Origin: Luteimicrobium subarcticum
Lineage (GTDB): Bacteria; Actinomycetota; Actinomycetes; Actinomycetales; Cellulomonadaceae
DNA length: 64,000 nt
Reading direction: 5' to 3'
NCBI RefSeq assembly: GCF_002798015.1
Contig: NZ_PGTZ01000007.1
Location: forward strand, 186,001-250,000
In this document: positions 1-64,000 of the stretch, piece after piece
Layout of the letters: each line of letters begins with the position of its first letter
Numbering within the stretch: position 1 is the stretch's first letter
The notes under the pieces: model-generated
What the model saw: the letters and a program-made list of their open reading frames with translations, nothing else
Told to the model about the DNA's origin: nothing
Databases searched by the model: none
Made by a program: the position numbers and the translations under genes

Positions 1-644
1 TCCTGCTGTCGGTGTTCCAGCAGTTCGTCGGCATCAACGTGATCTTCTACTACTCGTCGTCGCTGTGGCAGTCGGTCGGCTTCGACGAGTCCGACGCGCT
101 CCTGGAGAGCGTCATCACGTCGATCACGAACATCGTCGTGACGATCGTCGCGATCCTGCTGGTCGACAAGGTGGGGCGCCGCATCATGCTCCTGGTCGGC
201 TCGGCCGGCATGGGGGTGTGCCTGTCGACGATGGCCATCGCGTTCTCGCAGGCGACCGCGCCGCCCGGGGGCGGCGACCCGACGCTCGACGGCGCGTGGG
301 GCACGATCGCCCTGGTGGCCGCGAACGGCTTCGTGGTTTTCTTCGGCGCGACGTGGGGCCCGCTGGTGTGGGTGCTCCTCGGCGAGATGTTCCCGAACAA
401 GATCCGCGCGTCGGCGCTCGCGGTGGCCGCGGCGGCGCAGTGGCTGGCGAACTTCTTCATCTCGACGACGTTCCCCAAGTTCGCGGACATCGGCCTGACG
501 TTCGCGTACGGCTTCTACGCGTTCTTCGCGATCCTGTCGTTCTTCTTCGTGTTCTGGCAGGTGCCCGAGACGAAGGGCCGCGAGCTGGAGGACATGACCG
601 AGGACTTCTCGGTCCGCCGCCGCAAGGACACGGCACCCGCCTGA
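1..644 (+). CDS. Sugar/H+ symporter, MFS sugar porter family (5' truncated)
   Basis: Only the C-terminal half is present; the reading frame is open from base 3 and the real start lies upstream of the window. Visible sugar-porter signatures are QQFVGINVIFYY (TM7 substrate motif), VDKVGRR (the loop D-x-x-G-R-R motif) and the C-terminal PETKG motif. Five to six hydrophobic helices can be followed. The family imports hexoses or pentoses with protons across the cytoplasmic membrane. The specific sugar cannot be read from this half; the xylose operon is 25 kb away, so a xylose role would be a guess. Confidence 0.9.
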   Translation, partial: LLSVFQQFVGINVIFYYSSSLWQSVGFDESDALLESVITSITNIVVTIVAILLVDKVGRRIMLLVGSAGMGVCLSTMAIAFSQATAPPGGGDPTLDGAWGTIALVAANGFVVFFGATWGPLVWVLLGEMFPNKIRASALAVAAAAQWLANFFISTTFPKFADIGLTFAYGFYAFFAILSFFFVFWQVPETKGRELEDMTEDFSVRRRKDTAPA

Positions 645-694
645 CGGCGGTGCCGCCCCGACACTGCCGCCGCTCGACGGTGGCGTCGTCCCGC

Positions 695-700
695 TAGGGT
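695..700 (+). promoter_or_regulatory. -10 box TAGGGT, leaderless promoter of the DinB-like gene
   Basis: TAGGGT ends 6 nt before the ATG at 707, which places the transcription start on or next to the start codon. It supports that start. Confidence 0.6.
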
Positions 701-706
701 CGCGTC

Positions 707-1279
707 ATGACGGACGACGCGACCCTCCCCGACGCGACCCTCCCCGACGCGACCCTCCCCGACGAGATCGTCCCCGACGACAAGGACTGGACGTGGGTGC
801 TCGAGCGCCCCTGCCCGGAGTGCGGGTTCGACGCGGGGCGCGCGTCGCTCGCGGACGTCGTGACGCTCGTGCGGGACGCGGTCCCGCGCTGGCAGGAGCG
901 GCTGGCGCGCCCGGACGCGACGCAGCGTCCCGACCCGGCCACCTGGTCGCCGCTCGAGTACGGCGCGCACACGCGCGACGTGTTCGACGTCTTCGGGGTG
1001 CGCCTGGCGTCGATGCTCGAGTCGGACGCGCCGGAGTTCGCGAGCTGGGACCAGGACGCGACGGCGCTCGCGGACGACTACGCCCACCAGGACCCGGCGG
1101 CGGTCGCCAGGGAGCTCGCGGTGACGGGGGAGCGGGTCGCGACGCGCTTCGCGGCCGTCTCGGACGACCAGCTCGACCGTCCGGGCCTGCGCTCGAACGG
1201 TTCGCGGTTCACGGTGCTGACGCTGGGCCAGTACTTCGTCCACGACGTGGTGCACCACCTGCACGACGTGGGGGCCTGA
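707..1279 (+). CDS. DinB-superfamily protein
   Basis: A 190-residue protein with the four-helix layout of DinB/YfiT-like proteins: a W-S-P-L-E-Y-G-x-H segment near residues 82-90 and a C-terminal H-D-V-V-H-H-L-H segment, which supply the usual metal-binding histidines. Members include metal-dependent thiol transferases, but the substrate here is unknown. The N terminus carries an in-frame repeat (ATLPD three times, then EIVPD) coded by a 15-bp tandem repeat. The start is fixed by the TAGGGT box 6 nt upstream. It stands alone between the transporter and a long non-coding stretch. Confidence 0.65.
   Translation: MTDDATLPDATLPDATLPDEIVPDDKDWTWVLERPCPECGFDAGRASLADVVTLVRDAVPRWQERLARPDATQRPDPATWSPLEYGAHTRDVFDVFGVRLASMLESDAPEFASWDQDATALADDYAHQDPAAVARELAVTGERVATRFAAVSDDQLDRPGLRSNGSRFTVLTLGQYFVHDVVHHLHDVGA
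716..775 (+). repeat. 15-bp tandem repeat inside the DinB-like gene
   Basis: Three identical 15-bp units (GACGCGACCCTCCCC at 716-730, 731-745 and 746-760) and a fourth diverged unit (761-775). The length is a multiple of three, so copy-number change keeps the frame. Confidence 0.9.
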
Positions 1280-1798
1280 GCGCCTCGCCGCTGTCCCGGC
1301 CGTCCGCCGTGGCCAGGGGGTCGTTGCGCGCAGCTGCTCTGGTCCGCTGCCCGAGGCTCCGGTCTTCCGGTGGACACCGGATGGTCGGCCGACGTTCACT
1401 GTCCACAGATTCTTTCCACAGGCCTGTGGGCGACGGCGTCAGGTCCCGGTTCTTCCTGTGGACGGTCTTGTGGGCCGTCCGGACGCGGAAATCCGCGCGC
1501 TGCAGGGGTTGTCGGGTGTGCGGGCGGGGGCTAGAACAGTGGACGGGCGACGTTGCCGGACGAGGCGGCGCAGCCTCCGGTCGAGCGGAGAACGGCACAC
1601 CTCCACGACACCGTGACGGACGCCGGGGTCACCCCCCGCGGGCGCACGGGGCCATGGGCTGCAGGGCGACGCAGCAGTGTGCGCGGACCCGGGAGGCCGG
1701 CCGCGAGAGGTGCGGCCTGTGCAGGTGCCCGACCGGCGCCTGCGAGTGCCCGCACCGAGCTGTGGCGCCACACGGCGTCGTTGGACTAAGCGGCGACG
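1280..1798. other. Non-coding stretch without a convincing gene
   Basis: No open frame here shows family motifs or good coding signal. The only structured part is the DnaA-box-like cluster at 1399-1477. A 78-codon frame at 1553-1789 is low-complexity Arg/Ala-rich and was not accepted. Confidence 0.5.
1399..1477. promoter_or_regulatory. Cluster of DnaA-box-like 9-mers
   Basis: Five sites centred on TCCACA/TGTGGA fall within 79 bp: 1399-1407 (CTGTCCACA, 8 of 9 to TTGTCCACA), 1412-1420 (CTTTCCACA, 7 of 9), and on the other strand 1425-1433, 1457-1465 (7 of 9 each) and 1469-1477 (weaker). No dnaA, dnaN or AT-rich region is nearby, so this is not an obvious oriC. A DnaA titration site or a remnant of another element are the alternatives. 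Confidence 0.35.
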
Positions 1799-1831
1799 AA
1801 GGCCCCCCGGACCGATGCTCCGGGGGGCCTT
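1799..1831. terminator. Hairpin terminator, 13-bp perfect stem
   Basis: Arms 1799-1811 and 1819-1831 pair perfectly around a 7-nt loop. No U tract follows, as is usual in this window. It insulates the pirin gene from upstream transcription. Confidence 0.65.
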
Positions 1832-1877
1832 CCTGCGTCCGAGCCTGCCACCAGCGCCTGACAGCACGCTGGGACCG

Positions 1878-1883
1878 TACGCT
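1878..1883 (+). promoter_or_regulatory. -10 box TACGCT, leaderless promoter of the pirin gene
   Basis: The box ends 6 nt before the ATG at 1890 and lies just downstream of the hairpin at 1799-1831. Confidence 0.55.
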
Positions 1884-1889
1884 CGGACG

Positions 1890-2981
1890 ATGAGCAACCT
1901 CGAGACACGGCCCGCCGAGGAGGTCTGCTCGGCCGGCGTGCCGGAGACGGCCGGCGCCGTCGAGCTGCTCGACCCCCGCGAGGTCCCGTTGGGCGGGACG
2001 CGCGCCATGAACGTGCGGCGCACCCTGCCGCAGCGCGCCCGGTCGCTCGTCGGCGCCTGGTGCTTCTGCGACCACTACGGCCCGGACGACGTCACGCGCG
2101 GTCCGGGCATGCAGGTGCCCCCGCACCCGCACACCGGTCTCCAGACCGTGTCGTGGCTGTTCGCCGGCGAGATCCTTCACCGCGACTCGGTGGGCTCGCG
2201 CGAGCTCGTCCGGCCGGGCCAGCTCAACCTCATGACGGCCGGTCGCGGCATCTCGCACTCCGAGCAGACGCCGCCCGGGTCGTCCGAGCCGCTGCTCCAC
2301 GGCGTTCAGCTCTGGGTGGCGCTGCCGTCGTCCGCGCTCGCGGACGCACCCTCGTTCGAGCACCACGAGGACCTGCCCGTGCTCGACGTGGAGGGCGTCC
2401 GCGCGCACGTCCTCGTGGGGACCCTGGCCCTCGCGGACGGCCGGACCGACGGCGCGGCCGGCGGGGCCGTCGTCCGCGGGACGTCGCCGGCGACGGTGCA
2501 CACGCCGATCGTCGGCGCCCAGCTCGACCTCGCGCCCGGCGCGGTCGTCGAGGTGGTCGCCGACCCCGCTTTCGAGCACGCCGTGCTGGTGGACGCCGGG
2601 GACGTCGCCGTCGAGGGCGTCCGCGTCCCGCCGGGCACGCTCGGGTACCTGGGGCCCGGCCGCACCGCGGTGACGGTGAGCGCGTCCGACGACGGCCCGG
2701 CCCGTGCCGTGCTGCTCGGCGGCGAGCCCTTCGACGAGGAGATCGTCATGTGGTGGAACTTCGTCGGGCGCTCGCACGACGACGTCGCCGGGGCGCGCGC
2801 GGACTGGCAGGCCGGTCTCGTGGTCGGCGGGGTGCAGGGGGCGGGGCCGAACGCGGGCGGTACGGCGTACGCCGCCGACGTGGCGTCGTCGCGGTTCGGC
2901 GAGGTCGTCGGGTACGACGGGGGGCCGCTGCCCGCCCCCGTGCTGCCGGACGTGCGCCTGCGGCCGCGGCGCCGGAGCTGA
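1890..2981 (+). CDS. Pirin-family bicupin protein
   Basis: A 363-residue protein with an N-terminal pirin cupin (P-H-P-H-T-G-L-Q-T-V near residue 75 and the H-S-E motif near 128, together the metal-binding set) and a C-terminal cupin ending in GGEPFDEEIVMWWNFVGRS, typical of the family. Pirins bind Fe; some are quercetin dioxygenases, others act as redox cofactors, and the sequence does not choose. The longer open frame upstream was rejected because TACGCT (1878-1883) sits 6 nt before this ATG and the pirin homology begins here. Single gene behind a terminator. Confidence 0.9.
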   Translation: MSNLETRPAEEVCSAGVPETAGAVELLDPREVPLGGTRAMNVRRTLPQRARSLVGAWCFCDHYGPDDVTRGPGMQVPPHPHTGLQTVSWLFAGEILHRDSVGSRELVRPGQLNLMTAGRGISHSEQTPPGSSEPLLHGVQLWVALPSSALADAPSFEHHEDLPVLDVEGVRAHVLVGTLALADGRTDGAAGGAVVRGTSPATVHTPIVGAQLDLAPGAVVEVVADPAFEHAVLVDAGDVAVEGVRVPPGTLGYLGPGRTAVTVSASDDGPARAVLLGGEPFDEEIVMWWNFVGRSHDDVAGARADWQAGLVVGGVQGAGPNAGGTAYAADVASSRFGEVVGYDGGPLPAPVLPDVRLRPRRRS

Positions 2982-3054
2982 GCGGCGCAGCGGCGCGACC
3001 GGCCCTGCCGACGGCCGCGCGGTGTGTCGGGAGGCCACGCCCGGAGCGTCCCGC

Positions 3055-3060
3055 TAGGTT
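3055..3060 (+). promoter_or_regulatory. -10 box TAGGTT, leaderless promoter
   Basis: TAGGTT ends 6 nt before the GTG at 3067. The 12-bp context CCGCTAGG(G/T)T matches that of the gene at 707. Confidence 0.6.
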
Positions 3061-3066
3061 GCGTGC

Positions 3067-3726
3067 GTGGACGAGCAGCACGAGGACGTGAGCGTGACGG
3101 ACGCCGAAGGCCGACGGACCCGCTGGATCGAGACAGTCACCGTCGTGGTCCTGTCCGTCACCGCCATCCTCACGGCGTGGAGCGGGTTCGAGGCCAGCAA
3201 GTGGGGCGGGGCGATGTCCATCGCGTTCTCCCAGGCGTCGTCGGCACGCATCGAGGCGTCGCGCGACGCGGGCGCCGCCGAGGCGCTCAAGCAGATCGAC
3301 CTGTCGACCTTCACCCTCTACGTGCAGGCGGTCGCGGAGAAGGACACGCAGCTGTCCGACTTCGCCGAGGAGCGGTTCACCGACCGGTTCCGGCCCGCGT
3401 TCGACGAGTGGCTCGCGGCGAAGCCGCTGAAGAACCCGGACGCCCCGAAGACCCCGTTCGAGCTCGACTCGTACGTCGTCCCCGGCCAGAAGGAGGCCGC
3501 GGCGGCCGACGCTCGCGCCGACGTGCTGTTCCAGGTCGCGCTCCGCAACAACCAGCGCGGCGACAACTACACGATCCTCACCGTCCTGTTCGCGCTCGTG
3601 CTGTTCTTCGCCGCGTTCGCGGGACGGTTCAAGACGCCGCGGATCGGCTGGACGATGCTGGTTGGTGCCGTCGTGCTGCTCGGCGTGGGCATCGTGTTCC
3701 TGGCCACGTTCCCCAAGCTCGTCTGA
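3067..3726 (+). CDS. Integral membrane protein, DUF4337-like
   Basis: A 219-residue protein with one transmembrane helix near residues 22-42, a 110-residue soluble segment rich in charged helices, and two C-terminal transmembrane helices (about 168-185 and 192-212). The layout and the segment W-S-G-F-E-A-S-K-W-x-G resemble small DUF4337-type membrane proteins, which have no assigned function. The GTG start is supported by the -10 box 6 nt upstream. It is monocistronic and convergent with the anti-sigma gene. Confidence 0.7.
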   Translation: MDEQHEDVSVTDAEGRRTRWIETVTVVVLSVTAILTAWSGFEASKWGGAMSIAFSQASSARIEASRDAGAAEALKQIDLSTFTLYVQAVAEKDTQLSDFAEERFTDRFRPAFDEWLAAKPLKNPDAPKTPFELDSYVVPGQKEAAAADARADVLFQVALRNNQRGDNYTILTVLFALVLFFAAFAGRFKTPRIGWTMLVGAVVLLGVGIVFLATFPKLV

Positions 3727-3737
3727 GGGGTCGTCGG

Positions 3738-3779
3738 CGCGCCCTCCCGAGAGCTCGTCCGAGCGGTCAGGAGGGCGCG
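3738..3779. terminator. Bidirectional hairpin between convergent genes
   Basis: CGCGCCCTCC (3738-3747) pairs with GGAGGGCGCG (3770-3779) around 22 nt. The right arm overlaps the end of the anti-sigma gene, so it can serve both directions. Confidence 0.5.
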
Positions 3780-4486
3780 AGGACGCCGCGCGCGAGGCTC
3801 GTCGCGGAGTGGGCCGGGTCGCCGTCGAAGGGTTCGAGCGACACGTCGACGGAGTCGTAGGCGTCGAGGTCGAGGCCGGCCGGCACCGCGAACGTCTGCG
3901 TCGTCCCGTCGACCACACCGAGCGCGACCATCCCGTTCGTCGCGGGGTCGAGCAGCCACGCCTGCACGAAGTGGTCGCCGGGCTCGTGGGGACCGTCGAG
4001 GACGACCGTGACGTGCCGGACGTCGTCCGTGTCGGTCATCTCGATGGTGCCGGACACGTCCGAGCCGTCGATCGGGTCGAGGGTGCCGCGCGCGACCACC
4101 GTCGTCGACGGAGCGTCGTCGGCGTCGTGCGTGACGGCCACCACGACCACCGTCGCCGCGGCCGCCCCCACCAGGAACCCCGCCGCTGCGGGCAGCCAGC
4201 GTCGTCGACCCCGACGCCCGCCCTGCGGTGCCGACAGGGGCGCGAGGGTGGCGACGGGGGTGACGGGCGTGGTGACCGGCGCGACCTCCGCGCGGATCGC
4301 CGCCCACACGGACGCGGGCGGCGCCACCTGCTCGACGTCCGCCGCGCCGCGCAGCGCCGTCGTCGTGCGCCGCAGACCGTCGAGCGTGCTCGCGCACACG
4401 ACGCAGGTGGCCGCGTGCTCGTCCACCGCCGCGTCGGGGGCACCGAGCGCGCGCGCCGCGAGCGCGTCCTCGTCAGGATGGCTCAT
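3767..4486 (-). CDS. RskA-like anti-sigma factor
   Basis: A 239-residue membrane protein. Residues 1-45 hold an H-x3-C-x2-C element (HAATCVVC), the zinc-binding anti-sigma fold; one helix (about 110-130, after GRRGRRRW) spans the membrane; the outer part has an RskA C-terminal domain (QAWLLDPATNGMVALGVVDG and VSLEPFDG). It should hold the co-transcribed sigma factor inactive until regulated proteolysis, as RskA does for SigK. The start overlaps the sigma gene by 14 bp, so the two are translationally coupled. Confidence 0.85.
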   Translation of the reverse strand: MSHPDEDALAARALGAPDAAVDEHAATCVVCASTLDGLRRTTTALRGAADVEQVAPPASVWAAIRAEVAPVTTPVTPVATLAPLSAPQGGRRGRRRWLPAAAGFLVGAAAATVVVVAVTHDADDAPSTTVVARGTLDPIDGSDVSGTIEMTDTDDVRHVTVVLDGPHEPGDHFVQAWLLDPATNGMVALGVVDGTTQTFAVPAGLDLDAYDSVDVSLEPFDGDPAHSATSLARGVLAPS

Positions 4487-5054
4487 CGGTCACCTCCAGC
4501 ACCTCGCGCAGCTCCAGCAGCCCCCGTCGGACGTGGGACTTGACCGTACCGAGCGGCATCCCCAGGTGCTCCGCGATCTCACGGTGCGTGAGCTGCGCGA
4601 AGAACGCGAGCTCCAGCACGCTGCGGCGCGGCTGACCCACGCGCGCCAACCCCTCGGACACCACCACCGCGTCCACGACGGCGTCGACCGTCGGGTCGGC
4701 CGCGACGACGGTGGATCCCGCGGACGCCACCACCGCGCGCGCCGCGAGCCGGGCGTCACGCGCCCGCGCCGCCAGCACGTCGGACACGGTGTGTCGCGCG
4801 ATGCCCACCAGCCACGCCGGCAGCGGACGGATCCCCGGGTCGAACGACGCCCGCCCGCGCCACGCCGCGACGAACACCTGCTGGGTGACGTCCTCGGCCA
4901 GGCGCGCGTCGCCGGTGCCGCGCAGCGCGATCGTGTGCACGAGAGTGCCCCAGCGGCCGTACGCCTCCTCGAGCGCCGCGTCGTCGCCCGCGCGCAGACG
5001 CTCGCCGAGCACGCGGACGTCGTCGTCCTCGTCGCCCTGCGCGCTCGCGCTCAC
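4473..5054 (-). CDS. ECF RNA polymerase sigma factor, SigK-like
   Basis: A 193-residue sigma-70 family protein with region 2 (about 25-90, including AEDVTQQVFVAAWR, which binds core and -10) and region 4 (about 140-185, with HREIAEHLGMPLGTVKSHVRRG as the -35-reading helix-turn-helix). The linker is short and there is no extra C-terminal domain. GTG start preceded by GGAGGGG. The partner anti-sigma follows with overlap. Divergent is a secreted-protein gene with a SigK-like promoter, the likely target. No such site was found before the sigma gene itself, so autoregulation is not evident. Confidence 0.88.
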   Translation of the reverse strand: MSASAQGDEDDDVRVLGERLRAGDDAALEEAYGRWGTLVHTIALRGTGDARLAEDVTQQVFVAAWRGRASFDPGIRPLPAWLVGIARHTVSDVLAARARDARLAARAVVASAGSTVVAADPTVDAVVDAVVVSEGLARVGQPRRSVLELAFFAQLTHREIAEHLGMPLGTVKSHVRRGLLELREVLEVTDEPS

Positions 5055-5142
5055 GTTCCCCTCCGTGGTCCGGCGGCTGCCCCGCAGATTGTGGCAGGGC
5101 CGCTCGGTCCTGGCACGCCGGGACCGCTCTGCCGCGTCCGGT

Positions 5143-5170
5143 GCATCCGTGCGCCGGGCTCGCCACGTAG
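5143..5170 (+). promoter_or_regulatory. SigK-like ECF promoter
   Basis: GCATCC (5143-5148) and CGTAG (5166-5170) are separated by 17 nt. The SigK consensus known to me from mycobacteria is CATCC and CGAAT with 16-17 nt spacing. It lies 50 bp before the secreted protein gene at 5220. Confidence 0.5.
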
Positions 5171-5219
5171 TGGAGGTGAGCCCGGGACCGTCCGGGACGT
5201 CCTACGAAGGAGTGGACCC

Positions 5220-5852
5220 ATGCGAGGAACCGTCCGACGCACGCTCGCCGCCGTCGCGGCAGCCGCCCTGACAGCCACCGGTCTCGTCGCCGCCGGTGCC
5301 GGCGCGGCGAGCGCCCAGCCGCGCGCCGCGACCACCGTCGCCACGCACCACAGCACGTCTGGTCACAGCACGACGCAGCACCCGTCCCGCGCCATGACGG
5401 GCTACACGCAGGTCGTCGTGGCGCCGCCGGTCTACCAGCTCGTCGCCGGGGCGGGCATCACCCCGGCACCGATCGGTGGTGCGAAGGCGTTCGCGTACAA
5501 GGACACGCTCGCGGCACGGTTCCCGATCACGGGGTACGCGCTGTCCGGGCTGTCCATCAAGCACAGCGGCGGCATCAGCCTCACCGCCGGCGCCGCGACC
5601 ATCTCGCTCAGCGACTTCTCGATCGACCTCGCCCGCGGCAAGGTCAGCGGCGTCGTGAACGGGAGCATCGGGTCGGTCGGGCGGGTCGACCTGTTCACCA
5701 TCGCGGGGACGAACCGGCTCGACCTGGGCCTCGTGCGCCTCAAGCTGACGGACACCGCCGCCGGGGCGCTCGACTCGACGTTCGGCGTCGACGCGTTCTC
5801 CGCCGGCGACACGTTCGGGTACGCGACCCCCCGCCCGTTCTCGAGGTTCTGA
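5220..5852 (+). CDS. Secreted protein of unknown function next to the ECF sigma factor
   Basis: A 210-residue protein with a clear Sec signal peptide (RR near the N terminus, hydrophobic run, cleavage after ASA near residue 34). A Ser/Thr/His-rich segment (about 40-60) leads to a C-terminal domain of alternating beta strands such as SLTAGAATISLSDFSIDLARGK. No cysteine remains in the mature part. I do not recognise the family. The ATG has a good ribosome site (GAAGGAG) and lies downstream of a SigK-like promoter, so it is the likely output of the divergent sigma/anti-sigma pair. It ends in a strong hairpin. Confidence 0.75.
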   Translation: MRGTVRRTLAAVAAAALTATGLVAAGAGAASAQPRAATTVATHHSTSGHSTTQHPSRAMTGYTQVVVAPPVYQLVAGAGITPAPIGGAKAFAYKDTLAARFPITGYALSGLSIKHSGGISLTAGAATISLSDFSIDLARGKVSGVVNGSIGSVGRVDLFTIAGTNRLDLGLVRLKLTDTAAGALDSTFGVDAFSAGDTFGYATPRPFSRF

Positions 5853-5902
5853 GCCGCGAGGTCCGGAGCGGCGCGGCGCGCCGGCGTGATCCCTGACGGA
5901 CG

Positions 5903-5937
5903 ACGAAGGCCCCGGACCGACGGTCCGGGGCCTTCGT
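5903..5937. terminator. Strong hairpin, 16-bp perfect stem
   Basis: Arms 5903-5918 and 5922-5937 pair perfectly around 3 nt. It separates the secreted-protein gene from the oppositely oriented tRNA and could stop both. Confidence 0.8.
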
Positions 5938-5943
5938 GCTGCG

Positions 5944-6014
5944 AGCGGGTGACGGGAATCGAACCCGCGCTATCAGCTTGGGAAGCTGAAGTTCTACCAT
6001 TGAACTACACCCGC
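5944..6014 (-). tRNA. tRNA-Gly (anticodon CCC)
   Basis: The minus strand folds as a full cloverleaf: acceptor GCGGGTG/CACCCGC (6008-6014 with 5945-5951), D arm with AATGGTA loop, anticodon stem TCAGC/GCTGA with loop TTCCCAA, and T loop TTCGATT. The 7-nt loop gives anticodon CCC, reading GGG. Discriminator base is U. The 3' CCA is not encoded. Confidence 0.95.
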
Positions 6015-6103
6015 AAGACACCGTTCCGCGGGCCCTCCCGTTTGTGGGAGCATCCTCGAACGCTGCGTGCGTCGATGATCATACCTGTTGGAGAGGACCA
6101 GTC

Positions 6104-6661
6104 ATGTCGGAGCAGTACCCGGGCACTCCCGAACCCGCGAACGACGGTGCCGAGGGCACCCCGTCCTTCGAGACCCCCGCGACTCCCGCGACCCCCGCCG
6201 AGGGGCAGCCGCCCGCCGACGGCCAGGCGCCCTTCGGTCAGCCCGAGGCGCAGGTGCCCTACGGCGAGCAGGAGCCGTACGGACAGGCTCCGACCGGTCA
6301 GGCTCCTTACGGCCAGGCGCCGTACGCGGACCAGGCTCCCTACGGTCAGGCTCCTTACGGCCAGGCGCCGTATGCGCAGGCCCCCTACGGCCAGGCTCCC
6401 TACGGCGCCGTGCCCCCGGGCTACGCGCCGGGCGAGGCACCGAAGACGAAGCTCGCGGCGGGTCTGCTCGGGATCTTCCTCGGTGGCTTCGGCGTGCACC
6501 GGTTCTACCTGGGCGACACGAAGATGGGGCTCATCCAGATCGGCGTCACCATCGTGACCTGCGGTCTCGGGCACATCTGGGGTTTCGTGGAGGGCATCCT
6601 CTACCTGACCGCGACCGAGGGTACCTACTCGGTCGACGCCAAGGGTCGCAAGCTCGTCTGA
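6104..6661 (+). CDS. TM2-domain membrane protein with PYGQA repeats
   Basis: A 185-residue protein. Residues 1-105 are disordered and rich in Pro, Gln and Tyr, with repeated PYGQA units; residues 110-170 are a TM2 domain (KLAAGLLGIFLGGFGVHRFYLG, two helices joined by the conserved H-R-F-Y-L-G turn). The function of bacterial TM2 proteins is unsettled. ATG chosen because TTGGAGAGG stands upstream. A paralogue follows 93 bp later. The DNA encoding the TM2 core is nearly identical in the two. Confidence 0.85.
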   Translation: MSEQYPGTPEPANDGAEGTPSFETPATPATPAEGQPPADGQAPFGQPEAQVPYGEQEPYGQAPTGQAPYGQAPYADQAPYGQAPYGQAPYAQAPYGQAPYGAVPPGYAPGEAPKTKLAAGLLGIFLGGFGVHRFYLGDTKMGLIQIGVTIVTCGLGHIWGFVEGILYLTATEGTYSVDAKGRKLV

Positions 6662-6754
6662 GCCGTGGGCCGGGCCGGGCCGCGTGCCCGGCCCGCCCGC
6701 GCGCCGCTGACGCTCTCGTCCGTCCCACGACCAGCCAGCCCCCGGAGATCCCAG

Positions 6755-7204
6755 GTGTCCGACGACGACCTCTCGAAGCCCGTCCCGCCGAACCACGACG
6801 TGACGCCCTGGCAGCCGTACCCGCCGGACCCGGCCTACCCGCAGGGCCAGCCGTACCCGCAGCAGTCCTACCCGCAGCAGCCGTACGGGCAGGGCATGGT
6901 TCCCCCGCAGCCCACCTACCAGTACGTCCAGCACCAGTACGTCCAGGCGTCGGTCCCCGTCCCCGCACCCAAGACGAAGCTCGCGGCCGGTCTGCTCGGG
7001 ATCTTCCTCGGCGGTCTGGGGATCCACCGGTTCTACCTGGGCTACACGGGCATCGGCGTCACGATGCTGCTGATCACCCTGCTCGCAGGCTGGTTCACCT
7101 GCGGCATCGCACCCCTGGTCGTCGCGATCTGGGGCTTCATCGAGGGGATCGTCTACCTGGCGTCGTCGAACGCGCGTGACGCGCAGGGACGTCCTCTCGT
7201 CTGA
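6755..7204 (+). CDS. TM2-domain membrane protein (paralogue)
   Basis: A 149-residue protein with a Pro/Tyr/Gln-rich disordered half (repeats like YPQQ) and a C-terminal TM2 domain (GLLGIFLGGLGIHRFYLG). It lacks the long PYGQA array of its neighbour. The GTG start follows CCGGAGA. Same orientation as the upstream paralogue with a 93-bp gap, so the two probably arose by tandem duplication and may share a transcript. Confidence 0.83.
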   Translation: MSDDDLSKPVPPNHDVTPWQPYPPDPAYPQGQPYPQQSYPQQPYGQGMVPPQPTYQYVQHQYVQASVPVPAPKTKLAAGLLGIFLGGLGIHRFYLGYTGIGVTMLLITLLAGWFTCGIAPLVVAIWGFIEGIVYLASSNARDAQGRPLV

Positions 7205-7223
7205 CGGACCGGGCCGATACGAC

Positions 7224-7229
7224 TAACGT
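7224..7229 (+). promoter_or_regulatory. -10 box TAACGT, leaderless promoter of dcd
   Basis: TAACGT ends 6 nt before the GTG at 7236. Confidence 0.6.
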
Positions 7230-7235
7230 TGCCCC

Positions 7236-7811
7236 GTGCTCCTCTCCGACCGTGACATCCGCGCCGAGCTGGAGGCGGGTCGGGTCGCCCTCGAGCCGTA
7301 CGACGCGACCATGATCCAGCCGTCGAGCATCGACGTGCGGCTGGACAAGTACTTCCGCCTGTTCGACAACCACCGGTACCCGTTCATCGACCCGTCGCAG
7401 GAGCAGCCCGAGCTGACGCGGCTGGTCGAGGTCGAGGCGGGCGAGCCGCTCGTGCTGCACCCGGGCGAGTTCGTGCTGGGGTCGACGTACGAGGCGGTGA
7501 CGCTGCCCGACGACGTCGCGGCGCGCCTCGAGGGCAAGTCCAGCCTGGGCCGGCTGGGGCTGCTGACCCACTCGACCGCGGGGTTCATCGACCCGGGCTT
7601 CTCGGGCCACGTGACCCTCGAGCTGAGCAACGTCGCGACGCTCCCGATCACCCTGTGGCCCGGGATGAAGATCGGTCAGATGTGCTTCTTCCGCCTGTCG
7701 TCGCCGGCCGAGCACCCGTACGGCTCGTCGGAGTACGGTTCGCGCTACCAGGGCCAGCGCGGGCCGACGGCGTCCCGCTCGTGGCAGTCGTTCCACCGGA
7801 CGGACGTGTGA
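7236..7811 (+). CDS. dcd: dCTP deaminase (probably bifunctional dCTP deaminase/dUTPase)
   Basis: A 191-residue protein of full family length. It starts [12 protein letters not shown] and carries the conserved active-site block [20 protein letters not shown] followed by the H-V-T-L-E-L-S-N segment with the catalytic Glu, and ends in the [10 protein letters not shown] tail that closes over nucleotide. The enzyme turns dCTP to dUTP; actinobacterial members of this length also hydrolyse it to dUMP, feeding thymidylate synthesis. GTG start supported by a -10 box 6 nt upstream. Its TGA overlaps the next ATG by one base. Confidence 0.95.
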
Positions 7812-8923
7812 TGACGGACCTTCCCTCCGAGTTCTCCCTGGACGGTCTGCCGGCGCTGCGCGCGGTGACGGCGGCGGCGCCGCTCGACCAGGCACGCCAC
7901 CTGCTGGGCGTGTCCGACGAGGTGCGGCCCGACGAGGTGGAGACGCTCGCCGTGAGCCGTTTCCCGGAGGCGCGGTGGGAGGTCGCCCCGGTGGGGATCG
8001 ACCTCATCTCGCCGCCCGACCGCTGGGCGCGGACCGGCGAGCCGGGCGTCCTGCGCCTGACGCCGACGACGGTGCTGATCGGCCCCTGCTCGCCGTGGTT
8101 CTCGGACGGCCTGGGCTCCGGCCTGCCGGAGGAGACGGCATACGCGTTCGACGTGGCGTGCGTGCGGGAGCGCGGCGAACCGCCGTACCCGGGGGGAGGC
8201 GACCGGGACGGCCTGAACCGGGCGTTCCCGGTGGGTCTCCCGGTGGCGACGGAGGGCGAGGTCGTGACGTGGCTCGTGGCCGCGGCCCGCCGTCTGTGCG
8301 GTGCGGTGCGGTTCGACGTGGGCGGCTCGGTGTCGCGGGACGTCGTCGTCGCGCCGGACCCGGACGCGACGGTCGACCTCGTCGTCTTCACGGACGTGTG
8401 GCTGGACCCCGAGGCGGCACAGGCGCTGGTGCGGGAGGTCGAGCCGTCGGCGTCCCTCGCGCTCGACGGCGTCGAGTGGGGTGGCCCGCCGCAGGCTGTC
8501 TACGAGCTCGCGGAGCGCGGGGCGCTGCCGCTGACGCAGCCGCAGGTCGCCGCGATCCAGGCCGAGGCCGATGCGCGCGACATGGCGGCGCTGTCGCAGC
8601 CGATGAGCCTCGACGGGTACGCGCTCGTCGTGGACCTCGGCCAGGACGGCGTGGTCGTCGTGGAGGCCGGGGCGGACCCGCTGGTCCCGCCGGTGCTCGC
8701 GGGCCTCCCGTGGACGCTCAACGGGGCGATCACCTACCGGGTGCGCTGGGAGCCGCCGGACCTCGAGGCGTCGCAGCAGGAGCAGCCGCCGCTCGGTCAC
8801 GTGCTCGCGCGGGGGCGGGCGCTGCCCGTCGTCGTCGGGGTCGCGTCGGCCCTGCACGCCGCCGTGGGCGGCGAGATCGCGGACGAGGACGGCTTCCTCG
8901 TGGAGCCCGTCGACCTGTCCTGA
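7811..8923 (+). CDS. Conserved-looking protein of unknown function, coupled to dcd
   Basis: A 370-residue soluble acidic protein with no signal peptide, no membrane helix and no motif I recognise. The start codon overlaps the dcd stop (TGATG), so translation is coupled and one transcript is likely. Sequence features are many short hydrophobic strands, several D/E-rich stretches and a C-terminal segment (about 325-355) RGRALPVVVGVASALHAAVG. The overlap suggests a link to nucleotide metabolism, but this rests on position only. Confidence 0.7.
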   Translation: MTDLPSEFSLDGLPALRAVTAAAPLDQARHLLGVSDEVRPDEVETLAVSRFPEARWEVAPVGIDLISPPDRWARTGEPGVLRLTPTTVLIGPCSPWFSDGLGSGLPEETAYAFDVACVRERGEPPYPGGGDRDGLNRAFPVGLPVATEGEVVTWLVAAARRLCGAVRFDVGGSVSRDVVVAPDPDATVDLVVFTDVWLDPEAAQALVREVEPSASLALDGVEWGGPPQAVYELAERGALPLTQPQVAAIQAEADARDMAALSQPMSLDGYALVVDLGQDGVVVVEAGADPLVPPVLAGLPWTLNGAITYRVRWEPPDLEASQQEQPPLGHVLARGRALPVVVGVASALHAAVGGEIADEDGFLVEPVDLS

Positions 8924-9011
8924 GTCGCGGCCCGTGCCGCCGTGGCGGTCGGGAATCGTCCGCGCGCGTTGATACGATCGGGCCGCCCGCCCCCGACCGG
9001 ACGGACACAAC

Positions 9012-12000
9012 ATGCTCGAGCTGCTGGTGGCCCATCTCGCGATGGTCCTGCTCGCGCCCGCGCTCGTGTCCTGGCTGGGTCGTCGCGCGTTCCTCGTGCT
9101 GGCGCTGGCGCCGGCGAGCGCCGCGGCCTACGCCCTGGCCTGGTCGTCGCGGGTCGCGGACGGCCACGGGCCGACGCAGCACCTCGAGTGGGTCCCGGGT
9201 CTCGACCTCTCCCTGACGTTCCGCCTCGACTCGTTGTCATGGCTCATGCTGCTGCTGGTCGGTGGCGTCGGGGCCCTGGTGCTCGTGTACTGCTCGGCGT
9301 ACTTCTCGGCGTCGGCGCAGGGTCTGCGCCGGTTCTCGGCGACGTTCGTCGGCTTCGCGGGGGCGATGGTCGGGCTGGTCACGGCCGACGACATGCTGCT
9401 GCTGTTCGTGTTCTGGGAGCTGACGACGGTCGCGTCGTACGTCCTCATCGGGCACTACGCGGAGCGCAAGGCGTCGCGTCGTGCGGCGATGCAGGCGATC
9501 GTCCTGACGACGGCTGGCGGGCTGGCGATGCTCGCCGGCGTCGTCGTCCTCGGGACCGCCGCGGGCACCTACCGGCTCTCCGAGGTGGTCGCGCACCCGC
9601 CGCCGGGCACGGCGGTGACGGTCGCGATCGTCTGCATCCTCGCGGGCGCGGTGACCAAGTCGGCGCTGGTCCCGTTCCACTTCTGGCTCCCCGCGGCGAT
9701 GGCCGCGCCGACGCCGGTGAGCGCATACCTGCACGCGGCCGCGATGGTCAAGGCGGGCGTCTACCTCGTGGCCCGGTTCGCCCCCGGGTACTCCGGGCTG
9801 CTCGCGTGGCAGGTCGTGGTGCTGGTGCTCGGCTGCGGGACCCTGCTGCTCGGCGGGTACCGGGCCCTGCGGCAGCACGACCTCAAGCTCGTGCTCGCGT
9901 TCGGGACGGTCAGCCAGCTCGGGCTCATCATCGTGCTGGTCGGGCTGGGGACGCGGTCGGCGGCGCTCGCGGGTCTCGCGATGGTCGGCGCGCACGCCAT
10001 GTTCAAGGCCGCGCTGTTCCTGGTCACGGGCGTCGTGGACGCCGCCACCGGGACGCGCGACCTGCGGCGCCTCACCGGGGTCGGCCGCCGGATGCCGCTG
10101 ACGGCGACCGCGGGCGGGCTCGCGGTCGCGTCGATGATCGGTCTGCCGCCGTTCGCGGGGTACGTCGCGAAGGAGGCCGGTTTGGAGTCGCTCGTCCACG
10201 GCGACGGGCCCGCGTGGGTCGACGCGGCGGTGCTCACCGCCGTCGCGGCCGGGTCGGTCCTCACGGTCGCGTACGGGCTGCGGTTCTTCTGGGGGGCGTT
10301 CGCGTCGAAGGCGCCGCGCCCCGAGGCCACGGTCGCGCTCGAGTCGGGGACCGCGGCCGTCGAGCCGCTCATCGACCCGTCCCGGCTGCACTCCCAGTCG
10401 CCGTTCCTCACGGTCCCGCCGCTCGTGCTGGGCGTCCTCGGGCTCGCGACGGCCCTCGTCCCGCACCTGGGCGAGCACCTGCTCCAGCCGTACGCGGAGA
10501 CGTACCCGACGGGCGAGCCCGGGCACCTCGCGCTCTGGGGCGGGTTCGGGCCCGTCCTCGCGATCACGGTCACGGTGCTCGCGCTCGGGGCGCTCGCCTG
10601 GTGGCAGCGGGCCCGGGTCGAGGGCCTCCAGCTGCGCTGGTCGGCGCGCTGGCGCGTCCCCGAGGCGGACGCCGTGTACCGGCGGACCATGCGCCGGCTC
10701 GACGACTCCGCGGCGGACGTCACCTCGGTCACCCAGCGCGGCTCGCTCCCGTTCTACCTGGGCGTGATCCTCGTCGTGCTCGTCGCGCTGCCCGGCATGG
10801 TCGTGATCCTCGGGACGTCGTGGCCGGTGTCGGTGCGCTGGTGGAACCAGCCCGTCCAGGGGCTCGCGGTCCTCGCGATCGTCATCTCGTCGATCCTCGC
10901 GGCCCGTGCCCGGCGCCGCCTCAAGGCGGTCTTCCTCGCCGGGATCGCGGGGTACGGCAACGCGCTGCTGTTCCTGCTGCACGGCGCACCCGACCTTGCC
11001 CTGACCCAGGTGCTCGTCGAGACGGTCACGCTCGTCGTCATGGTGCTCGTGCTGCGCCGCCTGCCGCCGTACTTCTCGAACCGGCCGCTCGCCCGCAGCC
11101 GGTGGACCCGCCTGAGCATCGGCGTGGCGTCCGGGCTGGCCGTCATGGCGTTCGCGCTCGCGGCGCCGCACGCCCGCACCGCGGCGCCCGTGTCGGACCA
11201 GTTCGCCGAGGGCGCGTCCACGTACGGCGGCGGCAAGAACGTGGTCAACGTGACGCTCGTCGACATCCGCGCCTGGGACACGATGGGCGAGATCTCGGTG
11301 CTGCTCGTCGCGGCGACCGGGGTCGCGTCGCTCGTGTTCATCCGGCGCCGCACCGGCAAGGTCCTGCGGGCCCGCGACGCCGTGCCGGCGGTGGACGGCG
11401 GCGCGCCCGGGGTGTGGTCGGGCGGGACGGTCGACGACGCGAGCGCGGCGCTGCGGCGCCGCGGCACCGAGCCGGGCGCGCACGACCGGATGCGGGCCTG
11501 GCTCCCGGCGGGCGGCACGCTCGCGCCGCAGCGTCGGTCCGTGGTCTTCGAGGTCGTGACCCGCCTGCTGTTCCACTCGATGGTCGTGTTCGCGCTGTTC
11601 CTGCTCTTCTCGGGCCACAACGGGCCGGGCGGCGGGTTCGCCGCAGGGCTCGTCGTCGGCATCGCGCTGACGGTGCGGTACCTCGCGGGCGGCCGGTACG
11701 AGCTCGGCGAGGCCGCGCCCGTCAGCCCCGGCGTCCTGCTCGGCTCGGGCCTGTTCCTGTCCGTGGGCGTCGGGCTCGTCGCGCTCCTGGCCGGCGGCGA
11801 CGCCCTGCAGTCCGTGATCCTCGAGTGGCACGTCCCGCTCCTCGGAGAGGTGCACCTCGTGACGTCCTTGTTCTTCGACGTCGGGGTGTTCCTCGTCGTC
11901 GTCGGGCTCGTGCTCGACATCCTGCGGTCTCTCGGCGCGGAGGTGGACCGCCAGATCGACGCCGACGCGCGCGCGATGCTGGAGTCCCAGGGCGCGCTCG

Positions 12001-12080
12001 ACGACGAGGGCCGGCTGCGGGAGCGGGCCGACGTGCCCGCCGACGTCCGCGGCGAGGGAACCCGGAGGGCGGGCACGTGA
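9012..12080 (+). CDS. mnhA: Mrp/Mnh Na+/H+ antiporter subunit A with fused subunit B
   Basis: A 1022-residue polytopic protein. Residues 1 to about 500 are the proton-conducting MrpA core (KSALVPFHFWLPAAMAAP at about 215, with conserved Lys and His); about 610-690 is the MbhD/DUF4040 part (HGAPDLALTQVLVET); about 695-800 the MbhE part; about 840-970 is a complete MnhB domain (FSGHNGPGGGFAAGLVVG). No separate mnhB exists. The complex swaps cytoplasmic Na+ for H+ in pH and salt homeostasis. A -10-like TACGAT is at 8973-8978. The stop overlaps the next start (GTGA). Confidence 0.95.
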   Translation: MLELLVAHLAMVLLAPALVSWLGRRAFLVLALAPASAAAYALAWSSRVADGHGPTQHLEWVPGLDLSLTFRLDSLSWLMLLLVGGVGALVLVYCSAYFSASAQGLRRFSATFVGFAGAMVGLVTADDMLLLFVFWELTTVASYVLIGHYAERKASRRAAMQAIVLTTAGGLAMLAGVVVLGTAAGTYRLSEVVAHPPPGTAVTVAIVCILAGAVTKSALVPFHFWLPAAMAAPTPVSAYLHAAAMVKAGVYLVARFAPGYSGLLAWQVVVLVLGCGTLLLGGYRALRQHDLKLVLAFGTVSQLGLIIVLVGLGTRSAALAGLAMVGAHAMFKAALFLVTGVVDAATGTRDLRRLTGVGRRMPLTATAGGLAVASMIGLPPFAGYVAKEAGLESLVHGDGPAWVDAAVLTAVAAGSVLTVAYGLRFFWGAFASKAPRPEATVALESGTAAVEPLIDPSRLHSQSPFLTVPPLVLGVLGLATALVPHLGEHLLQPYAETYPTGEPGHLALWGGFGPVLAITVTVLALGALAWWQRARVEGLQLRWSARWRVPEADAVYRRTMRRLDDSAADVTSVTQRGSLPFYLGVILVVLVALPGMVVILGTSWPVSVRWWNQPVQGLAVLAIVISSILAARARRRLKAVFLAGIAGYGNALLFLLHGAPDLALTQVLVETVTLVVMVLVLRRLPPYFSNRPLARSRWTRLSIGVASGLAVMAFALAAPHARTAAPVSDQFAEGASTYGGGKNVVNVTLVDIRAWDTMGEISVLLVAATGVASLVFIRRRTGKVLRARDAVPAVDGGAPGVWSGGTVDDASAALRRRGTEPGAHDRMRAWLPAGGTLAPQRRSVVFEVVTRLLFHSMVVFALFLLFSGHNGPGGGFAAGLVVGIALTVRYLAGGRYELGEAAPVSPGVLLGSGLFLSVGVGLVALLAGGDALQSVILEWHVPLLGEVHLVTSLFFDVGVFLVVVGLVLDILRSLGAEVDRQIDADARAMLESQGALDDEGRLRERADVPADVRGEGTRRAGT

Positions 12081-12568
12081 GCGGGGCGCAGCACGCCGTC
12101 GAGATGACGCCGAACGCGGTCCTCGTGCTCGCGATCGGGGTGCTCGTCGCGACGGGCGTCTACCTCATGCTGGAGCGCAGCCTGACGCGCGTGCTCATCG
12201 GCTTCATCCTGCTGGGCAACGGCGTGAACCTTCTGCTGCTCGTCGCGGGCGGCGCCGCGGGCGGCGCGCCGATCGTCGGCGAGACGCCGGTCGGCAAGAT
12301 GTCCGACCCGCTCGTGCAGGCGCTCATCCTCACGGCCATCGTCATCACGCTGGGGCTGACCGCGTTCATCCTCGCGATGGCGTACCGGTCGTGGCAGCTG
12401 CACGGGCACGACGAGGTGCAGGACGACGTCGAGGACCGCCGCATCGCCCGGCTCGCGGCGCGCAACGAGCCGTCGTTCGAGGACGCGGACGCCGAGGAGT
12501 CGGGCGAGACGCTCGACGACACCGCGGCGACCGTCCGCGACGAGACCGACGAGGAGGCCGCCGAGTGA
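12077..12568 (+). CDS. mnhC: Mrp/Mnh antiporter subunit C
   Basis: A 163-residue NuoK-like subunit with three transmembrane helices (about 12-32, 36-56, 80-104) and the family segment R-V-L-I-G-F-I-L-L-G-N-G-V-N-L-L. The last 50 residues form an acidic cytoplasmic tail (EDADAEESGETLDD) longer than in most homologues. The GTG start overlaps mnhA by 4 bp and the stop overlaps mnhD by 4 bp, so translation runs from one cistron to the next. Confidence 0.93.
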   Translation: MSGAQHAVEMTPNAVLVLAIGVLVATGVYLMLERSLTRVLIGFILLGNGVNLLLLVAGGAAGGAPIVGETPVGKMSDPLVQALILTAIVITLGLTAFILAMAYRSWQLHGHDEVQDDVEDRRIARLAARNEPSFEDADAEESGETLDDTAATVRDETDEEAAE

Positions 12569-14181
12569 GCGCGCTGGTGGGCGCCCTGCAGGCCGCGTCG
12601 TCGTCCTGGACGGCGGCGGGCTGGTCGACCGGGACCCTCGTGCCGCTGCCGGTCATGGTGCCGCTCTCTGCGGCCGGGCTGACGCTGACCCTGTGGCGCC
12701 GGCCGCGGCTCCAGCGCGTCGTGTCGGTGACCGCGCTCGCGGTCGTCGTGGCGGTGAGCGTCGCGCTCCTGTTCGTGACGGACGACGGCCCCGTGGTCGT
12801 GCACGTGGGCGGCTGGGCGGCCCCGGTCGGGATCGACCTCGTCGCGGACCGGCTGAGCGCCCTCATGCTCACGGTGTCGAGCGTCGTGCTGCTCCTGGTG
12901 CTCCTGTACTCGCTGGCGCAGGGCAACGACGACAGCGACGACCCCACCGAGCACGCCCCCGTCTCGATCTACCACCCGACGTACCTCGTGCTCGCGGCCG
13001 GGGTCGGCAACGCGTTCCTCGCGGGCGACCTGTTCAACCTGTACGTGGGGTTCGAGATCCTGCTCGCGGCGAGCTACGTGCTGCTCACGCTGGGCGGGAC
13101 GGGCGCGCGCATCCGCGCCGGGTCGATCTACGTGGTCGTCGGGCTGCTGTCGTCCGTCGTGTTCCTCATCGCGATCGCGCTCGCGTACGCCGCGACGGGC
13201 ACCGTCAACATGGCGCAGCTCGCCGAGCGGCTCCCGGAGATCGACCCGACGGTCCGGCTCGCGATCCAGCTCCTGCTGCTGCTCGCGTTCGGTATCAAGG
13301 CGGCCATGTTCCCGGTGTCCGCGTGGCTCCCGGACTCGTACCCGACGGCCCCCGCGCCCGTCACGGCCGTGTTCGCGGGCCTGCTCACCAAGGTCGGCGT
13401 GTACGCGATCCTGCGCACGCAGACCCTCCTGTTCCCGCCCGACGAGCGGGTCGACGACGCCCTCATGTGGGTCGCGCTGCTCACGATGGTCGTCGGGATT
13501 CTCGGCGCCGTCGCGCAGGACGACATCAAACGACTTCTGTCCTTCACGCTCGTGTCGCACATCGGGTACATGCTCTTCGGCATCGCCCTCGCGACCTCGT
13601 CCGGCGCGGCGGCCGCGATCTTCTACGTGGTCCACCACATCACCGTGCAGACGACCCTGTTCCTCGTGGTCGGGCTCGTCGAGCGGCGCGGCGGGTCGAC
13701 CTCGCTCGACCGGCTGGGCGGCCTCGCCAAGCTCGCTCCCGGGCTCGCGATCCTGTTCTTCGTGCCCGCGATGAACCTCGGCGGCATCCCGCCGCTGTCC
13801 GGGTTCCTCGGCAAGGTCGGGCTGCTCGAGGAGGGTGCCCGGCAGGGCACGGCGCTCGCGTACGTGCTCGTCGTCGGGTCGGTCGTGACGTCCCTGCTCA
13901 CCCTCTACGCCGTGGTCAAGGCGTGGAACAAGGCCTTCTGGCAGGAGGCGCCCTCGTCCGTGCCCACCGACACCACGCTGCCGCGCGGCATGGTCGCGCC
14001 GACCGCCGCGCTCGTCGTCCTGGGGCTCGGGCTCACCGCGATCGCCGGGCCCCTCTACGGGTACGCCGAGCGGGCCGCGGGCGCGCTGCGCGACGGCTCG
14101 TACGTCCAGGCGGTCCTGCCGCCCGGGGGAGCCGACACGCCCTCGCAGCGCGCCGCCACGACCGGGGAGGACGACGGATGA
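12565..14181 (+). CDS. mnhD: Mrp/Mnh antiporter subunit D
   Basis: A 538-residue NuoM/NuoN-like proton-conducting subunit with about 14 helices. Key motifs are AGDLFNLYVGFEIL (helix 5, with the essential Glu), FGIKAAMFPVSAWLPDSYP (helix 7, with the essential Lys) and LTKVGVYAILR. It pairs with MrpA to drive Na+ export by proton entry. GTG start overlaps mnhC by 4 bp (GTGA); the stop overlaps mnhE by 4 bp (ATGA). The first 25 residues before the first helix are low in homology, so the start is set by the overlap. Confidence 0.95.
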   Translation: MSALVGALQAASSSWTAAGWSTGTLVPLPVMVPLSAAGLTLTLWRRPRLQRVVSVTALAVVVAVSVALLFVTDDGPVVVHVGGWAAPVGIDLVADRLSALMLTVSSVVLLLVLLYSLAQGNDDSDDPTEHAPVSIYHPTYLVLAAGVGNAFLAGDLFNLYVGFEILLAASYVLLTLGGTGARIRAGSIYVVVGLLSSVVFLIAIALAYAATGTVNMAQLAERLPEIDPTVRLAIQLLLLLAFGIKAAMFPVSAWLPDSYPTAPAPVTAVFAGLLTKVGVYAILRTQTLLFPPDERVDDALMWVALLTMVVGILGAVAQDDIKRLLSFTLVSHIGYMLFGIALATSSGAAAAIFYVVHHITVQTTLFLVVGLVERRGGSTSLDRLGGLAKLAPGLAILFFVPAMNLGGIPPLSGFLGKVGLLEEGARQGTALAYVLVVGSVVTSLLTLYAVVKAWNKAFWQEAPSSVPTDTTLPRGMVAPTAALVVLGLGLTAIAGPLYGYAERAAGALRDGSYVQAVLPPGGADTPSQRAATTGEDDG

Positions 14182-14774
14182 GCCTCCACCCGCGCCGCGC
14201 CTGGAGCAGCCGGTCGCACGCCGCCGCCCGGCTGCGCCGCCAGTGGGGCTCCGTCGTCTGGCTGGCCCTCGTGTGGTGCCTGCTGTGGGGCGCGTTCTCG
14301 GTGGCGAACGTCCTGGGCGGCCTGGTGCTCGGGGCGCTCGTGGTCGTCGTGCTGCCCTTGCCGGACCTCGACTTCCACGGCCGGGTGCGGCCGCTGGCCG
14401 TGCTCGCGGTGCTCGGGTCGTTCCTCGTCGACCTGGTCGTGGCGTCGTTCCAGGTCGCACTCCTCGCGCTCAGCCCGCGCACGATGCCGCGCGGCGCGGT
14501 CGTGGGGGTGCGGCTGCGCAACCCGTCCGACCTGTACCTCACGGTGACGGCCGAGCTCGCGTCCCTCGTGCCCGGGTCGCTCGTCGTCGAGGTGCACCGG
14601 CTCACCGGGATGATCTACCTGCACGTCCTCGACCTCGAGGCGTACGGGGGAGTCGACAAGGTGCGCGACGACCTCCTGACGCTCGAGGCGCGCGTCCTGC
14701 GGGCTCTGGCGTCCGACGAGGAGCTGGCGGCGGTGGGCCTGGCGCGCCGTCGCGGGCGCGGGGGTGCGGCATGA
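14178..14774 (+). CDS. mnhE: Mrp/Mnh antiporter subunit E
   Basis: A 198-residue subunit with two to three N-terminal membrane helices and a cytoplasmic domain with the family motifs NPSDLYLTVTAELASLVPGS and HVLDLE. MrpE supports assembly and activity of the antiporter rather than conducting ions. ATG overlaps the mnhD stop (ATGA), and the stop overlaps mnhF in the same way. The Arg-rich C terminus (ARRRGRGG) is probably cytoplasmic. Confidence 0.92.
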   Translation: MSLHPRRAWSSRSHAAARLRRQWGSVVWLALVWCLLWGAFSVANVLGGLVLGALVVVVLPLPDLDFHGRVRPLAVLAVLGSFLVDLVVASFQVALLALSPRTMPRGAVVGVRLRNPSDLYLTVTAELASLVPGSLVVEVHRLTGMIYLHVLDLEAYGGVDKVRDDLLTLEARVLRALASDEELAAVGLARRRGRGGAA

Positions 14775-15151
14775 CGTGGGTGTACGTGGTCGCCGGAGCC
14801 ATGCTCGTCGTCGCGGCGGCGTGCGCCGTCTGGCGGGCCGAGCGGGGCCCGTCGATGCTCGACCGCACGGTCGCGCTCGACGTGTTCACGACGACGCTCG
14901 TGGCGGCGATCGCCGTCGAGGCGGCGTGGTCGCGCCGGACGACGACCCTGCCGATCCTCGTCGTGATGTCGCTCGTCGCGTTCGTCGGCTCGGTCACGGT
15001 CGCACGGTTCGCGGCGGTCGACCGCGAGGAGGACCGCCGCGTGCAGACCCCGCAGGAGGCCGCGGCCGAGGAGGCCCGTCGTCGCGCCGCGGAGGAGCGT
15101 GCAGGTCGCGGCGACGACGACGGAGACGACGGCATGGAGGTGGACGCATGA
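14771..15151 (+). CDS. mnhF: Mrp/Mnh antiporter subunit F
   Basis: A 126-residue subunit with three transmembrane helices and the MrpF motif RGPSMLDRTVALDVFTT. The hydrophobic core ends near residue 83; the rest is a charged, Ala/Arg then Asp-rich tail. Coupled by 4-bp overlaps to mnhE and mnhG. Confidence 0.92.
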   Translation: MTWVYVVAGAMLVVAAACAVWRAERGPSMLDRTVALDVFTTTLVAAIAVEAAWSRRTTTLPILVVMSLVAFVGSVTVARFAAVDREEDRRVQTPQEAAAEEARRRAAEERAGRGDDDGDDGMEVDA

Positions 15152-15552
15152 GCGGCACGCTGGCGACCGTCGCGGACGTCGTCGCCGCCGCGCTGATCCT
15201 GTCCGGGGCGTTCCTGGCGCTCGCGGCCGGGGTGGGCATCGTCCGGTTCCCGGACCTGCTCGCGCGCATGCACGCGGCGACCAAGCCGCAGGTGCTGGGC
15301 CTCGTGCTCGTCCTGCTCGGTGTGGCGCTGCGCGTCCGCGTGTGGGCGGCCGTCGGGATGCTGCTGCTGGTCGTCGTCTTCCAGCTGCTCACCGCGCCCG
15401 TCGCCGCGCACATGGTCGGGCGCTCGGGCCTGCGGACGGGCAAGGTGCCGCCCGGATCGCTCGTGGTCGACGACCTGACGGCGGACCAGGTCGAGGCGGA
15501 CGCCGAGGTCGAGGTGGACGCGGAGGTCGACGCCCCCGGGCCCGACGACTGA
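15148..15552 (+). CDS. mnhG: Mrp/Mnh antiporter subunit G
   Basis: A 134-residue subunit with three transmembrane helices and the MrpG motif VRFPDLLARMHAATKPQVLG. The last 30 residues are an acidic tail made of EV/DA repeats. Final gene of the six-gene operon; no clear hairpin follows in the 250 bp before the pectate lyase gene. Confidence 0.92.
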   Translation: MSGTLATVADVVAAALILSGAFLALAAGVGIVRFPDLLARMHAATKPQVLGLVLVLLGVALRVRVWAAVGMLLLVVVFQLLTAPVAAHMVGRSGLRTGKVPPGSLVVDDLTADQVEADAEVEVDAEVDAPGPDD

Positions 15553-15570
15553 TTCGTCAGCGGCCCGTCA

Positions 15571-15703
15571 GAAACCGGTCACCGGAACGGACGTGGCGTG
15601 CTGGACGTCGCTCCGGGCGAGAAACGACGCTGGTTCTCCGGGAAACAGCCAGAAACGCTTGAATTCACCCTCATCGGACACTTACGTTCCAGAAACCGGT
15701 TGC
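15571..15703. promoter_or_regulatory. Putative LacI-family operators before the pectate lyase gene
   Basis: Two sites share GAAACCGGT, 15571-15579 and 15692-15700; the second reads GAAACCGGTTGC (15692-15703), close to the GAAACCGGTTTC palindrome seen at LacI-type boxes. A third dyad (arms GAGAAAC and GGTTCTC) lies at 15619-15638. The 15692 site sits where transcription should begin, a repressing position. Confidence 0.45.
15659..15688 (+). promoter_or_regulatory. Promoter of the pectate lyase gene
   Basis: TTGAAT (15659-15664) and TACGTT (15683-15688) are 18 nt apart, a good housekeeping-type promoter, ending 4 bp before the GAAACCGGTTGC dyad. The leader would be about 110 nt. Confidence 0.5.
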
Positions 15704-15802
15704 TCGCGCCTCTCCGGGGGCCGGCCCGCCCGACACCGACGTCGGGTCGGGCCCACCGCAGCCGGCGTAGTCCCGCATTCGACGACGAAAGTGAGGAACA
15801 CG

Positions 15803-18592
15803 ATGAGACGCCAGACACGACGACTCCTCGCCGCAGGAGTGACGACGTCCGTGGCCGCGGCGATCGGGGTGGCCGCGCTGACGATCCCCGGCGCTCAGGC
15901 CGCCACGACCGGCGCGAACGGGTTCGCCTCCCAGAACGGTGGCACCACCGGGGGAGCGGGCGGCGCGACCGTCAAGGCGACGACCGGCACGGCCATCAAC
16001 CAGGCGCTGTGCAGCCGGGCGAGCGACGACACGCCGCTCACGATCCAGGTCGAGGGCACCATCACGCTCGGCAACACCACGAAGGTCTCGGGCGACAGCT
16101 GCGACACCACCGCGACCGAGGTCCAGCTCAAGGGTGTCAGCAACGTGACCCTCCTGGGCGTCGGCTCCGGCGCCACGTTCGACCAGATCGGCATCCACCT
16201 GCGCGACGCGCACAACATCGTGATCCAGAACGTCACCGTGCAGAACGTCCACAAGTCGCACGGGCCCGTCTCGAACGGCGGCGACGCGATCGGCATGGAG
16301 TCCGGCGTCTCGAACGTCTGGGTCGACCACGACACGCTGCTGGCGTCCGGCGGCGAGGACGAGGGCTTCGACTCGCTCCTCGACATGAAGGCCGACACCA
16401 CGTACGTCACGGCGTCCTACAACGTCTTCCGGCACTCCGGGCGCGGCGGCCTCATCGGGTCGAGCGACAGCGACACCGGCAACGGCCCGGTCACGTTCCA
16501 TCACAACCTGTACGACACCATCGACTCGCGCACCCCGCTGCTGCGCGCCGCGACGGCGCACATCTACGACAACTACTACGTGGACCTCCAGAAGTCGGGC
16601 ATCAACCCGCGCGACGGGGGCAAGGCCAAGGTCGAGAACAACTACTTCAAGAACTCGAAGGACCCGCTCGGCACCTTCTACACCGACCTCATGGGGTACT
16701 GGCAGGTCGCCGGCAACGTGTTCGACGGCGTCACCTGGACGGCAGCGGGCACCGAGAACCACCCCGCCGGCCCGAACGTGACGTCCACGACGACCGTCGC
16801 GATCCCGTACTCGTACACGCTCGACGCCGCGAGCTGCGTGCCGAGCATCGTCACCGCCACGGCCGGCGCGAACACGGGCCTCAAGGTGTCGAGCGGGTCG
16901 TGCACGGCCACGTCGCCGACCGCGACGCCGACGAAGTCCGCGACACCGAGCCCGACGTCGTCGGCCACCTCGACGCCCACCTCGACCCCGACGTCCACCT
17001 CGACCGGGGGGTCGACCGGCGGCACGACGAGCGGAGCACCAACCCCGGGCAGCGGCGCGATCTACGTCGCTCCCACCGGCTCGGCGAGCGCGGCCGGCAC
17101 CCTCGCCGCGCCGACGACCCTCGCCGCCGCCGTCGCCAAGGTCACGCCCGGCGGGCAGATCTTCCTGCGCGGCGGCACCTACGCCCTGACGGACACGGTC
17201 ACGGTCCAGCCGGGCAACGACGGGACGGCGTCCGCGCTGACGACCCTCGCCGCGTACCCCGGTGAGAAGCCCGTGCTCGACTTCTCGGCCCAGGCCGAGG
17301 CCGACTCGAACCGCGGCCTCGCGCTCGGCGGCGACTACTGGCGCGTCTACGGCATCACCGTCCAGCACGCCGGCGACAACGGCATCCTGCTGGGCGGCAG
17401 CCACAACGTGATCGAGCGCGTCGTCACGGCGTACAACCACGACACGGGCCTGCAGATCGCGCGCCTCGTCGCCGGTGCGCCGGCGTCCGAGTGGCCGTCC
17501 GACAACCTCGTCGTCAGCAGCGAGTCGCACGACAACGTCGACTCGGACGGGGAGGACGCCGACGGCTTCGCCGCCAAGCTCACCGCCGGCCCCGGCAACG
17601 TGTTCCGGTACGACGTCTCGCACAACAACATCGACGACGGCTGGGACCTGTACGCCAAGGAGGAGACCGGACCCATCGGCGTCGTCACCATCGAGGACTC
17701 GCTCTCGTACCACAACGGCACCCTGTCGGACGGCTCGCAGGCCGGCAGCGGCGACCGTAACGGGTTCAAGCTCGGCGGCTCCAAGATCGCGAACGACCAC
17801 GTCGCGCTCCGCAACATCGCGTACGAGAACGGCCACGACGGCTTCACGTACAACAGCAACCCGGGCCACATGACCATCACGGGCAACGTCAGCCTCAAGA
17901 ACGCGGAGCGGAACTTCCACTGGGAGACCGGGACGTCCGTGTTCAGCGGCAACCTGTCGTGCGACAGCGGGTCGAACGACAAGGTCGTCGGGACCGACGA
18001 CGGGACGAACCACTTCTACGCCGGCACGAACAGCGCGGGCTGCTCCGCGTACTCCGGTGCGCTCGGGTGGTCGTTCGACGCGAGCGGGAAGCTCCGGGTG
18101 ACGTTCGGCGGGTCGACCCCGACCAGCTCGCCGACCGCCACGGCCACGCCGACCAAGACGTCCACCCCGACGTCCACCCCGACGTCCAGCCCGACGGCCA
18201 CCGCCACGCCGACGGGCACGCCCACCGGCACCAACCTCAGCCTCGGCGCGTCCGCGGACGGGTCGAGCAAGGGCAGCGGCACCAGCTACGGCGCCGCGAT
18301 CGACGGCGACGCCACCACGTACTGGTCGCCCAGCGGCTCGACGGGCACCATCTCGGTCAAGTGGTCGTCGGCGAAGAAGGTCGCGGCGGTCGTGGTCAAG
18401 GAGCCGACCGGCACGTCCGGGACGATCGGCGCCTGGAAGATCGTGAACAACGACACCGGTGCCGTCCTCGCGACGGGCACCGGCGCCGGGACGATCCGGT
18501 TCACCGCCACCTCGTTGACGAAGATCAACCTCCAGATCACGAGCTCGTCCAGCACCCCGAAGGTCGCGGAGCTCGCGACGTACGCCGGCTGA
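15803..18592 (+). CDS. Secreted dual-domain pectate lyase (PL1 + PL9) with C-terminal F5/8-like domain
   Basis: A 929-residue modular enzyme. Residues 1-33 are a signal peptide ending AQA. A PL1 beta-helix follows (about 34-370; VWVDHDTL near 172, DSLLDMKAD near 190, R in RHSGRGG near 209). After a Ser/Thr/Pro linker (371-418) comes a PL9 beta-helix (about 419-768) with Ca-site residues in DGEDADGFAAKL and the catalytic Lys in NGFKLGGS at about 656. A second linker leads to a discoidin-like domain (809-929). It cleaves polygalacturonate by beta-elimination outside the cell. ATG follows GTGAGGAAC. Two lyase families in one chain is uncommon. Confidence 0.92.
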   Translation: MRRQTRRLLAAGVTTSVAAAIGVAALTIPGAQAATTGANGFASQNGGTTGGAGGATVKATTGTAINQALCSRASDDTPLTIQVEGTITLGNTTKVSGDSCDTTATEVQLKGVSNVTLLGVGSGATFDQIGIHLRDAHNIVIQNVTVQNVHKSHGPVSNGGDAIGMESGVSNVWVDHDTLLASGGEDEGFDSLLDMKADTTYVTASYNVFRHSGRGGLIGSSDSDTGNGPVTFHHNLYDTIDSRTPLLRAATAHIYDNYYVDLQKSGINPRDGGKAKVENNYFKNSKDPLGTFYTDLMGYWQVAGNVFDGVTWTAAGTENHPAGPNVTSTTTVAIPYSYTLDAASCVPSIVTATAGANTGLKVSSGSCTATSPTATPTKSATPSPTSSATSTPTSTPTSTSTGGSTGGTTSGAPTPGSGAIYVAPTGSASAAGTLAAPTTLAAAVAKVTPGGQIFLRGGTYALTDTVTVQPGNDGTASALTTLAAYPGEKPVLDFSAQAEADSNRGLALGGDYWRVYGITVQHAGDNGILLGGSHNVIERVVTAYNHDTGLQIARLVAGAPASEWPSDNLVVSSESHDNVDSDGEDADGFAAKLTAGPGNVFRYDVSHNNIDDGWDLYAKEETGPIGVVTIEDSLSYHNGTLSDGSQAGSGDRNGFKLGGSKIANDHVALRNIAYENGHDGFTYNSNPGHMTITGNVSLKNAERNFHWETGTSVFSGNLSCDSGSNDKVVGTDDGTNHFYAGTNSAGCSAYSGALGWSFDASGKLRVTFGGSTPTSSPTATATPTKTSTPTSTPTSSPTATATPTGTPTGTNLSLGASADGSSKGSGTSYGAAIDGDATTYWSPSGSTGTISVKWSSAKKVAAVVVKEPTGTSGTIGAWKIVNNDTGAVLATGTGAGTIRFTATSLTKINLQITSSSSTPKVAELATYAG

Positions 18593-18612
18593 GCGGCGCA
18601 CGACAGCACGAC

Positions 18613-18661
18613 CACCGCGGGCCGCGGTGCGGTGAGACCCACCGCGCCGTGGCCCGCGGTG
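18613..18661. terminator. Long imperfect hairpin after the pectate lyase gene
   Basis: Arms 18613-18634 and 18640-18661 pair over 22 bp with two mismatched positions around a 5-nt loop, 20 bp after the stop codon. Confidence 0.75.
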
Positions 18662-18678
18662 CGTGCTAGACGTAGGCC

Positions 18679-19659
18679 ATGACCGACACACCGGCCTCGG
18701 CGCCCGGCACGCCGCGCGTCGCCGCGGACGTCGAGCACGGCGAGTCGACGGTCACCGTCGTGGTCGCGTTCTTCGCCAACCTGCTGGTCGCCGTCGCGAA
18801 GACCGCCGCGGCGATGATCACCGGGTCGGCGTCGATGGTCGCGGAGGCCGTGCACTCGTGGGCCGACACCGGCAACGAGGTGTTCCTGCTCGTCGCCGAC
18901 CGGTCCGCGCGGCGGCGCGCCGACGCCGCCCACCCGCTCGGCTACGGTCGCGAGGCGTACGTCTGGTCGATGTTCGCGGCGCTCGGCCTGTTCGCCCTCG
19001 GTGCGGGCGTGTCGATCACGCACGGCGTCCAGGAGCTCATCGACCCCGAGCCCGCCACCGACTTCGGCGTCGCGTACGCCGTGCTCGGCGTGTCGTTCGT
19101 CCTCGAGGGCTACTCGTTCCTGCGGTCCGTGCGCCAGGCCCGCCCCGAGGCGCGCGAGGCCGAGCGCGACCTCGTCGAGCACATCGTCACGACGTCCGAC
19201 CCGACGCTGCGGGCCGTGTTCGCCGAGGACGCCGCCGCCCTCGTCGGGCTCGTCATCGCGTTCGGCGGCGTGCTCGCCCACCAGCTCACCGGGTCCGCGG
19301 TGCCCGACGCGATCGGGTCGATCCTCGTCGGCGTCGTCCTCGCCGTCGTGTCCGTCGTCCTCATCCGGCGCAACCGCGACTTCCTCGTCGGCGCCGGGAC
19401 CGACGAGCGGACCCGCGACGCCACCCTGCGCGGCATCCTCGCCCTGCCGGGCGTCGAACGGGTCACCTACCTGCGCATCGAGTACGTCGGTCCGCGGTCG
19501 CTGTACCTCGTCGCCGCCGTCGACCTCGTCGGCGACGCCAAGGAGTCCGACGTGGCCCGCCGCCTCGACGCCCTCGAGCGTGACGTCGCCGGGTGGGAGC
19601 ACGTCGCCGGCGCGGTCTTCACGCTCTCGACGCCGGAGGCGCCGTCGCTGACGGTGTGA
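18679..19659 (+). CDS. Cation diffusion facilitator (metal/H+ antiporter)
   Basis: A 326-residue CDF protein: six membrane helices, the signature MITGSASMVAEAVHSWADTGNE (helix 2, with H and D of the metal site) and a second H-x3-D-like set in AVFAEDAAALVGL (helix 5), then a cytoplasmic ferredoxin-like domain. It exports divalent metal such as Zn2+, Fe2+ or Mn2+; the N-terminal H-S-x-x-D pattern leaves the metal open. A degenerate -10 box TAGACG lies 6 nt before the ATG, suggesting a leaderless transcript. It converges on an LppM gene with 26 bp between. Confidence 0.88.
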   Translation: MTDTPASAPGTPRVAADVEHGESTVTVVVAFFANLLVAVAKTAAAMITGSASMVAEAVHSWADTGNEVFLLVADRSARRRADAAHPLGYGREAYVWSMFAALGLFALGAGVSITHGVQELIDPEPATDFGVAYAVLGVSFVLEGYSFLRSVRQARPEAREAERDLVEHIVTTSDPTLRAVFAEDAAALVGLVIAFGGVLAHQLTGSAVPDAIGSILVGVVLAVVSVVLIRRNRDFLVGAGTDERTRDATLRGILALPGVERVTYLRIEYVGPRSLYLVAAVDLVGDAKESDVARRLDALERDVAGWEHVAGAVFTLSTPEAPSLTV

Positions 19660-19685
19660 ACGGTTCCGTGGGCGACGCGGGTGCG

Positions 19686-20708
19686 TCAGCCCGCCGACGG
19701 CGGGGCCGGAGGGGGCTTGGGTCCCGCCTCCCACGGCGGCGCGGCGCCGTCGTCGGTCGGTGGGAGGCCGGTCGGTGGGAGGTCGGTCGATGGGACGTCG
19801 GTCGATGGGACGTCGGTCGGCGGCGTGGGCGCGGGAGGTGCGTCCGCCTGGAAGCCCGGCTGGACGTCCAGGCGCTGGGTCGCATGGTCCTGCGGGTGGG
19901 CGTCGGGGGCGTCCTGCGCGGCCGGCTTCCTGCCGCGCAGCAGGACGAGCAGGACGACCGCGATCACGGCGAGCACCGCGAGCCCGATGAGCAGCCACAC
20001 CCACCACGCGAGCCCGCTCGACCCCGTCGTCGCCTTGCCGCGCGCGTCGAGGTTGATGACGTCGGACCCGCTCGACGTCCACGTCACCGTGCTGCCGTCG
20101 ATCGTCGCCGCCGGGTCCGCCGAGACGACCGCGCCCGGGAAGGTGATCGCGATCTTCACGTCGAACAGGCTCGCGATCTGGTCGGACGACAGGCCCGACT
20201 CCTCGGCGTCCGCGTCCGAGCCGAGGTCTGCGAGGTCGAGCTTGCCGGAGACGACGAACTCGTCACCGTCGCGGACGATCTTCAGGTCGTCGGGGTCCTC
20301 GGTGCCGGACGTGCTGGTGGCGTCGCCGCCCAGGTCGTCCAGCGACGAGTTCTTCAGCGTGACCTTGGTGCCGGTGTACCCGTCCTGCTGGTACGGCTCG
20401 CTCGTCGCGCCCTCGCCGAAGTCGTCGGCCGGGTCCTCGCCCTCGGTCGCCTCCTTCAGCAGGTCCTTCGGGTCCTGGCCCAGCGCCTTGGCCGCGGAGT
20501 CCTGGATCGCGTAGATCACCGTGCCGTCCGCGGTGTTGTCGCTGTGCAGCGTGAACGCCATGTCGATCTTCACGCACCCGCTCAGGGCGAGGACCGTGAC
20601 GGCCGCGAGCGTGGTGAGCGCCGCCGCGCGCCGCCGTCTGCCGCGCGGGCGCTCCGACGGGGGAACGGCCGGGGCGTCACCGGTCCGCGACGTGGTGGTG
20701 GTCGACAT
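19686..20708 (-). CDS. LppM-type lipoprotein with C-terminal helix and Pro-rich tail
   Basis: A 340-residue envelope protein. The lipobox LSGC (about 42-45) follows a basic N terminus and hydrophobic run; then an LppM/DUF3153 domain (about 46-225: CVKIDMAFTLHSDNTADGT opens it), one transmembrane helix (about 240-263) and a cytoplasmic tail with repeated Pro-Thr-Asp units. Mycobacterial LppM is an outer-face lipoprotein that affects host phagocytosis; the role in free-living relatives is unknown. The tail is coded by a 15-bp tandem repeat. A shorter paralogue lies upstream in the same orientation. Confidence 0.8.
   Translation of the reverse strand: MSTTTTSRTGDAPAVPPSERPRGRRRRAAALTTLAAVTVLALSGCVKIDMAFTLHSDNTADGTVIYAIQDSAAKALGQDPKDLLKEATEGEDPADDFGEGATSEPYQQDGYTGTKVTLKNSSLDDLGGDATSTSGTEDPDDLKIVRDGDEFVVSGKLDLADLGSDADAEESGLSSDQIASLFDVKIAITFPGAVVSADPAATIDGSTVTWTSSGSDVINLDARGKATTGSSGLAWWVWLLIGLAVLAVIAVVLLVLLRGRKPAAQDAPDAHPQDHATQRLDVQPGFQADAPPAPTPPTDVPSTDVPSTDLPPTGLPPTDDGAAPPWEAGPKPPPAPPSAG
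19755..19814. repeat. 15-bp tandem repeat coding the Pro-rich tail
   Basis: Four 15-bp units (19755-19769, 19770-19784, 19785-19799, 19800-19814) in two variants. On the coding strand they give DVPST/LPPT-type pentapeptides, and gain or loss of a unit stays in frame. Confidence 0.85.
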
Positions 20709-20826
20709 GGTCCCCCGCTCCCCGGCGGTCCCGTCGACAAGGACGCGACCACCTGTGAAGGTTCTGTGATGGAACCAGGTTAAGCGAGACGGCCGCAGAC
20801 CTCTCGGGGACGCGTCACCGGCCGCG

Positions 20827-21639
20827 TCAGTGCCTGCTCGGGGGCCCGCCCGCGGCGTCCCGGCGGCGGTTGCGGGCCACCGTCGTCAGGACGAGCGTGA
20901 CGATCGTCGCGAGCACCAGCGCGGGGAGCGCAAACACGTACCAGGGCACGCGCGTGCCCTGGTTGGAGGACCACGCGACCGCGTGCCCGTCCAGCACCCC
21001 GTCCGACGACGACCACGTCACGGTGTTCTCGGACGACGACGCCCCGGTCCCGTCCGCCGACGCGACCTTGCCGGGGAACGTGAGCGCGAGCTCGACGTCG
21101 TCGCCCGCCGGGCTCGCAGTCGCCGCGTCGCCCCCGGCGGCGCTCGACGCGGTGCCCGCGTCCTCGTCGCCGAGGCGCGCGAGCGTCGCCGCCGACAGGT
21201 CCAGGTGGACGTCGACGACGAACTGGTCGCCGCGGTCGGCGGCCTGCCGGGCGATGGTGAGCGTCTCGTCGCCCGGCCCGTCGGCGACGGCCGTCGCGAG
21301 GTCCGCGAGCGGGGTCGCGTGCAACGTGATCTTCGTGCCCGTGTACCCGCCGGCGTGGTACGGCGCGCTCGTCGCGCTGTCGCCGAGGCGGGCCGCGAGG
21401 TCGTGCTGGTCGAGCACCCGCTGCCACAGGGCGTCCGGCGTCTCGCCGAGCGCGGTCGCGACGCGGTCGGGGACGGCGAGGACGATCGTGCCGTCCGTGG
21501 TGTCGTCGATGTTGACGCGCAGGTCGGCGTCGAGGCGGCCGCAGCCGGCGAGCGCGAGGACGGCGACCCCGGCGAGTGCCAGCAGCGACCCCGTCCGGTG
21601 GCGTCGGCGGCTGCGGGCGATCGGGGTCGTGAGGGGCAT
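20827..21639 (-). CDS. LppM-type lipoprotein (paralogue)
   Basis: A 270-residue protein with lipobox LAGC near residue 32, an LppM/DUF3153 domain that starts CGRLDADLRVNIDDTTDGT, and a membrane helix near 235-258 followed by a short basic tail. It shares with the neighbour the D-G-T-(I/V) and Y-x-x-x-G-Y-T-G-T-K motifs. The ATG at 21639 was preferred to one 96 bp upstream because it gives a normal lipoprotein signal (basic residues, then hydrophobic run). The longer form would overlap the HAIR operator of clpB. Confidence 0.8.
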   Translation of the reverse strand: MPLTTPIARSRRRHRTGSLLALAGVAVLALAGCGRLDADLRVNIDDTTDGTIVLAVPDRVATALGETPDALWQRVLDQHDLAARLGDSATSAPYHAGGYTGTKITLHATPLADLATAVADGPGDETLTIARQAADRGDQFVVDVHLDLSAATLARLGDEDAGTASSAAGGDAATASPAGDDVELALTFPGKVASADGTGASSSENTVTWSSSDGVLDGHAVAWSSNQGTRVPWYVFALPALVLATIVTLVLTTVARNRRRDAAGGPPSRH

Positions 21640-21697
21640 GGTTCTGAGGGTAGCCACGTGGCCTGGACGCGGGTCGCGATGCCTCTTCCCACTCAGA

Positions 21698-21718
21698 CTT
21701 GAGCGGAATAGGCTCAAC
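21698..21718. promoter_or_regulatory. HAIR operator (HspR-binding site) of clpB
   Basis: CTTGAGC-N7-GCTCAAC matches the HAIR consensus CTTGAGT-N7-ACTCAAG, with perfect dyad TTGAGC/GCTCAA. It lies 50 bp before the clpB start, so HspR should repress this chaperone until heat stress. Confidence 0.85.
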
Positions 21719-21768
21719 TCTGCGCCCGTTGTCACGGACAGAAGAATCGTCCCCTACCCGGGAGAACC

Positions 21769-24384
<2,616 letters not shown>

Positions 24385-24567
24385 CGCGCGGTCCGTCGAC
24401 GGGGCACGGCGATCGGGCGGACGGGCGGTCGGACGGGGCGACGAGCTGTCTCGGACTGTCGTCCGGCGGCCCCTGGGGGCCCGCGCGGACTCCTTGACGT
24501 CCTTCGACACCTCGTCGCCCCCGTCCTCTGGGCGTCGGTCCCCGCCCTGCGTCGTCATCGGCTCCCG

Positions 24568-24591
24568 TTCGTGACGCGGAGCACCCGAGCC
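24568..24591 (-). repeat. Dispersed intergenic repeat, degenerate copy
   Basis: Matches 21 of 24 positions of the copy at 63583-63606; the three differences sit together in the centre of the small dyad. Confidence 0.6.
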
Positions 24592-24697
24592 CCTTGCCGC
24601 GACGCGGCGACGTCGTCGGTCCGCGAGCGAAGGGGCTGGTCCTGGGGGTCCGGGCCGGGCGGCGCGGGCCGGGGTGGAGGGTGCGGGGCGGGCTGTG

Positions 24698-24714
24698 GTG
24701 CGTGGCGTCACGAA
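24698..24714 (+). repeat. Dispersed intergenic repeat, core copy
   Basis: GTGCGTGGCGTCACGAA is identical over 17 bp to the core of the copies at 63736-63752 and 63790-63806, about 39 kb away. Confidence 0.75.
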
Positions 24715-24788
24715 CCGCGACGCGTCCCGCCCCGCGGTCGCCCCGCCCCGACGTCGCCCCGCTCGGCGGGGTCCTCGCGACCGCGGCG

Positions 24789-25775
24789 TCAGACGGCGAG
24801 GCCGCGGGCGCGCAGGAACTCCACCTGACGTAGCCACTGGCGGGTCTGCCCGCCCTCGTGCCCGTTGAACGGGTAGACGGCGATCTCGTGGTCCTCCGAC
24901 GCGAGCGCGTTGTACGCCGCGAACGTGGTGGACGGCGGGACGACGTCGTCCATGAGCGCGACAGAGAACAGCGCGGGCGCGGTGATGCGTCGCGCGAAGT
25001 TCACGCCGTCCAGGTAGGACGCCGTGGTGAGCACCGTCTCGAGGGCGTCGCGGTGGACGGCGAGGTACCGGGCGAGCTCGGTGAACGGGTCCGACGTGGC
25101 GACCTGCATACCGTGCTCCCACGCGCACAGGAACGCGACGTCGGGCAGCACGGCCGCCGCGGACGCGAGTGCGCCGGCGGCGATGGCGATGCCGCCGCCC
25201 TGGCTGCCGCCGGTGACGCTGACCCGGCCGGCGTCGACGAACGGCAGCGCGCGCACGTGCTCGACGAGCAGCGCCGCGTCCGTGTACACGCGGCGGTAGT
25301 AATGGTCGCGCGGGTCCTCGATGCCGCGGGTCATCCAGCCGTGCGCTGCGGGCCCGCCGCCGTGCGGGTCCGGGGTGTCGCCGCCGGTTCCCCAGCCGGA
25401 CCCCTGGCCGCGGGTGTCCATGAAGACGTGGACGTTCCCGGCGAGGGCCCAGCCGGTCCGCTCGCCCGCGATGCCGCGCCCGCCGTTGTACCCGTTGAAC
25501 TCGACGACGGCGGGCAGCGGGGCGTCGTCGGGACGGCGGCGCGGCCGCACGACCCACCCCTTGACGGGTTCGCCGCCGAAGCCGGGGAACGTGAGGTCCT
25601 CGACGACGACCTCGGTGATGGGCGTCTCCGCCGGGACGAGGTCGGCGCCCCGCCCGGCGCCCGCGGCCCGGGACTTCGACAGCGTCTTCGCCCAGAAGGC
25701 GTCGAAGTCGGCGGGCTCGCGGACGTCCGGCCGGAAGCGCTCGAGCTCGACCAGCGGCAGGTCGGTGAAGGGCAC
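24789..25775 (-). CDS. Acetyl xylan esterase / cephalosporin-C deacetylase (CE7)
   Basis: A 328-residue alpha/beta-hydrolase of usual CE7 length. The nucleophile is Ser191 in GGSQGGG, with Asp276 (in ALMDDVVPPSTTFAAYN) and His306 (in FNGHEGG); RGQGSGWGTGGDTPD is the family oxyanion segment. It has no signal peptide, so it acts in the cytoplasm on imported acetylated xylo-oligosaccharides. GTG start preceded by GAGGAG. It lies downstream of xylAB on the same strand, but an inverted repeat at 25810-25858 separates them, so it may have its own promoter. It fits the xylan-use theme. Confidence 0.92.
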   Translation of the reverse strand: MPFTDLPLVELERFRPDVREPADFDAFWAKTLSKSRAAGAGRGADLVPAETPITEVVVEDLTFPGFGGEPVKGWVVRPRRRPDDAPLPAVVEFNGYNGGRGIAGERTGWALAGNVHVFMDTRGQGSGWGTGGDTPDPHGGGPAAHGWMTRGIEDPRDHYYRRVYTDAALLVEHVRALPFVDAGRVSVTGGSQGGGIAIAAGALASAAAVLPDVAFLCAWEHGMQVATSDPFTELARYLAVHRDALETVLTTASYLDGVNFARRITAPALFSVALMDDVVPPSTTFAAYNALASEDHEIAVYPFNGHEGGQTRQWLRQVEFLRARGLAV

Positions 25776-25809
25776 AGGTCTCCTCGGGGAGCGTGGTCAG
25801 CCCGCCGAA

Positions 25810-25858
25810 CCGCACCTTTCGCACCTCGTCGGGGACGGATGACGGACGAAAGGTGCGG
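25810..25858. terminator. 12-bp inverted repeat between xylB and the esterase gene
   Basis: CCGCACCTTTCG (25810-25821) pairs perfectly with CGAAAGGTGCGG (25847-25858) around 25 nt. It could end or process the xylAB transcript, or be an operator for the esterase gene. Confidence 0.5.
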
Positions 25859-25878
25859 CTCGGGGGACGGGTGGGAAG

Positions 25879-27444
25879 TCAGGACCGCAGGGACGGGAAC
25901 GCGGCGTCCCGGACGTGCGCGTATTCGTGGCGGACGTGCGGGGCGGGCTCCGCCTCGAAGGTCACCGTCCCGGCGGACGCGGCGCCCCACGAGGGCGGCT
26001 CATCACCCCCGGCGAGAACCCAGGCGGCCTGCCGGGCGGCACCGTCGGCGACGTACTCGCCGGCGGGCGGCACCTCGACCGGGCGTCCGAGGACGCTCGG
26101 AGCCACGTGCCGGACGGCCTCGGACCGCGCGGCCCCGCCGACCAGACGGACCCGCTGGACGTCCACACCCTGCCGGACGAGCGCGTCGAGCCCGTCGGCG
26201 AGCCCGCACAGCATGCCCTCCACGGCGGCGCGAGCGAGGTGCTCGGGGGTCGCCGTGGCGAGCCGCAGGCCGTGGACCGACCCGGTGGCGTCGGGCAGGT
26301 TGGGGGTGCGCTCGCCCTCCAGGTAGGGGAGCAGGACGAGTCCGTCCGCCCCGGCGGGTGCGGCGAGCGCGAGCCGGGACAGCCCGTCGTGGTCGACGCC
26401 CAGCATCCGGCAGGCCGCGTCGAGCACCCGGCTCGCATTGAGCGTCACGCCGAGCAGCAGGTAGCGTCCGGTCGCGTCGGCGAACCCGTTGACCAGCCCG
26501 GACGCGTCGGCGCTGGGTCGGTCGGCCACGGCGGACACGACGCCGGACGTACCGAGCGAGACGGTGACGTCTCCGGCGCGCATGCCGAGCGCGAGAGCGG
26601 CCGCGGCGTTGTCGCCGGCGCCCGGTGCGAGCACGGCGCCGACAGTGGTCCCGTCGACGACGCGGCCGGCGTGCGCGGGATCCGCGTGGCCGCCGTCCTG
26701 CGCCGGTCCGAGGACGCGGGGGAGCACGATCTGCCGGGCGACCGACTCGTCGACCCGCAGGGCGAGGGCGAGCAGGTCGTAGCGGTAGGCTCCCCGGCCG
26801 TCGTCGCCCGAGGCGTCGAAGTACCCGGTGCCTGACGCGTCGGACCGGTCGGTGACGAGGGCGGCGAGGTCGGGCTCGAGGTCCTGCGAGACAGGTCCGT
26901 AGCCGGCGATGCGCCAGGTGAGCCAGTCGTGGGGGAGCGCGACGGCGGCGATCCGGTCGACGAGCTCGGGCTCGTGGTCGGCGACCCAGCGCAGCTTGGT
27001 GGCGGTGATGGACGCGACGAGCACGGACCCGGTGGCCCGGGCCCACGCCTCGGCACCGAGCTCGGCGACGAGGTCGGCGGCGGACGACGCCGACCGGGTG
27101 TCGTTCCACAGCAGCGCGGGGCGCAGCACCTCGCCGTCGGCGTCGAGCAGGACCATGCCGTGCTGCTGCCCGCCGACGCCGAGGGCGGCGACGCCCGCGT
27201 CGCCGGTCAGGCCACCGGCCGCGGCCGACGCCTCGCAGAACGCGTCCCACCAGGCGTCGGGGTGCACCTCGGTGCCCTCGGGGTGCTTGGCCGACCCGGA
27301 CCGGACGAGCTCGCCCGTCGCGGCGTCGCGGACGACGACCTTGCAGGACTGGGTGGACGAGTCGACGCCGGCGACGAGGGTGCGCGCGCCGCCGGGGGCG
27401 GCCGACGCGTGGTCGACCGCCCCCGGGGTGGTGTGCGTGCTCAT
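25879..27444 (-). CDS. xylB: Xylulokinase
   Basis: A 521-residue FGGY-family sugar kinase. [10 protein letters not shown] near the N terminus is the first phosphate motif, [11 protein letters not shown] the substrate segment, and [13 protein letters not shown] with VSLGTSGVV the ATP site. It phosphorylates D-xylulose to D-xylulose-5-phosphate for the pentose phosphate pathway. The ATG overlaps the xylA stop by one base (TGATG on the minus strand), so translation is coupled. A very long open frame runs upstream through xylA in this frame but carries no homology. Confidence 0.93.
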
Positions 27445-28616
27445 CAGCCGATGAGGTGCTTCAGCGCGAGCTGGTGGAGCGCGACGAGCCCGTACTCGCG
27501 CTCGGCGGCGGCGTCCACGTCGAACTCCTCGCGGGTGCTCGGGTCGGCGAGGAACTGCTCGAAGGTCTCGCCCTCGGCGAGGGTCGACTCGCCGAGCTCG
27601 AAGATGCCGGCGTGCTCGAAGGCCTTCTGGACCTCGGGGTCGGCGCGGTACTCGGACGACTTCTTCGCCAGCAGCGTGTAGGTCTCGATGTTGGCGCGCG
27701 CCGAGTCCCAGACGCCGTCGGGGCCCTCGGTCCGGGACGGCTTGTAGTCGAAGTGGCGGGCGCCCTCGTAGCGGGGGCCGCCGTTCGGGAAACCGTTCTC
27801 GAGCATGTCGACCGTGAAGAACGCGGACAGCAGGTCGCCGTGACCGAAGACGAGGTCCTGGTCGTACTTCGGGCCGTGCTGGCCGTTGAGGTCGATGTGG
27901 AAGAGCTTGCCGGCGTAGAGCGCGAGCGCGAGGCCGTGCGTGTAGTTGAGGGTGGCCATCTGCTCGTGACCGGTCTCGGGGTTGAGGCCGACGATGTCGC
28001 CGTTGTCGAGCGTCGCGATGAGCGCGAGCGCGTGCCCGATGGACGGCAGGAAGATGTCGCCGCGGGGCTCGTTCGGCTTGGGCTCGAGCGCGATACGGAT
28101 GTCGTAGCCGCGGTCCTTGATGTACGCGGCGACGGTGTCGATGCCCTCGGCGTAGCGGGCGTGCGCGGCGTGCAGGTCCTTCGAGTTGTCGTACTCGACG
28201 CCCTCGCGGCCGCCCCACATGACGAAGGTCTGCGCGCCGAGCTCGGCGGCGAGGTCGACGTTGCGCAGGATCTTGCGCAGGCCGAAGCGGCGCACGCCCC
28301 GGTTGTTCGACGTGAACGCGCCGTCCTTGAACATCGGGTGCGTGAAGGTGTTGGTCGTGACCATCTCGATGACGAGGCCGGTCTCGTCGGCGGCCTTCTT
28401 CACGGAGTCGATGCGGGCGCGGCGGTCCGCGTCGTCGGCGTCGAACGGGAAGACGTCGTTGTCGTGGAACGTGAAGCCCCAGGCGCCGATGTCGGCGAGC
28501 TTGCGGACGGACTCGGCGGGGTCGAGCGCGGTGCGCGTGGCGTCGCCGAACGGGTCCTGCGCCTGCCAGCCCACGGTCCAGAGGCCGAAGGAGTACTTGA
28601 TGTCGGTGCCGCTCAT
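27444..28616 (-). CDS. xylA: Xylose isomerase (class I, actinobacterial type)
   Basis: A 390-residue TIM-barrel enzyme, the usual length for short class I isomerases. Catalytic and metal features are FHDND (His of the ring-opening pair near 51), [19 protein letters not shown] (metal Glu and catalytic Lys near 180) and [16 protein letters not shown] (metal Asp/His). It converts D-xylose to D-xylulose with Mg2+ or Mn2+. ATG follows GAGGAGAG. First gene of xylAB; promoter with TTGACC and TAAGTT overlaps that of the divergent ROK gene. Confidence 0.96.
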
Positions 28617-28629
28617 GGTGGTGCTCTCC

Positions 28630-28683
28630 TCGTCGAGTCTTTGTTGTATGGCTGAACTTATCGACGAAAGCCGGTAGGGTCAA
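28630..28683. promoter_or_regulatory. Divergent xylA/ROK promoter region with operator-like inverted repeat
   Basis: On the minus strand TTGACC (28678-28683) and TAAGTT (28655-28660) are 17 nt apart and serve xylA. On the plus strand TAGGGT (28675-28680) is 6 nt before the ROK start and overlaps the xylA -35. TCGTCGA (28630-28636) and TCGACGA (28661-28667) are inverted around the xylA -10, a likely ROK-repressor site. Confidence 0.6.
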
Positions 28684-28686
28684 CCC

Positions 28687-30012
28687 ATGGAGCCGGTCAC
28701 CACCCCCAAGGCGCGGCAGGCGTCGCTGCGCGAGCACAACCTCGGGCTCGTCGCGCGCGCCGTCTTCGGGGCCGAGCGGCCGCCGTCGCGCGCCGCCATC
28801 GCCGCCGCCACCGGGCTGACCCGCGCGACCGTCTCGACGCTCGTCGACCAGCTCGTCGGCGCCCGTGTCGTGCGCGAGCTGCCGCCCGAGCCGGGCAACG
28901 TCGGACGACCCGCCGTCCCGCTCGTCCCCGCGTCCCGGACCGTCGTCGGGCTGGGGCTCGAGGTCAACGTCGGGTACCTCGGGGTGCGCGCGGTCGACCT
29001 CGCGGGCGACACCGTCGTCGAGCGCATCGAGCGCGGCGACTTCCACGCGAGCGACCCTGCCGTCGTGCTGCCGCGCCTCGCGGACCTCGCCCGCGAGGTC
29101 GTGGCGGGCCTCGACGCCGAGGGCGTGCGGGTCGCGGGCGCGCGGCTCGCCCTCCCTGGCCTGGTCGACGTCCGTGACGGACACCTCGTCGTCGCGCCCA
29201 ACCTCGGCTGGGCCGACCTCGACCCGGTGCCGCTGCTCGGCCCGTTGCGCGCGGCCGACGACATCCGGGTCCGGATCGCCAACGAGGCCAACCTCGCGGG
29301 GCTCGCCCAGCTCCGCTTCGGCTGGTTCGCGGGCGACCGCGCCGGCGACGGTGACGTCCTCGCCGACGTCGCCGAGCGCAGCGCGACGGAGGCTCCGGAC
29401 CTCGCGCGCGGCGGCACGACGTTCGTGTACCTCTCGGTGGACGTCGGCGTCGGCGCCGCCGTCCTCCTCGAGGGCGCCCTCTACGTCGGGCGCCGCGGGT
29501 GGGCCGGAGAGATCGGGCACGTCGCCGTCGAGCCGGACGGCCCTCTGTGCCAGTGCGGTGCGCGCGGCTGCCTCGAGGCGGTCGCGGGCAAGCTCGCGCT
29601 GCTGGCCGCCTTCGGACGCGGGCCGTCCGACGACCTCGACGTCGACGAGATCGCGGTCCGTGCGGCCGCGGGCGACCCCGAGGTGACGGACGTCCTCGAG
29701 CGGGTCGGGACGTTCGTCGGGCGTGCGCTCGCCGCTGTCGTGAACGTCCTCGACGTCGACACGCTGCTGCTCGGCGGCCTCTACGCGACGCTCGCCGACG
29801 CCCTGCACGGCCCGGTGGTCGACGAGCTGCGCCGCCGCGTCCCGGCGCTGCCCGAGCGGCTCGTCGTCGCTGCGGCCCCGGTCGTGGACCACGCCGCCCT
29901 CACCGGTGGGGCGCGGGCGGTCCTCCGGGACGTGGTGCGGACCCCGTCGGCGTTCGTGGGCGCGTCGACCACCGTGTCGCCGGCCGACACGACGGAGCGC
30001 GCCCACCCGTGA
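28687..30012 (+). CDS. xylR: ROK-family transcriptional repressor (XylR-like)
   Basis: A 441-residue protein: N-terminal winged helix-turn-helix (about 15-80; [20 protein letters not shown]) and a ROK sugar-binding domain with the zinc motif [21 protein letters not shown], containing C-x-C-G-x2-G-C-x-E. By position it should repress xylAB and be released by xylose. The ATG is fixed by TAGGGT 6 nt upstream (leaderless). The gene name rests on context; ROK proteins for other sugars look the same. A perfect hairpin overlaps its stop codon. Confidence 0.88.
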
Positions 30013-30030
30013 CGGGTGGGCGCGCTCCGT
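29992..30030. terminator. Bidirectional hairpin, 17-bp perfect stem
   Basis: Arms 29992-30008 and 30014-30030 pair perfectly around 5 nt that include the ROK stop codon. It serves the ROK gene and the convergent NlpC/P60 gene. Confidence 0.8.
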
Positions 30031-30045
30031 GGGCCGGCGGTCCGA

Positions 30046-30843
30046 TCAGATCGTGGTCGCCGAGTTGGACACGTGGATGAAGGTCCAGCTGGTCCGCCAC
30101 ATGCTGCGCACCTGGATGGTCTTGCCGGGGCGCGGGGCGTCGATGATCTTGCCGGCGCCGACGTAGATCCCGACGTGCCCGGGCGTGTAGACGAGGTCCC
30201 CGGGCTTGGCGTGGCTGCGCGAGACGACGCGGCCGACGTGCCGCTGCGCGGACGAGGAGCGGGGGAGCGTGCGGCCCGTCGCGTGCTTGTACACGTAGCG
30301 GGTGAAGCCGGAGCAGTCGAACCCGCGGGGCGAGGAGCCGCCGTAGACGTAGCGGACGCCCTTGTACCTGACGGCCTGCTCGACGACGCGGGACGAGTAG
30401 CGCGTCGCGGTGACGCTCGTGGTCGCGCTGGAGCGGGCGACCGTCGAGCTCGACGGGTACACGGTCACGCGGACGGTGTGCTTGCCGAGCGACAGATACT
30501 TCGACAGGTGGAGCTTGGCGGCGCCGTGACGGAGCCAGACCTTCTTGTAGGTCTTGCCGCCGAGGAACACGACGGCCTTGCCGGAGAAGCTGTGGCCCCC
30601 GGAGGTCGAGCGGATCGTCAGGGTCGGAGGCTTCGAGCGCTGGTAGGTGCGGTCGGAGACCGACAGGGAGATCCGCGACGCCTTGGCGTGCGTGGCGGCC
30701 TCTGCGGGCAGGGCGGTGACGGCGGTCAGGCCGCCGCCGACGAGGGCGGTGGCCACGCCGGCGGCGACGCCGACGCGAAGGAGGCGGCGGCCGGCCGGAG
30801 CCGATTCAGGGCGCGCCCCGTCCAGGGTGGGGGTGGTGGTCAT
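30046..30843 (-). CDS. Secreted NlpC/P60 peptidoglycan hydrolase
   Basis: A 265-residue exported protein. A signal peptide (about 1-48, cleavage after AEA) precedes an Ig-like beta domain (about 55-145) and a C-terminal NlpC/P60 domain with catalytic Cys177 (FDCSGF) and His223 (TPGHVGIYVG). Such enzymes cut D-Glu/meso-DAP-type stem peptides and allow wall remodelling. ATG at 30843 chosen because it gives the basic N-terminal signal; the frame runs further upstream only into the riboswitch leader. Control by c-di-AMP is expected from that leader. Confidence 0.9.
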   Translation of the reverse strand: MTTTPTLDGARPESAPAGRRLLRVGVAAGVATALVGGGLTAVTALPAEAATHAKASRISLSVSDRTYQRSKPPTLTIRSTSGGHSFSGKAVVFLGGKTYKKVWLRHGAAKLHLSKYLSLGKHTVRVTVYPSSSTVARSSATTSVTATRYSSRVVEQAVRYKGVRYVYGGSSPRGFDCSGFTRYVYKHATGRTLPRSSSAQRHVGRVVSRSHAKPGDLVYTPGHVGIYVGAGKIIDAPRPGKTIQVRSMWRTSWTFIHVSNSATTI

Positions 30844-30853
30844 GTGGTTGTAC

Positions 30854-31060
30854 CTCGCACGCCTTCGGGGTGAGCTGTCGGGTTCGGGCGGGAGGTACGT
30901 GCCCGGCCGTGCGTCGCGATCACGGGCGTCGTGGTCGCGACGAGCGGCTTCACCCCAAGACGTGCGGTCGGTCGAGCTCGCTCGACCGGTGCCGCGCCGT
31001 CGGAAGTGGGTCCCCCGTTGCTGCCTGGTCGTGGAACCGCTCCCGGCGGCAGCGCTCGGC
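30854..31060 (-). ncRNA. ydaO/yuaA (c-di-AMP) riboswitch in the NlpC/P60 leader
   Basis: The minus strand carries the conserved blocks in order: CAACGGGGGACCCA (31007-31020), TTGGGGTGAAGCCG (about 30945-30958), CCCGCCCGAACCCGACAGCT and the following CACCCCGAAGGCGT (about 30859-30891). Linkers vary in length as in the class. In actinobacteria this OFF-type switch often precedes wall hydrolase genes. Ends are approximate. It lies inside the leader that starts near 31100. Confidence 0.85.
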
Positions 31061-31107
31061 GTATCCGGGACGGTGCTGCTCACCCGTGACGGTGTGCAGC
31101 GGGATCG

Positions 31108-31136
31108 AGGCTATGTAGCAGATCGCAGGGTCACAA
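31108..31136 (-). promoter_or_regulatory. Promoter of the riboswitch-NlpC/P60 transcript
   Basis: On the minus strand TTGTGA (31131-31136) and TAGCCT (31108-31113) are 17 nt apart. The leader would be about 255 nt, enough for the riboswitch. Confidence 0.5.
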
Positions 31137-31296
31137 GTACGTAACGACGACGAGACCCGTCCGTTTCAGGTGGTATAGCGTGATCGACACCGAGTGCCCG
31201 TTCACATCCGCCCGGAGATATCGGGCGTAAACCGCCCAAGAACCGGTACGGCAGCACCACAAACTTTCACAACCTGTGGGGCGTGGCCGCGTGTCC

Positions 31297-31314
31297 GGGC
31301 GGCCCGGGCCGCCC
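31297..31314. repeat. 18-bp perfect GC palindrome
   Basis: GGGCGGCCCGGGCCGCCC is a dyad without spacer in the divergent region between the riboswitch promoter and the mutase gene. It could be an operator; no partner is known. Confidence 0.6.
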
Positions 31315-31407
31315 CAGATGCCCGGATCGCGCGCGACGGCGGTCCCCGCCTGCGGCATCGCGCAGGGGTGGCCCGTCCGCCCCTGCCGACGACCGGGGCG
31401 CGCGGTG

Positions 31408-31413
31408 TAGGCT
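31408..31413 (+). promoter_or_regulatory. -10 box TAGGCT of the mutase/phosphorylase genes
   Basis: TAGGCT is 97 bp before the ATG at 31511, the best plus-strand -10 candidate in this gap. It would give a leader of about 90 nt. Confidence 0.35.
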
Positions 31414-31510
31414 CCAATATGGAAGGGGGCCGTGCAAACCGCGGACGTGCGCGTCGTCGGGCCGGCCCACGAGCGCAACGCCGCACCCACGCGTAAGGAC
31501 GAAGCCCCTC

Positions 31511-33727
31511 ATGGCCCTCACGGCGACCTCCGTCAGCACCGAGACCCACCGCGCACCGGACGGTGCGCCCGCGGCGATCCTCCTCGCCGCCGGCGTGGAC
31601 GACGCCTCGCGCGACCTCCTCGTCCAGCCCCTCGGCGACACCACCGTCGTCCAGCACGCGTTCGAGACCCTGACGCGCGTCGTCGACCGGTCCCGCGTCG
31701 TCGTGGTGGTCGCGCGCGGCGACCAGCGCGTGCGCGAGCTCCTCGGCCCCGACCTCGCCTACGTCGAGCAGGGCGCGTCCCTCGGCACCGGCTCCGCCGT
31801 GCTCGACGCGCGGGGCGCCGTCCCTGCGGACGCCGGCGCGGTGCTCGTCGCCTACGCGGACACGCCGCTCCTGCGCTCCGACTCGCTCCTCGGCCTGCTC
31901 ACGCGGCACCGCCTCAAGGACGCCGACCTCACGTTCCTCACCGCGGTCGTCGACACGCCGCGGTCGACCTACGACCGCGTGGTGCGCCAGGACGGCGACG
32001 TCGTCGCGATCGTCCAGGAGGGCGACCTCGACGCCGAGCACGTCGACAACCACGAGATCAACGTCGGCGCGTACGTCGCCGGGCCCGCGCTGCTCTTCGG
32101 CAGCCTCGAGCGGCTCGTGGCGAGCGGCGCCGGCCGCCTCACCGAGCTCGCGCACACCGTGATCGGCGAGGGCCGCCGCGTCGCCACCTACCAGATCTAC
32201 GACACCGACGAGGTGCACGGGATCAACACCCCGGCCGAGCTCGGCGAGGCCGCGGACATCGTCCTCAAGCGCCTGTTCATGCCGAAGAAGAACACCGACA
32301 CCACGATCCACTTCGGGACCGGCGGCTGGCGCGCGGTCATCGGTGAGGGGTACACGCTCGCGAACGTGCGTCGCCTGTGCCAGGCGATCGCGAACGAGAC
32401 GACCCGGCAGGGCCTCGAGTCGCGCGGCGTGGTGATCGGTGGCGACCGCCGCTTCCTGTCGCACGAGTCGAAGATCGCCGCGGCGGAGGTCTTCGCGGGC
32501 AACAACATCCCCGTCACGCTCCTGCCCGACGACGTCCCGACGCCGCTCGTGACGTTCGCCGCCCCCTACCTCGGCGCGGCGTACGGCGTCATCATCACCT
32601 CGAGCCACAACCCGCCCGAGTGGAACGGCATGAAGGTGTTCCGCCAGGACGGCTCGCTGCCGCTCGACGAGGAGACCGACCGCTACCAGGACGAGGCGAA
32701 CGCGCTGTCCGTGGACGAGGTCATCACGCTCGACATCGACCTGGCGCGGCGGGCCGGCGTCGTCGTCGACCGCGCGCTCACCGACCCGTACATCGACGCG
32801 ATCGAGCAGATCGTCGACGTGGACGCGGTGCGCGGCTCGAACCTCGAGGTCGTCGTCGACCCCATGTACGGGACGAGCCAGCTCACGCTCGGCACGATCC
32901 TCGGTGACATGCGCGTGCGCGCCGACTTCATCCACGAGGCGCACAACCCCCTCTTCGGCGGCGTCGCGCCGGCGCCCGACCTGCAGCGGCTGTCCGCGCT
33001 CATCGAGAAGATCCGTTCGTCCAACGGGCGCTACGGGCTCGGCATGGCGACCGACGGCGACTCCGACCGCATCGGCATCGTCGACGAGACCGGCGAGTAC
33101 ATCTCGACGAACGACCTCCTGCTGCTGCTCTACTGGTACCTCCACGAGGTGCGCGGCGAGAAGGGCGGCGTCGTCCGCAACCTCGCGACGACGCACCTGC
33201 TGGACCGCCTCGCCGCACACTTCGGCGAGGACTCGTTCGAGTGCAAGGTCGGCTTCAAGCACGTCACCGCGGGCATGGAGAAGATCGGCGCCGTGCTCGG
33301 TGGCGAGTCGTCGGGCGGCCTGACGATCCGCGGCTGGATCCTCGGCAAGGACGGGATCTTCGCCTGCGCGCTCGTCGCCGAGATGCTGGCCCGCACGGGC
33401 AAGCGCATCTCCGAGCTGCGCGAGATGGTCTACGCGATCACCGGCCGGCTGTACTCGCTCGAGGCGGGCGTGCCCGCGACGCCCGAGATGCGGGTGGCCG
33501 TGCCGCGCCGGCTCGAGGCGGAGCCCCTCACGCACGTCGGTCCGTACCCTGTGGTCAGCGTGTCGCACCTCGACGGCACCAAGATCCTCCTCGAGGACGA
33601 CAACTGGGCGCTCCTGCGCTTCTCCGGCACCGAGCCGGTCCTGCGCATGATCGTCGAGGCCGACAGCCCGGAGAAGGCCGCCGAGCTCCTCGACTGGCTG
33701 CAGGGCTTCGTCACCGCGGGCGTCTGA
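31511..33727 (+). CDS. Fusion of a GlmU-like nucleotidyltransferase domain with a phosphohexomutase
   Basis: A 738-residue two-domain protein. Residues 1 to about 250 resemble the GlmU uridyltransferase half: LAAG, VEQGASLGTGSAV, YADTPLL, HEINVGAY and GINTPAEL are present, but the nucleotide loop G-x-G-T-R-M and the following Pro-Lys are missing (LAAGVDDASRD instead). Residues about 260-738 are a phosphoglucomutase/phosphomannomutase-type enzyme: Ser365 in SSHNP (phosphoserine), ATDGDSDRIG (metal site, about 517) and GGESSGG (sugar site). It should interconvert a hexose-1-phosphate with the 6-phosphate made by the downstream phosphorylase. Whether the first domain is active is doubtful. Confidence 0.85.
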   Translation: MALTATSVSTETHRAPDGAPAAILLAAGVDDASRDLLVQPLGDTTVVQHAFETLTRVVDRSRVVVVVARGDQRVRELLGPDLAYVEQGASLGTGSAVLDARGAVPADAGAVLVAYADTPLLRSDSLLGLLTRHRLKDADLTFLTAVVDTPRSTYDRVVRQDGDVVAIVQEGDLDAEHVDNHEINVGAYVAGPALLFGSLERLVASGAGRLTELAHTVIGEGRRVATYQIYDTDEVHGINTPAELGEAADIVLKRLFMPKKNTDTTIHFGTGGWRAVIGEGYTLANVRRLCQAIANETTRQGLESRGVVIGGDRRFLSHESKIAAAEVFAGNNIPVTLLPDDVPTPLVTFAAPYLGAAYGVIITSSHNPPEWNGMKVFRQDGSLPLDEETDRYQDEANALSVDEVITLDIDLARRAGVVVDRALTDPYIDAIEQIVDVDAVRGSNLEVVVDPMYGTSQLTLGTILGDMRVRADFIHEAHNPLFGGVAPAPDLQRLSALIEKIRSSNGRYGLGMATDGDSDRIGIVDETGEYISTNDLLLLLYWYLHEVRGEKGGVVRNLATTHLLDRLAAHFGEDSFECKVGFKHVTAGMEKIGAVLGGESSGGLTIRGWILGKDGIFACALVAEMLARTGKRISELREMVYAITGRLYSLEAGVPATPEMRVAVPRRLEAEPLTHVGPYPVVSVSHLDGTKILLEDDNWALLRFSGTEPVLRMIVEADSPEKAAELLDWLQGFVTAGV

Positions 33728-33823
33728 CCCTCCGCCCGGCGCGCGTCACCCCGACAGCAGCCCTCCCGCACGCCAGCCTCGCCACCCCACCACCCCCGCA
33801 CGAGCAAGGAACCCCCGCCCACC

Positions 33824-36286
33824 ATGCGCTACGGATTCTTCGACACCGCCGCCGACGAGTACGTCATCGACCGCCCGGACGTCCCGGTGTCCTGGACCAA
33901 CTACCTCGGCACCAAGAACCTCTGCACGGTCCTGTCGCACCACGGTGGCGGGTACTCGTACTACAAGTCGTCGGAGTACGGGCGCATCACCCGGTTCCGC
34001 CAGAACGGCGTCCCGCTCGACCGGCCGGGGCACTACGTGTACCTGCGCGACGACGCGGACGGCGACTACTGGTCCGTGTCCTGGCAGCCCGTCGGCAAGC
34101 CGCTCGACGACCCGGCGAACCCGGCCGTCTACACGACGCGCCACGGGCTCGGGTACACGCGCTTCGAGGCGCAGTACAAAGGCATCGACGCCAGCCAGAC
34201 CGTCTTCATCCCCCTGGACGACGACGTCGAGCTGTGGGACGTGCGCCTCACGAACACGACGGACGAGGTCCGCGAGCTGACCGTCGCGGGGTACGTGGAG
34301 TTCTCGTTCCACACCATCTCGATCGACAACCAGAACCTGCAGATGTCGCTCTACGCGTCCGGCTCCTCGTACGAGGACGGGATCATCGAGTACGACTTCT
34401 ACTACGAGCCGTGGACGTTCCACTACTTCACGTCGAGCGAGACGCCGTCGTCGTACGACTCGCTGCGCGACAACTTCGTGGGCCCGTACCGCACGGAGAC
34501 GAACCCGGTCGCGATCGAGCGCGGCGAGGGCACCAACCAGTCCGCGACGACGCAGAACCACTGCGGCGCGCTGCAGCACAAGGTCACGCTGCAGCCGGGC
34601 GAGACGAAGCGTCTCGTGTACGTGCTGGGCTACGGCTCGCGTGACGGCGTGGGCCGCGACATCCAGAAGAAGTACGCCGACGTCGTGTCGGCGCCGGCCG
34701 AAGGCCGCACGCCGGCTGTCGACGCCGAGTTCCAGCGCCTGCGCGACCACTGGCGCGCCAAGCAGGACAAGCTGCGCATCCGCACGCCGCACGAAGGCAT
34801 GAACACGATGATCAACGCCTGGACGCTGCTCCAGGCGGAGACGTGCGTGCAGTGGTCGCGCTTCGCGTCCTTCGTCGAGGTGGGTGGCCGCAACGGTCTG
34901 GGCTACCGCGACACGGCACAGGACGTCATGAGCGTCATCCACTCCAACCCGGTCAAGACGCGTCAGCGGATCGTCGAGCTGCTCCGGGCGCAGGTGGAGG
35001 CGGGCTACGGCCTGCACCTGTTCGACCCGAAGGCGTTCGACCCGGACGCCGAGAAGCTGCCCGACGTCCCGTCGCCGACGATCGTCCCGACGAAGGACCC
35101 GAAGGACCTCATCCACGGGCTCGAGGACACCTGCTCGGACGACCACCTGTGGCTCGTCCCGTCGGTCGTCGAGTACGTCAAGGAGACGGGCGACCACGGC
35201 TTCCTGGACCTCGAGATCCCTTTCGCGGAGGGCACGGCGGCGACCGTGTACGAGCACCTGCGCCGCGCGCTGCAGTTCTCGGCGGAGCAGGTCGGCCCGA
35301 ACGGTGTCGCGCTGGGTCTGCGGGCCGACTGGAACGACTGCCTCAACCTGGGCGGCGGCGAGACGTCGCTCGTGACGTTCCTGCACGCGTGGGCGATCCG
35401 GGCCTTCCTGGAGGTCGCTGAGCCCCTGGCCGCCGCCGGTCGTCCGGGTGCGGGCGACGACGTCGCGCGCTGGACCACCGAGCTCGACCGGATCCGCGGC
35501 GTCGCCGACAGCGAGCTGTGGGACGGCGACTGGTGGATCCGCGGCTACACCCGGGACGGCGTGAAGATCGGCTCGGCGCAGAACGACGAGGGCAAGATCT
35601 TCCTCGAGCACCAGGCATGGCCCGTCATCGCGGGGATCACGAGCCAGGAGCGCGGGGAGCGGTCCATGGACTCGGTGCGCGAGCTCCTCGGCTCCGAGTA
35701 CGGCAACCACCTGAACTGGCCGGCGTTCACGAAGGTCGACGACACGGTCGGGTTCGTGACCCGCGTGTACCCGGGCATCAAGGAGAACGCCGCGATCTTC
35801 TCCCACCCGAACGCGTGGCCGATCATCGCCGAGGCGCTCCTCGGCCGCGGCGACGAGGCCGTCGCGTTCTACGACGCGATCCTCCCGTACCACCAGAACG
35901 ACAACATCGAGGTGCGCGGTGCCGAGCCGTACGCCTACGTGCAGTTCCTCTACGGGCGCGACCACGAGTGGTTCGGCAAGGCGCAGAACCCGTGGCTGAC
36001 CGGGACCGCCGGCTGGATGTACACCGCGGTCACCAAGTACGTGCTGGGCGTGCGGCTCACGCTCGACGGCCTCGTCGTCGACCCGTCCGTCCCGAAGGAC
36101 TGGGACGGCTTCGAGGTCCGTCGCGAGTGGCGTGACGCGGTCTACGAGATCGAGGTCCGCAACCCTGACCACGTGTCGCACGGCGTGGCGTCGGTGACGG
36201 TCGACGGTGTCGAGCACCCGGTGGGCGAGCCGGTGCCGGCGGCGCCGGCGGGTTCGACCGTGAGCGTCGTCGTCACGCTCGGCTGA
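33824..36286 (+). CDS. GH94 disaccharide phosphorylase, chitobiose-phosphorylase-like
   Basis: An 820-residue GH94 enzyme. The general acid is Asp505 in ADWNDCLNLGGGE. It uses phosphate to split a beta-linked disaccharide to a sugar and an alpha-sugar-1-phosphate, in the cytoplasm. From memory, segments such as NYLGT, DRPGHYVYLRDD, VEVGGR-GLGYRDTAQD and VTRVYPGIKENAAIFSHPN match Vibrio N,N'-diacetylchitobiose phosphorylase better than Cellulomonas cellobiose phosphorylase, which has GFRDSNQDL at the same place. It follows the mutase fusion by 96 bp on the same strand, and a strong hairpin ends it. Confidence 0.85.
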   Translation: MRYGFFDTAADEYVIDRPDVPVSWTNYLGTKNLCTVLSHHGGGYSYYKSSEYGRITRFRQNGVPLDRPGHYVYLRDDADGDYWSVSWQPVGKPLDDPANPAVYTTRHGLGYTRFEAQYKGIDASQTVFIPLDDDVELWDVRLTNTTDEVRELTVAGYVEFSFHTISIDNQNLQMSLYASGSSYEDGIIEYDFYYEPWTFHYFTSSETPSSYDSLRDNFVGPYRTETNPVAIERGEGTNQSATTQNHCGALQHKVTLQPGETKRLVYVLGYGSRDGVGRDIQKKYADVVSAPAEGRTPAVDAEFQRLRDHWRAKQDKLRIRTPHEGMNTMINAWTLLQAETCVQWSRFASFVEVGGRNGLGYRDTAQDVMSVIHSNPVKTRQRIVELLRAQVEAGYGLHLFDPKAFDPDAEKLPDVPSPTIVPTKDPKDLIHGLEDTCSDDHLWLVPSVVEYVKETGDHGFLDLEIPFAEGTAATVYEHLRRALQFSAEQVGPNGVALGLRADWNDCLNLGGGETSLVTFLHAWAIRAFLEVAEPLAAAGRPGAGDDVARWTTELDRIRGVADSELWDGDWWIRGYTRDGVKIGSAQNDEGKIFLEHQAWPVIAGITSQERGERSMDSVRELLGSEYGNHLNWPAFTKVDDTVGFVTRVYPGIKENAAIFSHPNAWPIIAEALLGRGDEAVAFYDAILPYHQNDNIEVRGAEPYAYVQFLYGRDHEWFGKAQNPWLTGTAGWMYTAVTKYVLGVRLTLDGLVVDPSVPKDWDGFEVRREWRDAVYEIEVRNPDHVSHGVASVTVDGVEHPVGEPVPAAPAGSTVSVVVTLG

Positions 36287-36300
36287 GACGGACGTTGACG

Positions 36301-36341
36301 CGAGGAGGCCCCACCCGGTCCGGCCGGGTGGGGCCTCCTCG
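36301..36341. terminator. Bidirectional hairpin, 18-bp perfect stem
   Basis: Arms 36301-36318 and 36324-36341 pair perfectly around 5 nt between the convergent phosphorylase and DUF4190 genes. Confidence 0.85.
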
Positions 36342-36360
36342 TGCGCGGTGACGTCCGACG

Positions 36361-37056
36361 TCAGGTGTCGATGCCGTACGGGTCGCGGTACGTGTCGTCG
36401 AACGTGCCGTTGTCGCTGAGGATCCCGAGCACGAGGAACAGCACGAACAGCACGGTGAGGACGGCCCCGACGACGATGCCCGCGATCGCGAGCCCCTTGC
36501 CGCGGGTGCCGTTCTTCTTGATGTCGTTGAGTGCGACGATGCCCAGGATCAGGCCGACGATGCTCGCTGCCCCGCACGTCACGATCCCACCGAGCGACAC
36601 GGCCAGCGACGCGATCGCGAGCCCGCTGGTCCTGGCTGCCGGAGGCGCCCACACGGGCGGGGTGCCGTAGGGCCCCGGCTGCCGACCCGGGTAGCCCGGC
36701 TGGCCGGGGTACCCGCCCTGGCCGGGGTACGGCGTCGGTTGCCCGGGGTAGCCCGCGCCCGGCTGACCCGGCTGGCCCGGGTAGGCGCCCGGGTACGCCG
36801 GGGGCTGGCCCGACGGGGGCGGCGGGTACGCGCCCTGCTGCGGGGCGGCCGGACCGGTGGGCGGCGGGTAGGCCTGCGGCGGTGGGTACGCCCCGGCCGG
36901 AGGGTACGCGCCGGGGGTGCCGGTCGGCTGCTGACCCGGGTACGCGCCGCCCTGGGGTGCGTCGTAGGGGTTGTGCGGGGTGCCGGCCTTCGCGCCGTCG
37001 TCGGACGGTGTCGCGTAAGGGTTCGGGGGCGTGCCGTCGGACGGGGGTGTGCTCAT
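36361..37056 (-). CDS. DUF4190 membrane protein with Pro/Tyr-rich N terminus
   Basis: A 231-residue protein: residues 1-150 are disordered and made of YPGQ/YPPP-like repeats; residues about 152-215 hold two membrane helices with the DUF4190 pattern S-G-L-A-I-A-S-L-x-x-x-x-x-G and [27 protein letters not shown]. Function unknown; such proteins resemble the TM2 pair in layout. The ATG at 37056 is preferred over one 33 bp upstream because TACGGT (37064-37069) is 7 nt before it. Confidence 0.8.
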
Positions 37057-37063
37057 GGCCAGG

Positions 37064-37069
37064 ACCGTA
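37064..37069 (-). promoter_or_regulatory. -10 box TACGGT, leaderless promoter of the DUF4190 gene
   Basis: Minus-strand TACGGT ends 7 nt before the ATG at 37056. Confidence 0.5.
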
Positions 37070-37141
37070 CCGTCCCGGGTGGCCGCCACGGAACAGGTCG
37101 TGGCAGGTCCGGTGCCGCCACGGGCCGTGGTGCGAGCGGTG

Positions 37142-37957
37142 TCAGGCGGCGGGGCTGGCGTCGGTGCCGTCGGTGACGTCGAGCACGACGGGGGCGTGGT
37201 CGGACGCGCCCTTCCCCTTGCGCTCGTCGCGGTCGACGGCGACGGCCGTGGTGCGGGCGGCGAGCGCGGGCGTCGCGTAGGCGAGGTCGATCCGCATGCC
37301 CTGGTTCCGGGGGAACCGGAGCTGGGTGTAGTCCCAGTAGGTGTACTTCCCGGGCTCGGGCAGGTGCTCGCGCGTGACCTCGGTCCACCCGGCGCGCGCG
37401 AACGCGGTGAACGCGTCCCGCTCCGCCGGCGTCACGTGGGTCTTCCCGGCGAAGAACGCGGGGTCCCAGACGTCCGTGTCGAGCGGGGCGACGTTCCAGT
37501 CGCCGGCGAGGAGCGCGGGGAGGTCGGGGTCGGCGGCGAGCCAGCCCTCGGCCGCGTCGCGCAGCCGGGCCAGCCAGTCCAGCTTGTACGCGTAGTGCGG
37601 GTCGTCGACCGCGCGCCCGTTCGGCACGTACAGCGACCAGACGCGCACGCCGGCGCAGGTCGCGCCGATCGCGCGGGCCTCACGGACCGTCGGGTCGCCG
37701 AACGTCGGCTGCTCGGGGAACCCGACCTCGACGTCCTCCAGGCCCACGCGCGACAGGACCGCGACACCGTTCCACTGCGAGAGCCCGACGTGCGCGACCT
37801 CGTACCCGGCGGCCTCGAACGGCAGCGTCGGGAACTGGTCGTCACGGCACTTCGTCTCCTGGACCAGGAGGACGTCCGTGCCGGACCGTTCGAGGAAGGC
37901 GAGCACCCGGTCGGCCCGGGAGCGGATCGAGTTGACGTTCCAGGTCGCGATGCGCAC
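37142..37957 (-). CDS. xthA: Exodeoxyribonuclease III / AP endonuclease
   Basis: A 271-residue EEP-fold nuclease of full length: [14 protein letters not shown] (metal Asn), LLVQETKC (catalytic Glu), [16 protein letters not shown] (Asp/Asn pair), [20 protein letters not shown] and the final [10 protein letters not shown] (Asp-His). It cuts at abasic sites and trims 3' ends in base excision repair. GTG start with TAGGGT 6 nt upstream, so leaderless. It is divergent from the SDR gene, with 72 bp between start codons. Confidence 0.93.
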
Positions 37958-37963
37958 CGGCCC

Positions 37964-37969
37964 ACCCTA
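37964..37969 (-). promoter_or_regulatory. -10 box TAGGGT, leaderless promoter of xthA
   Basis: Minus-strand TAGGGT ends 6 nt before the GTG at 37957. Confidence 0.6.
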
Positions 37970-38017
37970 GGTGACGCAGCGGGCCCACGGGACGGGCGTC
38001 GAGAGCCGCCGTGCCCC

Positions 38018-38023
38018 TAGGCT
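38018..38023 (+). promoter_or_regulatory. -10 box TAGGCT, leaderless promoter of the SDR gene
   Basis: TAGGCT ends 6 nt before the ATG at 38030. Confidence 0.6.
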
Positions 38024-38029
38024 GACGGC

Positions 38030-38818
38030 ATGGCGACGGCACTCATCACCGGGGCGAGCGCGGGGCTCGGGCTCGAGTTCGCGTGGCAGCTCGCGACGGC
38101 CCGGCACGACCTGGTCCTCGTGGCGCGCGACGAGGAGCGGCTGCACGACGTGGCGAGGCAGCTGCGCTCCGCCGCGGGCATCGACGTCGAGGTGCTGCGC
38201 GCCGACCTGTCCGTGCCCGACGACCTGGCGCGCGTGGCCCAGCGGGTCGCCGACCCCGAGCGGCCCGTGTCGTTGCTCGTCAACAACGCCGGGTTCCCTG
38301 TGAACCAACGGTTCGTGGGCGGCGACCTCAGCCAGGAGCTCCTCGCCCTCGACGTGCTCGTCAAGGCCGTCCTCGTGCTCGCGCACGCTGCCGCGGACGC
38401 CATGGTGACGCGGGGGCGCGGCGCGATCCTCAACGTGGCGTCGGTCGCGGCGCTGACGACGAGCGGCACGTACTCGGCGCACAAGGCGTGGGTCCGCACG
38501 TTCACCGAGGTCCTCGCCGTCCAGCTCAAGGGCACCGGCGTCACCGCGACCGCGCTGTGCCCGGGGCTGACGCACACCGAGTTCCACGAGCGGGCGGGCG
38601 TGGACACGTCGAACCTGCCGGACATCGCGTGGCTCGACGCCGAGAGCGTCGTGTCGGCGGCGCTCGCGGACGTGCGGCGCGGGGTCGTCATCTCGACGCC
38701 GTCGCTGCGCTACACCGTCGCGTCCGGGTTCCTGCGGGCGATCCCGCGCTCGGCGGTGCGGGCTCTCGACGCCGGTGGCCTCACGGGTATGCGGGGCCGC
38801 TGGGCGAAGAAGGGCTGA
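38030..38818 (+). CDS. Short-chain dehydrogenase/reductase
   Basis: A 262-residue Rossmann protein with TGASAGLGLEFA (cofactor glycine motif), NNAG, the catalytic Ser in NVASVAAL and the Y-x3-K pair in YSAHKA. It is an NAD(P)-dependent oxidoreductase; the substrate cannot be predicted. ALCPGLTHTEFHERAG is a common segment in actinobacterial members. Start supported by the -10 box 6 nt upstream. The pyrE gene follows after 23 bp, but has its own -10 box. Confidence 0.88.
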   Translation: MATALITGASAGLGLEFAWQLATARHDLVLVARDEERLHDVARQLRSAAGIDVEVLRADLSVPDDLARVAQRVADPERPVSLLVNNAGFPVNQRFVGGDLSQELLALDVLVKAVLVLAHAAADAMVTRGRGAILNVASVAALTTSGTYSAHKAWVRTFTEVLAVQLKGTGVTATALCPGLTHTEFHERAGVDTSNLPDIAWLDAESVVSAALADVRRGVVISTPSLRYTVASGFLRAIPRSAVRALDAGGLTGMRGRWAKKG

Positions 38819-38829
38819 GGGCGGGGCAC

Positions 38830-38835
38830 TACCCT
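38830..38835 (+). promoter_or_regulatory. -10 box TACCCT, leaderless promoter of pyrE
   Basis: TACCCT ends 6 nt before the GTG at 38842. Confidence 0.55.
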
Positions 38836-38841
38836 GGTCCC

Positions 38842-39426
38842 GTGACCGACGCCTCCGCCCCGTTCTCCCCGACCCCTCGCGAGCAGCTCCGTGAGCTCAT
38901 CAAGGAGCTCGCCGTCGTGCACGGCACGGTGACGCTGTCGTCCGGCAAGGAGGCCGACTACTACGTCGACCTGCGCCGCGTGACGCTGCACCACCGTGCG
39001 GCGCCGCTCATCGGGCACGTGCTGCTCGACCAGCTCGAGGAGCTCGGACTGGGCACGGCCGACGTGGACGCCGTGGGCGGCCTGACGCTCGGTGCCGACC
39101 CGATCGCGACGGCCCTGCTGCACGCGGCGGCGTCCCGCGGGCAGGACCTCGACGCGTTCGTCGTCCGCAAGGCCGCGAAGGCGCACGGCATGCAGCGCCA
39201 GATCGAGGGCCCCGACATCACGGGCCGCAAGGTCGTCGTCCTGGAGGACACCACGACGACGGGCGGGTCGCCGATCGCGGCGGTCGAGGCGTGCAGGGAG
39301 GCCGGGGCCGAGGTCCTCGCCGTCGCGACGATCGTCGACCGGGCCACGGGCGCGGCCGAGAAGATCGAGGCGCTGGGCGTGTCGTACCACTACCTGTTCG
39401 ACCTGGCGGACCTCGACCTGGCGTGA
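38842..39426 (+). CDS. pyrE: Orotate phosphoribosyltransferase
   Basis: A 194-residue type I phosphoribosyltransferase. The PRPP loop is VVVLEDTTTTGGSPIAAVEA with acidic pair E-D, and FVVRKAAKAHGMQRQIEG is the orotate/PRPP flexible loop with the catalytic Lys. It joins orotate to PRPP to give OMP in UMP synthesis. GTG start set by the -10 box; a larger open frame upstream was rejected. Other pyr genes are absent, so pyrE stands alone as in many actinobacteria. Confidence 0.94.
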   Translation: MTDASAPFSPTPREQLRELIKELAVVHGTVTLSSGKEADYYVDLRRVTLHHRAAPLIGHVLLDQLEELGLGTADVDAVGGLTLGADPIATALLHAAASRGQDLDAFVVRKAAKAHGMQRQIEGPDITGRKVVVLEDTTTTGGSPIAAVEACREAGAEVLAVATIVDRATGAAEKIEALGVSYHYLFDLADLDLA

Positions 39427-39523
39427 CGCCCGCCTGAACCCGTCGGGGCGGCCCGCCGCGGCCCGACCTTTCTCACCCCCCGGTCGCCGCGCGGCCACCG
39501 TGTCGCGGTGTGACCATCGACAG

Positions 39524-39985
39524 ATGGGCAGGGTGGCTTCGACGACGGCGACGGTGTTCGCGGCGCTGGGCGGGTTCGCGGTGATGGTCGCCAGCGCGCT
39601 CACCTGGGTGCTCCCGGTGGACGGCAGGTCCGCGCTCGCGCCGTCGGGCGCGACCGCGTCGTCGCTGCTCGCGTCGACCTACCAGCGCTCCACGGACTTC
39701 ACGTCGTCGGCGGGGATCGTCCTGCTGGTCACGGGTGCGCTCACGACCGTCGGCGCGATCGCGGGCTCCCGGGCGATGACGGCGCTCTTCGCCGCCCTGT
39801 CGCTGATCGTGGGGGTCGACTGGCTCGTGTCCGCGGGCTCGGCGTACGACGGCGTCGCCGCCGGGCACCTGGCGCCCGGCGGATGGCTCGGTCTCGGCGG
39901 GGCGGCCGTCGCGCTCGTCTGCTCGTTCGACGTACGCCGCAACGCCCGCGGGCTGAGCTCGACCCACGGCGCCCGCCGCGCCTGA
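39524..39985 (+). CDS. Small four-helix membrane protein of unknown function
   Basis: A 153-residue protein with four predicted membrane helices (about 8-28, 58-80, 84-104, 118-136) and short polar loops. I recognise no family. The segment S-A-L-T-W-V-L-P between helices 1 and 2 and the basic tail RRNARGLSSTHGARRA put the C terminus in the cytoplasm. It stands 97 bp after pyrE and converges on the HAD phosphatase gene. Confidence 0.6.
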   Translation: MGRVASTTATVFAALGGFAVMVASALTWVLPVDGRSALAPSGATASSLLASTYQRSTDFTSSAGIVLLVTGALTTVGAIAGSRAMTALFAALSLIVGVDWLVSAGSAYDGVAAGHLAPGGWLGLGGAAVALVCSFDVRRNARGLSSTHGARRA

Positions 39986-40006
39986 GCCCGCCGACCCGAC
40001 GCGACG

Positions 40007-40789
40007 TCAGACCCGGTCGACGAGGTCCGCGATCGACCCGACGACCTCGCTGGGCCGGAACGGCCAGCTCTCGACGTCCTCGGCCTTCGTCGAGCCCGTG
40101 AGCACGAGGAACGTGTGCAGCCCCGCCTCGATCCCGGCGACGACGTCGGTGTCCATGCGGTCGCCGATCATCGCGGTGCGCTCGGAGTGCGCGTCGATCC
40201 GGTTGAGGGCGGACCGGAACATCATGGGGTTGGGCTTGCCCACGAAGTACGGGTCGCGCCCGGTCGCCTTGGTGATCATCGCGGCGACCGCGCCGGTGGC
40301 AGGCAGGGGGCCGTCGACGCTCGGACCGGTCGCGTCGGGGTTCGTGCAGATGAACCGGGCTCCGTCACGGATCAGCCGGACGGCCCGCGTGATCGCCTCG
40401 AACGAGTAGGTGCGGGTCTCGCCGACGATCACGTAGTCCGGGTCGCTGTCGGTGAGCGTGTAGCCGGCCTCGTAGAGCGCGGTGGTGAGCCCCGCCTCGC
40501 CGACCGCATAGGCCTTGCCGCCCGGCATCTGCTGGGAGACGAACGTCGCGGTCGCGAGCGCGGACGTCCAGATCGACTCCTCCGGGACGTCGATGCCGCT
40601 CGCGGAGAGCCGGGCCCGCAGGTCGCGCGGCGTGTAGATCGAGTTGTTCGTCAGGACGAGGAACGGTCGTCCCTTGTGCTGCAGCCGGTCGAGGAACTCG
40701 GCGGCGCCGGGGATGGCCTTCTGCTCGTGGACGAGCACGCCGTCCATGTCGGTGAGCCAGGTGTCGATCTCGCGGGTCGTCTCCGTCAT
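40007..40789 (-). CDS. HAD-superfamily IIA hydrolase (NagD/PNPase-like)
   Basis: A 260-residue phosphatase with motif I LTDMDGVL (nucleophile Asp and acid Asp), motif II VLTNNS, and the final motif GKPNPMMF plus MIGDRMDTDV. The cap between motifs I and III is the C2a type of NagD-like enzymes, which hydrolyse small phosphates such as nucleotides or 4-nitrophenyl phosphate; the true substrate is unknown. ATG at 40789 begins one base after the dedA stop, so the two are in one operon. A longer frame in this phase runs through dedA without homology. Confidence 0.9.
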   Translation of the reverse strand: MTETTREIDTWLTDMDGVLVHEQKAIPGAAEFLDRLQHKGRPFLVLTNNSIYTPRDLRARLSASGIDVPEESIWTSALATATFVSQQMPGGKAYAVGEAGLTTALYEAGYTLTDSDPDYVIVGETRTYSFEAITRAVRLIRDGARFICTNPDATGPSVDGPLPATGAVAAMITKATGRDPYFVGKPNPMMFRSALNRIDAHSERTAMIGDRMDTDVVAGIEAGLHTFLVLTGSTKAEDVESWPFRPSEVVGSIADLVDRV

Positions 40790-40790
40790 C

Positions 40791-41594
40791 TCAGGCGTCC
40801 TCTCGCTGGGGGTGGACGGTGTCCTCGACGGGGCGCGGCGGGACGCCGGCGGCGCGGCCGTGGCGCGGACCCGGGGCGACCTGCTCGCCCGCGGCGGCGC
40901 GCGAGGCCCGGGACTGCTTGCGGGCCTCGAGCGCGATCGGCACGACGGAGAGCAGCACGATCGCGATGAAGATCGGCTCGATGTTGTCGCGGATGAACGG
41001 CACGTTGCCGAGGAAGTAGCCGAGCGTCGTGACGAGGGCCGTCCAGACGAACGTGCCGACGAGGCTGTACGGCGCGAACGTCCGGTACCGCATGCGTCCG
41101 ATACCGGCCGCGATCGGTGCGAAGGTCCGCACGACGGGCACGAACTGTGCCAGCAGGATCGTCCGGCCGCCGTAGCGGTCGAAGTACTCGTTCGTCTTCT
41201 CGATGAACTCGGGACGCAGGATGCGGGAGTCCGGTCTGCTGAAGAGCTTCGGGCCGGCGAGCTTGCCGACGAGGTAGCCGCACTGGTTGCCCGCGAACGC
41301 GGCGCAGAACAGCATCCCGATGAGCAGCGGCAGCGGGATGTCAAGGTGGCTGCCCGGTTTCGCGGCCGCCACCAGGAGCCCGGCGGTGAACAGCAGGGAG
41401 TCGCCCGGCAGGAAGGGGAACACCAGGCCGGTCTCGACGAACACGATGACGAGGATCCCGACGAGGGCGAGCGACCCGAACCGGTCGATGAGGTTGTTCG
41501 GGTCGATGAGGTCGAGGGGGCTGGCCACGGGGTGGCCGCTCGCGGCGCCCGCAGCGCTGAGCGCGTCGACGAGGTCGACGAGGTGGGCGGTCAT
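40791..41594 (-). CDS. DedA-family membrane protein (SNARE-associated type)
   Basis: A 267-residue polytopic protein with the DedA motifs E-T-G-L-V-F-P-F-L-P-G-D-S-L-L-F, G-N-Q-C-G-Y-x-V-G and the G-G-R-T-I-L-L-A-Q-F-V-P-V-V-R-T-F-A-P block containing the essential Arg residues. Relatives flip undecaprenyl phosphate or phospholipids and keep membrane homeostasis. The last 50 residues form a basic then acidic cytoplasmic tail. ATG with TAGGCT 6 nt upstream. First gene of a pair with the HAD phosphatase. Confidence 0.9.
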   Translation of the reverse strand: MTAHLVDLVDALSAAGAASGHPVASPLDLIDPNNLIDRFGSLALVGILVIVFVETGLVFPFLPGDSLLFTAGLLVAAAKPGSHLDIPLPLLIGMLFCAAFAGNQCGYLVGKLAGPKLFSRPDSRILRPEFIEKTNEYFDRYGGRTILLAQFVPVVRTFAPIAAGIGRMRYRTFAPYSLVGTFVWTALVTTLGYFLGNVPFIRDNIEPIFIAIVLLSVVPIALEARKQSRASRAAAGEQVAPGPRHGRAAGVPPRPVEDTVHPQREDA

Positions 41595-41600
41595 GCGGCC

Positions 41601-41606
41601 AGCCTA
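41601..41606 (-). promoter_or_regulatory. -10 box TAGGCT, leaderless promoter of the dedA operon
   Basis: Minus-strand TAGGCT ends 6 nt before the ATG at 41594. Confidence 0.6.
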
Positions 41607-41722
41607 GTGGCCCACCTTCGGCTCGCCTGAGGGCGCCGTGCGGACGTCCTGTGCAGGCCTCTCGGGACGCGCGACGGCGCCGCCCCGGGCGTGCGAACGC
41701 CGCGTCTGGCACGATCTCGGGC

Positions 41723-42559
41723 ATGACGGACGAGACGGCGCGCACGGTCGCGGTGGTCGGGGCGACGGGGCAGGTCGGGCAGGTCGTGGTGCGGGACGCG
41801 GACGCACGCGGGCTCGCGGTGCGGGGCGTGTCCCGCTCGGTCCCCGCGGACGACGACCCGCGCCGCGCGGCAGGGGCGACCTACAGCGCGGTGGACGTCC
41901 TGGGCGCGGCCCAGGAGCCGACGGTCGCGGCGCTGGCCACGGCGTTCGAGGGCGCCGACGCGGTGGTGCTCGCGACGAACGCGACCGCCGGCGACCTCGA
42001 CGTGTACCGGACCGGCACGCGCCGGGTCGTGGAGGCGGCAGGACGCGCGGGCGTCCGCCGGCTCGTCGTGCTGTCGATCGCGAACGTCGACCAGGGCACC
42101 GACTACCCGTACTACGCGGCGCACGCGGAGCAGAACGAGATCGCGCTCGCCGGCCCGGTGCCCGCGACGGTCGTCCGGGCGACCCAGTTCCACACGTTCC
42201 TCGCGTACGTCCGGTCGGTCCCTCCGGCCCGGACGCTCACCCGGCTCGGCCTGCTGCCGTACCCGCGCGGCACGCGGTTCCAGACGATCGACGTGCGGGA
42301 CGTGGCGCGGCTGCTCGTCGACGCGACGTCCGACGACGGCCCGGCGCGCGCGGTCGACGTGGGCGGCCCGCAGGTGCGGGACGCGAAGGACCTCGTGCAC
42401 GCCGAGCGCGCCGCCCGGGGGTCCCGCCGCGTCCCGGTCGGCGTCCGGGTGCCCGGCCCGGTCGGCACGTTCTTCCGGGAAGGGCGCAACCTCGTGCCGG
42501 ACCATCACGAGGGCCGCATCACGTTCGACGAGTGGCTCCGCTCCGGTGACGGGGTCTGA
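41723..42559 (+). CDS. NAD(P)H-binding atypical SDR protein
   Basis: A 278-residue NmrA/YwnB-like protein with the N-terminal cofactor motif VAVVGATGQVG and no Y-x3-K pair, so it may be a redox sensor or reductase of quinone type. FHTFLAYVRS and GLLPYPRGTRFQTIDVRDVA are typical of actinobacterial NAD(P)H-binding proteins. The ATG has a CACGAT box 7 nt upstream, a weaker case of the leaderless pattern. It overlaps the next gene by 14 bp. Confidence 0.8.
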   Translation: MTDETARTVAVVGATGQVGQVVVRDADARGLAVRGVSRSVPADDDPRRAAGATYSAVDVLGAAQEPTVAALATAFEGADAVVLATNATAGDLDVYRTGTRRVVEAAGRAGVRRLVVLSIANVDQGTDYPYYAAHAEQNEIALAGPVPATVVRATQFHTFLAYVRSVPPARTLTRLGLLPYPRGTRFQTIDVRDVARLLVDATSDDGPARAVDVGGPQVRDAKDLVHAERAARGSRRVPVGVRVPGPVGTFFREGRNLVPDHHEGRITFDEWLRSGDGV

Positions 42560-43268
42560 CGCGCCGGGGCCGGACGTCCCAGAGCCGCGCGTGGTCGGGG
42601 TCGGCCCCTGGCCGGGCGGGGAGGACGCCTGGCCGCGTGTCGCCGGGCCGGGCGGGGAGCCCGTGCTCGACCCGCGCTACGACCCCGAGCTCCTCGCGGG
42701 CGGCGACACCCGCAACGTCGTCGACGCGTACCGGTACTGGACGGTCGAGGCCGTCGTCGCCGACATGGACCGGCGCCGCGCGCAGCGCCCCGACGTCGCA
42801 CTGTTCGTCGCGGTGAAGAACTGGGCGCACGACCTCAACATCGGGTCGGTCGTCCGCACGGCCAACGCGTTCAACGCGGCCGGGGTGCGGATCGTCGGGC
42901 GGCGCCGTTGGAACCGCCGGGGCGCGATGGTCACTGACCGTTACCTGCACGTCGAGCACGACCCGGACGTCGCGTCGATCGCCTCGTGGGCGGCGGGGGA
43001 GGGCCTCCCGCTCGTCGGGATCGACAACGTGCCCGGGTCGCGACCGCTCGAGGGGTATGCGCTGCCGGCCCGGTGCGTCCTGCTGCTGGGGCAGGAGAGC
43101 GCGGGGCTGTCCTCCGAGGCGCAGGCGGCGTGCGACGTCGTCCTGCACGTCACGCAGCACGGCTCGACCCGGTCCCTCAACGCGGCGGCGGCCGCCGCGA
43201 TCGCGATGTGGGCGTGGTCGTCCCGCGCGCAGGACCCCGGGCAGACGTCCGCCATGAGGGACGCCTGA
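42546..43268 (+). CDS. TrmH/SpoU-family RNA 2'-O-methyltransferase
   Basis: A 240-residue SPOUT enzyme: motif 1 NIGSVVRTANAFNAAGV, motif 2 LLLGQESAGLS and motif 3 HGSTRSLNAAAAAAIAMW, which form the trefoil knot for S-adenosylmethionine. It methylates ribose in tRNA or rRNA; the target is not evident. GTG start inside the previous gene (14-bp overlap) implies coupling. The first 60 residues, rich in Pro and Gly, may bind RNA or be disordered. Confidence 0.88.
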   Translation: MTGSDAPGPDVPEPRVVGVGPWPGGEDAWPRVAGPGGEPVLDPRYDPELLAGGDTRNVVDAYRYWTVEAVVADMDRRRAQRPDVALFVAVKNWAHDLNIGSVVRTANAFNAAGVRIVGRRRWNRRGAMVTDRYLHVEHDPDVASIASWAAGEGLPLVGIDNVPGSRPLEGYALPARCVLLLGQESAGLSSEAQAACDVVLHVTQHGSTRSLNAAAAAAIAMWAWSSRAQDPGQTSAMRDA

Positions 43269-43391
43269 TGCGCCGGGGCTGAGTCGTGACAGAATCGAGG
43301 GAGCCCCACGGTCCTCGCCCGGCCGTCAGACGCGCTCGCGAGACGGCTCCGGCACGGGACCATCCTCTCCACCCCACAGGAGCGCATCCCG

Positions 43392-44411
<1,020 letters not shown>

Positions 44412-44455
44412 CCACCACCCGTGCGCCCGGCCGTGCGCCGGGCGGGTGACAGCGA

Positions 44456-44499
44456 GAAGGGCCCCGGCCCGCGGATCCGTCCGCGGGCCGGGGCCCTTC
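44456..44499. terminator. Very strong hairpin, 20-bp perfect stem
   Basis: Arms 44456-44475 and 44480-44499 pair perfectly around 4 nt, 45 bp after fba. It can also stop the convergent STAS gene. Confidence 0.88.
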
Positions 44500-44507
44500 G
44501 CTCTGCT

Positions 44508-44561
44508 GGTGCCGGTGCCGGTGCCGGTGCCGGTGCCGGTGCCGGTGCCGGTGCCGGTGCT
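44508..44561. repeat. Hexanucleotide microsatellite (GGTGCC)8
   Basis: Eight perfect GGTGCC units (44508-44555) and one GGTGCT lie between the fba terminator and the end of the STAS gene. No gene crosses it. Confidence 0.95.
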
Positions 44562-44587
44562 GGTGGCTGGTGCAGGACCGGACCGGC

Positions 44588-45013
44588 TCAGGCGAGCCCG
44601 GGGTCCGTGTCGAGCAGCTCGACGATCTCGTCGATCCGGGTCACGCTGAGCAGGAACTTCATGCTCGGCGGCGCGCGGAGCACCCGGACGGGCGGGTTGG
44701 CGCGGGTGGCGAGGTCGGCGAGCAGCGACACCCCGGACGAGTCGATGAACGTCACGTGGTGGGCGTCGACCTCGATGCCCTTGCCGGTCGCCTCGACGGC
44801 GCGGAAGGCGCCACGCAGCTCGCGCTCGAGGTCGATGTCGATCTCGCCGGCCAGCACGACGCGGACGCGGGTCGCGCCCTCGATCACGCCGACGGTGCCC
44901 TCCTCGCGGGCGGAGCCGGTGACGGCGTCCGCGTGGAGGTCGGCGTGCGGCTGGTCGACGAGGGCGCCTCCGGTGTCGGCGGACGCGTCGGAACGGTGTT
45001 TCTGGTCGGGCAC
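44588..45013 (-). CDS. STAS-domain anti-sigma factor antagonist
   Basis: A 141-residue protein: the first 45 residues are a hydrophilic extension, then a STAS domain with VVLAGEIDIDLERELRGAF and the phosphorylatable Ser in VTFIDSSGVSLLADLA. Unphosphorylated, such proteins bind an anti-sigma kinase and free its sigma factor. GTG at 45013 chosen because TACATT lies 6 nt upstream. It is divergent from the PAS-GAF-SpoIIE-HATPase gene, whose kinase-like and phosphatase domains are the obvious partners. Confidence 0.87.
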   Translation of the reverse strand: MPDQKHRSDASADTGGALVDQPHADLHADAVTGSAREEGTVGVIEGATRVRVVLAGEIDIDLERELRGAFRAVEATGKGIEVDAHHVTFIDSSGVSLLADLATRANPPVRVLRAPPSMKFLLSVTRIDEIVELLDTDPGLA

Positions 45014-45019
45014 GTGCCC

Positions 45020-45025
45020 AATGTA
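45020..45025 (-). promoter_or_regulatory. -10 box TACATT, leaderless promoter of the STAS gene
   Basis: Minus-strand TACATT ends 6 nt before the GTG at 45013. Confidence 0.55.
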
Positions 45026-45112
45026 CGGCCCGCGAGGGCATCGGGACAGTACCCTCGCAGGGAGCCGTGCCGTGCTGACCTGCGCGAGCGACCCTCGGGA
45101 GGTGTGCCGTTG

Positions 45113-47335
45113 ATGGAGCCGTCGCCTCGTCGCGGGCTGCCGGACGCAGCCTTGCGTACCGCGCTGGAGACGAGCGCCGTCCCGATGTACCTCATGGCGA
45201 CGCCGGAGCACGGGCTCACGGTCGAGTGGGTGAACGACGCCTTCGTGGCGCACGCGGGGGTGGCGCGCGTCGACCTGCTGGGTCGCCGGGTGAGCGTCCT
45301 GCGCGGCCTGATCGACGACCTGCCTGACCTCGAGGCGCTCCGCACGGCGCTGCGCGGCGACCGGAGCTTCGCGGTGACGGTCCGGGACGCGCCCACCGCG
45401 GGAGCGGCGGGCTGGGTCCAGCTGAGCTTCAGCCCGATCCGCGGCGACGACGGGGCGATGACGCACTGGTTCTGCGTGCTGAACGCCCTGCCGGAGCGTC
45501 CGGAGGAGACGGAGAGCCTCTCGTCGTTGGAGATGAGCCGTCGCCGCATGGCGCGGCTGGACCTGATGACGCAGGTCAGCGGCCTGCTGACGGACCTCGA
45601 CCACCCGCACGTCCTGCGGGAGATCGCGGACGTCCTGGGGCGTGCGGCGGGCTGTCGGATCTTCTTCTACATGGACGACAAGGGCCTCGCGTACACGGAG
45701 AGCGTGGACGTGAACACGCCGCCGAGCTCGCGGCTGGTGCGCGGTCCGCAGACGCGGCCGGTGCCGCTCGTCGCGGGCACCGAGCAGACCTGGGCCCCGG
45801 ACGTCGTGCAGGCGGTGCTCGACGGGGAGGACGCCGGACCGGTCGACGTGTCGTTGGACGCGCGCTATCCGCCGCGCAGCGCGAGCGCCGTCCTGGTGCG
45901 GGACCTGCGGGCGCGGCTCGAGACGGACGGCGTGACGGCACGAGGCATCGTGGTGCACCCGGTGCCGGGTCGGCGTCGCGTGCTGGGGCTGCTCGTCGTG
46001 GTGCTGGAGCCGGGTCGAGAATTCACCCCCTCGTTGACGCCCGGGACGACCCTGCGGGCGGTGTCCCGGCGCGCGGGGATGCTCATCGACACGGCGCGTC
46101 TGTACGCGCGCGAGCACCGGGTGGCGGAGACGCTGCAGCGGGCGATGCTGCCCGAGCAGGCGGACGTGCACGGTCTGGACGTGTGGACGTACTACGCGCC
46201 GAACTCGGACCACGCCCAGGTGGGCGGCGACTGGTACGACGTCCTGCAGCTCACGGAGCACGACGTGGGGCTCGTGGTGGGCGACGTCGTCGGTCACGAC
46301 GTCGAGGCGGCCGCGACGATGGGGCAGATGCGGTCGGTGGTGCGGTCGTACGCGTTCGAGATGACGGCGCCGGGCGCGGTCCTGGAGCGTGTCGACGAGC
46401 TCGTGGCGGGGATGCGGCTGCCGCGCGCGTCGAGCCTCGTGTACGCACGCCTGGAAGCGCGTGACGAGCCGGTCGCCGAGCCCGTCGCGGCGCGGCACGC
46501 GGCGCCGGAGGGCGTCGAGGCGCCTCCGGCGACCTCGACACGGACGTGGCGCCTGAGCTACTCGCGGGCGGGTCACCTGCCGCCCGTGCTGGTGCGCGGG
46601 GACCGGTCGGTGCTGCTGGACGGCGCGGGCGGGTCCCTCATCGGGTACGGCTCGACGCCGCGTGCGACGGACGAGCTCGAGCTGCAGAGCGGCGACGTCC
46701 TCGTGTTCTACACGGACGGCCTGATCGAGCGCCGGGACCGCGACCTGCGCGAGGGGCTCGCGGTGCTGGGCGAGGAGCTCGCGGGCATGGGTCCGTCGGA
46801 CGCGGCGGGCATCGGTGAGCAGCTCCTGGCCCGGGTGGGGTCGACGCCGGAGGACGACATCGCGGTGGTCGTGGTCCGGGTGCCCGGTGTCGGGGACGAC
46901 GAGCGGTTGCAGGACGGAGGTCCGCGCAGCCGACGGTGGCTGCTCCCGAACGAGCCGTCGTCGATCGCCCGGGCGCGGCACGTGGTGGTGCGCACGTGCA
47001 CGGCGTGGGGCGTCCCGGGGGCCGCGGCGGTCGAGCTGGTGGCGTCGGAGCTCGTGGCGAACGCGGTGATGCACGGGTGGGGGCACGTGGCGTTGCGCCT
47101 GTTCGACACGGCGGACGGCCTGCGCATCGAGGTCGAGGACGCGAACCCGTCGCCGCCGGTCGCGACGGACGGCCACATCAACCGGGGTGGCGGGTTCGGG
47201 ATGCAGATCGTGGAGCGGCTCGCAGACTGGGGGTGGCGTCCGACGCGGGTCGGAAAGGTCGTGTGGGCGAAGGTGCACCCGGCGGGTGCGGGTCGGCTGA
47301 CGCCGGCGGGCGGGACGCCGCGCGCGCAGGTGTGA
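45113..47335 (+). CDS. PAS-GAF-SpoIIE phosphatase-HATPase regulator
   Basis: A 740-residue signalling protein with four domains. PAS (about 10-125; TVEWVNDAFVAHAG), GAF-like (about 142-325), SpoIIE/PP2C phosphatase (about 342-590; metal Asp in QVGGDWYDVL near 371, VVGDVVGHD, VFYTDGLIERR and DDIAVVVV) and a C-terminal HATPase_c anti-sigma kinase (about 607-725; ELVANAVMHG N box, GGGFGMQIVERLADWGW G box). It joins the sensing, dephosphorylating and kinase parts of a partner switch in one soluble chain. ATG follows GGGAGGTG. The divergent STAS gene is its likely client. SpoIIE here does not imply sporulation. Confidence 0.88.
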   Translation: MEPSPRRGLPDAALRTALETSAVPMYLMATPEHGLTVEWVNDAFVAHAGVARVDLLGRRVSVLRGLIDDLPDLEALRTALRGDRSFAVTVRDAPTAGAAGWVQLSFSPIRGDDGAMTHWFCVLNALPERPEETESLSSLEMSRRRMARLDLMTQVSGLLTDLDHPHVLREIADVLGRAAGCRIFFYMDDKGLAYTESVDVNTPPSSRLVRGPQTRPVPLVAGTEQTWAPDVVQAVLDGEDAGPVDVSLDARYPPRSASAVLVRDLRARLETDGVTARGIVVHPVPGRRRVLGLLVVVLEPGREFTPSLTPGTTLRAVSRRAGMLIDTARLYAREHRVAETLQRAMLPEQADVHGLDVWTYYAPNSDHAQVGGDWYDVLQLTEHDVGLVVGDVVGHDVEAAATMGQMRSVVRSYAFEMTAPGAVLERVDELVAGMRLPRASSLVYARLEARDEPVAEPVAARHAAPEGVEAPPATSTRTWRLSYSRAGHLPPVLVRGDRSVLLDGAGGSLIGYGSTPRATDELELQSGDVLVFYTDGLIERRDRDLREGLAVLGEELAGMGPSDAAGIGEQLLARVGSTPEDDIAVVVVRVPGVGDDERLQDGGPRSRRWLLPNEPSSIARARHVVVRTCTAWGVPGAAAVELVASELVANAVMHGWGHVALRLFDTADGLRIEVEDANPSPPVATDGHINRGGGFGMQIVERLADWGWRPTRVGKVVWAKVHPAGAGRLTPAGGTPRAQV

Positions 47336-47444
47336 GGCGCGCCGCGCGGGCCCGATTTACCTGATACCCCGCGTCTTATGAAGTCATGATGGGAGCGTCG
47401 GCACCGATGCCGGCGGGCAGTCACCACAGCGACGGAGCGATCTC

Positions 47445-48683
47445 ATGACGACGACCCAGACCCCCGCAGGCACCGTCCCCGGCGGCGTCGGGACGAGCGA
47501 GCCGCACTACGAGCTCTCGCAGCCGCTCGACCCGGACCTCGGCGGCGCGTTCGCCGGCGCGACCGCGGACGAGCGCGCGCACCAGGCGCGCATCCGCGCG
47601 TTCGTGCAGGACGAGGTGCTCCCCGTGATCGACGGGTACTGGGAGCGCGCCGAGTACCCGCTCGACCTCGTGCGCCGCATGGGAGAGCTCGACCTGCTGC
47701 GCGACGGTGTCGACGTCCCCGGGTTCCCCCGCACCAGCCTGTTCGGCGCCGGCCTCGGCGCGATGGAGATGTCGCGCGGCGACGGGTCGATCGCGACCGT
47801 CTGCGGCGTCCAGGGCGGCCTCGCGCTCCGCTCGATCATGATGCTCGGCTCCGACGAGCAGAAGGACCGGTGGGGCGAGCCGCTCGCCCGCGGCACCGCG
47901 CTCGGCGCGTTCGCCCTCACCGAGCCGACCCACGGGTCGGACTCCGTGTCGCTCGAGACCCGCGCGCGCACCGTCCCCGGCGGCTACCGCATCACGGGCG
48001 AGAAGAAGTGGATCGGCAACGGCTCGACCGGCGGCGTCACCGTCGTGTGGGCGCGCGGCGACGACGGGCAGGTGCACGGCTACCTCGTCCCGCAGGACGC
48101 CGACGGGTACCGCGCGACCACCATCGAGGGCAAGCTCTCGCTGCGCGCCATCTGGCAGGCGCACATCGTGCTCGACGACGTGTTCGTGCCCGAGGACGCT
48201 CTCCTGCCGGGCGCCGAGTCGTTCAAGGACACCTCCCGCGTGCTCGCCGCAACTCGGCTCGGGGTGGCGTGGGCCGCCGTCGGCCAGGCCACCGCGTGCT
48301 ACGAGTCCGCGGTCGCCTACTCGCAGCAGCGCGTGCAGTTCGGGCGGGTGCTCGCGAAGAGCCAGATGGTCCAGGAGCGGCTCACCCAGATGCTCTCCAC
48401 GCTCACCCAGATGCAGCTCACCGTCGCGGCCATGACCCGCCTCGACGAGCAGGGCGCCCTCACCGGCCCGCAGGCGTCCCTCGCCAAGTACACGTGCACC
48501 CGTGGCGCCCGGCAGATCGCCGCGATCGCACGCGACATGCTCGGCGGCAACGGGATCCTCCTGCGGAACCGCGTCGCGCGGCACTTCGCGGACCTCGAGG
48601 CGCTGCACACCTACGAGGGCACCGAGAGCGTCCAGGCGCTCATCGTGGGCCGCGCGATCACGGGCTACTCGGCGTTCGCCTGA
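47445..48683 (+). CDS. Acyl-CoA dehydrogenase, glutaryl-CoA dehydrogenase-like
   Basis: A 412-residue flavoenzyme with ALTEPTHGSDSVSLETRA (FAD/substrate segment), ITGEKKWIGNGSTG, the R-V-Q-F-G-R motif and the C-terminal catalytic Glu in LHTYEGTESVQALIVGRAITG. The Glu position and the YEGTES motif match glutaryl-CoA-type enzymes. It oxidises an acyl-CoA at the alpha-beta bond in amino-acid or fatty-acid breakdown and passes electrons to ETF. ATG preceded by CGGAGCGATC. Its end overlaps the convergent NUDIX gene by 19 bp. Confidence 0.9.
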   Translation: MTTTQTPAGTVPGGVGTSEPHYELSQPLDPDLGGAFAGATADERAHQARIRAFVQDEVLPVIDGYWERAEYPLDLVRRMGELDLLRDGVDVPGFPRTSLFGAGLGAMEMSRGDGSIATVCGVQGGLALRSIMMLGSDEQKDRWGEPLARGTALGAFALTEPTHGSDSVSLETRARTVPGGYRITGEKKWIGNGSTGGVTVVWARGDDGQVHGYLVPQDADGYRATTIEGKLSLRAIWQAHIVLDDVFVPEDALLPGAESFKDTSRVLAATRLGVAWAAVGQATACYESAVAYSQQRVQFGRVLAKSQMVQERLTQMLSTLTQMQLTVAAMTRLDEQGALTGPQASLAKYTCTRGARQIAAIARDMLGGNGILLRNRVARHFADLEALHTYEGTESVQALIVGRAITGYSAFA

Positions 48684-49189
48684 CCGGCGAGGTGGGTCTC
48701 GAGCCGGTCGAGCAGCCCGACCTGCCCCGCGACGAGCAGGTCGCGGGCCTCGCCGAGGCCCACCCAGCGGGTGCGGTCGACCTCGGGGAACTCCTGCGTG
48801 CGCCGCGACCGCGGCGGCCACTCGAGCTCGAAGGTGTTCGACGCGGGGTGCCCCGGGTCGGGCAGGTCCCAGCCGTCCGGAACCCGGCGTGCCCACGCGA
48901 CGACCTCCTTGCCCGACCGCTGCCGGACCGTGCCGAGCGGCACGTCCGGGGCAGCCGTCGGCGGCTCCACGCCCAGCTCCTCCGTGGTCTCCCGGACGGC
49001 GGCGTCGTGCTCGTCCTCGGCGCTGCCGTCCGGGAGCGTCCCGAGCTCGCCCTTGGGGATCGACCACGCCCGTGCGTCCTTGCGCGCCCAGAACGGGCCG
49101 CCCATGTGCGCTACCAGCACCACGACGCGACCGGGGGCGTCCGCGTCGCCGTCCCGGTAGAGCAGCAGGCCCGCGCTGCGCGCCGTCAC
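48665..49189 (-). CDS. NUDIX hydrolase
   Basis: A 174-residue protein with a NUDIX box ending REtTEELGV (EDEHDAAVRETTEELGV); the first Gly is displaced by a short insertion after GELGTLPDG. AWSIPKGE upstream of the box is typical of small MutT-like proteins that act on nucleoside diphosphate derivatives, and RSAGLLLYR opens the fold. The substrate is unknown. The stop lies inside the 3' end of the acyl-CoA dehydrogenase gene. GTG start. Confidence 0.85.
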   Translation of the reverse strand: MTARSAGLLLYRDGDADAPGRVVVLVAHMGGPFWARKDARAWSIPKGELGTLPDGSAEDEHDAAVRETTEELGVEPPTAAPDVPLGTVRQRSGKEVVAWARRVPDGWDLPDPGHPASNTFELEWPPRSRRTQEFPEVDRTRWVGLGEARDLLVAGQVGLLDRLETHLAGQANAE

Positions 49190-49240
49190 GACGCGGTCAC
49201 GGGTGTCGCGCGCACGGGTGCCGACACGGGGGCCGACCCG

Positions 49241-49591
49241 TCAGGCGGACGTGCTGGTCGACGGGGCCGACAGGTCCGGGCAGCGGTGCGACGGGTCGAT
49301 CCGGAACATGTCGAGCGCGCCGCACACCTCCAGGACGAACAGGTCGCGGTCGCTCGCGCCGCGCAGCACGGTCGCGCCGCCGCGCTTGCGGCCCGAGTCG
49401 GCGAGCGAGATGAGGAACGCCGCGCCCGTCGAGTCCATGAACGTCACCTTGCACATGTCGATGACGAGGAGCTGTCGGCGCAGGCCGACCACGCGGGCGG
49501 CGATCTCGGGGAACTGGTCGCGTTCGGCGAGGTCCAGGTCCCCGGCGATCACGAGGGTCGTCGTCGCCGGCGACGTCGCGATCTCGATCAT
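49241..49591 (-). CDS. STAS-domain anti-sigma factor antagonist (second copy)
   Basis: A 116-residue STAS protein with VIAGDLDLAERDQF and the phosphorylation segment VTFMDSTGAAFLISLAD (Ser as the target). It is shorter than the STAS protein at 44588 and lacks its N-terminal extension. ATG at 49591 is chosen because TACCGT ends 7 nt upstream; a GTG three codons earlier lies against the -10 box. No kinase gene is adjacent, so it may use the kinase domain encoded 2 kb away or another one. Confidence 0.85.
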   Translation of the reverse strand: MIEIATSPATTTLVIAGDLDLAERDQFPEIAARVVGLRRQLLVIDMCKVTFMDSTGAAFLISLADSGRKRGGATVLRGASDRDLFVLEVCGALDMFRIDPSHRCPDLSAPSTSTSA

Positions 49592-49598
49592 GTGCCCC

Positions 49599-49604
49599 AC
49601 GGTA
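49599..49604 (-). promoter_or_regulatory. -10 box TACCGT, leaderless promoter of the second STAS gene
   Basis: Minus-strand TACCGT ends 7 nt before the ATG at 49591. Confidence 0.5.
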
Positions 49605-49699
49605 TCGACCCGCGCAAGGCTTCGCTCACGCGGTCACGTACCGACACGGTCACGGTCCGTGGTGCGGCACCCGGCGTGCGAGGGAACGACAATGGCCGC

Positions 49700-50128
49700 A
49701 TGAGCACCCACGCGAACCTCCTCGGGCCCGAGCCCGTCCGCCTGCCCGACCACGACGTCGACGTCCGCGCAGCCCTCGCCGCGGGGGACGCGCCGTCCAC
49801 CGTCGCGGCCGGCCACCCGTCGTCGTCGCTCGCGTGGGCGGTCCTCGCCGAGGTGGCCCTGGCGGGTGAGGGAACCGAGGATGCCGTCCGCGCCTATGCG
49901 TTCGCGCGCACCGGCTACCACCGTGGTCTCGACGCGCTGCGCCGCGCCGGCTGGCGCGGCCAGGGCCCGATCCCCGTCGACCACGTGCCCAACCAGGGCT
50001 TCCTGCGCGCGCTCGTCGCGCTCGCCGACGCCGCCGGCCGGATCGGCGAGGACGACGAGGCGCAGCGCTGCACGACCTTCGTCGCCGACTCGGACGTCGA
50101 CGTCGCGGCGGTACGGGCGCTCGTCTGA
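49700..50128 (+). CDS. DUF3151 family protein
   Basis: A 142-residue helical protein of the actinobacterial DUF3151 family: NLLGPEPVRLP opens it, with AYAFARTGYHRGLDALRRAGWRG and IPVDHVPNQGFLRALVALA as the conserved blocks. No catalytic motif is evident and the function is unknown. The gene is a frequent neighbour of purA or fba in actinobacteria, and purA follows here after 101 bp. A GACAAT box lies 6 nt before the ATG. Longer upstream frame rejected. Confidence 0.85.
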   Translation: MSTHANLLGPEPVRLPDHDVDVRAALAAGDAPSTVAAGHPSSSLAWAVLAEVALAGEGTEDAVRAYAFARTGYHRGLDALRRAGWRGQGPIPVDHVPNQGFLRALVALADAAGRIGEDDEAQRCTTFVADSDVDVAAVRALV

Positions 50129-50229
50129 GGGGGGACGGTAAACTCTCTCTTTGGCGCCCGCCGACCGGGGACGCGTGCGACGCCGAATCCTTTGACCGTT
50201 CCCGAACTCTTCCGTGGAAGTGGTGAGCC

Positions 50230-51516
50230 ATGCCTGCCGTGGTGCTGATCGGTGCCCAGTGGGGCGACGAGGGCAAGGGCAAGGCGACGGACCTGCTCGG
50301 GTCCCGCGTCGACTACGTCGTGAAGTTCAACGGCGGGAACAACGCCGGCCACACCGTCGTCATCGGCGACGAGAAGTACGCGCTGCACCTGCTGCCGTCG
50401 GGCATCCTGTCGCCGGGCGTCGTCCCGGTCATCGCGAACGGCGTGGTCGTCGACATCGACGTGCTGTTCGAGGAGCTCGACGCGCTGGTCGCGCGCGGCG
50501 TCGACGTCTCGCGGCTGCTGGTGTCCGGCTCGGCGCACGTCATCGCGGGCTACCACCGCACGGTCGACAAGGTCACCGAGCGTTTCCTCGGCAAGCGCCG
50601 CATCGGCACGACCGGCCGCGGCATCGGCCCGGCGTACGCCGACAAGATCAACCGCGTCGGCATCCGCATGTGGGACCTCTTCGACGAGAAGATCCTCGCG
50701 GAGAAGGTCGAGGGCGCCCTCGACCAGAAGAACCACCTGCTCGTGAAGGTCTACAACCGTCGTGCGATCACGGTCGACGAGACCGTCGAGGAGCTGCTCA
50801 CGCACGCCGAGCGCCTCAAGCCGATGGTCACCGACACGTCGCTCGTGCTCAACCGGGCGCTCGACGACGACAAGGTCGTGCTGTTCGAGGGCGGCCAGGC
50901 GACGATGCTCGACGTCGACCACGGCACCTACCCGTTCGTCACGTCGTCGAACGCGACCGCGGGCGGCGCGGTCACGGGTGCGGGCATCGGCCCGACGCGC
51001 GTGAGCGGCGTCATCGGGGTCGTCAAGGCGTACACGACCCGCGTCGGCGAGGGCCCGTTCCCGACCGAGCTGTTCGACCAGTGGGGCGAGTACCTGCAGA
51101 AGACGGGCGGGGAGTTCGGCGTCACCACGGGCCGCGCCCGGCGCTGCGGCTGGTACGACTCGGTCATCACGCGGTACGCCACCCGGATCAACGGCATCAC
51201 CGACCTCGTGCTCACCAAGCTCGACGTCCTCACCGGCATCGAGAAGATCCCGGTGTGCGTCGCGTACGAGGTCGACGGCGTCCGGTACGACGAGATGCCG
51301 ACCGACCAGACGGCGTTCCACCACGCGAAGCCCGTGTACGAGGAGCTCGACGGCTGGTGGGAGGACATCTCCGGGGCGCGGACCCTCGACGACCTGCCCG
51401 TCAACGCGCAGCGCTACGTCAAGGCGCTCGAGGAGATGTCGGGCACGCGGATCTCCACGATCGGTGTCGGCCCGCAGCGGGACGCCACGATCCAGGTGCA
51501 CGACCTCATCGGCTGA
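50230..51516 (+). CDS. purA: Adenylosuccinate synthetase
   Basis: A 428-residue enzyme of full length with [14 protein letters not shown] (GTP loop), [21 protein letters not shown], and [12 protein letters not shown]. It joins IMP and aspartate with GTP to make adenylosuccinate, the first AMP-specific step. ATG follows GGAAGTGGTGAGCC. A TAAACT -10 candidate at 50139-50144 gives a leader near 80 nt. The acetyltransferase gene follows after 17 bp. Confidence 0.97.
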
Positions 51517-51533
51517 GAAGGGTGGTTGCCCGG

Positions 51534-52859
51534 GTGACCGATCTGGCTGCGCGGCAGCACGCCGCTGCCGTCGACGCGGAGTCGGCGGCGCGCCTCGCCG
51601 CGCGCGGGCTCGACCTGCGCCTCGTCGACACGGACGCGGAGCGCGACGCCTACTCGCAGGTCGTGGCGCGCGGGTTCCTCGACACCGAGCGGTCGACCGA
51701 GCAGCTCGACGCGGTCCGCGAGCGGTCGGCGTACCGCCGGCTCGTCGGGGTGTACGACGTCGCGGCCCCTGTGCCCGACGCTCCCGTCGGGACGATCGCC
51801 GGCTGGGTCGCCGAGCTCTCCGTGCCGGGCGGAGCGACCGTCCCGTCGCTGGCCGTGAGCGCCGTGACCGTCGCGCCCACGCACCGCCGTCGTGGCATCG
51901 CGCGGGCGCTGGTCGAGGGCGAGCTGAGGACGGCCGCGTCGCTCGGCGTGCCGGTCGCCAGCCTCACCGTCAGCGAGTCGCCGCTCTACGGGCGGTACGG
52001 CTTCGCGGCGGCCGCCGCCGTCACGTCGTGGCGCATCGACCCGCAGCGGGCCGGTTGGGTGGCGCCGGACCCCGCGGGCCGCGTCGACTTCGTGCCGCGC
52101 GAGCGCTGGCGCGAGCTCGCGCCAGCGCTGCACGAACGGGTCCGCCCGGGGGTCCCGGGCGAGCTCGCCGCACCCGCCGCCCTGTGGGACACCCTCGCCG
52201 GCACCCGTCCGGACGCCAAGGACGCGGCGAAGATCCGGGCCGTGCAGCACACGGACGCCGACGGCGTGGTCCGCGGCCTGCTCGTCTACACCGTCGACGA
52301 GAACCCGGACGACTACGCGCGCTCGACCGCGACCGTGTCGTACCTGCTCGCCGAGACGCCCGACGCCTACGCGGCGCTGTGGCGGTTCGTGCTCGACCTC
52401 GACCTGATCGGCGAGGTCCGCGCGAGCGAGCTGTCCGTCGACGAGCCCCTGCTCTGGATGCTCGCCGACCAGCGTGCCGCGCACGTCGAGGTCGTCGACC
52501 ACCACTACGTCCGCGTGCTCGACGTGCCGGTGGCCCTGGCCGCGCGGCGCTACGGCGCCCCGGGCGTGCTCGCGCTCGACGTCACCGACCCGCTCGGGAT
52601 CGCCGCAGGGCACTGGCTCCTCACCGTCGGCGACGACGGGCGCGGAACCGTCGAGGAGCGGTCGTCCGACGACGTCCCGGCCGGGGCCGTCCGGGTCGCG
52701 CTGGGGGTCACGGAGCTGTCGGCCGCCTACCTGGGCGGGGTGTCCGTCGCGACGCTCGCCGCCGCGGGCCGGGTGCACACGTCGGGCACAGGCGGCGCGC
52801 AGCGTGCCGCGCAGATGCTCGGGTGGCACGACGCGCCGCGGCTCACGTACTGGTACTGA
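51534..52859 (+). CDS. Eis-like GNAT N-acetyltransferase
   Basis: A 441-residue three-part Eis-family protein: N-terminal GNAT (VTVAPTHRRRGIARALVEGE is the acetyl-CoA loop), a second GNAT-like fold, and a C-terminal SCP2-like domain ending LTYWY, whose C-terminal carboxylate is catalytic in Eis. Family members acetylate amines, including aminoglycosides and peptides; the physiological substrate here is unknown. GTG at 51534 chosen for its spacing from GAGAAGG; GTG at 51522 is the alternative. Short gap to purA suggests one transcript. Confidence 0.87.
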   Translation: MTDLAARQHAAAVDAESAARLAARGLDLRLVDTDAERDAYSQVVARGFLDTERSTEQLDAVRERSAYRRLVGVYDVAAPVPDAPVGTIAGWVAELSVPGGATVPSLAVSAVTVAPTHRRRGIARALVEGELRTAASLGVPVASLTVSESPLYGRYGFAAAAAVTSWRIDPQRAGWVAPDPAGRVDFVPRERWRELAPALHERVRPGVPGELAAPAALWDTLAGTRPDAKDAAKIRAVQHTDADGVVRGLLVYTVDENPDDYARSTATVSYLLAETPDAYAALWRFVLDLDLIGEVRASELSVDEPLLWMLADQRAAHVEVVDHHYVRVLDVPVALAARRYGAPGVLALDVTDPLGIAAGHWLLTVGDDGRGTVEERSSDDVPAGAVRVALGVTELSAAYLGGVSVATLAAAGRVHTSGTGGAQRAAQMLGWHDAPRLTYWY

Positions 52860-52884
52860 GGGCTCGTTCCGACGCCGACGCGAC

Positions 52885-52890
52885 TAGGAT
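52885..52890 (+). promoter_or_regulatory. -10 box TAGGAT before purD
   Basis: TAGGAT ends 8 nt before the GTG at 52899, slightly longer than the other leaderless cases. Confidence 0.5.
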
Positions 52891-52898
52891 CGGGAGAC

Positions 52899-54215
52899 GT
52901 GAAGATCCTCGTCGTCGGGTCCGGTGCTCGCGAGCACGCCATCGTCCACAGTCTCGCGAGGGAGGGCCTGCACGGCCTGCGCCACGACCTCCATGCGGCC
53001 CCCGGCAACCCGGGCATCGGCGAGGAGGCCACGCTCCACGCCGTCGACCAGCTCGACCCCGCCGCCGTGACCGCCCTCGCCCAGCGTCTGCACGCCGACC
53101 TCGTCGTCGTCGGGCCCGAGGCGCCGCTCGTCGCGGGCGTCGCCGACGCCGTCGCCGAGGCCGGCATCCCCGTCTTCGGCCCCAGCGCGGCCGCCGCGCA
53201 CCTCGAGGGCTCCAAGGCGTTCGCCAAGGAGGTCATGGCCGCCGCGGACGTCCCGACCGCCATGGCCCGCGTCTGCACCACGGCCGCCGAGGCCGAGGAC
53301 GCGTTCTCCGCGTTCGGCAAGCCCTACGTCGTCAAGGACGACGGCCTCGCCGCGGGCAAGGGCGTCGTCGTGACCCTCGACCTCGCCGCCGCCCGCGCCC
53401 ACGCGAAGGCCTGCCTCGCCAAGAAGGGCGGCCGGGTCGTCGTCGAGGAGTTCCTCGACGGCCCCGAGGTGTCGCTGTTCTGCATCAGCGACGGCCGCAC
53501 CGTCGTCCCGCTCGCCCCCGCCCAGGACTTCAAGCGGGCGTTCGACGACGACCGCGGCCCCAACACGGGCGGCATGGGCGCGTACAGTCCGCTGCCGTGG
53601 GCGCCGAAGGGTCTGGTCCAGGAGGTCGTCGAGCGGGTCGCGCAGCCCACCGTCGACGAGATGCGCGACCGCGGCACGCCGTTCGTCGGCGTCCTGTACT
53701 GCGGGCTCGCGCTCACGAGCCGCGGCCTGCGGGTCATCGAGTTCAACGCGCGGTTCGGCGACCCCGAGACGCAGTCCGTGCTCGCCCGCCTCGAGACGCC
53801 GCTCTCGACGATCATGCTGGCCGCCGCGCAGGGCCGCCTCGCCGAGGTCGGGCGGCTGCGCTGGAGCCCGGAGGCCGCCGTGACCGTCGTCGTCGCCGCC
53901 CACGGGTACCCCGGCCAGGTCCGGCAGGGCGACCCGATCGTCGGGACGCACCACGCGCGCGAGGTCCCCGGGGTCCACGTCCTGCACGCCGGCACCGCCG
54001 TCGTCGACGGCACCCTCGTCAGCGCGGGCGGGCGCGTGCTGTCCGTCGTCGCCACGGGCGACGACCTGCACGCGGCACGACGCCGCGCCTACGACGGCGT
54101 GGACCACATCACCCTGCCCGGGTCCCACTACCGCACCGACATCGCGAAGGCCGCCGCCGGGAGCGACCACGCCACCCACGACCTGCACGACAACTACCCG
54201 GCCGAGCGGTTCTGA
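52899..54215 (+). CDS. purD: Phosphoribosylamine-glycine ligase (GAR synthetase)
   Basis: A 438-residue ATP-grasp enzyme: KILVVGSGAREHAI (N-terminal Rossmann part), VVVGPEAPLVAGVAD, KPYVVKDDGLAAGKGV (ATP-grasp A subdomain), PAQDFKRAFDDDRGPNTGGM and EFNARFGDPETQ (metal Glu/Asn). It makes GAR, the second step of purine synthesis. GTG start near a -10 box. Not in an operon with the other pur genes. Confidence 0.96.
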   Translation: MKILVVGSGAREHAIVHSLAREGLHGLRHDLHAAPGNPGIGEEATLHAVDQLDPAAVTALAQRLHADLVVVGPEAPLVAGVADAVAEAGIPVFGPSAAAAHLEGSKAFAKEVMAAADVPTAMARVCTTAAEAEDAFSAFGKPYVVKDDGLAAGKGVVVTLDLAAARAHAKACLAKKGGRVVVEEFLDGPEVSLFCISDGRTVVPLAPAQDFKRAFDDDRGPNTGGMGAYSPLPWAPKGLVQEVVERVAQPTVDEMRDRGTPFVGVLYCGLALTSRGLRVIEFNARFGDPETQSVLARLETPLSTIMLAAAQGRLAEVGRLRWSPEAAVTVVVAAHGYPGQVRQGDPIVGTHHAREVPGVHVLHAGTAVVDGTLVSAGGRVLSVVATGDDLHAARRRAYDGVDHITLPGSHYRTDIAKAAAGSDHATHDLHDNYPAERF

Positions 54216-54331
54216 CGCCCCTGCCCGCCGCCACGTGGATCGGTTGCTGCGCGAGGTCGCCGGACGTGTCATGATCTGCCCGTTCCGGGCCGGATGATCT
54301 CGGACGTCCGAAGAGAGCGGGGGAGAACGCC

Positions 54332-54628
54332 ATGAGAGCCGGACTTCTGGGGCTTGTGCTGGTCGTCGTGCTGATCGGCCTCCTGGTGGCGTGGGTGATC
54401 GCGCTCGTCGAGGCGGCGACGTCGCCGCGCCTGACCAGCAACGAGCGGCTGCTGTGGCTGATCCTCATCGCGCTCGCGTCGTTCGTCGGCACGATCCTGT
54501 GGTTCGCGATCGGCCGGAACCAGGGGACTGCCGTGACGCCCGGGTGGCCTGATGCCCCGGCCGGTCGACCCGCTGGACCGCCGCCCGCCGGCACGTTCGG
54601 GCCCGCCCGGACGCCGGACGAGCACTGA
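54332..54628 (+). CDS. Small PLDc_N-type membrane protein
   Basis: A 98-residue protein with two membrane helices (about 4-26 and 40-61) joined by the loop SPRLTSNERLLW, and W-F-x-x-G-R-N after the second. This is the phospholipase D nuclease N-terminal module that also precedes cardiolipin synthases, here without an enzyme domain; the tail is Pro/Gly-rich. Function unknown. ATG follows GGGGGAGAAC. Confidence 0.75.
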   Translation: MRAGLLGLVLVVVLIGLLVAWVIALVEAATSPRLTSNERLLWLILIALASFVGTILWFAIGRNQGTAVTPGWPDAPAGRPAGPPPAGTFGPARTPDEH

Positions 54629-54654
54629 CCCGCCCGCAGGACCGCGGTCCACGC

Positions 54655-54706
54655 AGGACGCCCCGCCTCCCTGGCCTGGAGATCTGGCCGGGAGACGGGG
54701 CGTCCT
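54655..54706. terminator. Bidirectional hairpin with small bulge
   Basis: AGGACGCCCCG and its complement CGGGGCGTCCT form the outer stem (54655-54665 with 54696-54706), extended inward by CCTCCC/GGGAG. It lies between the convergent PLDc_N and phosphatase genes. Confidence 0.75.
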
Positions 54707-54747
54707 GCCTGCTGGTGCTCGGGCGGCGCCGCGCCCCGGGCTGAGCG

Positions 54748-55869
54748 TCAGCCCTGCAGGAGCTCCGCGCGCAGGACGACGCGGTCGAACAGGTTCTGGT
54801 CGATGCCCTTGCTGAGGTAGGTGCTCCAGGACCCGTAGGCCGACTGCACCTCGTCGAAGCCGGAGGCCAGGTACTCGGGGCGCACGTCGAGCAGCGGCTT
54901 GTAGATCGCGGCGTAGGCCGCCGGCATCTGCGCGAGCGTGGCGGCGTTCGCTGCGGCGCGGTAGTCGTTGCTCAGCAGGTAGTCGGCCTGCACGGTCTCC
55001 TGCGGGACGCCGAGGGTGGTCAAGAGGGCCGCCGAACCCCATCCGGTGCGGTCCTTGCCAGCGGTGCAGTGGAACACGATCGCGCCCGGCCGGTACTCGA
55101 CGAGGTCGAACAGGTCCGCGTACGCGGCCTTGCCGCTCGTCGACGACACCATCGTCTTCTCGGCGTCGACCATGAGCTGGGCGGCTGCGTCCGGGGTCGT
55201 CGGGTTGAACGACGTCGTCACCGAGCCGCCCAGGACGTCGTCGACGACGTACTTCGTGCCGGCGGGCACGCGGTCCGGGGCGCTGGCGCGCTCGTCCGCC
55301 GTGCGCAGGTCGACGTCCGTGCGGACGCCGAGGCGCTGGAGCTTCGCGAGGTCCGCGTCGGACAGGTTGTTCAGGGCGTCCGCCCGGTACACCTTGCCCA
55401 TCGCGACCCAGTGGCCGTCCGTCGTCCGGTAGCCGCCGAGGTCGCGGAAGTTGACGGTGCCGTCGAGGCGGACGAGCCGGTCCGCGAGCGTGAGCGGGAG
55501 GCCGCGGTCCGGGACGAGGCGGAACCAGCGGCGGTCGGCGGCGGCCTTCACCGTCACCGTGACGCTGCCCGTGCTGCCGCCCTGCGCGACGACGGTGCGC
55601 GTGTCGATGCCGAGCTGGTTGGCGCCGGTGTAGATGCGGACCTTCTGCACGCCCGGTGCGTTCCACGTGATCGTGAAGGTGCCGTCGCCGTGGTCGGTGA
55701 CCTGGGCGGCAGTGAAGGGGATGTCGAACGGGGAGACGGCGGTGCTCGGGGACACGGACGTTGCGGCGGACGTGGTCGCGGCGGTGGCGGCAGGTGCGGT
55801 CACGGAGACCGCGAGGGTGCCGGCGACGAGGGCCACGCCGGCGAGCAGGGGGGTGCGGTTGAGCGTCAT
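54748..55869 (-). CDS. Secreted protein tyrosine/serine phosphatase
   Basis: A 373-residue exported protein: signal peptide (about 1-30, cleavage after ATA), an N-terminal beta domain (about 45-120) and a Y_phosphatase3/DSP-like domain with NFRDLGGY near 132, VDLRTADE, and P-loop HCTAGKDRTG with Cys268. Relatives include mycobacterial PtpB, which uses phosphotyrosine, phosphoserine or phosphoinositides. Its substrate outside the cell is unknown. ATG at 55869 gives the signal peptide; a frame extension upstream has no homology. Confidence 0.88.
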   Translation of the reverse strand: MTLNRTPLLAGVALVAGTLAVSVTAPAATAATTSAATSVSPSTAVSPFDIPFTAAQVTDHGDGTFTITWNAPGVQKVRIYTGANQLGIDTRTVVAQGGSTGSVTVTVKAAADRRWFRLVPDRGLPLTLADRLVRLDGTVNFRDLGGYRTTDGHWVAMGKVYRADALNNLSDADLAKLQRLGVRTDVDLRTADERASAPDRVPAGTKYVVDDVLGGSVTTSFNPTTPDAAAQLMVDAEKTMVSSTSGKAAYADLFDLVEYRPGAIVFHCTAGKDRTGWGSAALLTTLGVPQETVQADYLLSNDYRAAANAATLAQMPAAYAAIYKPLLDVRPEYLASGFDEVQSAYGSWSTYLSKGIDQNLFDRVVLRAELLQG

Positions 55870-56019
55870 GCGTCGGACGCTGACCGGTGCGCGCGAACCC
55901 GGGGTGAACGACGCATGGCGGGCGACGATTGCCCCGGTGAACATCGCGCCGGGCGCGGCGCGGCGCGTCGATCGCTGGACAGACGCCACCGGGCGGCAGG
56001 GGTCTGGAACACTGGGCGC

Positions 56020-56970
56020 GTGACCCAGAGCATCGACTCCACGCCCGTGCTGCCTGGATGGCGCCACCTCTACTCCGGCAAGGTCCGCGACCTCTACGAG
56101 CCCGACCTCCCGGCGCTCGGCGGCGTCCACCCGCTCGGTGACGTCGTGCTCGTCGTCGTGAGCGACCGCATCTCCGCCTACGACCACGTGCTCTCCAGCG
56201 AGATCCCCGACAAGGGCGTCGTCCTCACCCAGCTCAGCCTGTGGTGGTTCGACCAGCTCGCGCACGTCGTGCCGAACCACGTCGTGTCGACGCAGGCGTC
56301 CGCCGAGCCCGGCGACGGGCTCGTGCCCGACGTGGTCGCCGGGCGGGCCATGATCTGCCGCCGCCTCGACATGTTCCCCGTCGAGTGCATCGCCCGCGGC
56401 TATCTCACCGGCTCCGGGCTCGCGGACTACCGGGCGTCCGGGGCGGTCGCCGGGATCGCGCTGCCCGACGGCCTGGTCGACGGGTCGCGGCTGCCCGAGC
56501 CGATCTTCACGCCGTCCACCAAGGCCGAGCTCGGCGAGCACGACGAGACCGTGTCGTACGAGCAGGTCGCCGCAACGGTCGGTGACGACACCGCGGGCCG
56601 CCTGCGCGACCTGACGCTCGCTGTCTACGCCCGCGCCGAGGCGGTGGCGCGCGAGCGCGGCGTGATCCTCGCCGACACCAAGCTCGAGTTCGGCGTCGAC
56701 CCCGTGACCGGCGTGACCACCCTCGGCGACGAGGTCCTCACGCCTGACTCGTCCAGGTTCTGGCCGGTCGACCTGTGGGAGCCCGGTCGCGCGCAGCCCA
56801 GCTTCGACAAGCAGTACGTCCGCGACTGGCTCACGTCCGACGCGTCCGGGTGGGACCGTCGCAGCGGCGACGCACCGCCGCCGCTGCCCGACGACGTCGT
56901 CGAGCGCACGCGCGACCGGTACCTCGAGGCGTACGAACGTCTGACGGGCTCCCCGCTCGAGCTCCGCTGA
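56020..56970 (+). CDS. purC: SAICAR synthetase
   Basis: A 316-residue enzyme of the longer type: YSGKVRDLYE (ATP loop), VSDRISAYDHVL, EIPDKGVVLTQLS, PVECIARGYLTGSG, LADTKLEFG and DKQYVRDWL are all present. It adds aspartate to CAIR in purine synthesis. GTG start at 56020; the open frame further upstream has no homology. The starts of purC and the phosphatase gene are 150 bp apart and divergent. purS and purQ lie 3 kb downstream beyond the beta-helix gene. Confidence 0.95.
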   Translation: MTQSIDSTPVLPGWRHLYSGKVRDLYEPDLPALGGVHPLGDVVLVVVSDRISAYDHVLSSEIPDKGVVLTQLSLWWFDQLAHVVPNHVVSTQASAEPGDGLVPDVVAGRAMICRRLDMFPVECIARGYLTGSGLADYRASGAVAGIALPDGLVDGSRLPEPIFTPSTKAELGEHDETVSYEQVAATVGDDTAGRLRDLTLAVYARAEAVARERGVILADTKLEFGVDPVTGVTTLGDEVLTPDSSRFWPVDLWEPGRAQPSFDKQYVRDWLTSDASGWDRRSGDAPPPLPDDVVERTRDRYLEAYERLTGSPLELR

Positions 56971-56981
56971 CCCGCCCCCAG

Positions 56982-57014
56982 CGAGCCCCCGGCGCCGAGG
57001 GCACCGGGGGCTCG
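56982..57014. terminator. Bidirectional hairpin, 11-bp perfect stem
   Basis: CGAGCCCCCGG (56982-56992) pairs with CCGGGGGCTCG (57004-57014) around 11 nt, between purC and the convergent beta-helix gene. Confidence 0.75.
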
Positions 57015-57053
57015 TGCCGGCCGTGGAGGCCGGGCCGTTCTGCAGGTCGGACG

Positions 57054-59660
57054 TCAGCTCACGACGACGCCGTTCGCGACGGTGATCTTCTCCGTCACGG
57101 TCGTCTTGTCGCCGTCCTTGTCGGTCGCCGTCGCGAGCAGCGTGTGGACGCCGTCGCTCAGGGTCGTGGTGTCGAGCTGGTACGTCTGGACGCCCGCGGT
57201 GGGCTGGTAGACGTACTGCAGGCCGGCCGAGTCGATCCGCAGGTTGTAGGCCTGCGGGTTGAGGCTGTCGAGCTTGACCTTCACGGCGGTCCTCCCGCTG
57301 ACGGTGGCACCGTCGGCGGGCGTCTTGAAGGTGAGCTCGGGCGCGTTCTTGATCGTGAACGTCACGGTCTTCTCGACGCCCTTGCCGTTCGTGCCGATCG
57401 CGTCGACCTTGAGCCCGTACGTGCCGTCGGCGAGCGTCGTGGTGTCGACGACGAGCTTCGGGTGCGTGCCGGTGTTGGTGGACCCGGGGGCCTTGGTGTT
57501 GTCGGTCACCCAGGTGTGCCCCGCGCCCTTGTTGAGCTCGATGTACGTGTAGGACACGTCGGACGCGTCGTCGTCGAGGACGACCTTGAACGCGACCTTG
57601 CCGGACACGGTGTCGCCGTCCGCGACGGACACGGACGAGATCGTGGGCGGCAGCGGACCCGGGTAGGTCTCCAGGTAGGTGGTCGAGTCCTCGTTCGACC
57701 CGGCGACCGACGCCTTGCCCGCGTCGTTGACGACGTGGTTGATGCCGCCGACACCGTTGAGGAACCGCGACACGGCGTGCGTGAACGTGACGTCCTTGGT
57801 GACGGGGGCGGTGATGGCGGACTCCAGACGGATGTCGGAGCCGTCGTTGCGCGTCGTGTCGAAGAACGAGTAGACGCCCAGACCGGACGCGCTGTGGTGC
57901 TTCACGTCGGGCGCGACGGCGTACGCGGCGTACCCCTTGCGGTCGCCGTCCATCCACGCGGACTGCGTCGGCGGGTCGTACGGGATCTCCGACTGGAAGA
58001 ACACCGTGGTGCCGGACTCACCGTTCCAGACGACCTGCTGCTTCTGGTAGTGCTCGACGAACAGGCCGGTCGCGGTGACGTGCGCGCCGTTGACGACGAG
58101 CCCGTGGTCCGCCGTGTTCTGGTCCCACCCGACTCCGGCGCCGTGGTCGGCACGCCACGACCAGATGTCGTCGAGGAGCGTGTACGGGGTGTTGACCTGG
58201 ATGGCGGTCTCGACCTTGCCGGCGTGCGCGCCGCCCACGCGGACGAACACGTCGGACAGCGTGGTGGGGTCGGTCGCGTCGCCCTTGGTGGTGCCGGCGG
58301 TGCCGACCTGCACGAGGACGTCGGACTTCACGGCGCCGGCGTCGACGGTGATGCCGGCGATCTTGATGCCCTTGACGTCACCGGTGACGATCGCGGCGGT
58401 CCCGTTGGTGGGGGAGAGCGTCGCCATGCCGAGGCCGAGGACGACCTGGTTGGCCTTCGGGACGGTGAGCGCCGCCTCGAGCGAGTAGACGCCCGGCGTC
58501 AGGACGAGGTTCTTGCCCTTCTTGAGCTGCGCGTTGATCGCCGCGGCCGTGTCGCCCGGGTGGGCGATGGAGAAGGACGACAGGGGGAGCGAGGTCCCGG
58601 AGTCGTCGCCGCCGGCCCACGACACGCCCGACGAGCCCGTGCGGGCGTCGGGCACGAAGACCGCGTACCCGTGGTTCGCGTCCCAGGTGACGAACGGCGC
58701 GTCACGGCTCACGGGCACCTTGTCGACGACCGTGTACGCGGGCGTCGGGTAGGTGAGCTGGTCGGCGGTGACCTTGCCGGACGGCGTGGTGTAGGTCGCG
58801 TCGGCGTTCACGCCGGCGAGGACCTGGTTCCACACGGAGCCGTCCCACGTCTGCAGCTGGCTGTCCTGCGTGTACCACTGCTGCTGCGAGCCGGACGTGA
58901 CGGTGCCGGACACGCGGGAGTCGGAGAGGTAGCCGCCCGATGCGAACCCGCCGAAGCGCGGGAACACGGACAGGCTGCCGGTGATGTCCATGCGACGCAG
59001 CGGCGCCGCCTGCGACACGGCCCAGCGGAGCTGGTGCGCGTCGGCGACGCCCTCGGGCGACAGGATGCCGTCCGGGTTGCTGTCGGACGGGTAGCAGACG
59101 CCCTTGACGCCGGTGTCGCCGGCGACGGGCTGCTGGATCGGGTTGATCTTCATGTTCGACATCGAGCGCCAGAAGACGGTGAGCGAGCTGTCGCCCCCGT
59201 CCCAGTTGTCCCACGGGCAGTGGGTCTGCGGGGGGACGCCCTCGGCGTGGACGGCACCGTTGATGGTGACGTCGTCCGGGTTCGCGCCGAGGCCGGAGAC
59301 GGTCTCGTAGTAGCCGACCTGGCCGTTGACGACGCCCGTGGCCGTCGCGGGGTTGTCCTGCCCCGCCGCGGACCCGTAGGTGCCGGGCTTGAAGAAGAAC
59401 GCGTGCCGGTCGGTGCCGAACTCGGAGTAGTTCTGTGCGCTCGCGAGAGCGGCGTTGATGTCGTCGACCGACATGCTCGGGTCGAAGACGGTGACGTTCG
59501 GACCGAACGGGTTGTCCCCGGTCGCGGCGGACGCCGACGGGGCCGCGATGATCGCGCCCGCGAGGCCGGTGGCGACGAGCGCGCCGGCGGCGAGCCCTGA
59601 CGTGGCGCGCAGTGCGCCGTTCCGGGACCGCGTACGGGCCCGGCGGTGTGCGGATGTCAC
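57054..59660 (-). CDS. Large secreted right-handed beta-helix protein with Ig-like C terminus
   Basis: An 868-residue exported protein. Signal peptide (about 1-45, basic start, cleavage after ASA), then a beta-helix domain (about 46-650) with [42 protein letters not shown] and [11 protein letters not shown], then two Ig-like modules (about 660-760 and 765-868). From memory, similar Streptomyces proteins are labelled coagulation factor 5/8 or adenylyl cyclase, neither of which fits. It resembles GH55/pectate-lyase-like helices, so a polysaccharide substrate is plausible but unproven. GTG follows AAGGGAG. Confidence 0.78.
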
Positions 59661-59780
59661 TTCTCGTGTTCTCCCTTGAACGCGAGCACCGACCCCGTCC
59701 CGCGGCTCCGCTGCCGGTGGGGGAGGCTCGATGGTTGTGCACAGCACGGGTGCGTCTCCAGGCGGAGCCACGCGCTGCGG

Positions 59781-59799
59781 GCGTCACGCTACGTGACGC
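59781..59799. promoter_or_regulatory. Palindrome in the divergent beta-helix/purS region
   Basis: GCGTCACG and CGTGACGC form an 8-bp perfect dyad around CTA. It is placed between divergent genes, as an operator would be. Confidence 0.45.
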
Positions 59800-59908
59800 A
59801 GGTCACCCGCGCCAAGCGGCGCCGGGCCGGTCCACCGGGTGAAACCGTGCTCGCGATCGGGCCTCGGGCTGCGGCCGAGGACGCGCGCCGACGCCCGCGC
59901 GACGCCGG

Positions 59909-59914
59909 TAGACT
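59909..59914 (+). promoter_or_regulatory. -10 box TAGACT of purSQ
   Basis: TAGACT lies 77 bp before the purS start and is the only good plus-strand -10 candidate in the gap. Confidence 0.4.
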
Positions 59915-59991
59915 GCTCCCGGACCCCCGCCCCGCGCCGCGCCTGCCAGCACCTGCCGGCCGCGCCCGGCGCATCCTTCGAAGGAGCCCCC

Positions 59992-60282
59992 GTGGGACGC
60001 GTAGTCGTCGACGTCATGCCCAAGCCCGAGATCCTCGACCCGCAGGGGAAGGCCGTCGCCGGCGCCCTGCCGCGGCTCGGGTTCGACGGGTTCGTGTCCG
60101 TCCGTCAGGGCAAGCGGTTCGAGCTCGAGGTCGAGGGCGACGTGACGCCCGAGGTCCTCGCGGCCGCGCAGCGTGCCGCCGAGACGGTGCTCTCGAACCC
60201 GGTGATCGAGGACGTCGTGCGCGTCGCGGCGATCGAGGCCGACGCGATCGCCGGCACGATCGTCGACGGGACCCACGCCTGA
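59992..60282 (+). CDS. purS: FGAM synthase, PurS subunit
   Basis: A 96-residue small subunit: [20 protein letters not shown] and [19 protein letters not shown] are the family motifs. It bridges PurL and PurQ in the three-part FGAM synthase. GTG start follows GAAGGAG. Its stop overlaps the purQ start (TGATG). Between it and the beta-helix gene is a 331-bp divergent region holding the palindrome at 59781. Confidence 0.94.
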
Positions 60283-60995
60283 TGAGCGCGCTCGGTGCCG
60301 CCCGCGTCGGCGTCGTCACGTTCCCCGGCACGCTCGACGACCGGGACGCGGCCCGTGCGGTGCGCCTGGCGGGCGGTGAGGCCGTGTCCCTGTGGCACGG
60401 CGACGCCGACCTGCACGGTGTCGACGCCGTGGTGCTGCCCGGCGGGTTCTCCTACGGCGACTACCTGCGCGCCGGGGCGATCAGCCGGTTCGCGCCCGTC
60501 ATGGAGCAGGTCGTCGACGCCGCCCACGGCGGGATGCCCGTGCTGGGCATCTGCAACGGCTTCCAGGTCCTCACCGAGGTGCACCTGCTGCCCGGTTCGA
60601 TGATCAAGAACGACCACCTGCACTTCGTGTGCCGCGAGCAGACCCTCGTGGTCGAGAACGCGTCGACCGCGTGGACGAACCAGTACGCGCAGGGTCAGAA
60701 GATCGTCGTGCCGCTGAAGAACCAGGACGGCCAGTACGTCGCCGACGAGCACACGCTCGACGAGCTCGAGGGCGAGGGCCGCGTCGCGTTCCGCTACGAC
60801 GGCTGGAACCCGAACGGGTCGCGTCGCGGCATCGCGGGCGTCACGAACGCACGCGGCAACGTGGTCGGCCTCATGCCGCACCCGGAGCACGCGGTCGAGG
60901 CCGGGTTCGGCCCCGAGTCGGCGGAGGGCCACAAGGCCGGCACGGACGGCCTCGGGTTCTTCACGTCGGTGCTCGCGAGCCTCGTCTCCGCCTGA
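60282..60995 (+). CDS. purQ: FGAM synthase, glutaminase subunit PurQ
   Basis: A 237-residue class I glutamine amidotransferase with nucleophile Cys in [10 protein letters not shown] and the His/Glu pair in [10 protein letters not shown]. It supplies ammonia to PurL in FGAM synthesis. ATG overlaps purS by one base. purL does not follow; the next gene is kinase-like, so the PurL subunit must be encoded outside this window. Confidence 0.95.
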
Positions 60996-61022
60996 CGCAC
61001 GACTGCCGACGGTCGGGCTGAC

Positions 61023-61829
61023 GTGTCGCGCACACCGCTCGCCGCCGTCCCGCACGGTCCGGTCGTGGTCCCGGAGGCGGTGCGGCGCGTCGCCGGGGGC
61101 TCGGCCGGTCACGAAGGCACCGCGGCGGCCGTCGAACCGGTCCCCGTGTGGCGCAACGAGGCCGGCGGCCTGACGTTCCGGCTCGGGCCCGAGTCGGGCG
61201 CGAGCACGCGGTACGTGAAGTGGGCGCCCGTCGGCGCGGCGGACCTCGACCTGGCGGCCGAGGCCGTCCGGCTCAGGTGGGCGTCGCCGTTCACTCCCGT
61301 CCCGCCGGTGCTGGACGCGGGCGAGGACGCCGACGGCTCGTGGCTCGTGACCGCGGCCGTGCCGGGCGCCAGCGCGGTCGACCCCGTCTGGCTCGACCGT
61401 CCGCGGGACGCCGTCCGCGCGATCGGCGAGGGCCTCCGCGCCCTGCACGACGCCCTCCCGGTGGACGGCTGCCCGTTCGGCTGGGGCGTGGACGAGCGAC
61501 TCGCCCGGTCGGTCGCCGACGGCGTGCACACGGACGCCGAGCGCGCGGCCGCCCTGCGCGCCCGGGCGCCGGACGTCGACCGGCTCGTCGTCTGCCACGG
61601 CGACGCTTGCGCCCCCAACACCCTGCTCACCGACGACGGGCGCTGGTCCGCGCACGTCGACCTCGGCCGCCTCGGCGTCGCGGACCGCTGGGCCGACCTC
61701 GCCGTCGCGACCTGGAGCACGCAGTGGAACTACGGTCCCGGCTGGGAGGACGAGCTCCTCGCCGCGTACGGCGTCGCGCCCGATCCGGACCGCACCGCCT
61801 TCTACCGGGAGCTGTGGGACGCGACGTGA
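61023..61829 (+). CDS. APH(3')-like phosphotransferase
   Basis: A 268-residue protein-kinase-fold enzyme with the catalytic loop VCHGDACAPNTLL (H-G-D-x4-N) and the metal motif VDLGRLGVADRWADLAVA. The layout is that of aminoglycoside 3'-phosphotransferases, but many chromosomal relatives phosphorylate other small molecules, and resistance should not be assumed. GTG start 27 bp after purQ on the same strand, so it may share the purSQ transcript. Confidence 0.85.
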   Translation: MSRTPLAAVPHGPVVVPEAVRRVAGGSAGHEGTAAAVEPVPVWRNEAGGLTFRLGPESGASTRYVKWAPVGAADLDLAAEAVRLRWASPFTPVPPVLDAGEDADGSWLVTAAVPGASAVDPVWLDRPRDAVRAIGEGLRALHDALPVDGCPFGWGVDERLARSVADGVHTDAERAAALRARAPDVDRLVVCHGDACAPNTLLTDDGRWSAHVDLGRLGVADRWADLAVATWSTQWNYGPGWEDELLAAYGVAPDPDRTAFYRELWDAT

Positions 61830-61842
61830 CGGGTCGAGCGGG

Positions 61843-61848
61843 TAGCGT
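61843..61848 (+). promoter_or_regulatory. -10 box TAGCGT, leaderless promoter of a lipoprotein gene
   Basis: TAGCGT ends 7 nt before the GTG at 61856. Confidence 0.5.
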
Positions 61849-61855
61849 CCGGGGC

Positions 61856-62476
61856 GTGCCCTCGTCCCGCGTCCGCCGCCTGACGTCCGTCGCCGTGCTG
61901 CTTGCCGGGGCGACGTCCGTGCTCGTCGGGTGCGGCGCGCCCGCGCCGCTCTCGTGCGCGGCGATCGACGCGCAGGCGTTCAGCAGCCCGGAGCAGCTCG
62001 CGCAGGCGTCGTCGGTGATCGTCCGGGGGCACGTGACGGCGGCGTCCACGCCCCGCAAGAACCAGGTGTCCGGGCTGGTCAACGAGACCTTCACGGTCGC
62101 CGTGGACGACACCCTCGGCGCCCCGGCGACCGCGTCCGCTGGCACCGACTCGGCGGCCGCCACCGCTGCCGGCACCGAGCCGTCGGCCGGCGCGGAGTCG
62201 TTCGTCGTCCTGACGGTGCTGAATCCGCGCTGCCCGGGCGCCGGCGGGACGCCCACGCCGGGCTACCAGGACGCGCCGCTCGCGAGCGAGGTCCCCGCCG
62301 CCGGGACGGACGGCGTCTTCTTCCTCGGTGAGCCGGCCGAGGCCGCCGGCGGTCTGCGCGGCGTGCTCGGCTACGCGGTCGTCGACGGCGACGACGCCAC
62401 CTTCGCGGCCGTCGCGGGCACGCTGCGCGGCACGACGGTCCCCGTGACCGACCTCGACGACCTGAGCGTCGGCTGA
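61856..62476 (+). CDS. Lipoprotein of unknown function
   Basis: A 206-residue protein with a lipoprotein signal (VPSSRVRRLTSVAVLLAG, lipobox LVGC near residue 24). The mature part is Ala/Thr-rich with a central low-complexity segment (about 90-115) and a strand-rich region; one further Cys (in NPRCPGAG) could pair with one near the N terminus (LSCAAID). No family recognised. The start is supported by the -10 box 7 nt upstream. A DUF4333 gene follows after 16 bp. Confidence 0.7.
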   Translation: MPSSRVRRLTSVAVLLAGATSVLVGCGAPAPLSCAAIDAQAFSSPEQLAQASSVIVRGHVTAASTPRKNQVSGLVNETFTVAVDDTLGAPATASAGTDSAAATAAGTEPSAGAESFVVLTVLNPRCPGAGGTPTPGYQDAPLASEVPAAGTDGVFFLGEPAEAAGGLRGVLGYAVVDGDDATFAAVAGTLRGTTVPVTDLDDLSVG

Positions 62477-62492
62477 GTGAGAGGTTCCCCGG

Positions 62493-62861
62493 ATGGCCGG
62501 CCCCCGGGGAACCGATGACCTCGTCCGCGGGGCGGCCGTCGCGCTCGCCGGCTGCAGCGTGCACGTGAGCACGGGCGGCGACTCCGGCACCGAGCTGTCG
62601 GGCGACAAGGTCGCGGCCATCGCCGAGTCCTCGCTCGAGAAGTCGGTGGGCGAGCGCCCCGACGTCGAGTGCCCGGACAGCATCACCCTGAAGGTCGGCG
62701 AGACGTCGCGGTGCACCCTGACCGACCCGTCCACGGGAACGCAGTACGGCATGACCGTGTCGGTCAAGGACGACGCGTCCGACGGTTCCGGCCTGTACTC
62801 CAGGTCGACCAGACTCCGAAGCCCTAGGCCGGAGCGCCTCAGAGCCCCGCGACGAGGTTGA
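62493..62861 (+). pseudogene. DUF4333 lipoprotein, apparently frameshifted
   Basis: A 122-residue frame whose middle (about 20-100: LAGCSVHVSTGGDSG, then a DUF4333 fold with two Cys in VECPDSITLKVGETSRCTL) is a small lipoprotein domain. The end does not fit: after DGSG the frame becomes basic and runs 23 bp into the next gene. In the +2 phase the same DNA gives PVLQVDQTPKP and a stop (62825-62827), a normal DUF4333 ending, so one base seems lost near 62790-62800. The signal sequence also looks short. Either a recent mutation or a sequencing error. Confidence 0.6.
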
Positions 62862-63531
62862 TCAGCGCCGCGAGGATCACGGTCCCGAACAGGTACGACA
62901 GCAGCGCGTGGTTGATCGCGATGCGGCGCATCTGCGAGGACCCGAGGTCCGTGTCGGAGATCGCGTAGCTCATCCCGACGGTGAACGCGACGTACGCGAA
63001 GTCGGAGTAGCGCGGCGGCTCGTCCTGATGGAAGTCGACGCCGCCCGCGGCGTCGCCGTCAGGTCCAGGGGCACAGTACGTCCGCGCGTACGCGAGCGCG
63101 TAGAGGGTGTGGATCGTCGCCCACGACGCGACGGCACCGAGGATCGCGACCCCGGCGGCGGCCGCCTTGTCGGTGGTGCTGGTGCCGAAGAACACGAACG
63201 CGACCCCGACGACGCTCGCGAGCGCCGCGACGACGAGCACGAGGTGCGTCGTGCGCCGGGTCGGGTCCTCACGGGTGGCGTGCGTGGCCGTGTCGTCGGC
63301 GTCGAGCGGCCACAGGTGCAGCCATGTCCAGCCGACGAACAGCGCAGCCGTCACGATCCACCCGGCGAGGACGCTGAGGCCGACGTGTCCGGTCGTGAGC
63401 GCGCCGACCGTCCCGGCGACTGCTCCGCCCGCGGCACCGACGGCGAGCTTGAGCCCGGGGGAGGTGCGGGCCGGCTCAGGGGGAACGTCCGACGGATCGG
63501 GTCGGGGCGTCGTCGCGTCCTCGGAGGTCAC
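62839..63531 (-). CDS. DUF1345 membrane protein
   Basis: A 230-residue protein with five membrane helices and the DUF1345 segment YSDFAYVAFTVGMSYAISDTDL followed by R-R-I-A-I-N-H-A-L-L-S-Y-L-F-G. Function unknown. The first 30 residues are a Pro/Asp/Glu-rich cytoplasmic stretch. GTG at 63531 was preferred over a TTG 12 bp upstream. Convergent with the frameshifted DUF4333 gene, whose intended stop lies just before this gene ends. Confidence 0.85.
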   Translation of the reverse strand: MTSEDATTPRPDPSDVPPEPARTSPGLKLAVGAAGGAVAGTVGALTTGHVGLSVLAGWIVTAALFVGWTWLHLWPLDADDTATHATREDPTRRTTHLVLVVAALASVVGVAFVFFGTSTTDKAAAAGVAILGAVASWATIHTLYALAYARTYCAPGPDGDAAGGVDFHQDEPPRYSDFAYVAFTVGMSYAISDTDLGSSQMRRIAINHALLSYLFGTVILAALINLVAGL

Positions 63532-63582
63532 GGCGCCAGTCAAGCACTGTCGGGCACCGGGTGGGCGTCAGTCCGCCCGGCT

Positions 63583-63661
63583 TTCGTGACGCCACGCACC
63601 CGAGCCGCCCCTCGACGGCTGGGGTTTCGTGACGCCACGCACCACAGTTGCCCCTCGACGG
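63583..63661 (-). repeat. Dispersed repeat, two direct copies of 36 bp
   Basis: Copies at 63583-63618 and 63626-63661 share TTCGTGACGCCACGCAC at the start and GCCCCTCGACGG at the end, with a variable centre. Confidence 0.8.
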
Positions 63662-63728
63662 CGGTCCGGCGTGCCGTCGATCCTCGGTATGGCGCGGTTC
63701 TGGGCGGTTTCGGCGGCGGTTCCGTCGG

Positions 63729-63806
63729 GGCTCGGGTGCGTGGCGTCACGAACACCGCGCGGCAGCGACGCGCAGCGGGGCGGGCTCGGGTGCGTGGCGT
63801 CACGAA
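63729..63806 (+). repeat. Dispersed repeat, two direct copies in opposite orientation
   Basis: Copies begin at 63729 and 63783 (54-bp period), each with 24 bp (63729-63752, 63783-63806) that is the exact reverse complement of 63583-63606; similarity continues another 18 bp. The four copies could fold into a large stem. Confidence 0.85.
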
Positions 63807-63826
63807 CACCGCGCGGCAGCGACGGA

Positions 63827-64000
63827 TCAGCGCGACGCGAGGTAGGCCAGCTGGACGCGCGCGCTCTGCTCCGCCGCCTGCCGCAGCCTGCCGCTGACGT
63901 CCGGGTACACGGCGGTGACGACCGCCTCCACGCATGCCGGGTCCGCGGGGTCGGCCACCAGCCCGGCGGTGTCGATCACGGAACGGACCTCGCCGAGCCG
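63827..64000 (-). CDS. C-terminal end of a truncated gene, possibly MBL-fold hydrolase
   Basis: The frame is open from the window edge to a TGA at 63827-63829, giving 57 residues that end VQLAYLASR. The segment EAVVTAVYPDVSGRLRQAAE with a following S-x-R-x-Q-L-x-Y-L resembles the helical tail of actinobacterial metallo-beta-lactamase-fold hydrolases as I remember them. The active site is outside the window, so the call is tentative. Confidence 0.45.
   Translation of the reverse strand, partial: RLGEVRSVIDTAGLVADPADPACVEAVVTAVYPDVSGRLRQAAEQSARVQLAYLASR

What the first reader, a model, noticed from the sequence alone, without database searches (positions are those of the whole stretch)
31511..36286. 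Mutase fusion plus GH94 enzyme may form a chitobiose, not cellobiose, phosphorolysis unit
Seen: a nucleotidyltransferase-phosphohexomutase fusion followed closely by a GH94 enzyme with intact general acid (Asp505). Known: Vibrio chitobiose phosphorylase makes GlcNAc-1-phosphate and sits beside a mutase of this superfamily. Inferred: GH94 motifs (VEVGGR-GLGYRDTAQD, DRPGHYVYLRDD, FSHPN) match that enzyme better than Cellulomonas cellobiose phosphorylase, and a GlmU-like domain fused to the mutase also points to GlcNAc-1-phosphate. Automatic naming as cellobiose phosphorylase could be wrong.
Basis: partly seen in the sequence, partly recalled or inferred. Interest (0 to 1): 0.7.

Follow-up and report, generated by a model that had tools for sequence, protein, structure and literature searches.

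The report
Chitobiose-splitting operon with fused GlcNAc-1-phosphate mutase
These two neighbouring genes of a Luteimicrobium-like soil bacterium most likely split the chitin fragment chitobiose with phosphate and feed the product into N-acetylglucosamine breakdown; the chemistry is known from Vibrio, but here the second enzyme carries an extra, apparently inactive, GlmU-like domain that might act as a sensor.

Summary
Both genes are real and at the stated coordinates. The GH94 protein groups with Vibrio proteolyticus chitobiose phosphorylase (57% identity, 1032 bits), not with cellobiose phosphorylases (37%, at most 518 bits; tree support 100/100). The pair is fixed: in 79 related genomes the fusion and this phosphorylase occur in the same 14, and they are adjacent in 24 of 25 named contigs. 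A Subdoligranulum plasmid carries the same phosphorylase followed by an unfused mutase of the same family. A palindromic operator 69 bp upstream, modelled from the homologous loci, recurs at the start of a ROK repressor, ABC transporter, sugar kinase and nagB operon in 11 of 11 relatives examined, at nagA, and at chitinase genes. This places the pair in a GlcNAc/chitin regulon. One part needs changing: the GlmU-like domain has the GlmU fold (Z about 30) but lacks the GxGTRM...K nucleotidyl-transfer loop in 23/23 homologues, so it is probably a pseudoenzyme, perhaps a UDP-GlcNAc sensor. New variant of a known kind.

The parts
31415..31441 (.). Palindrome-like operator, 69 bp upstream of the fusion ATG; predicted binding site of a ROK-family (NagC/CsnR-like) repressor
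   Evidence: A weight matrix built from 20 homologous loci without the window ranks this site first on both strands of the 64 kb window. The same matrix hits the ROK-ABC-kinase-nagB operon, nagA and a chitinase gene elsewhere in the genome.
31511..33727 (+). Fusion gene, 738 aa: GlmU-like domain plus phosphohexomutase; predicted GlcNAc-1-phosphate mutase with a non-catalytic sensor or structural domain
   Evidence: Pfam/NCBIfam; orthologues in 25 named contigs; AlphaFold2 model, mean pLDDT 84
31565..32299 (+). GlmU-like (UTP:GlcNAc-1-P uridylyltransferase) domain that lacks the GxGTRM...K loop; probable pseudoenzyme
   Evidence: Model pLDDT 90, GlmU fold with VIA Z 30.1 over 238 residues at 2.3 A. 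G16, T17, R18 and K25 of GlmU absent in 23/23 homologues; Q76, D105 and N227 kept in 23/23.
32300..33724 (+). Phosphohexomutase domains I-IV with active-site TSSHNP, metal loop DGDSDR, sugar loop GGESSGGLT and phosphate loop RFSGTEP
   Evidence: Pfam; these motifs are invariant or nearly so across 23 sequences, unfused relatives included; fold match to PGM/PMM enzymes, VIA Z about 46
33824..36286 (+). GH94 N,N'-diacetylchitobiose phosphorylase (predicted), 820 aa, general acid Asp505, donor-site loop R647-V648-Y649
   Evidence: phmmer 1032 bits to 1v7v against 518 or less to cellobiose phosphorylases; tree; site comparison

Best explanation
The two genes form the cytoplasmic core of a chitobiose catabolic pathway. 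Imported (GlcNAc)2 is split by the GH94 enzyme with phosphate into GlcNAc-1-phosphate and GlcNAc. The mutase half of the fusion converts GlcNAc-1-phosphate to GlcNAc-6-phosphate, so one of the two sugars is phosphorylated without ATP. The free GlcNAc is probably phosphorylated by the ROK-type kinase of the nagB operon, and NagA and NagB then feed both sugars into glycolysis. A ROK-family repressor encoded with the transporter, kinase and nagB controls the pair through a common operator. The N-terminal domain is descended from the GlmU uridylyltransferase but has lost the loop that binds and activates the nucleoside triphosphate. It may bind UDP-GlcNAc, or another GlcNAc nucleotide or phosphate, and adjust mutase activity; that step is inference and about as likely as a structural or decaying remnant. 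Shown by computation: gene structure, family placement, pairing, operator and its positions, loss of the catalytic loop. Inferred: substrate, direction of flux, repressor identity and the role of the dead domain. The confidence given is for the chitobiose pathway, not for the sensor role.
For: GH94 identity. Fusion and phosphorylase in exactly the same 14 of 79 relatives (Fisher p 8e-16, not corrected for kinship), and adjacent in 24 of 25 named contigs. Unfused mutase of the same family directly downstream of a 54%-identical phosphorylase, followed by ABC sugar-transport genes, on a Subdoligranulum plasmid. In Vibrio the neighbouring gene VC0611 is given as GlcNAc-1-phosphate mutase next to VC0612 (GlcNAc)2 phosphorylase (PMC5209532). 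Operator shared with the ROK regulator-SBP-permease-permease-ROK kinase-nagB operon: best hit in 10 of 11 regions and second best in the eleventh. It also lies at nagA in 10 of 13 genomes and at a GH18 chitinase 44 bp upstream of its ATG. In two genomes the nagB operon lies next to the pair (L167, L168). Chitinase (GH18) genes average 4.3 in genomes with the pair against 0.9 without. Dead loop; GlmU fold; purifying selection on the domain, dN/dS 0.08-0.47; separate intact GlmU in the genome.
Against: No assay. Only V. proteolyticus, V. furnissii and Ignavibacterium album enzymes are listed as characterised chitobiose phosphorylases (PMC8950772), and PDB entry 8bou carries the same name while lying in a third clade, so names in GH94 are a weak guide. 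Three of the 14 genomes with the pair have no GH18 gene. nagA sites are weak in several genera. The operator type also occurs before chitinases in genomes without the pair. The sensor role rests on residue conservation alone, and the window's own copy has also lost two sugar-contact residues (G140 to D, E154 to Q).
Confidence: 0.85

Rival explanations
1. The fusion is a working bifunctional enzyme: its N-terminal domain uridylylates GlcNAc-1-phosphate from chitobiose directly to UDP-GlcNAc for the cell wall, while the mutase sends the rest to catabolism.
For: GlmU fold with Z about 30; uridine-, sugar- and Mg-contact positions Q76, T82, D105, N169 and N227 kept in 22-23 of 23 homologues; the domain is under purifying selection.
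Against: The loop G16-T17-R18...K25 is missing in 23/23 homologues and shortened; a complete separate GlmU is present; the G069 copy has lost a further internal stretch. A basic residue aligns near K25 in 12/23 copies, but the window has Gln there.
Confidence: 0.08
2. The pathway is as proposed, but the GlmU-like domain is a vestigial or purely structural add-on with no ligand (a rival only to the sensor part of the best explanation).
For: It evolves several times faster than the mutase half (dN/dS 0.08-0.47 against 0.013-0.13). The G069 copy has lost the YGR and ExN segments. Unfused relatives of the mutase exist.
Against: dN/dS is still well below 1, no copy among the 25 named contigs has dropped the domain, and the ligand-contact positions are conserved while the catalytic loop is not.
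Confidence: 0.4
3. It is a cellobiose (or other beta-glucoside) phosphorolysis unit with a phosphoglucomutase, as the automatic name suggests.
For: Same GH94 fold and catalytic residues; four genomes with the pair also carry a cellobiose-type GH94 gene, so this substrate is in reach of these bacteria.
Against: Tree and scores; R-V-Y loop in 19/19 of the chitobiose group where 13/13 cellobiose enzymes have Tyr-Pro; those four genomes keep a separate cellobiose enzyme; GlcNAc regulon.
Confidence: 0.04
4. The regulon serves chitosan/glucosamine rather than chitin, as with CsnR of Streptomyces, and the phosphorylase has another amino-sugar disaccharide as main substrate.
For: The ROK-ABC-kinase-nagB operon resembles the csnREFGHK cluster of Streptomyces, whose repressor CsnR responds to chitosan oligomers (PMC6097792).
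Against: nagA and chitinases share the operator here. The operator core differs in spacing from the CsnR site given in PMC4856308. The closest characterised enzyme uses (GlcNAc)2.
Confidence: 0.08

Closest known systems
Vibrio (GlcNAc)2 operon: VC0612 (GlcNAc)2 phosphorylase and VC0611 GlcNAc-1-phosphate mutase (PMC5209532, PMC12282291)
   Same: Same phosphorylase family (57% identity to V. proteolyticus ChBP); paired with a phosphohexomutase; part of a chitin/GlcNAc regulon with an ABC-type transporter
   Different: The mutase carries an extra GlmU-like pseudo-domain; the pair stands alone, with transporter, kinase and nagB usually elsewhere under the same operator; the predicted regulator is a ROK repressor rather than ChiS. 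The VC0611 sequence itself could not be fetched for comparison.
GlmU N-terminal domain (GlcNAc-1-phosphate uridylyltransferase)
   Same: Fold (VIA Z 30.1) and most nucleotide/sugar/Mg contact positions
   Different: No GxGTRM...K loop; no acetyltransferase domain; fused to a mutase
GMPPA, the non-catalytic paralogue that binds GDP-mannose and regulates GMPPB (PMC11228364, abstract)
   Same: Possible analogy: a sugar-nucleotide pyrophosphorylase relative turned regulator
   Different: GMPPA acts on its active paralogue; here the domain is fused to a mutase of the same pathway, and no binding is shown
csnREFGHK cluster and CsnR of Streptomyces (PMC6097792)
   Same: ROK repressor encoded with its own ABC transporter and kinase, self-regulated by a palindrome
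   Different: Here the operon includes nagB, and the operator also marks nagA, chitinases and the fusion-phosphorylase pair

Membership tests
GH94 chitobiose phosphorylase (EC 2.4.1.280) | Sequence groups with characterised chitobiose phosphorylase, apart from cellobiose phosphorylases | tested here: met
   bootstrap/SH-aLRT 100/100 for the clade with 1v7v
GH94 chitobiose phosphorylase (EC 2.4.1.280) | Inverting GH94 catalytic apparatus: general acid Asp, -1 subsite and phosphate-site residues | tested here: met
   R362, D363, W503, D505, E654, H661, T726, G727
GH94 chitobiose phosphorylase (EC 2.4.1.280) | Phosphorolysis of (GlcNAc)2 to GlcNAc-1-phosphate and GlcNAc | not testable with these tools
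   Needs an assay
GH94 cellobiose phosphorylase (EC 2.4.1.20) | Falls inside the clade of Cellulomonas and Clostridium cellobiose phosphorylases | tested here: not met
   37% identity to 3rrs and 8hob
GlcNAc-1-phosphate mutase (phosphohexomutase superfamily) | Phosphoserine TxSHNP, metal DGDxDR, sugar-binding and RxSGTEP loops | tested here: met
   invariant columns S365-H366-N367-P368, D515-G516-D517-x-D519-R520, G598-E599-S600-S601-G602-G603, R703-F704-S705-G706-T707-E708-P709
GlcNAc-1-phosphate mutase (phosphohexomutase superfamily) | Activity on GlcNAc-1-phosphate | not testable with these tools
   Supported only by pairing with the phosphorylase and by VC0611 in the literature
Canonical GlmM (phosphoglucosamine mutase) | Over the TIGR01455 or TIGR03990 cut-off | tested here: not met
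   140.6 of 447.6 bits and 262.1 of 439 bits
Functional GlmU uridylyltransferase domain | GlmU nucleotidyltransferase fold | tested here: met
   VIA Z 30.1, 238 residues, 2.3 A
Functional GlmU uridylyltransferase domain | Signature loop GxGTRM...PK with catalytic Arg and Lys | tested here: not met
   Absent in 23/23

The most novel reading that the evidence does not exclude
The dead GlmU-like domain is an allosteric sensor of UDP-GlcNAc (or UTP/GlcNAc-1-P) that switches a catabolic GlcNAc-1-phosphate mutase according to the cell's need for wall precursor: a sugar-nucleotide pyrophosphorylase turned into a regulatory domain in cis.
Probability: 0.35. Interest if true: 0.6.

Novelty: new variant of a known kind. 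Interest (0 to 1): 0.45.

Why it matters
If right, a set of Micrococcales (Luteimicrobium, Cellulosimicrobium, Oerskovia, Demequina and others) degrade chitin dimers by phosphorolysis, a route best documented in Vibrio, and their GH94 genes should not be read as evidence of cellobiose use. A family-wide GlmU-like pseudo-domain on a catabolic mutase would be a clean, testable case of a biosynthetic enzyme recruited as a sensor in the same pathway. The predicted ROK operator gives a defined regulon to test.

Tried and rejected
TIGR03851 (NgcE-type chitobiose-binding protein) does not reach its cut-off in this genome, so the uptake protein is not of that curated type. The full-length fold search only reported the mutase half, so the N-terminal domain was folded alone. 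Key structural papers on C. gilvus CBP and on cellobionic acid phosphorylase, which compare with ChBP, are not in the library, so the link of Val631 to the N-acetyl pocket rests on my memory; only the clade-specific pattern is shown. The window's own ROK gene (28687-30012), next to xylA, was considered as the regulator; it is only 33% identical to the nag-cluster ROK and sits beside xylose genes, so it is more likely a xylose regulator. The L082 contig without an adjacent GH94 is not a loss: the gene is at the edge of another contig of that genome. The Vibrio mutase sequence could not be fetched with the tools left, so mutase kinship to VC0611 is by literature, not by alignment. A literature search for a GlmU-mutase fusion found no paper with all terms, which is weak evidence of novelty.

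Full report
What is there. The window lies in a Luteimicrobium-like genome (3.63 Mb, 14 contigs), whose nearest named relatives are Luteimicrobium xylanilyticum and L. album. A 738-aa gene (31511-33727) joins a GlmU-like N-terminal domain to a four-domain phosphohexomutase, and 96 bp later a GH94 gene (33824-36286, 820 aa) follows on the same strand. The flanking genes (NlpC/P60, DUF4190, exonuclease III, SDR) are unrelated and change between genera, so the unit is these two genes.

Which GH94 enzyme. Against the PDB the protein scores 1032 bits with V. proteolyticus chitobiose phosphorylase 1v7v and at most 518 bits with any cellobiose phosphorylase. Aligned identities are 57% and 37%. A maximum-likelihood tree of 37 GH94 proteins puts it with 1v7v at 100/100, apart from a cellobiose group that holds the Cellulomonas and Clostridium enzymes, and apart from a third group that holds PDB 8bou. 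Long branches are present, so fine placements are unsure, but the split of interest has a long, fully supported branch. The conserved GH94 residues for the -1 subsite, general acid and phosphate are all kept (residue roles from PMC5309861). The loop before the conserved KEN motif reads R-V-Y in 19/19 of the chitobiose group, while 13/13 cellobiose enzymes have Tyr then Pro there. From memory, Val631 of the Vibrio enzyme lines the pocket of the N-acetyl group; I could not check that in the papers held.

Pairing. In 79 related genomes the fusion domain and this phosphorylase occur in the same 14 genomes. Of 25 named contigs with the fusion, 24 have the phosphorylase directly downstream, with gaps of 27 to 127 bp where measured; in the 25th it lies at the edge of another contig. 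In G069 the two genes are 2 bp apart. In a Clostridia plasmid (Subdoligranulum) a 54%-identical phosphorylase is followed by an unfused mutase of the same family and by ABC sugar-transport genes, which suggests that the pair is older than the fusion. In Vibrio the corresponding gene VC0611 is described as GlcNAc-1-phosphate mutase (PMC5209532).

Regulon. A weight matrix trained on the upstream regions of 20 homologous loci, without the window, ranks the site 31415-31441 first on both strands of the 64 kb. In this genome the matrix (by then with the window site added) scores at least 15 at three other places among the stretches examined: 44 bp upstream of a 650-aa GH18 chitinase with CBM5/12, directly before nagA, and directly at the start codon of a ROK-family regulator that heads an operon of solute-binding protein, two permeases, ROK kinase and nagB. 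None of 72 control pieces of 2.6 kb reaches 15 (highest 14.9). In 11 related genomes with the pair that operon is conserved, and the matrix's best hit in regions of 11 to 18 kb lies at the ROK start in 10 and is second best in the eleventh, where the best is at nagB. At nagA the best hit in 2 kb lies just upstream of the gene in 10 of 13 genomes, though weakly in some. In two genomes the nagB operon lies within a few kb of the pair. In two other Luteimicrobium genomes a pattern search for the operator core gives only two hits each, at the fusion and upstream of a GH18 gene. The relatives are not independent samples, so I read these counts as strong but not as exact probabilities. GH18 genes are more frequent in genomes with the pair (mean 4.3 against 0.9; within the family 4.6 against 1.4, p 4e-4), with three exceptions that have none.

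The fused domain. Folded alone, the domain gives a confident model (pLDDT 90) that matches GlmU best (VIA Z 30.1, 238 residues, 2.3 A). Yet the GlmU loop LAAGxGTRMxxxxPK reads LAAGxDxxSRxLL and is shorter in all 23 homologues: glycine 16, threonine 17, arginine 18 and lysine 25 (E. coli numbering, from general knowledge) are absent in 23/23, although a basic residue aligns near Lys25 in 12. Positions that contact uracil, Mg and sugar are kept: Q76, D105, N227 in 23/23, T82 and N169 in 22/23; G140 and E154 in 20 and 17, but not in the window's copy. The domain is under purifying selection (dN/dS 0.08-0.47) but weaker than the mutase half (0.013-0.13). The genome has a complete separate GlmU. 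I conclude that the domain is very probably not a working uridylyltransferase. A ligand-sensing role is the most interesting reading and I give it 0.35; a structural or decaying remnant is about as likely.

Mechanism proposed. Chitinases release (GlcNAc)2; the ABC transporter imports it (inferred); the GH94 enzyme phosphorolyses it; the mutase converts GlcNAc-1-P to GlcNAc-6-P; the ROK kinase phosphorylates the free GlcNAc (inferred); NagA and NagB complete the path. The phosphorylase saves one ATP per dimer. The ROK repressor probably senses a pathway sugar and controls all these genes. Substrates and regulation are inferred from sequence and need the assays listed.

Comparison and verdict. 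The unit works like the Vibrio chitobiose phosphorylase-mutase pair and meets the sequence features of that enzyme family; it fails the clade test for cellobiose phosphorylase. The new element is the fused pseudo-GlmU domain and the ROK operator.

Noticed in passing
L107:8928-15255 (G000:C1) and L161-L171: Conserved ROK regulator-SBP-permease-permease-ROK kinase-nagB operon in 12 genomes, with a palindrome (about GTTAGTAAxGxxxCTTTACTAAC) at the regulator's start codon; it looks like a csn-type cluster converted to GlcNAc use.
   Followed up: partly
L153, L154, L155, L157: Similar operator matches upstream of GH18 chitinases in genomes that lack the fusion-phosphorylase pair, so the chitin regulon may be older than the pair.
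   Followed up: no
L104:2220-5777 (G333:C9): An unfused relative of the mutase (41% identity) in a putative operon with a separate nucleotidyltransferase (MARGLGTRM loop intact) and a GHMP kinase: possible sugar salvage set and a hint how a nucleotidyltransferase came to be linked to this mutase.
   Followed up: partly
L087:900-7226 (Ardenticatenia MAG): Unfused relative of the mutase (51% identity) between ABC sugar-transport genes and a NAGPA-type phosphodiester glycosidase; no GH94 was seen on this 13.5 kb contig.
   Followed up: no
L016, L017, L018 and G062:C58: A third GH94 group (about 44% identical to the window protein, with PDB 8bou) lies in tandem with a cellobiose-type GH94 gene in several Micrococcales; its specificity is unclear although 8bou is named a diacetylchitobiose phosphorylase.
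   Followed up: no
L084:10001-12158 and L044 (Luteimicrobium album): The fusion gene is broken into three frames in the L. album assembly; this may be a sequencing error or real decay.
   Followed up: no
L105:7099-9771 (G069): The most distant fusion has lost an internal stretch of the GlmU-like domain (the YGR and ExN segments) and has a long repetitive N-terminus, which argues against uridylyltransferase activity there.
   Followed up: partly
window 25879-30012: Xylose locus (xylB-type kinase, xylA-type isomerase, ROK regulator) next to the unit, with a weak ROK-like site at 28637-28661 between xylA and the regulator.
   Followed up: partly
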